The notes under the pieces: model-generated
The model's database searches: none
What the model was told of the DNA's origin: nothing
Seen by the model: the letters and a program-made list of their open reading frames with translations, nothing else
Made by a program: the position numbers and the translations under genes
Shown here: in pieces, positions 1 through 39,415 of the stretch
Position numbering within the stretch: position 1 is the stretch's first letter
Layout of the letters: the number at the start of each line of letters is the position of its first letter
DNA from: an uncultured Clostridia bacterium
Lineage (GTDB): Bacteria > Bacillota > Clostridia > Lachnospirales > Lachnospiraceae
Direction of reading: 5' to 3'
NCBI GenBank assembly: GCA_945836135.1
Contig: CAMAKT010000003.1
Span: forward strand, 1-39,415
DNA length: 39,415 nucleotides

Positions 1-258
1 CTTTGACGAAGAGGAGTACCGTTACAGCACGCCACAGAGAGGAAATGCAGTATTTTTTATGCTGCTGGAAGCATTTCCGGATTGTGCATAACGGGAAGGT
101 AGCTTCTGAGCAGTACCGGTGAAACAGCAGTAGTCGGTAACGGAGTGATTCGCGTTATGGAATCAGGAGATAACCTGACTACCCGGTTAGAAGGTTGAAC
201 GAAGGTGGTACCGCGTTAAGAGTTAATACGCCCTTTGCATTTTAAGTGCAATGGGCTT
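1..258 (+). promoter_or_regulatory. T-box riboswitch leader of valS (5' end truncated by window edge)
   Basis: Canonical T-box sequence gaaggtggtaccgcg (201-215); TGGT bulge compatible with a tRNA ending A-CCA; followed by terminator stem GCCCTTTGCA/TGCAATGGGC and T-rich tract just upstream of valS; stem I-like pairings CCGTTA/TAACGG and GGAAATGC/GCATTTCC. Confidence 0.9.
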
Positions 259-292
259 TATTATTTTATTTTTAGAAAGAAGGACGAATAAA

Positions 293-2932
293 ATGGCAAA
301 GGAACTTGAAAAGACGTATAACCCTTCCGAGATAGAAGGACGTCTATATCAGAAGTGGCTTGACAAGAAATATTTTCATGCGGAGGTAAATAGAGACAAG
401 AAGCCTTTTACGATTGTGATGCCGCCTCCTAATATTACAGGACAGCTTCACATGGGGCATGCTCTTGACAATACTTTACAGGATATATTGATTCGCTTTA
501 AGAGAATGCAGGGTTATGAAGCACTGTGGGTTCCGGGAACAGACCACGCTTCAATAGCTACAGAAGCTAAGATTGTTGAGGCCATGAGAAAGGAAGGCGT
601 TACCAAGGAGGATATAGGACGCGAAGGTTTCCTTAAGCGTGCATGGGACTGGAAGGCAGAGTACGGCGGAAGAATAGTAAGCCAGCTTAAGAAAATCGGT
701 TCCTCAGCGGATTGGGACAGAGAGCGTTTTACCATGGATGATGGCTGTTCCGAGGCAGTTAAAGATGTGTTTGTTAACCTTTATAATAAAGGTCAGATAT
801 ACAAGGGTGAGAGAATTATCAACTGGTGTCCTAAGTGTCTTACATCAATTTCCGATGCCGAGGTAGAGTATGAGGACCAGGCAGGGCATTTCTGGCATTT
901 AAGATATCCGCTTGCGGACGGAAGCGGGTATATCCAGATGGCTACCACAAGACCGGAGACAATGCTTGGCGATACCGCGGTTGCTGTTAATCCTAAGGAT
1001 GAGAGATACAAGGATATGGTTGGCAAGACAGTAATACTTCCTATTGTACACAGGGAGATACCGATTATTGCCGATGATTATGTAGAGATGGAGTTCGGTA
1101 CAGGTGTTGTTAAGATAACACCGGCACACGACCCTAACGATTTCGAGGTAGGACTTCGCCACAACCTTCCTGTTATCAATGTAATGACAGATGATGCCAA
1201 GATTACGGATGAGTATCCGAAGTATGCAGGAATGGACAGATATGAAGCCAGAAAGGCTATTGTAGCTGACCTTGAGGCAGAAGGCGCACTGGTTAAGATT
1301 GAGGACTACAGCCATAATGTAGGAACCTGCTACCGCTGCCATACAACGGTTGAACCTAGAGTATCCAAGCAGTGGTTTGTTAAGATGAAGGAGCTGGCAC
1401 AGCCTGCCATTGAGGCGGTTAAGAATGGAGATACCAAGTTCGTGCCGGAACATTTTGATAAGACTTATTATCACTGGTTAGAGGGAATTAAGGACTGGTG
1501 TATTTCACGTCAGCTTTGGTGGGGACACAGGATTCCTGCGTTCTATTGTGATGACTGCGGTGAGATGGTAGTCACCAAGGAAGAAGCACCTGTATGTCCT
1601 AAGTGCGGTAAGCCTATGAGACAGGATCCGGATACCCTTGACACATGGTTCTCTTCAGCATTATGGCCATTCTCCACTCTGGGCTGGCCTGAGAAGACAG
1701 AAGAACTTGAATATTTCTATCCGACGGATGTGCTTGTAACAGGCTATGATATTATTTTCTTCTGGGTAGTAAGGATGATGTTCTCAGGACTTGAGCACAT
1801 GGGCGAGATTCCTTTTAAGACCGTACTTATTCACGGACTTGTGAGGGATTCCCAGGGACGTAAGATGAGTAAATCCCTTGGAAACGGAATTGACCCGCTG
1901 GAGGTAATTGACAAGTATGGTGCGGATGCCCTTAGACTTACACTTGTTACAGGCAATGCGCCGGGTAACGACATGAGATTCTACTGGGAGAGAGTGGAGG
2001 CAAGCCGTAACTTTGCAAATAAGGTATGGAACGCATCAAGGTTTATCATGATGAATCTTGATAAGGCAGAAGACAAGGCTGTGGATTTGTTCGAGCTTAC
2101 TCCTGCCGACAAGTGGATTCTGTCAAAGCTTAACACCCTTGCCAAGGATGTCACCGAGAATATGGAGAATTTTGACCTTGGCGTAGCAGTTTCCAAGATA
2201 TATGATTTTATATGGGAGGAATTCTGCGACTGGTATATTGAGATGGTTAAGCCTCGTCTTTACAATGATGAGGATACCACCAAGGCAGCGGCTCTTTTCA
2301 CACTTAAGACCGTGCTTATTGAGTCCCTTAAGCTGCTCCATCCTTATATGCCTTTTATCACGGAGGAAATCTTCTGCAATCTTCAGGACGAGGAGGAGTC
2401 AATTATGATTTCCAAGTGGCCTGAATACAAGGAGGAATTTAACTTCCCAGAGGATGAGCTTGCCATTGAGACGATTAAGGAGGCTGTAAGAGGAATAAGA
2501 AATACAAGAACCTCCATGAATGTAGCTCCAAGCAGAAAAGCCAAAGTATATGTTGTTTCCGAGGATGAGAAGCTTAAGAGCATATTTGATAATGGCAAGG
2601 TATTCTTTGCTACATTGGGATATGCAAGCGATGTTGTAATACAGTCCGACAAGAGCGGAATTGATACGGATGCGGTTGCTGTAGTGATACCTAACGGAAC
2701 AATATATATGCCTTTTGCTGAGCTTGTTGACATTTCTAAGGAGATTGAGCGCCTTGAAAAGGAAGAAAAGAACCTTGAAGGCGAGCTTAAGAGAGTTAAC
2801 GGCATGCTTAACAACGAGAAATTCGTAAGCAAGGCTCCGGCTGCAAAGCTGCAGGAGGAGAAGGATAAGCTTGCAAAGTATACCCAGATGATGGAACAGG
2901 TTAAGGAGCGCCTTGCACATCTTAGAGGTTGA
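293..2932 (+). CDS. valS: Valine--tRNA ligase
   Basis: Long ORF with class I synthetase motifs ([23 protein letters not shown]) and C-terminal coiled coil typical of ValRS; ATG at 293 with upstream AGAAGG is more likely than the ORF-track ATG at 251, which lies in the T-box terminator. Confidence 0.97.
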
Positions 2933-2952
2933 TGCTCCTACAGGGGGAATTT

Positions 2953-4005
2953 ATGAATGTGACAGTTGTACTGCCATCCCTTAATCCGGATGAAAAATTG
3001 AATAAAGTGGTTGACGGACTGATTGGGGCCGGATTTACCGACATTGTAATTGTCAATGACGGTAGTGACGAGGCTCATATGGGACCTTTCAGGCACGCTG
3101 CAGAACACAAGGAGGTTACTCTTCTTACCCATGAGGTGAATAAAGGCAAGGGAAGAGCACTTAAAACAGCCTTTGATTATGTTATTGAGAATCGTCCTGA
3201 CAGCGCAGGAGTTATTACGGTGGATGGCGACAACCAGCATACGGTAAAGGATATCACCGCATGCGCGGGAAGGATGCTTGAGCTTAAGAACAAGGTGGTG
3301 CTTGGCTGCCGCGACTTTGGCGGGAAATCGGTCCCGTGGAAGAGCAAGGTGGGAAATATAGGAACAAGTCTGGTATTCAGACTGTTCTGCCGTCTTAAGA
3401 TATCCGATACCCAGACCGGACTTCGCGCAATTCCACTGGAATATCTTCCTCTTATGTGTGAAGTGGAGGGTGAGCGTTTTGAGTATGAGACCCAGATGCT
3501 TTTTGCCTTGAAGAGAAATAATATTGGAATAGAAGAAGTGAAGATTGAGACAGTATATATTGAGGAGAATGCCTCGACACATTTTAATCCCATCAAGGAT
3601 TCACTCAAAATATACGGAATTATATTTAAGTTCATAATCAGCTCAGGAGCTTCATCCTTGATTGATTATGGTATTTATTCGCTGCTGGTATTTCTCTTAG
3701 CAGGCAGATTGGACCGGAGCCTCAGGCTTTTTATTGCCACCTTTGGCGCCCGTGCGGTATCTTCGGTCTGCAACTACACAATGAATAAAAAGGCAGTGTT
3801 TAAATCGGCTGCGTCTGTCAAAAAATCGTTGCTTAAGTATTATATGCTTTGCATTGTTCAGACGGCTGCATCGTATGGGCTGGTATATCTGTTAAGCACT
3901 TTGTGCAGTGCAGGTTCTTTTTTGGAAATTTTACTTAAGCTGGCAGTTGACATCACACTTTTTATTATAAGCTTCCAGATACAGCGCAGGTGGGTATTCA
4001 AATAG
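2953..4005 (+). CDS. GT2-family glycosyltransferase fused to C-terminal GtrA-like membrane domain
   Basis: N-term VVLPSLNPDEKLNKVVDGL...IVNDGS...DGDNQHT (GT-A GT2 motifs); C-term FKFIISSGASSLIDYGIYSLLVFLL...NYTMNKKAVFK, GtrA-like four-TM domain. Confidence 0.88.
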   Translation: MNVTVVLPSLNPDEKLNKVVDGLIGAGFTDIVIVNDGSDEAHMGPFRHAAEHKEVTLLTHEVNKGKGRALKTAFDYVIENRPDSAGVITVDGDNQHTVKDITACAGRMLELKNKVVLGCRDFGGKSVPWKSKVGNIGTSLVFRLFCRLKISDTQTGLRAIPLEYLPLMCEVEGERFEYETQMLFALKRNNIGIEEVKIETVYIEENASTHFNPIKDSLKIYGIIFKFIISSGASSLIDYGIYSLLVFLLAGRLDRSLRLFIATFGARAVSSVCNYTMNKKAVFKSAASVKKSLLKYYMLCIVQTAASYGLVYLLSTLCSAGSFLEILLKLAVDITLFIISFQIQRRWVFK

Positions 4006-4013
4006 GAGGTTCC

Positions 4014-5252
4014 ATGAAGGACGATATTGAAATAATTGATGTAAATATGGATGAACATGAAGAAAAAAGAAGTCAGGCAAAGGAAATATTAAGTCAGGTA
4101 TCGGCACAGACTGACAGGCAGCCTGAGAGAAAGAGCAGGAAGGCAACGAAACAGACTTCAGGGCAGCCTAAGAAGTCTAATAAGGCACTTCGGATTGTTG
4201 GAAGGATATGCCTGTGCATAGTGACCTTTGTGGCAATTACATTTGCAGGTGCGTACATGACACTTAATACTATATGCCATGGTCCATCCAAGGCTGCCAG
4301 AGATTTGTTTGTCTCCACAATTCTTGAGACGGGGCAGATGAAGTTCCTTGCTTCATGGTACTTTACCGAGGATGAAATTTTAGCCATTACCGACAGAAAC
4401 GGAATGGTCCATAATGAAGAAAATGTGGACCCGGGACTTATTGAGATTCCTACCCAGGGTGAAGAGACTGTGGATACGGAATTTGACATTAACGGTATTG
4501 AACTGGTTGAGATATCGGGGCGTTCTTTCTTTGCGAAGATGCTCATTATAAATGACCCTTCACGTGTGAAACTGTCCACCATATATCCTTGGTCGGATTT
4601 TAACAAAAATAAGTATGGCGAGACCCTTGAGCAGCTTGTCCAGCGAGGCGATTATTTGGCGGGTATTAACGGAGGTGAGTACTATTCCGATGGCAACTGG
4701 GGAGGTGTGCCAAAGGGACTGGTTGTGTGTGACGGAGTTATACAGTACAACAGCCCGCAAGCAGGCGATGTTATGGTTGGTTTTACCGAGGATAATATCC
4801 TTATGATTAGCGATATCGGAAACATGAGTACTGCGCAGGTGGAGCAGATGGTGGCAGACAACAGGATTCGTGATGCGGTAAGCTTCAAGGACATTGATGA
4901 CGGAGATAATAATCATTTTACAAAGCTTATCATTAACGGAACAGCTACCCAGCTCTCGGGAAACGGCAGCGGAGCCAATCCTCGTACTGCTATAGGACAG
5001 CGTGCCGACGGAACTGTTCTTATGCTGGTTACGGACGGACGTGGCGCTGCAGGGCATCTGGGAGCTACTGCACAGGACTTAATTTCCATTATGCAGGAAT
5101 ACGGAGCGGTAAATGCGGCAAACCTAGATGGAGGAAGCTCCTCGGCCATGTACTATAACGGCGTATATGAAATGACCAGTGTAACATTGTACTATTCTAC
5201 TTCCTCATGGCGGCTTCCAACCGCTTTTGTTGTAGAGAAGAGAGAGGAGTAA
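4014..5252 (+). CDS. Phosphodiester glycosidase (NAGPA-like) domain protein, membrane anchored
   Basis: N-terminal TM segment; GINGGEYYSDGNWGGVPKGLVV...NPRTAIGQRADGTVLMLVTDGR...NLDGGSSSAMYYNG motifs of the NAGPA/phosphodiester glycosidase family. Confidence 0.87.
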   Translation: MKDDIEIIDVNMDEHEEKRSQAKEILSQVSAQTDRQPERKSRKATKQTSGQPKKSNKALRIVGRICLCIVTFVAITFAGAYMTLNTICHGPSKAARDLFVSTILETGQMKFLASWYFTEDEILAITDRNGMVHNEENVDPGLIEIPTQGEETVDTEFDINGIELVEISGRSFFAKMLIINDPSRVKLSTIYPWSDFNKNKYGETLEQLVQRGDYLAGINGGEYYSDGNWGGVPKGLVVCDGVIQYNSPQAGDVMVGFTEDNILMISDIGNMSTAQVEQMVADNRIRDAVSFKDIDDGDNNHFTKLIINGTATQLSGNGSGANPRTAIGQRADGTVLMLVTDGRGAAGHLGATAQDLISIMQEYGAVNAANLDGGSSSAMYYNGVYEMTSVTLYYSTSSWRLPTAFVVEKREE

Positions 5253-5255
5253 GCC

Positions 5256-6371
5256 ATGTCAAAGAAGAGAAAAGCTCCGGTATTCTGGATTTGTTTTGCA
5301 GTGTTTGTGCTTGTAATGGTTATATTCTGGGTGTTTGTTATCGACTATGTTAAAAAATGCCTTGTAACATACGAAAATTCACAGCCTGAGTATATTGTTG
5401 AAGAGTTCATGGAATCCATGGAGAACGGGACTGCTTTTGATAATGTAGGCTTTACAAAGAGCAGCAGCCGTTTTGAAAATCCGGATATTTATAAGGAGAA
5501 ATATTTAAATGACATAGAAGGAAAGACTTATACTTACGAAAAATCAGCACAGAGCTACGATTCAGCGCACCCTGTATACAATATTTATGCGGATGATACA
5601 CTGATTGCACATGTTACGTTGAATGAAGTATCTTCCGAGCCGTTGATGCTTATTCTGTCATCCCAGGAATGGGAGATAGAGAGCATTGAACCGCTATATA
5701 CAACCGGAACACAGGGCGTGACGGTGGTTGTGCCGGATAATTACAGTGTATTTGTTAATGATGTTAAGCTTGATTCACGAGAGTTTACGGGCGAGAGCTG
5801 GGAAATCGATGATTTTCAGTATGCGAAGGAGTATGTTGACGTACCAAAGCTTGTTGAGTACAGTGTTGAAGGTATGTTAAATGCTCCGGATGTGACAATA
5901 TACAATAATCAGGGCGAGATGATTATGTACGCTGCCGATGAGCAGGGAAATATCCGTGTGGACAACTTCATGACATCCACGATTGATACGGAGTTGGCGG
6001 CGCAGGTGCTTCAAAATGCCAAGAACTATTCCAATTTCTTCTCAAGGGATATTGAGGGCTGCCGCAACAGTGTTGCACCGATTGCCTATATGTTCCCTGA
6101 GGATTCATACTATCTCGAGCTTGCCGAAAACTACAGGCTTAATGATATGTGGATGTACAGCGCCCATGAGACTCCGGTATTTACGGGAGAGATGGTGTCT
6201 AATTACGTCGTATATACATCAGAGCTGTTCTCAGTTGACGTATATTTTGAAAAGAATATGACGCTGACACTCAATGGAGAAAAGCGTCAGGACATCACCA
6301 ATACACGGTACTTTTATGCAAAGATAAATGATGAATGGCTGATTGTGGATATGCAGTCAGTGACCAAATAG
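5256..6371 (+). CDS. Membrane-anchored extracellular protein of unknown function
   Basis: Complete ORF 4 nt after the upstream gene, one N-terminal TM segment and a long extracytoplasmic domain; no family recognised. Confidence 0.8.
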   Translation: MSKKRKAPVFWICFAVFVLVMVIFWVFVIDYVKKCLVTYENSQPEYIVEEFMESMENGTAFDNVGFTKSSSRFENPDIYKEKYLNDIEGKTYTYEKSAQSYDSAHPVYNIYADDTLIAHVTLNEVSSEPLMLILSSQEWEIESIEPLYTTGTQGVTVVVPDNYSVFVNDVKLDSREFTGESWEIDDFQYAKEYVDVPKLVEYSVEGMLNAPDVTIYNNQGEMIMYAADEQGNIRVDNFMTSTIDTELAAQVLQNAKNYSNFFSRDIEGCRNSVAPIAYMFPEDSYYLELAENYRLNDMWMYSAHETPVFTGEMVSNYVVYTSELFSVDVYFEKNMTLTLNGEKRQDITNTRYFYAKINDEWLIVDMQSVTK

Positions 6372-6384
6372 GAGGCGAAGGACG

Positions 6385-6963
6385 TTGGTTAAGGAGTTGG
6401 CAAAAAAGAACAGGTCTTACAGAAGGTTTTATGAAGACAGAAAGATTAAAAGGGAACAGCTTGTGGATATGATTGACTGTGTGCGCTATACTGCATGCGG
6501 GGGCAACAAGCAGACCCTTAGATTTCTTTTGGTATGCGATGATAAGGAAAGCGAAAAACTCTTTTCGAGTCTGCAATGGGCGGGATATCTGCCTGAATGG
6601 GACGGCCCTGTGGAGGGTGAACGTCCGTCGGCTTACATTATTCTGTTAAGCGAGGCAGCTTCGGCAAATGCTACGAATTGGGACGAGGGAATAGCTGCAC
6701 AGACAATTCTGCTCGCGGCAGTTGAGATGGGATATGGTGGATGCATTTTGGCCAATATTGACAGAAATACTATAGTTTCTGATTTTGCAATAGGAAGCGA
6801 TTATGCGGTTAAACTTGTAATAGCTCTGGGTGTGCCGAAGGAAGAGGTGGTTATTGAGGACATCTCCTACGGTGATGACATACGCTATTACCGCGATGCC
6901 AACCAAGTACACCATGTACCGAAGCTTAAGACGCAGGAGTTAATATACGGAGAGGATAAATAA
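6385..6963 (+). CDS. Nitroreductase family protein
   Basis: Nitroreductase pattern (KKNRSYRRFYEDRKI...AAVEMGYGGCILANIDR...ALGVPKEE); TTG start preceded by GGAGG. Confidence 0.85.
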   Translation: MVKELAKKNRSYRRFYEDRKIKREQLVDMIDCVRYTACGGNKQTLRFLLVCDDKESEKLFSSLQWAGYLPEWDGPVEGERPSAYIILLSEAASANATNWDEGIAAQTILLAAVEMGYGGCILANIDRNTIVSDFAIGSDYAVKLVIALGVPKEEVVIEDISYGDDIRYYRDANQVHHVPKLKTQELIYGEDK

Positions 6964-6975
6964 TAAATTTAAAAG

Positions 6976-7139
6976 TAACAGTTCAGCCCGCACCATTCGC
7001 AAAGTCGCCCCTACGGTGCTTTTTCGCTGCTTCGCAGCTAACTTTGCTCATAAACATGGCGCTCCGCTCATAGCCTGCGACATGAGCTAATTCATGCAAG
7101 CATGATTATCTCATGTTACAGGCTATGGCTGAACTGTTA
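6976..7139 (+). repeat. Structured interspersed repeat, copy 1 (12-bp TIR TAACAGTTCAGC/GCTGAACTGTTA)
   Basis: Near-identical to 38952-39111; perfect 12-bp terminal inverted repeat (13 bp with flanking G/C) plus internal stems CATAGCCTG/CAGGCTATG, ACATGAG/CTCATGT, TCATGC/GCATGA, GCAAAG/CTTTGC, GCTGC/GCAGC. Confidence 0.93.
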
Positions 7140-7160
7140 CATATAAAATGGGGGAAAATT

Positions 7161-8099
7161 ATGCAGGGGCTTGCACAATTAATTGTTAAAGAAGTTAAAA
7201 AAGCAGTTGTGGGCAAGGATGATATACTTGAAAAGGTAGTTCTTGCCATTCTTGCCAGAGGTCACATCCTGATTGATGATATACCGGGAGTGGGAAAGAC
7301 GACCATGGCCATGGGATTTGCAAAGGCGATGGGATGCAAATGTAACAGAATACAGTTTACACCGGACGTAATGCCATCTGACATTATGGGCTTTTCGGCG
7401 TACAATCCGAAAACGCAGGAGTTTGAATATAGGCAGGGAGCGGCAATGTGTAATCTTCTCCTGGCAGACGAGATTAACAGAACTTCCAGCAAGACACATT
7501 CGGCATTGTTAGAGGTAATGGAGGAGAGGAGAGTTTCGGTGGATTCGGTTACGCATCCTGTTCCACAGCCTTTCACTGTTATTGCAACGCAGAATCCCAC
7601 AGGTTCTATAGGAACACAGCTTCTGCCGGAATCCCAGCTTGACCGTTTTATGATTCGGGTATCCATGGGATATCCTGACAGGGAACAGGAGATAAGAATA
7701 CTTAAGAGCAGAGCAGGAAGTGTCCCGGTGGATGAGGTAAGATGTGTTACTGACGCAGAGGGAATTCTAGAGTTGCAAAGGCAGACTGACAACATCTATG
7801 TCCACGATGCAATCTATGATTATATTGTGAGGCTTGTACAGGCGACAAGAAATCATGAATATGTGGAGCTTGGCGTGAGCCCGCGAGGAACCCTGGCGTT
7901 AACTGCCATGGCAAAGGCTAATGCTTTATATGAGAACAGGGATTACTGTATTCCGCTTGACGTAAAAAAAGTATACATGGACGTGGTATGTCACAGGCTG
8001 GTGCTTAATTCAAAGGCAAGAATGAACAAGGTAACTTCCGCCATGGTGGCAGGAAGTATACTGGCTTCCGAAGCTGTTCCGAGACAGGCCAAGAGGTAG
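7161..8099 (+). CDS. MoxR family AAA+ ATPase
   Basis: Walker A GVGKTTMA, LLADEINRTSSKTHSALLEVMEE, ATQNP; ATG 7161 after GGGGGAAAATT. ORF-track start at 7113 falls inside the repeat. Confidence 0.95.
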   Translation: MQGLAQLIVKEVKKAVVGKDDILEKVVLAILARGHILIDDIPGVGKTTMAMGFAKAMGCKCNRIQFTPDVMPSDIMGFSAYNPKTQEFEYRQGAAMCNLLLADEINRTSSKTHSALLEVMEERRVSVDSVTHPVPQPFTVIATQNPTGSIGTQLLPESQLDRFMIRVSMGYPDREQEIRILKSRAGSVPVDEVRCVTDAEGILELQRQTDNIYVHDAIYDYIVRLVQATRNHEYVELGVSPRGTLALTAMAKANALYENRDYCIPLDVKKVYMDVVCHRLVLNSKARMNKVTSAMVAGSILASEAVPRQAKR

Positions 8100-8103
8100 T
8101 TGT

Positions 8104-9204
8104 ATGGTGGGGAGAAAAATATTATACTTTTTTTTACTGTATATGGTTCTGGTGTATAATGTTCTCTACAAAACATACGATGCTTATGTGCTTTTAATAG
8201 CAGCAGTGGCTGTACCGGTAGTTTCACTGGTTATTCTTATTATTCAGAAATGCTTTGTAAGAATATACTGCAAAGAGAGCTTTATCACAACAGCGCGGTT
8301 AGAGACGGCTGTGGTTAAGTATGAAGTGAATAATCCTACGCCGTTTCCGGTTGCTTATGCGGAGGCAGCGCTTCAGGAGCGCAGGAAAAGAATCCGTTTT
8401 TCAGTGCCGGCAAGGAATAAAGCATTTATTAGTAATACAGTAAGTTATGAACACTGCGGAGTCGACACTGTGCAGCTTCGCTGTGTATATATATATGATT
8501 TTTTAAGGCTTTTCAGATTCAAATTATGTAATTCGGGCGTGGTAAAAGTGACAATTTTGCCACGCTTGTTTGGCGTTAGCGAAGGCGTGCAGGAAATAAA
8601 CGCGCTACAGGACGGCAGCAGTACCAGCAGCAAAAAGGGCAATGACAGGAGTGAGATTGCCGAGATAAGGGAATACCGCGATGGCGACTGCATCAGGGAT
8701 ATCCACCAGAAACTGAGCTGCCGTATGTCAAGGTTGATGGTTAAGATATATAGCTGCGAAGAGGAGGATGAGCCTGCCTTTCTTTTCTGGTCGGAGGAAA
8801 ACGGCAGCAAACCTGTAGAAATCAAAGACAGGATGCTTGAAGCCATGTATGCCATCATGAATGCATTGCTGGCAGAAGGTCAGGGTATTAAGGGTATTAT
8901 GCCGGAAACCGAAGGCATGGATAGCATTTCGATTAGAAATAATGATGAACTTGATTCTTTTTTTGTGCGTATCTTAAATAAAGAGAATTATACAGCATAT
9001 ATACCCGGTTGTGAGATAACAGGCCTTCAAATATTTGCAATAAGTAAGTCGGAGAGCTTGTTTGAATTTATGAATGAAATGCACAGACCCGGCGGAGAAC
9101 CTATATTGTACATTCCGGCGGAGAAATGTGATGCGGATGAAAAAGATTCGGTTGTATGTGTTTCATTGTCGGGAGGTGAGCAGATATGTTTCGATTATTT
9201 GTAA
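8104..9204 (+). CDS. DUF58 domain-containing membrane protein
   Basis: Two N-terminal TM segments; conserved EIREYRDGDCIRDIHQKLSCRMSRLMVKIYS (DUF58 RxYxxGDxxRxIxW-like); adjacent to moxR. Confidence 0.9.
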   Translation: MVGRKILYFFLLYMVLVYNVLYKTYDAYVLLIAAVAVPVVSLVILIIQKCFVRIYCKESFITTARLETAVVKYEVNNPTPFPVAYAEAALQERRKRIRFSVPARNKAFISNTVSYEHCGVDTVQLRCVYIYDFLRLFRFKLCNSGVVKVTILPRLFGVSEGVQEINALQDGSSTSSKKGNDRSEIAEIREYRDGDCIRDIHQKLSCRMSRLMVKIYSCEEEDEPAFLFWSEENGSKPVEIKDRMLEAMYAIMNALLAEGQGIKGIMPETEGMDSISIRNNDELDSFFVRILNKENYTAYIPGCEITGLQIFAISKSESLFEFMNEMHRPGGEPILYIPAEKCDADEKDSVVCVSLSGGEQICFDYL

Positions 9205-11732
9205 AAAATCTGCTGTATTACCTTGTGTACATGGCTATAGTGATAATGGGAGTTGCGTTTACCGTATGGAGCTTTGCGAATGAGTATGCTACTGTTCAGA
9301 TCGGCATATCGACGGCGATAGTGGGGGCGCTAATCGGAAGCATTGTAGCCATTGCAATATATTATATGAAAAAATGGGCATGGATTGGCAGAGTGCTTTT
9401 GTCAGCCGTTGTAGTGGCATTTATAAGGATTAAATTTGACAGCGTCGCAGGAGGAGCCTCATACATTATCAATTATTTTATTGATAACATTAATGATTAC
9501 TACAACAGTGAAATGTATTACATTTTTCTTAGTAATGATATGCTTAGGAAAGCCAATCAGCCATTGGCGGTTATGCTGATGTGCATGCTTGCAGGTTATG
9601 GCTATATGTCGGTTTTTTTAAGGGGAAAGCATGGGGGTATTGCCGCATTTGTTGCGGTGCTCTGTTACCTTATGCCTGCAACGATGGATAATATTCCGCC
9701 TATTTATAATCTGGTTGGAGTAATTCTGTTTGTTGTATGCTGTGTGCTGGCCGGTGCAAATAAAAGTGCAAAATATCGTGATAGGAAATCCAACGCGCAG
9801 GCAATGGCATGGATGATGTCGATAACGCTTGCAGTGATACTTACGCTTATGTGTATAGTTCCAAGGGAACAATATATTCCAAGCAGCAGTTTTAACGTCA
9901 TCAGCGGAAAATATGTATTTTCTTTAGAAGACTTTCGACAATATTCCGAAAATATAATTAATCCGCAGATAGACCTTGGAAACGGCAATGGTATAAGTGC
10001 CGGAAGTATTGGAAGGATAGGAAGCATACAATATAATAATGAACCTTTCCTTTTAGTCAGAGCACCTGAAGGAGTCGGAACAATATATCTTAAAGCGTTC
10101 CAGGCAGCGGTATATACCAAAACACAATGGTATGCTATGGATGAATCGATATATAAACAATATTCCGGTATGTTTGAAAAAAACAGACAGGCAGGTTTTG
10201 ACCCATATATGCAGGTCAATGAGGCGCTTGATTATCTCACTGCAGCAGGTGTTGAGGGAATAAACGCTGACAGCTATAATATCGAGGTGAATCAATATTA
10301 TGGTGACGATTACAGTTATGTACCGATGGATACAACGCAGATTGACGGAAAGCGTGCAGGAAAATTTACTAAAGAGGACAGGGAGATACATCTGTCCTCG
10401 GACAAACCGGGGAACTCAGATATATATCACACATATACGATTACGCAGTGGCAGGATAATACGGATTTTGAAAGGCTTATCCAAGAGGGAGATTCCATTG
10501 AAGGGATAAACCAGAAGAGATACTCTGATTTCGTATATAAGAATTATCTGGATGCCAATACAAGCTGTGCAGACAGGATTGTGGAGGAACTTTTTCCGCA
10601 GATAATGAGCGATGATTATGATGTAAGCGCGCCAGAAGGAAAGGCTGCGTTTATCAGGGATACGGTGGATTTTTTTGACGCGGAGTATTTATATACGCTC
10701 AGGCCGGGAACCACATCGTCGGACAGGGATTTCGTAGAGAATTTCCTGTTTGAAACAAAAAAAGGTTTCTGCACATATTTTGCATCTGCGGCTGTAATGA
10801 TTTTCAGATGTGCAGGAATCCCTGCAAGATATGTGGAGGGCTATGTTGTTCCTGAGAGCCTGTATAAGGCAGCCTCCACAGAAAATGAGGATTATTATGA
10901 GGCTGTTGTAACTGACCGGTATGCTCATGCGTGGGTTGAGGTATATATGGACGGAATAGGCTGGGTTGTGGTTGACCCTACGCCGGGATATTCACGGTAT
11001 CCGGGAGAAAATGTGCAGTGGGGCAGTGAAGAAGAGACGCAGGAAGAGACAAAACAGGATACGTCTGAGACTGATACGGAGCAGACGGATGAAGAGAGCA
11101 GTGAGACTCAGGATGAGAATCATGAAGAAGCGTCTGATAAGACAAGCCGGGATGATGGAGAAAATTCAGGCGAAGTTAATACGGCGACAGGGGACAAGCA
11201 TGGAACCGGAGGCTTAGGAGAGGATGATATCGATAACAGAGACGGTATAACAGAAGATAGTTCAAGTTTTAAAGAAATACTGCAGCAGATTGCCAATATG
11301 GCAGTGCGGGCAGGCAGAATACTCTTAGCTGTTATAAAAATAGCAGCAGCTCCTTTGGCAGTAATATTATTTCTGATATTTAGGCAAAAATATCTGGAAC
11401 AAAAGCGAGTAAAGTTATATAATGGTGACTGTAGTCTGGATAATCGAGAGAGAGTATGCAGGATTATGGCTTATTATGAGAGCATTCTTAAGTTTGAACA
11501 CATACATCTTTCAGAAAATGACAGCTATGCGGAAATTATTGCAGGGCAGAATCATGACTCGAAGGCTTTGAATATAGCGCAGCTTGTTGAGAAAGCGCTG
11601 TATTCGGATGCAGTACTTGACGATGATGAGACGATGCAGATTATGACTTATGTGTATACTTACAGCCAACAGACCTACTTTTACCTTGGCTTGTTTAAAA
11701 AACTGGTTTTTAAGTACATTTTTGCTTATTAA
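9186..11732 (+). CDS. Transglutaminase-like domain multi-TM protein
   Basis: Multiple N-terminal TMs; KKGFCTYFASAAVMIFRCAGIPARYVEGY...AHAWVEVYMDGIGWVVVDPTPG contains the Cys/His/Asp triad; Glu/Ser/Thr-rich linker then TM and cytoplasmic C-terminal domain; 19-nt overlap with DUF58 gene. Confidence 0.93.
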   Translation: MFRLFVKNLLYYLVYMAIVIMGVAFTVWSFANEYATVQIGISTAIVGALIGSIVAIAIYYMKKWAWIGRVLLSAVVVAFIRIKFDSVAGGASYIINYFIDNINDYYNSEMYYIFLSNDMLRKANQPLAVMLMCMLAGYGYMSVFLRGKHGGIAAFVAVLCYLMPATMDNIPPIYNLVGVILFVVCCVLAGANKSAKYRDRKSNAQAMAWMMSITLAVILTLMCIVPREQYIPSSSFNVISGKYVFSLEDFRQYSENIINPQIDLGNGNGISAGSIGRIGSIQYNNEPFLLVRAPEGVGTIYLKAFQAAVYTKTQWYAMDESIYKQYSGMFEKNRQAGFDPYMQVNEALDYLTAAGVEGINADSYNIEVNQYYGDDYSYVPMDTTQIDGKRAGKFTKEDREIHLSSDKPGNSDIYHTYTITQWQDNTDFERLIQEGDSIEGINQKRYSDFVYKNYLDANTSCADRIVEELFPQIMSDDYDVSAPEGKAAFIRDTVDFFDAEYLYTLRPGTTSSDRDFVENFLFETKKGFCTYFASAAVMIFRCAGIPARYVEGYVVPESLYKAASTENEDYYEAVVTDRYAHAWVEVYMDGIGWVVVDPTPGYSRYPGENVQWGSEEETQEETKQDTSETDTEQTDEESSETQDENHEEASDKTSRDDGENSGEVNTATGDKHGTGGLGEDDIDNRDGITEDSSSFKEILQQIANMAVRAGRILLAVIKIAAAPLAVILFLIFRQKYLEQKRVKLYNGDCSLDNRERVCRIMAYYESILKFEHIHLSENDSYAEIIAGQNHDSKALNIAQLVEKALYSDAVLDDDETMQIMTYVYTYSQQTYFYLGLFKKLVFKYIFAY

Positions 11733-11750
11733 TAAACATGGAGGATTAAT

Positions 11751-13196
11751 ATGATACATCAGGTGAAAAGAATATGTGCAAAAGCGGCGGTGCTGGCAGC
11801 AACGCTTATTATCGGGGTAATGGGAAATTCGGTGAATGCGGCTGCAGCGGATGCCGATGGTAATATAGTCATTGTTATTGATCCCGGTCATGGCGGTGAC
11901 GACCCGGGTAAAATCGGTGTCAATGGTGTGAATGAAGAGGACGCTAACTATGAGATTGCAAAGGCGATGATGAGTCGTTTGGAGCAGTGCGATGGTGTAA
12001 GAGTATACCTTACAAGACCTGAGGAAGAGTGGAACACCAACACAGGACGTGCTATGATTGCAGCAGCGCTGAATGCGGATTTTTTAATAAGTATTCATAA
12101 CAACAGCGGAACGGAGACAAGCAGCGGAGCCATAGTGTATACGTCGGTGCTTCCGCTGTACAGTACTATAACTGCTGATATGGGAAACTATATACTTGGT
12201 AATCTTGAGCAGCTTGGAATATACAACAATGGCATCCAGACAAGAAATTCCACGGAATATGTAGGTGAGGACTACTACACCATCATGGGTGAAGGAATGA
12301 GGGCAGGTGTACCTACAGTACTTATTGAGCACTGTTTTTTAAGTAATCCTGTGGACTCATTATTTGTGTCACATGAGGATGGGAGCCTCGATTACGAGAA
12401 GATTGCTCTTATCGGTAAGGCCGATGCCGATGCGGTAATAGATTATTTTAATTTGAGTGCTAATACTGCAGTGGCAGATTCAGAATCGGTAGTAGAGCTT
12501 GAAAAGGGATATTCGGTACGGGTTACACCTGGGAAAACGGGAACAGGCAATATATCATGGCTAAGCAGCAATGAGAATACCGTAAGGGTGGATGAAAACG
12601 GCTTTGCAACCGCAGTCAACAGCGGTTCGGCAACAATACAGTATTCCTATGAGGATGGAACCACCGGCACACTGTCTGTTAATGTCAGAATTCCTGAGCA
12701 GGTGGCATTAGTTGGATTTATTGATCCAACATTTTACAGTACGCCGGAGGAATTTGCAGGTGTAGATTTAAGTTCTGCGCGAGCCAGTGTTATATACAGT
12801 GATGGCTCAGTCAAGCAGGTTACACCTGATCATGTGGGTGAGGTAGATTACAATAAAGTAGGAATACAGGATGTTGCTGTCAGTTACGGAGCACTTGACG
12901 GAAAACTAAGGATAATCTACAGTTCACCTGAATATGTACCAGAGGTTACTTCAAGGGAGACGGAAGCTCAGACGGAGCCGACAACAAATGAGCCGCAGCC
13001 GACAGAGGATGTTACTCAGACCTCACAGCAGGAGAGTGCACAGGGTGAAGAGGACGGCATGAGCTTTGATATCATGATGATTATTAAGCTGGCTGCCGGG
13101 GTAGTGATTGTTGTTGTGATTGGCACGGTTGTGTTCTTCCTTGAGAACCGGATGAGCAAAAGCAGGAGAAGAAATAGAAGGAGACGCAGATATTAA
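11751..13196 (+). CDS. N-acetylmuramoyl-L-alanine amidase (Amidase_3) with Ig-like domains and C-terminal TM
   Basis: IVIDPGHGGDDPGKIG, VYLTR, FLISIHNNS, VLIEHCFLSN; Big_2-like segment (ISWLSSNENTVRVDENGFATAVNSGSATIQYSYEDGT); C-terminal TM followed by SRRRNRRRRRY. Confidence 0.93.
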   Translation: MIHQVKRICAKAAVLAATLIIGVMGNSVNAAAADADGNIVIVIDPGHGGDDPGKIGVNGVNEEDANYEIAKAMMSRLEQCDGVRVYLTRPEEEWNTNTGRAMIAAALNADFLISIHNNSGTETSSGAIVYTSVLPLYSTITADMGNYILGNLEQLGIYNNGIQTRNSTEYVGEDYYTIMGEGMRAGVPTVLIEHCFLSNPVDSLFVSHEDGSLDYEKIALIGKADADAVIDYFNLSANTAVADSESVVELEKGYSVRVTPGKTGTGNISWLSSNENTVRVDENGFATAVNSGSATIQYSYEDGTTGTLSVNVRIPEQVALVGFIDPTFYSTPEEFAGVDLSSARASVIYSDGSVKQVTPDHVGEVDYNKVGIQDVAVSYGALDGKLRIIYSSPEYVPEVTSRETEAQTEPTTNEPQPTEDVTQTSQQESAQGEEDGMSFDIMMIIKLAAGVVIVVVIGTVVFFLENRMSKSRRRNRRRRRY

Positions 13197-13210
13197 TGAG
13201 TGTGTTTTTT

Positions 13211-15013
13211 ATGAAGAAAATAAAAAAGAGGGCAGCATACATTCTTGGCCTTGTACTTTTATTTGCTGCAGTTTTGACATGTGGGTTAAAAGATTCCGGC
13301 GAGACTGTATATGCCAAGGACAGTGATGGGAATATAGTGATAGTTATTGACCCGGGGCACGGAGGATATGACAGTGGTGCCACATCATCAAGCGTCGGCG
13401 ATAAGGAAAGTGATTTGAACTGGAATATTGCCAAATACATGAAAGCGGAGCTTGAGACTTATGAAGGTGTGCGTGTGTATGTGACGAGGGGCAATAATGA
13501 GTGGAATTCCAATACGGGACGTGCGCAGTTAGGACGTGCGCTGGGGGCAGATGCCATCATAAGCATTCACAATAATTCTGCCTCAAGTGAATCAGCAAGC
13601 GGATTTGTTGCATATGGCTCCGTGTCACAGGATTTTGTCGAGGTCACTAAGAATCTCTGCCTTAATATGGCAAGATACGCTTCGGCGGCAGGACTTAATC
13701 TATATAATAACGGGTATCTGACGAGAACAAGCTCAAATGATTCAAGTGTTGATTATTACACCGTAATTGATGAGGGAATAAAGGCCGGAATACCGACGAT
13801 TATTGTAGAACATTGCTTTTTAAGCAATTCGTCCAATGCAGCATTTATGCATGAAGCTGCCAATCAGAAGAAGGTGGGTGTAGCAGATGCTACGGCAGTT
13901 GCAGAGTTTTTTGGGCTGTCAAAGAGAAGCATAAGCGATGGGCAGAGCATTGCACTTGACAGAAGCTACAGTGCATATTTTATTCCTGCCAATCAGAGGG
14001 ATGGTGCCATAACTTTTACAACCTCCGATGAGAATGTTGCCCATGTACGCAGTGACGGACTTGTCACGGCAGTAAATGCCGGCACGGCAACAATTACTTA
14101 CACATATCAGGACGGAACAAGCGGAAGCTGTACTTTTACGACGAAGGAAGTCACACAGGTGGGTGTTGCTGCGGGAATCAATCCTACGGTGTATCACACA
14201 TCAGAGCAGGTTGCTGCCATTGACAAGAGTAAGATTATGGTTAAGGCAATTTACAGCGACGGAACCTGTCGGCAGCAGTCATCGGGCTATGTAATAGGAG
14301 ACATAGACCCTAATATGGCAGGAAGACAGTATATCAGTGTATCTCATAACGGATTCAGCTCCACTTTTTCAATTACACTTGATGCTTCCAAGGATGCAGG
14401 GAATTATCAGGAATACCTGTATCAGGTGCATGGAGACTATTCTGATATATTCACATTACCGGAGCTGGTGTCGGTAGAAGGAGTGACAGGTTCACCGTAT
14501 ACAAGCAATGGTTTTGAGGACAGGCCTGTTTCGGGCGATACAACAACGCAGACTGAGCAGGATACTCAAAGCCGGACTCAGGAAGAGACAAGCTCTTTTG
14601 CGGAAGAGAATACAACAACTGAGACATCAGAAGAGGCAAGTTCTCCGGCAGAGGAGAATACAACAACTGCGTCACCGGAGGAGACAGCTTCTTCGGAAGA
14701 GGAGGATACACAGCCGGCTTCCGAAAGCAGTGAAACAACAGAGCATATATCGGAAAGTACATCTACGGAAAAGGAAACCGTCGCAGATACTACGTCGCAA
14801 AAGGATACTGAGACATCGGCTAAGAAAAGCAAGGGCAGCAGCTCTTTTGACTGGTTCCTTACAGTGCTTATTCTGCTTATTGTACTTTTGCTTGCACTTA
14901 TTGTTCTGGCAGTTTTGTCAATTATAAAAAATAATAAGTACAATGCATCCGTAGAACATGAAAAGAAACATGAAAAAGAGTACGATGAACCAAAACGCAA
15001 AAAAAGGCGTTAA
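13211..15013 (+). CDS. N-acetylmuramoyl-L-alanine amidase paralog with Ig-like domains, S/T/E-rich stalk and C-terminal TM
   Basis: IVIDPGHGGYDSGAT, VYVTR, AIISIHNNS, IIVEHCFLSN; Big_2-like segment; T/S/E-rich linker; C-terminal TM and KRKKRR. Alternative start at 13196 overlaps upstream stop (TAATG). Confidence 0.93.
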   Translation: MKKIKKRAAYILGLVLLFAAVLTCGLKDSGETVYAKDSDGNIVIVIDPGHGGYDSGATSSSVGDKESDLNWNIAKYMKAELETYEGVRVYVTRGNNEWNSNTGRAQLGRALGADAIISIHNNSASSESASGFVAYGSVSQDFVEVTKNLCLNMARYASAAGLNLYNNGYLTRTSSNDSSVDYYTVIDEGIKAGIPTIIVEHCFLSNSSNAAFMHEAANQKKVGVADATAVAEFFGLSKRSISDGQSIALDRSYSAYFIPANQRDGAITFTTSDENVAHVRSDGLVTAVNAGTATITYTYQDGTSGSCTFTTKEVTQVGVAAGINPTVYHTSEQVAAIDKSKIMVKAIYSDGTCRQQSSGYVIGDIDPNMAGRQYISVSHNGFSSTFSITLDASKDAGNYQEYLYQVHGDYSDIFTLPELVSVEGVTGSPYTSNGFEDRPVSGDTTTQTEQDTQSRTQEETSSFAEENTTTETSEEASSPAEENTTTASPEETASSEEEDTQPASESSETTEHISESTSTEKETVADTTSQKDTETSAKKSKGSSSFDWFLTVLILLIVLLLALIVLAVLSIIKNNKYNASVEHEKKHEKEYDEPKRKKRR

Positions 15014-15083
15014 ATTTAAAAAGAAATATTCGCATATTGACTATTACTGCATATAATGGTATCATAATAATAGTTTCGATTTT

Positions 15084-15246
15084 GGTAGAGGTTGCACCGG
15101 TTATCAGTACTCCTTATGACATGACAGACATGGAAGAAGAAGGAAGAAAGGAAGCGGTGCCGAAGCGGACAGAACCGTCTGTAGTCTGGCCGGCTGGGCG
15201 TATGGTGAATAATCATGCGACTGTCATCTGAGGATGGAGAGCTACT
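15084..15246 (+). promoter_or_regulatory. Lysine riboswitch (L-box) aptamer upstream of dapA
   Basis: Matches remembered L-box core elements: gtagAGGttGC ... gGCCGAA-like ggtGCCGAAGC ... tGGccggcTGGGc ... gACTGTCATctgaggatGGAGAGCTAC, with P1 pairing GGTAG/GCTAC; terminator follows, then lysine-pathway gene dapA. Confidence 0.92.
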
Positions 15247-15306
15247 TGAAGATTTTCTTGTTATGTATTGAGACTCCGCGGAGCCCGGTACATGGAATGG
15301 AACCTT

Positions 15307-15333
15307 AAGGGCTGGCTTTTCGTCAGCCCTTTT
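15307..15333 (+). terminator. Rho-independent terminator (expression platform of lysine riboswitch)
   Basis: AAGGGCTGGCTTTTCGTCAGCCCTTTT hairpin with T tract between aptamer and dapA. Confidence 0.88.
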
Positions 15334-15454
15334 ATATTTAAGGCACAAATCGAAAGAATTAATTAATTCACAGATTCTTTTATCAGTAGGTTTGCGTAAG
15401 CGCTGCACCGCAAATCCAGGCAGAAAAAAAGACAGCGCAGAAATGAGGAAAAAT

Positions 15455-16339
15455 ATGTCAATATTTACAGGATCAGGAGTTGCTATCGTTACACCGATGA
15501 CGGCTGACAAGAAAGTGAACTTTGAGAAGCTGGGAGAGATTATTGAGGATCAGATTAAGAACCACACAGATGCCATTATAATCTGCGGAACAACAGGTGA
15601 GGCTTCAACACTTACTCATGAGGAACATTTAGATTGTATACGCTATTGCTGTGATAAGGTTAACAAGAGAATTCCGGTTGTTGCAGGAACCGGCTCTAAC
15701 TGCACAGAGACAGCGGTATATCTGTCCACCGAGGCACAGAAGGCAGGCGCAGACGGGCTTCTGGTTGTTACACCATACTATAACAAGGCAACACAGAACG
15801 GTCTTTATGGACACTATAAGGAGATTGCAGCATCGGTTGACCTTCCGATTATTATGTACAATGTGCCTGGCAGAACAGGCTGCAATATTTTAGCTCCTAC
15901 TGCTGCAAGAATATTCAAGGATGTTGAAAATGTAGTAGGTATTAAAGAAGCAACAGGTAATATCTCACAGGTAGCTAAGCTCATGGCACTTACTGACGGA
16001 CAGATCGATTTGTACTCAGGCAATGATGACCAGATTGTTCCTATTCTGTCACTGGGAGGTAAGGGTGTTATATCTGTTCTTGCCAATGTGGCTCCACAGC
16101 AGACACACGATATTGTCGCATCATATCTTGCAGGAAATGTGGCTGAGAGTGCGAAGTTACAGCTTAAGGCAATTGAGCTTGTGGATGCACTTTTCTGTGA
16201 GGTCAACCCTATTCCGGTTAAGACAGCTATGAACCTTCTCGGCTGGGAGGCAGGCCCCTTAAGACGTCCGCTCTCTCCTATGGAGCCGGAGAATGTTGAG
16301 AAACTTAAGAAGGCAATGAAGAATTACGGAATACTGTAG
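15455..16339 (+). CDS. dapA: 4-hydroxy-tetrahydrodipicolinate synthase
   Basis: GSGVAIVTPM, GTTGEASTLTHEEH, VVTPYYNKATQNGLYGHY, YNVPGRTGCNI, GIKEATGN motifs. Alternative ATG at 15443. Confidence 0.96.
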   Translation: MSIFTGSGVAIVTPMTADKKVNFEKLGEIIEDQIKNHTDAIIICGTTGEASTLTHEEHLDCIRYCCDKVNKRIPVVAGTGSNCTETAVYLSTEAQKAGADGLLVVTPYYNKATQNGLYGHYKEIAASVDLPIIMYNVPGRTGCNILAPTAARIFKDVENVVGIKEATGNISQVAKLMALTDGQIDLYSGNDDQIVPILSLGGKGVISVLANVAPQQTHDIVASYLAGNVAESAKLQLKAIELVDALFCEVNPIPVKTAMNLLGWEAGPLRRPLSPMEPENVEKLKKAMKNYGIL

Positions 16340-16349
16340 GAGGTACATC

Positions 16350-17105
16350 ATGATTAAGGCGATTATGCATGGCTGCAATGGCAAGATGGGGCAGGTGATT
16401 ACAGGTCTTGCTGCAGCCGATTCACAGATAGAGATTGTTGCAGGAATAGACCCACATGACGACGGGCATAACGGTTATCCTGTATATCGTTCGATTTTCG
16501 AATGCGATATTAATGCGGATGTTATAATAGATTTTGCTGCTGCAGGAGCAGTTGACAATCTGCTTGATTATTCCGTGAAGAAAAATATACCTGTTGTTCT
16601 CTGCACGACAGGTCTTTCGACAGAACAGCTCGCCAAGGTCGATGAGGCGGCCAAGCAGGTTGCAATTCTTAAATCTGCCAATATGTCACTTGGAATCAAC
16701 ACATTGTTCAAGGTACTGTCAGATGTGGCACCTCTTTTGTCAGCGGCAGGCTTTGACATAGAGATTGTCGAGAAACACCACAGACTCAAGGTGGATGCAC
16801 CGAGCGGTACAGCTCTTGCCCTTGCCGATTCCATTAATGAGTCCGTGGACAATAAATACACCTATAAGTTTGATCGTAGTCAGGTCAGAGAGAAGAGAAG
16901 TGAAAACGAGATTGGCATAAGTGCAGTGAGGGGCGGAACAATTGTCGGTGAGCACGAGGTAATCTTCGCAGGTGAAGATGAGGTAATTGAGTTCAAGCAT
17001 ACAGCATACTCAAAGGCAGTATTTGCCAAGGGAGCTATTGAGGCTGCCAAGTTCCTTGCAGGAAAGCCGGCGGGCAGGTATACCATGAAGGAAGTTATCG
17101 GATAG
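16350..17105 (+). CDS. dapB: 4-hydroxy-tetrahydrodipicolinate reductase
   Basis: MIKAIMHGCNGKMGQVI, VVLCTTGLS, EIVEKHHRLKVDAPSGTAL, GISAVRGGTIVGEHEVIFAG. Confidence 0.96.
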   Translation: MIKAIMHGCNGKMGQVITGLAAADSQIEIVAGIDPHDDGHNGYPVYRSIFECDINADVIIDFAAAGAVDNLLDYSVKKNIPVVLCTTGLSTEQLAKVDEAAKQVAILKSANMSLGINTLFKVLSDVAPLLSAAGFDIEIVEKHHRLKVDAPSGTALALADSINESVDNKYTYKFDRSQVREKRSENEIGISAVRGGTIVGEHEVIFAGEDEVIEFKHTAYSKAVFAKGAIEAAKFLAGKPAGRYTMKEVIG

Positions 17106-17226
17106 ATTTTTTATTTTCACTGACAATTATTTCAATTTTATTTTAATTATTTCCGAACATACTAAGCGTATCAGAAGCGCATAGCTCCTGTTATGATAAA
17201 TATCAAAGTATGTAAAGGAGATAGTT

Positions 17227-17694
17227 ATGAAAAAGCTGAAACTTTTTCTGGTGTGCACAGTGATATCGGTAATCAGCGTTTTCGGTCTCACCGCATGTTT
17301 TAATGACGGGAGCGGCCAACAGGGAACTGGTAATGAAACCACAAGCAGTGCCACCGGCAACGGAAACAACAATGCAACAACTAACGGCAACGGTAACGGA
17401 ACCAACGGTACAACCAATGCCACCAAAGAGAACAATAACAATGGTACGACTAACGGAACAACCAATGGTAACGGAACCAATGGTACGACGAATGGCAACG
17501 GAGTCAACGGTAATGGAACCAATGGTACGGTAAATGATGGAATAAATAATCATGAGACCAATACCGATGCCAACGGCAATATCATCAATGGTGTTGGTGA
17601 TGTAATCAATGACGGCCTCGATGAGATTGAAACAGTTATTGACGACATTGACGGCAATAATGCTACTAACGGCAATAACACAAGAACACGTTAG
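17227..17694 (+). CDS. Asn/Gly/Thr-rich low-complexity lipoprotein
   Basis: Signal peptide with lipobox-like GLTAC; AAGGAGATAGTT upstream; body of NGNGTNGTTN-type repeats. Confidence 0.8.
   Translation: MKKLKLFLVCTVISVISVFGLTACFNDGSGQQGTGNETTSSATGNGNNNATTNGNGNGTNGTTNATKENNNNGTTNGTTNGNGTNGTTNGNGVNGNGTNGTVNDGINNHETNTDANGNIINGVGDVINDGLDEIETVIDDIDGNNATNGNNTRTR
17387..17530 (+). repeat. Degenerate tandem repeat encoding (N-G-T/N)n
   Basis: Reiterated units such as aacggaaccaatggtacgac / aacggaaccaacggtacaac. Confidence 0.75.
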
Positions 17695-17715
17695 CCGGTC
17701 TATAATAAGAATAGG

Positions 17716-17750
17716 GAGAGGAAGAAGCGGAAATCCTGCTTCTTCCTCTC
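17716..17750. terminator. 13-bp perfect hairpin, probable terminator of lipoprotein gene
   Basis: GAGAGGAAGAAGC-ggaaatcct-GCTTCTTCCTCTC; T tract is weak (ttgtactt). Confidence 0.65.
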
Positions 17751-17779
17751 TTGTACTTAAGGGGTAAAGCGGGTATAAT
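17751..17779 (+). promoter_or_regulatory. Sigma-A-type promoter of NAD synthetase gene
   Basis: TTGTAC - 17 bp - TATAAT, -35 immediately adjacent to preceding hairpin. Confidence 0.7.
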
Positions 17780-17821
17780 AGAGAATATGAAATGTTCAGA
17801 AGAACAGAAATGAGGATTAGC

Positions 17822-19726
17822 ATGAAGGATGGTTTTATTAGGGTACAGGCGGCAACGCCGGATATCCGTGTGGCAGATTGTGAATACAATACCGCTAATA
17901 TAATTAAGATTATGGATGAGGCATATGGTAATAAGGTGTCGGTGCTGGTATTTCCTGAGCTATGCATTACCGGATACACATGCGGAGACCTTTTTTTGCA
18001 GGATACTCTGATTGGAGCAGCGTGGGAGTCATTGGGACGTATCGCAGAGCATAGCAAAGGGATGGGGATGCTTACCTTTGTAGGACTTCCGATTATGCAT
18101 CGGGGAAAGCTCTACAATGTGGCGGCAGCAGTGTGTGATGGCAGACTATTAGGCCTTGTACCAAAGAAAAATATACCAAACTATTCCGAATTCTATGAAA
18201 TGAGGCATTTTACACCGGGCATGGATGTGTGCGAAAAGACGGCGGATGGAATTTGGCTTGGCTGTAATATACTGTTCAGATGCTCTAACATGAGGGAACT
18301 TGTGGTGGCGGCAGAAATTTGTGAGGATGTATGGGTTGCATGTCCGCCAAGCATCGGACATGCACTTTGTGGTGCTACCCTTATTGTAAACTGTTCTGCA
18401 AGCGATGAGACTACCGGTAAGGATATATACAGAAGAGCTCTTATATCGGGACAATCAGCGAAGCTTGTATGTGGATATATATATGCTAATGCAGGTGAAG
18501 GGGAGTCAACCCAGGACCTTGTATTCGGAGGTCAGAATATTATATGTGAGAACGGCAATGTGCTGGCAGAGACTAAGCGTTTTGCCAATTCAAGTGCTGT
18601 TGCGGAGATGGATTTACAGCGTCTTGTCAATGAGCGCAGGAGAATGAATACATTTACACAACAGAGCATCCAGGGCTATGAGGTGGTTGATTTTACCATA
18701 GAGGGGCATGAACTTAAGCTTGAGAGATATTATGAGAGGACACCTTTTGTTCCGTCATCCAAGACGGACAGGGATGCAAGGTGCGAGGAAATATTATCCA
18801 TACAGGCAATGGGACTGAAAAAGAGACTGGCACATACACAGTGCCGCAGTGCGGTTATCGGAATATCAGGAGGACTTGATTCCACACTGGCTCTTCTGGT
18901 TACGGCAAGGGCCTTTGACAGTCTCGCAATTCCGAGGGAAAATATTACTGCTGTGACGATGCCATGTTTCGGAACAACGGACAGAACCTACAATAATGCA
19001 GTGGAGCTCACCAAAAGGCTGGGAGCTACGCTTTATGAGGTGGATATAAAGGAAGCGGTGCTTGTACATTTCCGTGATATTGGTCAGAATCCGGATAAGC
19101 ATGATGTTACCTATGAGAATGGTCAGGCAAGGGAGCGCACACAGATTCTCATGGATATAGCAAATAAGAATGGTGGAATGGTTATCGGAACAGGAGATAT
19201 GTCGGAGCTTGCGTTAGGGTGGGCAACTTATAACGGCGACCATATGTCCATGTACGGAGTGAACTGCTCGGTGCCAAAGACACTGGTGCGCCATCTTGTG
19301 AAATACTATGCAGATACCTGCGGCGATGACAGACTGTCGGAGACTTTGGAGGACATTCTTGACACACCTGTAAGTCCGGAGCTTCTGCCTCCGTCAGAGG
19401 GGCAGATTTCCCAGAAGACGGAGGACTTGGTAGGACCTTATGAACTCCACGATTTTTTCCTGTATTATATTCTGAGATTCGGATATATGCCGCATAAGGT
19501 ATACAGACTTGCATGTCATGCATTTGCCGGTGAATATGATGACAAGGTTATTCTGCACTGGCTGGATACCTTTTACAGGCGTTTTTTTGCACAGCAGTTC
19601 AAGCGCTCATGTCTGCCGGATGGTCCTAAGGTGGGCTCCGTGGCGGTATCGCCAAGAGGCGATTTGCGTATGCCTAGTGATGCCTGCCGTGGGTTGTGGC
19701 TTAAGGACTTGGAGCAAATACAATAA
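17822..19726 (+). CDS. nadE: Glutamine-dependent NAD(+) synthetase
   Basis: N-terminal nitrilase domain (FPELCITGYTCGDLF, CEDVW) and C-terminal synthetase (GISGGLDSTLALLV, GTGDMSELALGWATYNGDHMSMYGVN). Confidence 0.95.
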   Translation: MKDGFIRVQAATPDIRVADCEYNTANIIKIMDEAYGNKVSVLVFPELCITGYTCGDLFLQDTLIGAAWESLGRIAEHSKGMGMLTFVGLPIMHRGKLYNVAAAVCDGRLLGLVPKKNIPNYSEFYEMRHFTPGMDVCEKTADGIWLGCNILFRCSNMRELVVAAEICEDVWVACPPSIGHALCGATLIVNCSASDETTGKDIYRRALISGQSAKLVCGYIYANAGEGESTQDLVFGGQNIICENGNVLAETKRFANSSAVAEMDLQRLVNERRRMNTFTQQSIQGYEVVDFTIEGHELKLERYYERTPFVPSSKTDRDARCEEILSIQAMGLKKRLAHTQCRSAVIGISGGLDSTLALLVTARAFDSLAIPRENITAVTMPCFGTTDRTYNNAVELTKRLGATLYEVDIKEAVLVHFRDIGQNPDKHDVTYENGQARERTQILMDIANKNGGMVIGTGDMSELALGWATYNGDHMSMYGVNCSVPKTLVRHLVKYYADTCGDDRLSETLEDILDTPVSPELLPPSEGQISQKTEDLVGPYELHDFFLYYILRFGYMPHKVYRLACHAFAGEYDDKVILHWLDTFYRRFFAQQFKRSCLPDGPKVGSVAVSPRGDLRMPSDACRGLWLKDLEQIQ

Positions 19727-19770
19727 GTAATTAATTTACACAACTGTTTAGTGCAAAATAGTATATGGAA

Positions 19771-20205
19771 CTAGCGGCGTGCTTTATCAAGGGCAGCTTC
19801 AACTGCATTTATAAGGACAAGGGAGGTATATTTTGTGTCGGATGAATATGTAATTCCGTCAGTTGTGCCGCTTTCCTTGACCTGTGACTCGATTTCCTTT
19901 AGTGAGGATGAGAGAAGAGGATACATTGTTTCCACTGCCTCAGCGGTATTGACGAGGCGTATTGATTTGACGGTATTGGAGTCAACGGTAACCTCTAAGT
20001 CCATGGTATTACCGGACAGAATAATGGATGCGGTGTAAACGCCGGGGTTGAAGGTACTTTCGGCAAGCTCATCATCCTTTGGGGATGCCTTTGATGAAAT
20101 ATGTATGATAAAGAGCACCAGCAGGATGACCGCCAGCAGGGCAAGCACACCGGTAATAACCAGTTCCTTTAGTTTAACGACAACGATTTTGGTAGCAGAA
20201 CTCAT
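19771..20205 (-). CDS. FMN_bind-like membrane-anchored protein
   Basis: N-terminal TM; GVYTASIILSGNTMDLEVTVDSNTVKSIRLVN...TDGITYSSDTKYTSLVLINAVEAAL resembles FMN_bind with a degenerate S-G-A-T motif. Confidence 0.7.
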   Translation of the reverse strand: MSSATKIVVVKLKELVITGVLALLAVILLVLFIIHISSKASPKDDELAESTFNPGVYTASIILSGNTMDLEVTVDSNTVKSIRLVNTAEAVETMYPLLSSSLKEIESQVKESGTTDGITYSSDTKYTSLVLINAVEAALDKARR

Positions 20206-20284
20206 GAGAGGCTCCTTGCATAATTTCTTTGTATATGTTTATTATGGAAAAATTCTTTTATGACATGGATTTGGAGGATTAAGG

Positions 20285-23200
20285 TTGGAGGTAATATTCA
20301 TAACGGGAAGCAGCGGATGCGGCAAATCCCGCAAATTGTACGATAAACTGTCTGAGGAGTCGGTTCAGAATCCCGGCAAGAGGTTTTTTTTGGTGGTACC
20401 TGAGCAGTTTACGATGCAGGCACAGAAGAATATTGTTGAGCTAAGTCCGGGACACGGAAGCTTCAATATAGACATTGTAAGCTTTAACCGTCTCGCATAC
20501 CGTGTCTTTGAGGAACTGGGAGTGAGTCTTCTTACTACAATAAATGATACCGGCAAGAATATGATTCTTCGCAAGGTAATAGATGAAAATAAGAACTGGC
20601 TTGAGGTAATACATCCTAAGGACACGCAGGGCTTTGTTAGTGAGATTAAGTCGGTCATTTCCGAGCTTCTGCAGTATTCGGTTACACCACAGATGCTTTC
20701 AGAGGCATGCGGACGCATAGGTGGTGACGGAATCAACCACAATGAGCGCCTTAAGAGAAAGCTCAAGGATATTATGGTAATATACAATGCTTTTCGGGAG
20801 TACATCTCACAGAAGTATATTACTACGGAGGAGATTACCGAGATTCTTTGTGGCTGCGTGGACAGGTCACAGCTTGTCTGTGACGCTGTATTTGCCTTTG
20901 ACGGTTTTACCGGATTTACGCCGGTTCAGTATAGACTTATTGAGCTCTTATTCGACAAGGTCGCCGGAATGTATTTTACAATCACCTTGCCTGAAAATGC
21001 AGACAGGCAGCTTTTTGATATGAGCTATGAGATGATGAGACGCCTTGGCGAGTGCGCCGACAGAAATCATGTGGGGACAAAGAGGGAGCATATAGGTGGT
21101 GATGTCCCTTGTAGATTCCTTTCATCACCGGAGCTTGCACATCTGGAGAAAAATCTGTTCAGAGAGACAGATACATATACACATCCTTCGGACAGAATCA
21201 GTGTATATTCTGCCCTTGGCAAAAAGGCAGAGGTGCAGTATGTGGCAGCAGGAATATGCAGGCTTGTGGCTATGGGGTACAGATACAAGCAGATAGGTGT
21301 TATTGCAAGCAGCATGGATGAGTACAGGGAGCTTATTGCCAATATATTTGCTGAAAACGATATTCCGGTATTTATGGATAATAAGCGTTCCATACTTGCC
21401 AACCCTGCTGTGGAATATATAAGGGCTGCACTTCAGATTATTGAGAAGGATTATTCCTATGAGTCGGTTTTCAGACTTCTTAAGGGATATATGAGTCCAA
21501 TAGGACTTGAGCAGGTGGATGTGTTTGAGAACTATGTACTTGCTCTTGGAATACGCGGACACAACAGATACAATGAGCCGTTCCGCCGAAAATTTCCATC
21601 AAGACGTGAAGTCGATATGGAGATGATTAATGAGACGAGGAAAGCTCTATGTGAACTGTTAGAGCCGCTGTGGGAGGTTTTTCACAATAAGGAAAGCAGG
21701 GTGAGTGACTATATTGCCGTGCTGAATGACTTTCTTGATAACAGCCATGTGTACGAGCGTCTTGATGAGCTTAAGGACAGAATGGAGCAGCTTGGCAATG
21801 CTTCCCTTGTTAAGGAATACGGTCAGAGCTATGCTGATATCATCGAGCTTTTAGAACAGACCGAAAGTCTGCTCGGCGATGAGCACATGGATACCCGACA
21901 TTTTTCAGATGTACTTGATGCCGGATTTAGTGAAATCAAGGTTGGAATAATACCGCCCACAGTTGATATGGTTATGGTGGGAGACGTTGAGAGAACAAGG
22001 CTTGACCATGTGGCTGCATTGTTTTTCGTGGGTGTTAACGAGGGGCTTGTGCCTCAGGTAAATAATAACCATGGTCTGTTTTCTGAGGCGGAACGTGAAC
22101 TGCTTGAAAGTGTTGACCTGGAAATGTCACCTACCTGCAGGCAGAAGGCATATATGCAGAATTTTTACCTGTATTTACTGCTTACTAAACCTTCCGACAA
22201 GCTTATTTTTACAGTGAACAGGGAGGGTAAGCCTTCTAAGCTCATTGCTGAGATTAAGAGAATGTTCCCTGGGGCTGTATACGAGTCGGACGAGACGGTT
22301 AATCCTATTAATCTAATTTATAATAATACACAGGGCTTAAGATATATCTATACACGTCTGGGAGAGGGAGAGAGCCTGTCCGGTGAAGAAAATGTACTTC
22401 TGGCACTGTTGATGAAGGATGAGAAGAACCTAAAAAGCATGAAGGAGCTGGCATGTACGGCGCTTAGAAGTGTGACTGATGAGAATATTACAAGAGCCGC
22501 AGCTAAGCTGCTGTATGGTGAAAGACTTACCGGAAGTGTATCAAGGATGGAAACCTATGCTTCCTGTGCTTTTGCTCATTTTATGAAATACGGATTGGAA
22601 CTGGAGGAGCGCAGATTGTATGAAATCGGAGCTGCCGACCTTGGAACTCTGTTCCATGAAGCACTTAAGGAATATTCCATGCGGCTTGCCTCGGAAAAAC
22701 TCAATTTTGCCACGGTGGACGAGGGAAAGCGCAGCCGTTATATTAAGGAAGCTGTTGAATATTCCATGACGGATTACTATAATTCAGTCTTTTACGACAG
22801 CAGCCGCAACGAATATATGCGGGAAAAGATTTTGAAGATGCTGGAGCGTACGGCATGGGCACTGGGAGAGCAGATTAAAGCCGGAAGTTTTGTACCTGTA
22901 GAGTTTGAGAAGAGCTTTGTCTTTGAAAAGGACGGTATTCAGATAAGGGGCAAAATTGACCGGATAGATTATGCTGATTTCGAGGACAAAAGCTATGTAA
23001 AGATAATTGACTATAAGTCGGGAAAGAAAACCTTGGACCTTGGCAGGCTGTATGATGGTCTGCAGCTACAGCTTATGGTGTATCTTGAGAGTCTGTCACA
23101 TGACAGCATTCCCGCAGCGGCTTTGTATTTCAATATAGACAATCCTGTTGTGGATTATGAAACAGACATGAACGTGGATGATGCACTGCTTCAGACATTT

Positions 23201-23593
23201 AAACCCCAGGGAATTGTAAACGGAGAGCTTACGCCGATACAGCTGTTAGACAGTGTGACAAAATCGGGAAAATCAAGCTATATTCCGATTGCATACAATA
23301 AGGATGGAAGCCTTTCCAAAACATCACAGGCCACAACCGAGAGCAGACTGCGCCTGCTTGGAGACTATGCGGTGAACAGAATGTCGGAGTTCGGAAAGGA
23401 GATTTCGGAGGGAAATGTAGCACCTTCTCCATATCCTGACAGTTGTGATTACTGTCCTTATGGCATGATATGCGGTTTTGGTGTGAAGGATAAGGGTTGC
23501 AGTTACAGAAAGCCGTCAAAGCTTAAAAATGACGATGAAAGTTTCAAATTATTTGCAGAGAGGTTGAAAAAAGATGGCCAGAAGCTGGACTGA
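20285..23593 (+). CDS. addB: ATP-dependent helicase/nuclease subunit B (AddB)
   Basis: GSSGCGKSRKLYDKL, VPEQFTMQAQK, nuclease motif IDRIDY...VKIIDYKSG, C-terminal Fe-S-type CDYCPYGMICGF...GC; next to addA; TTG start. Confidence 0.95.
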   Translation: MEVIFITGSSGCGKSRKLYDKLSEESVQNPGKRFFLVVPEQFTMQAQKNIVELSPGHGSFNIDIVSFNRLAYRVFEELGVSLLTTINDTGKNMILRKVIDENKNWLEVIHPKDTQGFVSEIKSVISELLQYSVTPQMLSEACGRIGGDGINHNERLKRKLKDIMVIYNAFREYISQKYITTEEITEILCGCVDRSQLVCDAVFAFDGFTGFTPVQYRLIELLFDKVAGMYFTITLPENADRQLFDMSYEMMRRLGECADRNHVGTKREHIGGDVPCRFLSSPELAHLEKNLFRETDTYTHPSDRISVYSALGKKAEVQYVAAGICRLVAMGYRYKQIGVIASSMDEYRELIANIFAENDIPVFMDNKRSILANPAVEYIRAALQIIEKDYSYESVFRLLKGYMSPIGLEQVDVFENYVLALGIRGHNRYNEPFRRKFPSRREVDMEMINETRKALCELLEPLWEVFHNKESRVSDYIAVLNDFLDNSHVYERLDELKDRMEQLGNASLVKEYGQSYADIIELLEQTESLLGDEHMDTRHFSDVLDAGFSEIKVGIIPPTVDMVMVGDVERTRLDHVAALFFVGVNEGLVPQVNNNHGLFSEAERELLESVDLEMSPTCRQKAYMQNFYLYLLLTKPSDKLIFTVNREGKPSKLIAEIKRMFPGAVYESDETVNPINLIYNNTQGLRYIYTRLGEGESLSGEENVLLALLMKDEKNLKSMKELACTALRSVTDENITRAAAKLLYGERLTGSVSRMETYASCAFAHFMKYGLELEERRLYEIGAADLGTLFHEALKEYSMRLASEKLNFATVDEGKRSRYIKEAVEYSMTDYYNSVFYDSSRNEYMREKILKMLERTAWALGEQIKAGSFVPVEFEKSFVFEKDGIQIRGKIDRIDYADFEDKSYVKIIDYKSGKKTLDLGRLYDGLQLQLMVYLESLSHDSIPAAALYFNIDNPVVDYETDMNVDDALLQTFKPQGIVNGELTPIQLLDSVTKSGKSSYIPIAYNKDGSLSKTSQATTESRLRLLGDYAVNRMSEFGKEISEGNVAPSPYPDSCDYCPYGMICGFGVKDKGCSYRKPSKLKNDDESFKLFAERLKKDGQKLD

Positions 23594-26500
23594 TGAACAG
23601 ATAAGGGTTATACAGCAGAGAAATTCCAATCTGCTTGTTGCGGCAGCAGCCGGTTCAGGCAAGACTGCCGTTATGGTGGAGCGCATTTTAAGGCGTGTTC
23701 TTGATGATGAAGAACCCTTGGACATAGACAGGATTGTGGTGGTTACATTTACCAAGGCAGCAGCCGTACAGATGCGGGAACGCATTGGAGCCGCAATTTC
23801 TGAAGAGTTAAGAACGCAACAGAATGAGAAGAGGGTAAAAAGGCTTAGAAGCCAGCTTGCCCTGCTTGATAATGCCATTATCTGCACCATAGACAGCTTT
23901 TGTAATTATATACTGCGCAATTATTTTAATACAATTGACCTTGATCCGGCTTTCCGTATAGGAGATGAAGGTGAGCTTACTCTTCTTATGTCGGATGTTG
24001 CGGATGAGGTTATCGAGGAGGCATATTCCGGGAAAGATGAAAGCTTTATTGAGCTTGTGGATGGTCAGCTCCCGGCTAAGAGTGACGCAATGCTCTCCGA
24101 ATGGATTCAGTCTCTGTACAATTTTTCCCAGAGCCATCCCTATCCTGAGCGCTGGCTTAAGGAATGTGAGGATTGGTATAGCATGGCATCAGCGGAGGAA
24201 TTTGAGGCTGCCCCGGTAACTCGATTCGTTATAGAACATATAAAGCATATTCTCGGTGCGTCACTTAAGGAGCACAGAAGAGTTATAGAACTCCTTGGAC
24301 AGCTCGGAGGCATAGAAAAATATATTCCTGCGTTTACGAAGGATTGTGAACTGTTAGAAAGGGCTTGTGCGGCACAGGACTATGAGGACTTGCGAGAATG
24401 CCTTAATATTAATTTCGAACGTCTCGCAAACGCTCCGAAGGAGTGCGACGAGGAACTGAAAAAATATGCACAGGATACCAGAAAAAAACTTAAAACAAGA
24501 ATTGACAAGCTGAATACGGAGCTTCTGGCATGGAGCATACAGGATAATCTGGATATGATTGCCGGAATGAAAAACAGCGCTGTTGCATTTATCAGACTGG
24601 TGCTTGATTTCACCAGGCGGTTCGATGAGAGAAAGCAGGAGAATAATATCTTAAGCTTTTCAGACGTGGAGCATCTTGCCCTTAAGGTTCTGTTGGACGA
24701 CAACGGATATACATACGCGGCGAGAGAGCTTCAGTCCCTCTACGAGGAGATATATATTGATGAGTACCAGGACAGCAATATGGTTCAGGAACTTATTCTT
24801 TCGGCGGTGTCACGGGGCAGCAATATGTTCATGGTAGGTGATATCAAGCAGAGCATATACAGCTTCAGACAGGCTGACCCTGGTATTTTCCTTGATAAAT
24901 ATAACAGATACGGGCTGAATGCGGCTTCCGGCAATGCACTTATCTGTCTGCACAAAAATTTTCGAAGCAGAGCAAATGTGCTGTATGGCGTCAATGATAT
25001 ATTCAGCCGTATTATGCATGAGAATCTTGGCGGTGTGGAGTATGATGAGGATGCATTTCTTGTGCCGGGGAAAAAATTCCCGGAGAGCAGTACATCGGAT
25101 GATGAACAGCCGATATACGGACAGCTTAAGACGGAGCTTCTCATATGCGATATGGAAGATTTTATGGAGAATGCTACGGAGGATGAGGCTGAGCTTGGAA
25201 AACGCCGCATTGAAGCTGCAGCAGTGGTAAAACGTATACATGAGCTTATAGATGACAAGTCTTATATGGTATGGGACGAAGCAGCCTGCAATGGTGAGGG
25301 TGGTTATAGGGCAGCCAAGTACAGGGATATTGTTATACTGCTTAGAAGCGCCAATGTATCCGGTCCTGAATATGCCGAAATATTGAATAATGCAGGAATT
25401 CCTGCAATATGCAGTACCGCTTACGGTTATTTCTCAGCCTATGAGGTTGCTCAGGTACTGAATTTCTTAAGGGTTATTGATAATCCGATGCAGGATATTC
25501 CTCTTGCCGGGGCGATGCGTTCTTACTTCTGTTACCTGACGGCGCAGGAATTAGCGGAAATTAAGGGAGCATATCCTAAGCTTGACTTATATTCAGGTGT
25601 CCTTAAGTATATTTCTGAAAGGGATGCAGAGGCGCATGACCCTAATCTTGCAGACAAGCTTGCAAAATTTATTGAGCTTGTCAATAGTTATCGTGATATA
25701 GCCGCATATACTCCCATACATGAACTTATACGCGATATTATATACAATACGGGATATATTGTGTACGCTGCATCTTTAGAGAACGGCAGACGCAGGGTGG
25801 CGAATCTTGATATGCTTGTAAATAAGGCGGCAGAGTATGAAAAGACAAGCTTTCATGGTCTCTTCAATTTTTTGAGATATATAGAAAAGATACAGAAATA
25901 TGAGATTGATATGGGAGAAGCGGATGTTATGTCAGAGAATGACGATGTTGTCCGCATCATGAGTATACATAAGAGCAAGGGACTGGAGTTTCCAATTGTC
26001 TTTGTGGCTGATATGGAGAAAAAGTACAATTTTCGCGATGCCGCAGAGAGGGTAAGCTTTCATGCAAAGTATGGTGTAGCAATGGACTATGTGGATACGG
26101 GACTAAGAGTGCGCAAAAAGACCTTCCACAAGAGGGCTGTTGCGGAAAGTCTGCGTGTCAACGCCATAGGTGAAGAACTCAGGGTGTTATACGTTGCACT
26201 TACAAGAGCGGTGGAAAAGCTTATTCTGGTAGGAGCGGTTAAGGATGCAGCCAAGGCAGAAAGTGAATGGAGAGCCAGAGCAAAGGCTCCGGGTGACGAT
26301 TACGGATATGTATATGAAGCTGTGAACTATCTGGATTTAGCCGCGCCTGCATTTTTTACGAAAGGAACCGGGGAATATGAGTACAGACTCTTAAGCTACA
26401 AGAACATTATTTCTGACAATACACAGGAGGATGCAGGGACCAAAAAGAGCTTCGCCGATATATATCGGGAAGCATGTGAGAAAGCAACCGTGGCGGATGA

Positions 26501-27212
26501 AAAAGAGCTGGAAAAGTTGGATGCGCGCATTAACAATGTGTATACCTATGAAGCAGCGGTCCACCTTCCGGGTAAGTTTTCGGTATCTGAGCTTAAGCAT
26601 CGTAAAATCGAAGAAAGTGAAGAAGAGGCAGTACACCTTATACAGAGTGAGAAGCATAAGCCGCAGTTCAGTACGGATGAACGCAATATAGGAGCTGAGA
26701 GGGGAAATGCATATCATAAAATATTTGAACTCTTAGATTACAGTATTGAAACTGATTATGCTTCAATAAAAAAATTCATCCATGGGCTTACACTTGAGGG
26801 TAAACTGTCGGATGAATACGAAGAATTGGTTAATCCACAAAAGTATGTGGCATTTCTTAACAGTCCCTTGGGTGAAAGGATGAAGCTTGCAGCACTTTCG
26901 GGAAAGATGTACCGTGAACAGCAGTTTATCACCGGATTTCCGGCACATATGGTGCGTGAGGAATATGAAGGCTGTGAGGATACTATACTCATACAGGGAA
27001 TTATCGACTGCTATTTTGAAGAAGTGGATGGTGTCGTAATAGTCGATTACAAGACAGACCATGTGGATGAAGAGAATGCAGAGGAGATTCTTACCAAACG
27101 CTACCGGGAACAGCTTGACCTCTACGCCGGAGCGGTATCGCAGATAACGGGCAAAAATGTTAAGGAGTGCATAATCTATTCCGTTTCTGTGAATCGTGAA
27201 ATAAAGTTGTAA
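23574..27212 (+). CDS. addA: ATP-dependent helicase/nuclease subunit A (AddA)
   Basis: UvrD-like motifs AAAGSGKTAVMVERI, VVTFTKAAAVQMRERI, DEYQDSN, MSIHKSKGLEFPIVFV, RVLYVALTRA; nuclease GIIDCYFEE...VIVDYKTD. 20-nt overlap with addB. Confidence 0.97.
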   Translation: MARSWTDEQIRVIQQRNSNLLVAAAAGSGKTAVMVERILRRVLDDEEPLDIDRIVVVTFTKAAAVQMRERIGAAISEELRTQQNEKRVKRLRSQLALLDNAIICTIDSFCNYILRNYFNTIDLDPAFRIGDEGELTLLMSDVADEVIEEAYSGKDESFIELVDGQLPAKSDAMLSEWIQSLYNFSQSHPYPERWLKECEDWYSMASAEEFEAAPVTRFVIEHIKHILGASLKEHRRVIELLGQLGGIEKYIPAFTKDCELLERACAAQDYEDLRECLNINFERLANAPKECDEELKKYAQDTRKKLKTRIDKLNTELLAWSIQDNLDMIAGMKNSAVAFIRLVLDFTRRFDERKQENNILSFSDVEHLALKVLLDDNGYTYAARELQSLYEEIYIDEYQDSNMVQELILSAVSRGSNMFMVGDIKQSIYSFRQADPGIFLDKYNRYGLNAASGNALICLHKNFRSRANVLYGVNDIFSRIMHENLGGVEYDEDAFLVPGKKFPESSTSDDEQPIYGQLKTELLICDMEDFMENATEDEAELGKRRIEAAAVVKRIHELIDDKSYMVWDEAACNGEGGYRAAKYRDIVILLRSANVSGPEYAEILNNAGIPAICSTAYGYFSAYEVAQVLNFLRVIDNPMQDIPLAGAMRSYFCYLTAQELAEIKGAYPKLDLYSGVLKYISERDAEAHDPNLADKLAKFIELVNSYRDIAAYTPIHELIRDIIYNTGYIVYAASLENGRRRVANLDMLVNKAAEYEKTSFHGLFNFLRYIEKIQKYEIDMGEADVMSENDDVVRIMSIHKSKGLEFPIVFVADMEKKYNFRDAAERVSFHAKYGVAMDYVDTGLRVRKKTFHKRAVAESLRVNAIGEELRVLYVALTRAVEKLILVGAVKDAAKAESEWRARAKAPGDDYGYVYEAVNYLDLAAPAFFTKGTGEYEYRLLSYKNIISDNTQEDAGTKKSFADIYREACEKATVADEKELEKLDARINNVYTYEAAVHLPGKFSVSELKHRKIEESEEEAVHLIQSEKHKPQFSTDERNIGAERGNAYHKIFELLDYSIETDYASIKKFIHGLTLEGKLSDEYEELVNPQKYVAFLNSPLGERMKLAALSGKMYREQQFITGFPAHMVREEYEGCEDTILIQGIIDCYFEEVDGVVIVDYKTDHVDEENAEEILTKRYREQLDLYAGAVSQITGKNVKECIIYSVSVNREIKL

Positions 27213-27303
27213 CTATTTTTTATGGATTTTTATATTCTTTTCTGCTATTATTCCATATCCGTGTGTTGAGCGTGCAGATATGTGAAAAAAGGAGAAAAGA
27301 AAG

Positions 27304-28230
27304 ATGTATTTTATTGGATCACTGATTAAAAGTGAACGCGAGAAACACCGGCTGTCACAGGAGGATTTGTGCTTTGGCATCTGTGCAGTAAGCACATTGT
27401 CGAGAATTGAGAACAACGAACAGACGCCGACTACCGAAAAGGCTGTTGCACTTTTAAGCCGTCTGGGGCTTGAGGGCAGCAGCTATCTTTCCTTTGTGTC
27501 GAAGGAGGAATATCGTTTTTTTACAATAAGACATGATGTTGAAGACATACTGGCACATAGGGAATATTTAAGAGCTTATGAGTATACAGTGAAACACGAA
27601 GATTATCTTAACAAAAATAACTTCCGAAAACAGTTCCTGTGGGCAGTGTATGCCATTAAGCAGTGCTTTGTGGACAAAAAATATGAAACAGCAATCAAGA
27701 TGACGGAAGAAGCGCTCAGGATTACCTGTCCGCTGTTTGATAAAGCCAAGAAAATCAGATACCTTTTAACTGATGTGGAAGTGAATGTCATTAATCTGAT
27801 GGCTGTTTCATATTGGTGGAATGGTGAGCGGATTACCGCAATTAATCTTCTGATTAACCTTACAGATGCGATTCGTGAATTACATGGCACATCAATGAAA
27901 TATGAATCGAGATATCCCATGATATTGTGTAACCTGTCAAAATGGCTGTGCAGTCAGATGAGGTATGAGGAAGCGGATGAATATATCGAGCTTGGCAGAA
28001 AAGTCTGTCTTAAGAGCGGTAAACTTCGTATGCTTCCTTATTTTTGTTGCTGCAAGGCCGCTGTCTGGCGTAGTGCAAATCAGAGTGACAAGGTGCTCGA
28101 AGAATACATCAGTGCCTACATTATGTTTAAAAACATGGAATTGTCAGAGGATGCGGCTAATCTTCGCACTTTTGTTATGAATGAATACAACTTAGATCTC
28201 GAAGGTGTTGTCCTTCTAAGGAAATGCTGA
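27304..28230 (+). CDS. XRE-family HTH regulator with helical-repeat (TPR-like) C-terminus
   Basis: N-terminal HTH (IGSLIKSEREKHRLSQEDLCFGICAVSTLSRIENNEQTP) plus long helical region in the manner of Rgg/RNPP regulators. Confidence 0.85.
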   Translation: MYFIGSLIKSEREKHRLSQEDLCFGICAVSTLSRIENNEQTPTTEKAVALLSRLGLEGSSYLSFVSKEEYRFFTIRHDVEDILAHREYLRAYEYTVKHEDYLNKNNFRKQFLWAVYAIKQCFVDKKYETAIKMTEEALRITCPLFDKAKKIRYLLTDVEVNVINLMAVSYWWNGERITAINLLINLTDAIRELHGTSMKYESRYPMILCNLSKWLCSQMRYEEADEYIELGRKVCLKSGKLRMLPYFCCCKAAVWRSANQSDKVLEEYISAYIMFKNMELSEDAANLRTFVMNEYNLDLEGVVLLRKC

Positions 28231-28313
28231 TTATTTCAACAATCCCAGATGATTTCAAGAAAATCGTAAAAACTGATAGACTTATAAAGCATATGACCTC
28301 CTTTGTAAAATTG

Positions 28314-28345
28314 TGTCATAATATGTGGGCAGGAATATTATGACA
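28314..28345. promoter_or_regulatory. Perfect 11-bp inverted repeat (possible operator or weak terminator)
   Basis: TGTCATAATAT-gtgggcagga-ATATTATGACA between the regulator and protease genes. Confidence 0.6.
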
Positions 28346-28494
28346 TTTGCTCAGAAACGGGCAGCCACATAATTTTGTGGCCTCCGTATTCAGTATAGTA
28401 AATTTGCATACAAAAAAAATAGCATTTTATGGTAATTTTTCTTTCCGTGAAATGCTATGTTATAGTGAGCAAATAGATGGTATTATTCTTAGTT

Positions 28495-30267
28495 ATGGAT
28501 GAGATTTTGAATGAAGAGGCAAAGCAGGGAAGCCAGAAGCTTGCTAATGATTTGAATCTTGCATTGGAGCTTGATGAGCAGACCAGGCAGAAGGCCCCCG
28601 CTCTTGACACGGGCTATGATGCCGCAAATGATACATGGGAGCTGATAGTAAAGTACAATGGAGATATACGTGCAAGAGCGGGAGAGCTTGGAGGAAGTGT
28701 CGTGACGCTGCTTGGCGGCTATGCCATTGTGAATATGCCTCAGAACATGATTGACAGGTTCGCAGAATTTACGGAGGTGGAGTATGTTGAAAAGCCTCAC
28801 CGCTTGTATTTTACCCTCAGTCAGGCGGCAGCCCGCTCTTGTGTCAATTATGTATGGAATGAGCCATATAATCTGAGCGGAAGGAATACGCTGGTTGCCG
28901 TGATAGACAGCGGCATTGACTGGAAAAATGAGGACTTTCGCAACCCTGACGGCAGTACGAGAATATTGCGGCTGTGGGACCAGACTGTGGATACGGGACG
29001 TTCGGGTTATCCTCCGCCGGTAGGCTATAATGTGGGGACAGAGTACCATAAGGAAATTATTGACAAGGCTCTTTCAGGTGATGCAGAGGCGCTGGCGGCG
29101 GTTAATCTGTCCAGGGATTATTCAGGGCATGGAACCTTTGTCACGGGAATCGCGGCGGGAGGCGGAAGAGGCATGGGGGGCCTGTATCGTGGAATTGCCT
29201 ATGAGAGCGGACTACTAATTGTGAAGCTTGGGGATAGTGAACAGCAGCAGTTCCCGAGAACTACCAGACTTATGGAAGCTGTAAACTATGTGATTATGGA
29301 GGCGGAGAAGCTTGGAATGCCTGTGGCGGTGAACTTAAGCTTCGGCAATAATCAGGGCTCCCATGATGGAACGGATTTGCTGTCCTCATACCTTAATGCA
29401 GCCTCAAATGTATGGAAGAATGTAATTGTCTGCGGAAGCGGCAACGAGGCAGGCAGTGGACTTCATGCATCAGGCGTGCTGAGTGATACAAGGGCGGATA
29501 TAGTAGAATTTGCCGTAGGTGAATATGAAACCTCATTCAGTCTCCAGCTATGGAAGAATTATGCGGATGAGATGGAAATAGAGGTTACGGCTCCCGGAGG
29601 GGCAAGAAGTGCACCATTAAAACCTGCGGAGGGGCAGCGGTATATTCTTAACAATACGGAGGTTTACGTCTATTACGGTGAACCTACACCCTACAGCAGA
29701 TACCAGCAGATTTATTTTGAATTTATCCCGAAGAATTTTTATGTGGCATCAGGAATCTGGAGAGTGCAGCTTACGCCGGTGAGAATCGTGGACGGACAGT
29801 ACGATATGTGGCTTCCCGAGAGTGTTTCAATCAATGAGGACACCAGATTTTTCCTGCCGTCGGAGGACACTACTCTTACTGTTCCTTCGGCAGCGGATAA
29901 GGTTATAACTGTAGGTGCATATAATTCAAGGACGGATTCCTATGCCGATTTTTCAGGAAGAGGCTACACGCGCCTTAATGATAATGTCAAACCTGACATA
30001 GTGGCTCCCGGTGTGAATATCACATCCACTGCGGTGGGTGGCGGGTACACCACGAAAAGTGGCACTTCAATGGCTGCTCCCTTTGTCACCGGAAGTGCGT
30101 CGCTTATGATGCAGTGGGGGATAGCCCGGGGAAATGACCCGTACCTGTACGGGGAGAAGGTCAAGGCATACTTAATCAGGGGCGCAAGGCAGCTTCCCGG
30201 GGAACCTGTACCATCGAGAAAAACGGGTTGGGGGGCGCTGTGCCTAAGAGACAGTCTGCCGTTATAA
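28495..30267 (+). CDS. S8 family subtilisin-like serine protease (Csp-like architecture)
   Basis: Asp/His/Ser motifs VIDSGIDWKNEDF, GHGTFVTGIAAG, GTSMAAPFVTG; N-terminal prodomain-like region; no obvious signal peptide. Alternative start 28477. Confidence 0.92.
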   Translation: MDEILNEEAKQGSQKLANDLNLALELDEQTRQKAPALDTGYDAANDTWELIVKYNGDIRARAGELGGSVVTLLGGYAIVNMPQNMIDRFAEFTEVEYVEKPHRLYFTLSQAAARSCVNYVWNEPYNLSGRNTLVAVIDSGIDWKNEDFRNPDGSTRILRLWDQTVDTGRSGYPPPVGYNVGTEYHKEIIDKALSGDAEALAAVNLSRDYSGHGTFVTGIAAGGGRGMGGLYRGIAYESGLLIVKLGDSEQQQFPRTTRLMEAVNYVIMEAEKLGMPVAVNLSFGNNQGSHDGTDLLSSYLNAASNVWKNVIVCGSGNEAGSGLHASGVLSDTRADIVEFAVGEYETSFSLQLWKNYADEMEIEVTAPGGARSAPLKPAEGQRYILNNTEVYVYYGEPTPYSRYQQIYFEFIPKNFYVASGIWRVQLTPVRIVDGQYDMWLPESVSINEDTRFFLPSEDTTLTVPSAADKVITVGAYNSRTDSYADFSGRGYTRLNDNVKPDIVAPGVNITSTAVGGGYTTKSGTSMAAPFVTGSASLMMQWGIARGNDPYLYGEKVKAYLIRGARQLPGEPVPSRKTGWGALCLRDSLPL

Positions 30268-30270
30268 AAA

Positions 30271-30310
30271 GGCTGCTGCCTGACAATCACCAATGTGTCA
30301 GGCAGCAGCC
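30271..30310. terminator. Bidirectional terminator between convergent protease and typA genes
   Basis: 15-bp perfect stem GGCTGCTGCCTGACA/TGTCAGGCAGCAGCC, loop 10 nt, preceded by aaaa on + strand. Confidence 0.85.
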
Positions 30311-30326
30311 GGATAATCTTAAGTCA

Positions 30327-32162
30327 TTAGTTTGATGCATTTCTCTTAGCACGGTATCTTGCGGTTCCGTCTAATATTTTCTTGCGGATTCGAAGATTCT
30401 TCGGTGTAATTTCAAGAAGCTCGTCCGTATCGATAAACTCCAATGCCTGCTCAAGGCTTAATATCTTAGGAGGTGTGAGACGAAGTGCTTCGTCCGCACT
30501 GGAGGAACGTGTGTTGGTAAGCTGCTTTTTCTTGCAGACGTTGACTTCAATGTCTTCTGCCTTACCGTTCTGTCCAACAATCATTCCACCGTATACCTGC
30601 TCACCTGCTCCGATGAAGAGAGTACCACGCTCCTGGGCATTGTACAGGCCGTAGGTTACGGTCTCGCCGGCTTCACTGGCAATGAGTGAACCCTGCTTGC
30701 GGTACTGGATATCTCCCTTGTATGGAGCATAACCGTCAAATGTGGTGTTGAGTATACCGTTACCCTTGGTATCGGTCATGAATTCGCCTCTGTAGCCGAT
30801 AAGACCACGGGAAGGAATGGAAAACTCAAGTCTTGTGTAGCCGCCGTTGGCAGGGGACATACCATTAAGCTCGCCCTTGCGGTTGCTAAGCTTCTGTATT
30901 ACAGTGCCGGAGAATTCGTCCGGTACATCCACATATGCGATTTCCATAGGTTCAAGCTTCTGACCGCGCTCATCATAGTGATAGAGTACTTCAGCTTTGC
31001 TTACAGCAAATTCATAGCCTTCACGGCGCATATTTTCAATAAGGACGGAAAGATGAAGCTCACCACGTCCCGATACCTTGAATGCCTCGGTAGTATCTGT
31101 CTCTTCAACTCTTAAGCTGACATCGGTATTAAGCTCGCGGAATAGTCTGTCGCGAATGTGACGGGAAGTGATATACTTGCCCTCCTTGCCGGCGAGCGGG
31201 CTGTCATTTACAATGAAGTTCATTGCAATTGTAGGCTCGGAAATCTTCTGGAAAGGAATTGCCACAGGATTGGTAACGGAAGTCAGGGTATCTCCGATAT
31301 GAAGCTCGGCAATACCTGAAATAGCCACGATGGAGCCGATGGTTGCCTCGGTTACTTCTTTTTTATTAAGACCTTCAAACTCATAGAGCTTACCGATTTT
31401 TACTTTCAATTTCTTATCGGCGTCATGATGATTAACCAGCATTAGCTCCTGATTGACCTTAATTGTTCCGTTATCAATCTTGCCCACACCGATACGTCCC
31501 ACATATTCATTATAGTCGATGGTGCTGATGAGAATCTGAGGGTCAGCGTCCGGGTCACCTTCCGGTGCCGGGATATGCTTTAATATGGTCTCAAAAAGAG
31601 GAACCATGTTGTCAGACTCATCATCAAGATTATATTTTGCAAAGCCTGCCTTGGCGGAAGCAAATATAAACGGACAGTCAAGTTGCTTATCATTTGCATC
31701 AAGGTCCATCAGAAGCTCTAAGACTTCATCAACAACCTCGTTTGGTCTTGCTTCCGGACGGTCAATCTTGTTGACACATACAATTACATCAAGGTCAAGC
31801 TCAAGAGCCTTGCGCAGTACGAACTTAGTTTGCGGCATCGCTCCCTCGTAGGCATCGACAACAAGAATAACGCCGTTAACCATTTTGAGGACACGTTCTA
31901 CCTCGCCGCCGAAATCTGCATGTCCCGGGGTATCAATAATATTAATCTTTGTATCCTTATAATATACAGCGGTGTTCTTGGAAAGAATTGTTATTCCACG
32001 TTCACGCTCGATATCGTTGGAGTCCATGACACGCTCTGCAACTTCCTGATTGGCACGGAAGGTTCCGCTCTGCTTTAAGAGTTCATCTACCAGTGTTGTC
32101 TTACCATGGTCTACATGAGCTATAATCGCAATGTTTCTTACATCATTACGGGTTGTTTTCAT
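30327..32162 (-). CDS. typA: Ribosome-associated GTPase TypA/BipA
   Basis: [71 protein letters not shown]; full BipA length. Confidence 0.97.
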
Positions 32163-32441
32163 ATTTCCTCATTTCCGCCGCCTTTGCGACTTGTAAAACT
32201 AAAACATATTTTTTCAACTTTACTAGTGTAACACATTTTTTTACAATTACAAGAGCTGAGACACATTTTATTTCCCATATTTAAAGGGTTTTTTATAATA
32301 TTTTATAGTTTTTTTATTTTTTCGTGAATATTTGAACACATTTTGCATATATATTTAGAGATAAAAGATATTATCAGGCGTACAATACCCTGCATGCTAC
32401 AAGCAGGCAGCGACGCCAAAAATGAAGGGAGAAACATAAGA

Positions 32442-33086
32442 ATGCTTGACAAAGTAATTGAAAACAACAGGGTAACAATCATCGGTGAGGTCGTATCTGA
32501 TTTCACCTACAGCCATGAGGTCTTTGGGGAGGGATTCTACATGGTTGACATTGCAGTAAACAGGCTGAGCAACAGTGTGGATATCATACCTCTTATGGTA
32601 TCGGAACGCCTTGTGGATGTGACGGAGGACTATCGCGGAATGATAATTGAGGCTACAGGCCAGTTCCGCTCTTATAACCGTCATGAGGAGAACCACAACA
32701 GGCTGGTGCTCTCTATATTTGCCAGAGAATTCACAATTGCAGAGGAGACTGATGAAGCAACCAACACTAATCAGATATTCTTAGACGGCTTTATTTGCAA
32801 ACCGCCTGTATACAGAAAGACTCCTCTTGGCAGAGAGATAGCAGATATTTTAATCGCAGTAAACCGTCCTTATGGTAAGTCGGATTACATACCTTGTATT
32901 GCATGGGGACGCAATGCAAGATATGCTGCAGGCTTTAAGATTGGCGAGCATATCCGTATCTGGGGCCGTGTTCAGAGCAGGGAGTACACCAAGAAGCTTG
33001 ATGAGGAAACCCAGGTTAAGAGAACCGCTTACGAAGTATCCGTAAGCAAAATTGAGTGTGTTGAAGAGGATGATGAGCAGGAATAA
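32442..33086 (+). CDS. Single-stranded DNA-binding-like protein with probable two OB folds
   Basis: NNRVTIIGEVVSDFTYSHEVFGEGFYMVDIAVNRLS ... IFLDGFICKPPVYRKTPLGREIADILIAVNRPYGKSDYIPCIAWGRNARYA...IRIWGRVQSREY; SSB-type second OB fold. ATG 32442 preferred. Confidence 0.85.
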   Translation: MLDKVIENNRVTIIGEVVSDFTYSHEVFGEGFYMVDIAVNRLSNSVDIIPLMVSERLVDVTEDYRGMIIEATGQFRSYNRHEENHNRLVLSIFAREFTIAEETDEATNTNQIFLDGFICKPPVYRKTPLGREIADILIAVNRPYGKSDYIPCIAWGRNARYAAGFKIGEHIRIWGRVQSREYTKKLDEETQVKRTAYEVSVSKIECVEEDDEQE

Positions 33087-33106
33087 TCCAATTGAATTAT
33101 AACAAT

Positions 33107-33146
33107 ACCCCGCGGTCATTATAAGTAATGCCCTGCGGGGTTTTTG
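33107..33146 (+). terminator. Rho-independent terminator after SSB-like gene
   Basis: CCCCGCggtcattataagtaatgccctGCGGGG followed by TTTTT. Confidence 0.8.
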
Positions 33147-33275
33147 GTTTTAAATGAAAAAGGCATTTCCTTCCGGGATGATTAAAAGACCGCAAGAAAT
33201 GAACACTGCTTGGCAATGGATTGATAGAAGATTTTTTTTGTATTAGTTACAATGTAAAAAAACAGGAGGTATATT

Positions 33276-34835
33276 ATGGTAACAGCAAAAAATCCTATCT
33301 TATCCGGTTTCTATCCGGATCCATCCATCTGCAGGGCAGGTGATGACTATTATATTGTTAATTCCAGCTTTGTTTATGCACCGGGAGTGCCTATATTCCA
33401 CAGCCGTGACCTTGCACACTGGGAGCAGATTGGCAACATTCTTGACAGGGAGGAGCAGCTTCCTGTTGCAGGAAGTGAGATATCCCGTGGTATATTTGCT
33501 CCGACCATTCGTTATCATGAGGGCACATACTACATGATAACAACAAATGTAAGCTATGGCGGCAATTTTATCGTTACTGCAAAGAATCCGGAGGGGCCAT
33601 GGTCCGAACCTTATTATCTTGGTGGTGAAGCAGCGGGAATTGACCCAAGCCTTTTCTTTGATGATGACGGAAAGTGCTATTATTGCGGAACAAGACCGAA
33701 TCCGGAGGGGGTACGCTACAACGGAGACTGGGAAATCTGGGTTCAGGAACTGGATTTGAACACCATGAGATTAGTTGGCGAGAGCATGGCTATATGGAAG
33801 GGGGCGGTTAAGGATGTTATTTGGCCGGAGGGACCACACCTTTATAAAATAGGAGAGTATTATTATCTTATGCATGCAGAAGGCGGAACCGGTCCTGAGC
33901 ACAGTATTAGTGTAGCACGAAGCAAGGAACTGTTCAAATGGTTCGAGGGATGCCCGAGAAACCCTATTTTTACCCATCGTAATCTGGGGATGGACTATCC
34001 TGTCATCTATGCGGGACATGGAGATATGGTGGATGACGGACATGGCAACTGGTATGTGGTGATGTTAGCTTCAAGACCATGCAAAAAGCACAGCAGTATG
34101 GGAAGGGAGACATTCCTTGCCAAGCTCACATGGGAGAACGGCTGGCCTGTTATCGCTGCAGGAGTCGGTCATCTTGAGGAGGAACTGGAGCTTCCATTTG
34201 AGGAATGCCGTTTCCCTGAGGAGGCAGGTACATCGGACTATATTAATTTCTGGGGTGATAAGCTTGATGACAGGCTTGTTGGAATCGGAAAGAGGAATAC
34301 ACAGATATATTCTCTGACCGACAGAAAGGGAATGCTGCGTCTGTATAACCGCAAGGAGACCATCACACAGACGGATTATCCTTCATATCTTGGTCTGAGG
34401 CAGAAGAGCTATCATTTTGAGGTTGAGACAGGAGTTGACTTCGTACCGCAGAATGAGATGGAGACGGCAGGAATCGTGCTTTATCAGAACCATGAAAATA
34501 ATCTTAGACTTGAGATTGCCTTGAAGGATTCCAAGAAATGTCTTGTGATTACAAGCCACGTACATGGAAAAGACGAGCAGCTTGCTTCAACTGAAATAGA
34601 GAATGGTTCAGAGATTGTTAAAATTAAAATGAGATGTGATTCACAGACGGCTTCCGTATGGATACATACTGGTTCGAATTATATTAATGTAGCTGGGAAT
34701 ATAGACCTTCTGCCATACACAACCGAAGAGGCCGGAGGCTTCGTAGGCTGTACGGTGGGAATGTATGCTTCCTCTAACGGAGCAGACAGTAATAATCATG
34801 CAGATTTCGGATGGTTTACACTTACGGAAATGTAG
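33276..34835 (+). CDS. Glycoside hydrolase family 43 protein (putative beta-xylosidase/arabinofuranosidase)
   Basis: NPILSGFYPDPSICRAGDDYYIVNSSF, PTIRYHEGTYYMITTN, DPSLFFDDDGKCYY, IWPEGPHLYKIGEYYYLMHAEGG; C-terminal beta-sandwich-like region. Confidence 0.93.
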   Translation: MVTAKNPILSGFYPDPSICRAGDDYYIVNSSFVYAPGVPIFHSRDLAHWEQIGNILDREEQLPVAGSEISRGIFAPTIRYHEGTYYMITTNVSYGGNFIVTAKNPEGPWSEPYYLGGEAAGIDPSLFFDDDGKCYYCGTRPNPEGVRYNGDWEIWVQELDLNTMRLVGESMAIWKGAVKDVIWPEGPHLYKIGEYYYLMHAEGGTGPEHSISVARSKELFKWFEGCPRNPIFTHRNLGMDYPVIYAGHGDMVDDGHGNWYVVMLASRPCKKHSSMGRETFLAKLTWENGWPVIAAGVGHLEEELELPFEECRFPEEAGTSDYINFWGDKLDDRLVGIGKRNTQIYSLTDRKGMLRLYNRKETITQTDYPSYLGLRQKSYHFEVETGVDFVPQNEMETAGIVLYQNHENNLRLEIALKDSKKCLVITSHVHGKDEQLASTEIENGSEIVKIKMRCDSQTASVWIHTGSNYINVAGNIDLLPYTTEEAGGFVGCTVGMYASSNGADSNNHADFGWFTLTEM

Positions 34836-34851
34836 TTAAAAAGTAGTTCTC

Positions 34852-34880
34852 TTGCACATTAAGCTATAACGTGTTAATAT
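34852..34880 (+). promoter_or_regulatory. Sigma-A-type promoter of HAD/NTase cassette
   Basis: TTGCAC - 17 bp - TAATAT upstream of the cassette. Confidence 0.6.
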
Positions 34881-34907
34881 GATGTCAGGGTCATGTACCC
34901 TGACATC
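34881..34907. terminator. 11-bp perfect hairpin (GH43 terminator and/or promoter-overlapping operator)
   Basis: GATGTCAGGGT-catgt-ACCCTGACATC followed by TTTATAT. Confidence 0.6.
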
Positions 34908-34962
34908 TTTATATCAGTACATGACTATTGAAAGATGTAATATATATTCTGGAGGGTTTATT

Positions 34963-35568
34963 TTGAGCGGATATGTATTTTTGTTTGACCTTGATGCGAC
35001 TATTACCAAGGCTGAGATACTGCCGGAGATTGCAGTTAAGATTGATAAGCAACAGGAAATGAGAGATTTGACAGAACGCACTATGACAGGGGAGATACCC
35101 TTTGACCACAGTTTTTTGGAGAGAGTTAAGCTGCTGTCGGAGATTCCCGTAAGTACTGTGAAGGAGATTATTGACAAAGTTCCGCTCAATGAGAAACTGG
35201 TGGATTTCATTAGGGAAAATCATGAGCGCTGTTACATTGTCACCGGCAATCTTGATGTATGGATTGAGGACCTCATGAAGAAGCTTGGAATGGAAGGACA
35301 TTATTTCTGTTCGAAGGCGGAGGTTAAGGACGACAGAATAGTGAGTGTAGACCATGTGGTGGACAAGGGTGAAGTGATTGCTTCCTTTGCGGGGCAGCCT
35401 TTTGTTGCGGTAGGTGACGGCAACAATGATGCCCAGATGATTGCCGCTGCAGAAGTGGGAATAGGCTTCGGCGGAGTGAGGGAGATTGCTCCTGCGGTAC
35501 TTAAATGTGCAACACATGCAACTTATTCGGAGGATAGATTATGTCAGTTTCTAAAACAATTGTTATAA
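34963..35568 (+). CDS. HAD superfamily phosphatase (phosphoserine phosphatase-like)
   Basis: FLFDLDATITKAEILPE (DxDxT), YIVTGNLDVWIEDLM, VAVGDGNNDAQMIAAAEVGIGFGG; TTG start with GGAGGG 7 nt upstream, preferable to ATG 34879 in the promoter/hairpin. Confidence 0.85.
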   Translation: MSGYVFLFDLDATITKAEILPEIAVKIDKQQEMRDLTERTMTGEIPFDHSFLERVKLLSEIPVSTVKEIIDKVPLNEKLVDFIRENHERCYIVTGNLDVWIEDLMKKLGMEGHYFCSKAEVKDDRIVSVDHVVDKGEVIASFAGQPFVAVGDGNNDAQMIAAAEVGIGFGGVREIAPAVLKCATHATYSEDRLCQFLKQLL

Positions 35569-36191
35569 GCTGTGCAGGAATGGGTACGAGGCTTGGAATA
35601 GGCTCGACCAAGGCATTGATTGATATTGACGGCAAGCCGCTTATTATAAGGCAGCTTGAACTTCTGAAGGATTTTGATGATATCAGAATAGTTGTGGGAT
35701 ATCAGATGGAAAAGGTTATTGAGGTAGTTAATTCCTATCGCAAGGATATTCTTTTTGTATTTAACCACAATTACAGGAACACAGGAACCGGCGGAAGCTT
35801 TTCCCTGGCGATAAAGCATGCTGCCGATATGGTGGTATCCTTGGACGGCGATTTGCTGGTTCACCCGGAGGATCTTATGCGGGTGCTTAATTCAGATAAA
35901 GAATGTGTATGCGGAGGAATTCCATGCACGGAAGACCCTATGCTTATGAAGACTCTGACCCAGAACGGGCAGATATATGGCGTGGGTTTTTCAAGGGAAG
36001 AAGGAGAGTATGAGTGGACAGGCCTGGCACAGGTTAAGACCAGCCGGCTGACACCGGGAGACCGCCATGTATGCGATATGCTGGTTCCGCTGCTTCCGCT
36101 CCCTATGGAGCTTATCCGCACCAAGGAAATAGACACAATGTCCGACTATGAGCATGCTGTGGCATGGGTTCGCAGCGGGTATGCAGATTAA
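35541..36191 (+). CDS. NTP-transferase domain protein (sugar/alcohol-phosphate nucleotidyltransferase-like)
   Basis: VISCAGMGTRLGIGSTKALIDIDGKPLIIRQLELL; SLDGDLLVHPEDL; 28-nt overlap with HAD gene. Confidence 0.85.
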   Translation: MSVSKTIVISCAGMGTRLGIGSTKALIDIDGKPLIIRQLELLKDFDDIRIVVGYQMEKVIEVVNSYRKDILFVFNHNYRNTGTGGSFSLAIKHAADMVVSLDGDLLVHPEDLMRVLNSDKECVCGGIPCTEDPMLMKTLTQNGQIYGVGFSREEGEYEWTGLAQVKTSRLTPGDRHVCDMLVPLLPLPMELIRTKEIDTMSDYEHAVAWVRSGYAD

Positions 36192-36221
36192 TAAGATTAG
36201 AGGATTGCAAGGAGGCCACGA

Positions 36222-38033
36222 ATGCAGGCTGTTATTTTGGCTGCCGGAATGGGCAGACGTTTAAAGGAACATACAAAGGATAAGACAAAGTGCATGGTCA
36301 AGGTCGGAGGAATGACCTTGATAGAACGCGGTCTGAGAATACTTGATGAGGAGAGTCTGTCACGGATTGTAATCGTGACGGGATATCAGGCAGAGGGACT
36401 TAAGGCACATGTGGACTCACTGGCACTTAAGACACCCGTTGTATATGTAAATAATACGGAATATGAAAACAGCAGTAACCTGTATTCATTGCTACTGGCA
36501 AGAGAATATCTCGAAGCAGAGGATACGTTAGTTATAGAATCTGACATCATATATGAGAAAGCTGTGGTTGACAGAATTCTGGGAGCGGAGGATGAGTGCC
36601 TTACCTTTGTCTCGAAGCCGAAGCCATGGATGGACGGTTCGATTGTAACGCTGGATAAGGAGGGCTATATTAAGGACTTTATCGGCGCGGACAATTTTGA
36701 ATTTAAGGATATGGACAGCTATTATAAGACTGTCAGCATGTACAAACTTGGACGTGACTATCTGAATAGGATATATCTTCCTTTGCTTGCGGCTTATGTG
36801 CAGGCATGGGGCGGCAGGACACATTACGAGTCTGCATTGAAGGTGGTGGCCTTTAAGGAGCAGAGCGTAATTAAGGCTGTGGTTCTTGAAACGGAGAAAT
36901 GGTATGAAATTAACGATATTCAGGATATGGATATCGCTGAGACTATATTCGCCGAGGGAGATGAGAAGCTTAGCAGATATATGAAGCGCTTTGGAGGATA
37001 CTGGAGATACGAAGGAATGTACGATTTCTGCTATCTTGTCAATCCGTTTTTCCCAAATCAGCGCTTTATGGATGAGATGAAGGCAAATTTTGAGACACTT
37101 ATACGGGAATACCCTTCAGGAATGGCTGTAAACAGTCTGCTTGCGGCAAAATACTTTGAGCTGAGACCGGAGCAGGTCTGTGTCGGTAACGGAACAGCCG
37201 AGCTTATAAAGTCACTGATGGAAAATTTTTCGGGAAAGCTGGGGCTTATATATCCTACTTTTGAGGAATATCCTCATCGTAAGAAGAAGGAGCAGTTGAT
37301 TCCGTACTGGGTAATCAATGATGATTTTACCTATACGGTTGATGATATTATGAATTTCTATTCGGACAAGGATGTGGATGCCATTGTCCTTGTCAACCCT
37401 GACAATCCATCAGGTCACTTTATTCTCAGGGATGATATATTAAGGCTTGAAGAGTGGGCAAGGGCACGGGGGATTTCCATTATTGTTGATGAATCCTTTG
37501 TGGATTTTGCGGATATTCCTGAGCAGACTCTGCTTACGCAGGATATTATTGACGGGCATCCTAAGCTTATAGTTCTTAAAAGCATTTCCAAGTCTTTCGG
37601 AGTTCCGGGACTGCGTCTTGGCATCCTTGCATCGGCTGATGCAGATATGATTGCTGCCATGAAGAAGGATGTATCAATCTGGAACATTAATTCCTTTGCG
37701 GAATACTATATGCAGATTATTGAGAAGTACAAGGATGACTATGAGGAAGCTATGAGACGCTTCATGCAGGTGAGAAAACGCTATCTTGATAAGTTGTCAA
37801 AGATATCCGCCCTCAAGGTATTCCCATCCCAGGCCAATTATGTGATGTGCCGGCTTGAGAACGGTATGTCGTCAAGAAGGCTTGCTGATATAATGCTTAA
37901 CAGGTACAATATTTTAATCAAGGATCTGTCAACAAAGGAAGGTCTAAACGGAGGGAACTATATTCGTCTCTCGGTCAAAACAGATGAAGAAAATGATGTG
38001 GTTGTAAAGGTACTTAATGAACTGTTAGGATAA
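36222..38033 (+). CDS. Bifunctional nucleotidyltransferase (LicC/PntC-like) - class I/II PLP aminotransferase (HisC/CobD-like) fusion
   Basis: N-term QAVILAAGMGRRLKEHTKDKTKCMVKVGGMTLIERGL; C-term CVGNGTAELIKSLM, NPDNPSGHFI, IIVDESFVDFA, LKSISKSFGVPGLRLGIL (PLP-Lys). One uninterrupted ORF, junction near residue 245. Confidence 0.9.
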   Translation: MQAVILAAGMGRRLKEHTKDKTKCMVKVGGMTLIERGLRILDEESLSRIVIVTGYQAEGLKAHVDSLALKTPVVYVNNTEYENSSNLYSLLLAREYLEAEDTLVIESDIIYEKAVVDRILGAEDECLTFVSKPKPWMDGSIVTLDKEGYIKDFIGADNFEFKDMDSYYKTVSMYKLGRDYLNRIYLPLLAAYVQAWGGRTHYESALKVVAFKEQSVIKAVVLETEKWYEINDIQDMDIAETIFAEGDEKLSRYMKRFGGYWRYEGMYDFCYLVNPFFPNQRFMDEMKANFETLIREYPSGMAVNSLLAAKYFELRPEQVCVGNGTAELIKSLMENFSGKLGLIYPTFEEYPHRKKKEQLIPYWVINDDFTYTVDDIMNFYSDKDVDAIVLVNPDNPSGHFILRDDILRLEEWARARGISIIVDESFVDFADIPEQTLLTQDIIDGHPKLIVLKSISKSFGVPGLRLGILASADADMIAAMKKDVSIWNINSFAEYYMQIIEKYKDDYEEAMRRFMQVRKRYLDKLSKISALKVFPSQANYVMCRLENGMSSRRLADIMLNRYNILIKDLSTKEGLNGGNYIRLSVKTDEENDVVVKVLNELLG

Positions 38034-38052
38034 ACAGGAAAAGGAGGCTAGT

Positions 38053-38946
38053 TTGAAGAGACTTCTGTTCATATTTAATCCATGGTCCGGTAAGGCACAT
38101 GTTAAGGATCACCTTTTTGAGATTGCAGATGAGTTTTCAAAAGCAGGATATTTAGTTACGGTATATCCTACCCAGAGGGAAAAGGACTGCTATGAGTATG
38201 TACGCGCAAATGCGGGGGAATATGATTTGCTTGTATGCAGTGGAGGAGACGGAACTCTCAATGAAGCCGTAGCGGGATTGTTGGATAATACGGAATGCGA
38301 CATACCTATAGGCTATATTCCAAGCGGCAGTACCAATGATTTTGCATCAAGCCTAATGATACCTAAGACTGTAAATAATGCTGTAAAGAACATAATAGAA
38401 GGCACGGAATTTCCGTGTGATGTCGGTTGCTTTAACGGGCGCTGGTTCAATTATGTGGCTGCTTTCGGACTTTTTACAGAGGTATCCTATGCTACGCCTC
38501 AGCAGCTTAAGAATGCCCTGGGACATCAGGCATATATTATTGAAAGCGTCAAGAGTTTTGCAAGTCTTAAGTCTTATGAGCTTAAGGTGGAGTGCGAAGA
38601 TTTTGAGACTGAAGGCAGATTTATATATGGGATGGTAGCCAATTCCAAGTCCGTAGGAGGTATAAAAGGTATCACAGGTAAAGAAATAAAGCTTGACGAC
38701 GGACTTTTTGAGGTTATACTTATAAGGGGACCTAAAAATCCTATGGAATTCCAGACCATGTTTAACGGCTTCATTTTTCAGACAGACAATAATATGGTCA
38801 AGCATCTCAAGTGCAGTGAAATTACTTTTACAAGCGCTGAACCTATACCGTGGGTATTAGATGGGGAATTCGGAGGAGAGCAGACAAGGGTGCAGATTAC
38901 TGTGGAAAATAAAAAGGTCAGGTACTTAATCTCCAAGCACCCGTAA
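38053..38946 (+). CDS. Diacylglycerol kinase family lipid kinase (YegS/DgkB-like)
   Basis: LLFIFNPWSGKAHVKDHL, LLVCSGGDGTLNEAVAGL, IPSGSTNDFASSL; TTG start after AAGGAGG. Confidence 0.92.
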   Translation: MKRLLFIFNPWSGKAHVKDHLFEIADEFSKAGYLVTVYPTQREKDCYEYVRANAGEYDLLVCSGGDGTLNEAVAGLLDNTECDIPIGYIPSGSTNDFASSLMIPKTVNNAVKNIIEGTEFPCDVGCFNGRWFNYVAAFGLFTEVSYATPQQLKNALGHQAYIIESVKSFASLKSYELKVECEDFETEGRFIYGMVANSKSVGGIKGITGKEIKLDDGLFEVILIRGPKNPMEFQTMFNGFIFQTDNNMVKHLKCSEITFTSAEPIPWVLDGEFGGEQTRVQITVENKKVRYLISKHP

Positions 38947-38951
38947 TATTG

Positions 38952-39111
38952 TAACAGTTCAGCCGCGCCATTCGCAAAGGCACCTTCGGTGCTTTATCAC
39001 TGCTACGCAGCTAACTTTGCTCATAAAATGGCGCTCCGCTCATAGCCGGCAACATGAGCTGATTCATGCAAGCATGATTATCTCATGTTACCGGCTATGG
39101 CTGAACTGTTA
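38952..39111 (+). repeat. Structured interspersed repeat, copy 2 (12-bp TIR TAACAGTTCAGC/GCTGAACTGTTA)
   Basis: Same organisation as 6976-7139; additional perfect stems GCGCCAT/ATGGCGC, GCACC-ttc-GGTGC, CATAGCCGG/CCGGCTATG, AACATGAG/CTCATGTT. Confidence 0.93.
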
Positions 39112-39262
39112 AGTGATATTTTGTCGATTAAGTGCAAGGTGTGGCGAAAAACTGCACTTGATACCGGTCATAACTTCTGATATTATAATCTTAGGTTCGA
39201 AAACAGGGGATTTTGAACCTGTGAAGGGTAGTATAAGCGATTATATTTAAGGAGGAGTGACT

Positions 39263-39415
39263 ATGGAGATTATGGAAAAAGAACAAGGAGGAATTACGAT
39301 GGCATCAAAGAAAAGAACACCGGCTAAGAACGTAACTAAGGCAGCAGAGGTTAAGACAGAGGAAGTTAAGACAGAAGCAGTTGAGACTGCAGAGACTCCT
39401 GCAACAGAAGCTCAG
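39263..39415 (+). CDS. Lys/Ala/Glu-rich protein, truncated at window edge (DUF6465-like N-terminus suspected)
   Basis: Open frame MEIMEKEQGGITMASKKRTPAKNVTKAAEVKTEEVKTEAVETAETPATEAQ; AAGGAGG upstream of both ATG 39263 and in-frame ATG 39299. Confidence 0.65.
   Translation, partial: MEIMEKEQGGITMASKKRTPAKNVTKAAEVKTEEVKTEAVETAETPATEAQ

Follow-up and report, generated by a model that had tools for sequence, protein, structure and literature searches.

A probable IS66-associated miniature element near moxR in a Lachnospiraceae genome and its core related to Clostridiales-1 RNA

Bacterial genomes contain several families of short, non-coding, hairpin-forming repeats, including NEMIS/Correia, ERIC, RUP and Nezha, that occupy intergenic positions and are possibly co-transcribed with adjacent genes. 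The repeat analyzed here resembles them in being short (166 bp), non-coding and multi-copy, with 30 matches in its own genome, and differs from them, by description, in its ends, its target duplications and the transposase families involved. For the ends, the relevant described system is the ISBst12 group of the IS66 family, whose member ISDge4 combines the ends GTGACTACTCAGCA/GTAACTGCTCAGCA with a single ORF and a repeat of 8 bp (PMC12898284). The group and the repeat have in common the GTAACnnnTCAGC-form ends (GTAAC..TCAGC) and 8-bp direct repeats (PMC12898284), and the autonomous partner described below likewise has a single transposase ORF, whereas the element in the window contains no gene and its interior is unrelated to that of the transposon. 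For the interior, the relevant system is the Rfam family RF01699 (Clostridiales-1 RNA), presented as a candidate RNA in a paper from which the words transposon, transposable and mobile are absent (PMC2864571). In the literature searched we found neither the end sequence of the repeat, nor a MITE of the ISBst12 group, nor any description of MITEs in the Lachnospiraceae.

Two copies of the element in the window

The window, i.e. the whole analyzed stretch of 39,415 nt from an uncultured Clostridia bacterium, carries copy 1 of the element at positions 6975-7140, on the minus strand if the strand of the Clostridiales-1-like fold is taken as reference. It lies between a nitroreductase-like gene (6385-6963, plus strand, stop codon at 6961-6963) and moxR (7161-8099, plus strand), both named so in an earlier note on this DNA. 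The repeat, the terminal inverted repeats and the nested stems described in that note are all present and far beyond chance. Its boundaries of 6976-7139 have to be moved outwards by one base on either side; the inverted repeat is perfect, as claimed, and 14 rather than 12 bp long, and the intergenic distances to the stop codon and to the moxR start are 11 and 20 nt rather than 12 and 21. The two copies of the inverted repeat GTAACAGTTCAGCC are located at 6975-6988 (plus strand) and 7127-7140 (minus strand), and are bordered by ATTTAAAA (6967-6974) and ATATAAAA (7141-7148), an 8-bp target duplication identical at 7 of 8 positions and of the length that is statistically established across the family.

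The interior comprises two minus-strand domains. Domain I (6989-7064) is a branched stem with two inner hairpins and conserved ATTCG (6995-6999) and CTCAT (7047-7051) motifs, whose minus-strand forms are CGAAT and ATGAG. Domain II (7070-7126) is a long hairpin with the apical loop CAAG (7097-7100; minus-strand CTTG), the arms of which are lineage-variable yet complementary. The plus strand of copy 1 also folds very stably, at -69 kcal/mol compared with -39.9 +/- 3.9 for shuffled sequences (z -7.5, 0/200). The sequence after position 7139 reads CATATAAAATGGGGG and contains no U-tract downstream of the hairpin, in agreement with the earlier view that this is no ordinary intrinsic terminator. Elsewhere in the window we noted a lysine riboswitch aptamer (RF00168; 15078-15252, plus strand, 105.5 bits) and a region of degenerate direct repeats with AAC-rich units (17352-17555), which is probably an Asn/Gly/Thr-rich coding stretch.

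The second copy reported for the window is present at 38951-39112 (162 bp, minus strand) with the ends GTAACAGTTCAGCC/GGCTGAACTGTTAA. Its left target duplication GTAATATT (38943-38950) includes the stop codon TAA that terminates the upstream gene (38053-38946) and is matched at 7 of 8 positions by the right one, GTGATATT (39113-39120). The earlier note had allowed for these two copies being the only ones; in the source genome (G000, 2.75 Mb) there are about 30, counted as sequence matches to full or partial copies, some of them short deletion forms of 37-52 bp. The 13-bp end, at no more than one mismatch, occurs there 48 times versus 4 for its reversed control.

Mobility and a probable IS66-type partner

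Among 62 elements from seven genomes, 21 are flanked by a perfect 8-bp duplication, compared with 0.24 in shuffled pairings. The same analysis of a set of 123 elements gave 45 perfect duplications and 69 with at most one mismatch, the shuffled control having 0.44 perfect ones (200 shuffles, maximum 3). No comparable excess was observed at other duplication lengths, and the perfect 8-bp duplications are 79% A+T. Our initial reading of the ends as flanked by a 2-bp TA duplication (IS630 type) was abandoned, because the duplication excess sits at 8 bp.

The distribution of the ends is patchy. With up to one mismatch, they number 48 in G000, 55 in G004 and 270 in G030, well beyond the reversed control in these three genomes, and the exact end is absent from the congeneric genome G001. 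Among the matches listed, named carriers are mostly Lachnospiraceae (Mediterraneibacter, Acetatifactor, Roseburia, Butyribacter and Robinsoniella), while isolated 14-mer matches in other phyla are partly due to chance. Three loci (L225, L221 and L267) from MAGs labelled Actinomycetota, Desulfonatronospira and Nitrospirae have GTAA[CT]AGTT[CT]AGCC ends and 8-bp duplications with 0-1 mismatch, and GTAACAGTTCAGCC-type ends are therefore not confined to the Lachnospiraceae. A scan of viral contigs for the end provided no partner in the retrieved stretches, most matches being probably chance 14-mers. At one further locus (L060 1361-1990; G013:C3, about 77.4-78.0 kb), a tandem array consists of four type-A copies of the element arranged head to tail, about 160 nt apart and with adjoining ends common to neighbours.

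Both loci lack the element in G001. There, the window gene lying immediately upstream of the nitroreductase-like gene has an ortholog that is directly followed by moxR (74% identical), and at this syntenic place both the element and the nitroreductase-like gene are missing. The syntenic locus was located through moxR; the nitroreductase-like gene used as an anchor gave none. The absence of the latter gene makes the precise empty site for copy 1 unreadable, and the absence of the element indicates that it does not belong to the conserved make-up of the moxR operon. The G001 ortholog of the gene upstream of copy 2 is 81% identical and ends CATCCGTAG, with no element downstream of it. Type-A copies showed no orientation bias relative to neighbouring genes in a small sample. 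The description of copy 1 as lying in the leader of the MoxR operon consequently holds for its position only.

The analysis of unpaired ends revealed a full-length copy in Lachnospiraceae bacterium IMSAGC_019 (L239), in which one ORF of 494 aa, encoding an IS66 transposase (PF03050, E 4e-19), lies between two GTAACAGTTCAGCC ends in inverted orientation at a distance of 1.8 kb. This copy has no visible target duplication, and it shares only the 14-bp ends with the window element, their interiors being unrelated. Among the retrieved loci, nothing credible was found that combined paired ends at IS distance with a target duplication. We searched 397 Lachnospiraceae genomes for homologues of the L239 transposase. 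At all six loci with 66-97% homologues (two in G390, one each in G326, G339, G255 and G030) the exact 14-mer occupies the place of the element end; a 61% homologue in G065 has the 2-mismatch form GTAACTATTCAGCC, and several distant homologues have GTTACTGTTCA-type ends. In a hand-chosen and thus non-random set, the end is present in all five genomes with 66-97% homologues versus 9 of 36 others. Exact end copies number 77+77 in G030 and 25+24 in G255, and G030, the genome richest in ends, also carries the transposase. No IS66 transposase was found in the window's own genome, a 303-contig draft of 91% completeness, and G004 and G063 have many ends and no close transposase. The classical IS66 copies in G004, G014, G029 and G036 were ruled out as partners, as no such ends lie nearby.

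As judged from these sequences, the element is probably moved by IS66-type transposases and has spread among Lachnospiraceae of the gut. An IS66-family transposase would bind the GTAACAGTTCAGCC ends in trans and move the element, and the insertion would duplicate 8 bp of an AT-rich target. The copies in the window, with 7 of 8 duplicated positions identical, would be older insertions from a time when a transposase was present.

A structured core related to Clostridiales-1 RNA

On the minus strand, the long hairpin with its CTTG loop is followed by the branched domain, the ATGAG...CGAAT of which is present in 47 of 54 type-A elements. The hairpin arms form 12 sequence clusters, and the mean duplex energy of arms from the same element is -29.7 kcal/mol versus -9.9 for arms combined from different clusters. 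MAFFT combined with RNAalifold did not align the long hairpin correctly; the arms were therefore tested directly and on the alignment to a reciprocal model, R1, which was built from copies of the window's genome only, with the ends removed. Two-sided changes occur at 44 of the 45 modelled pairs (45 sequences), and the covariation score is 0.69 compared with at most 0.12 when slid, the R1 alignment being itself structure-fitted. On the minus strand G-U pairs outnumber A-C pairs, 56 versus 26, with an excess in seven of eight informative clusters, while the window's own cluster is balanced (12 versus 15). We regard this excess as a weak sign of selection on the minus strand as RNA.

No Rfam family matches copy 1 at its own cut-off. 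Under permissive settings RF01699 aligns to its minus strand over positions 1-166 of 166 (33.5 bits, E 5.6e-6), below the gathering cut-off of 48. Conversely, R1 recovers RF01699 loci at rough E-values of 8e-7 to 3e-4, and this match is based on the hairpin apex and the ATGAG/CGAAT pairing. A long hairpin with a GCUUGC apex, followed by a branched AUGAG...CGAAU domain, is common to both, whereas the terminal stem and the outer repeats are unlike. We class the window element as related to RF01699 rather than as one of its members. The earlier note had counted a named Rfam family among the observations that would speak against its proposal, and what exists is this sub-threshold relative; its notion of an uncharacterised structured RNA is partly supported by a core fold kept by compensatory change, although the strand that matches Rfam runs antisense to moxR.

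Of 200 Lachnospiraceae genomes, 112 contain RF01699, often in multiple copies. At the retrieved RF01699 loci we delineated 24 elements of about 185-224 bp with the ends TGATRYYRGGGTCAAAAGG/TGATGTTGGGGTCAAAAGG, 14 of them with a perfect 5-bp duplication and three with a 6-bp one, versus about one in shuffles. Given these ends and 5-6-bp duplications, unlike the GTAACAGTTCAGCC ends and 8-bp duplications of the window element, RF01699 in these genomes is the inner part of a second MITE system. The window's genome itself also contains a canonical RF01699 element (L448, G000:C202:3225-3389, 136.6 bits), whose ends are TGATACC. The short loci of G004 and G030 gave no RF01699 match at E 0.05, so the Rfam model detects only part of the family.

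Many elements with the same 14-bp ends have very different interiors. Six loci (L263, L265, L227, L268, L175 and L216; about 186-230 bp) combine the same or similar GTAACAGTTCAGCC ends with a different interior, and several of them have a common centre, CGCCACGCTC...CTAAGCTCG...CTCGCTAAG, which may represent another structured family. A third interior (L168, L169, L180, L190, L194, L256, L259 and L326; 137-156 bp) carries GGACTTTGCA...TGCAAAGTCC close to one end and, towards the opposite end, an internal copy of GTAACAG. At about position 2304 of L028 (G000:C263), a core-like hairpin GGGGGAGCTTGCTCACC is followed by ATGAGCA...TGCGAATGGC with neither of the known end sets, and is a possible third carrier of the core.

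Alternative interpretations and implications

The strongest competitor of a transposable element is a small RNA of the Clostridiales-1 kind that is spread by transposition and retained for its RNA function. This would account for the strong covariation across genera, the conserved ATGAG/CGAAT and GCTTGC motifs, the overall G-U excess on the minus strand and the occurrence of one core under two different end sets. However, the Rfam score stays well below the cut-off, the window's own cluster shows no such excess, near-perfect palindromes could also be maintained by DNA-level correction between the arms, and the duplications and copy numbers are typical of a mobile element, and we consider this interpretation rather unlikely. 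That a transposase of another family mobilizes the element, the ends resembling those of IS66 by convergence, is much less probable still: G000, G004, G031 and G013 do have ends without a close IS66 transposase, but the exact 14-mer bounds the close IS66 homologues in five genomes, and all five have the ends, which is the case for only a minority of the others in the hand-chosen set.

A cis-acting RNA leader of the moxR operon, selected in place for stability, processing or attenuation, could be suspected from the location of copy 1 between co-directional genes, just ahead of moxR, and from the stable plus-strand fold. We find it very improbable, as the congener's moxR operon does without the element, about 30 copies lie elsewhere in the genome, type-A copies show no orientation bias, the Rfam-like strand is antisense to moxR and a U-tract is absent. 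REP/BIME- or ERIC-like repeats spreading by another mechanism have a comparable size, palindromic shape and intergenic place, yet the exact 8-bp target duplications and the ends shared with IS66 elements indicate a DDE transposase and make this option extremely improbable.

We therefore consider it very probable that the repeat is a non-autonomous transposable element (MITE) with an IS66-family partner. The MITE-like identity, one of several options in the earlier note, agrees with the copy number, the ends and their flanking duplications, the syntenic loci that lack the element, and the transposase found between matching ends. Most likely the core is no regulator of moxR; the conserved branched structure would most likely serve the element itself, by stability, by hairpin extrusion or as a transcript tolerated in untranslated regions. 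Its ends, duplications and RF01699-like core together define a new MITE family of an already known kind.

This MITE family is large, occurs in a bacterial family dominant in the gut, goes unmentioned in the literature searched and is tied to a little studied group of transposases. Two observations were unexpected, namely that annotated loci of an Rfam small RNA sit inside mobile DNA, and that one structured core is common to two different transposition systems, one with IS66-type ends and 8-bp duplications, the other with TGATRYY ends and 5-6-bp duplications. Since RF01699 loci lie inside MITEs, genomic and metagenomic counts of 'Clostridiales-1 sRNA' should be taken as a measure of transposon load. 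It is a tentative idea, which we find somewhat doubtful, that a Clostridiales-1-like core is carried by at least two unrelated transposition systems because its minus-strand RNA or hairpin DNA is selected. If the shared core is selected, it would offer a test case for the role of structured RNA or hairpin DNA in bacterial MITEs, and the core would be a portable part aiding the spread of many MITEs or their tolerance by the host.
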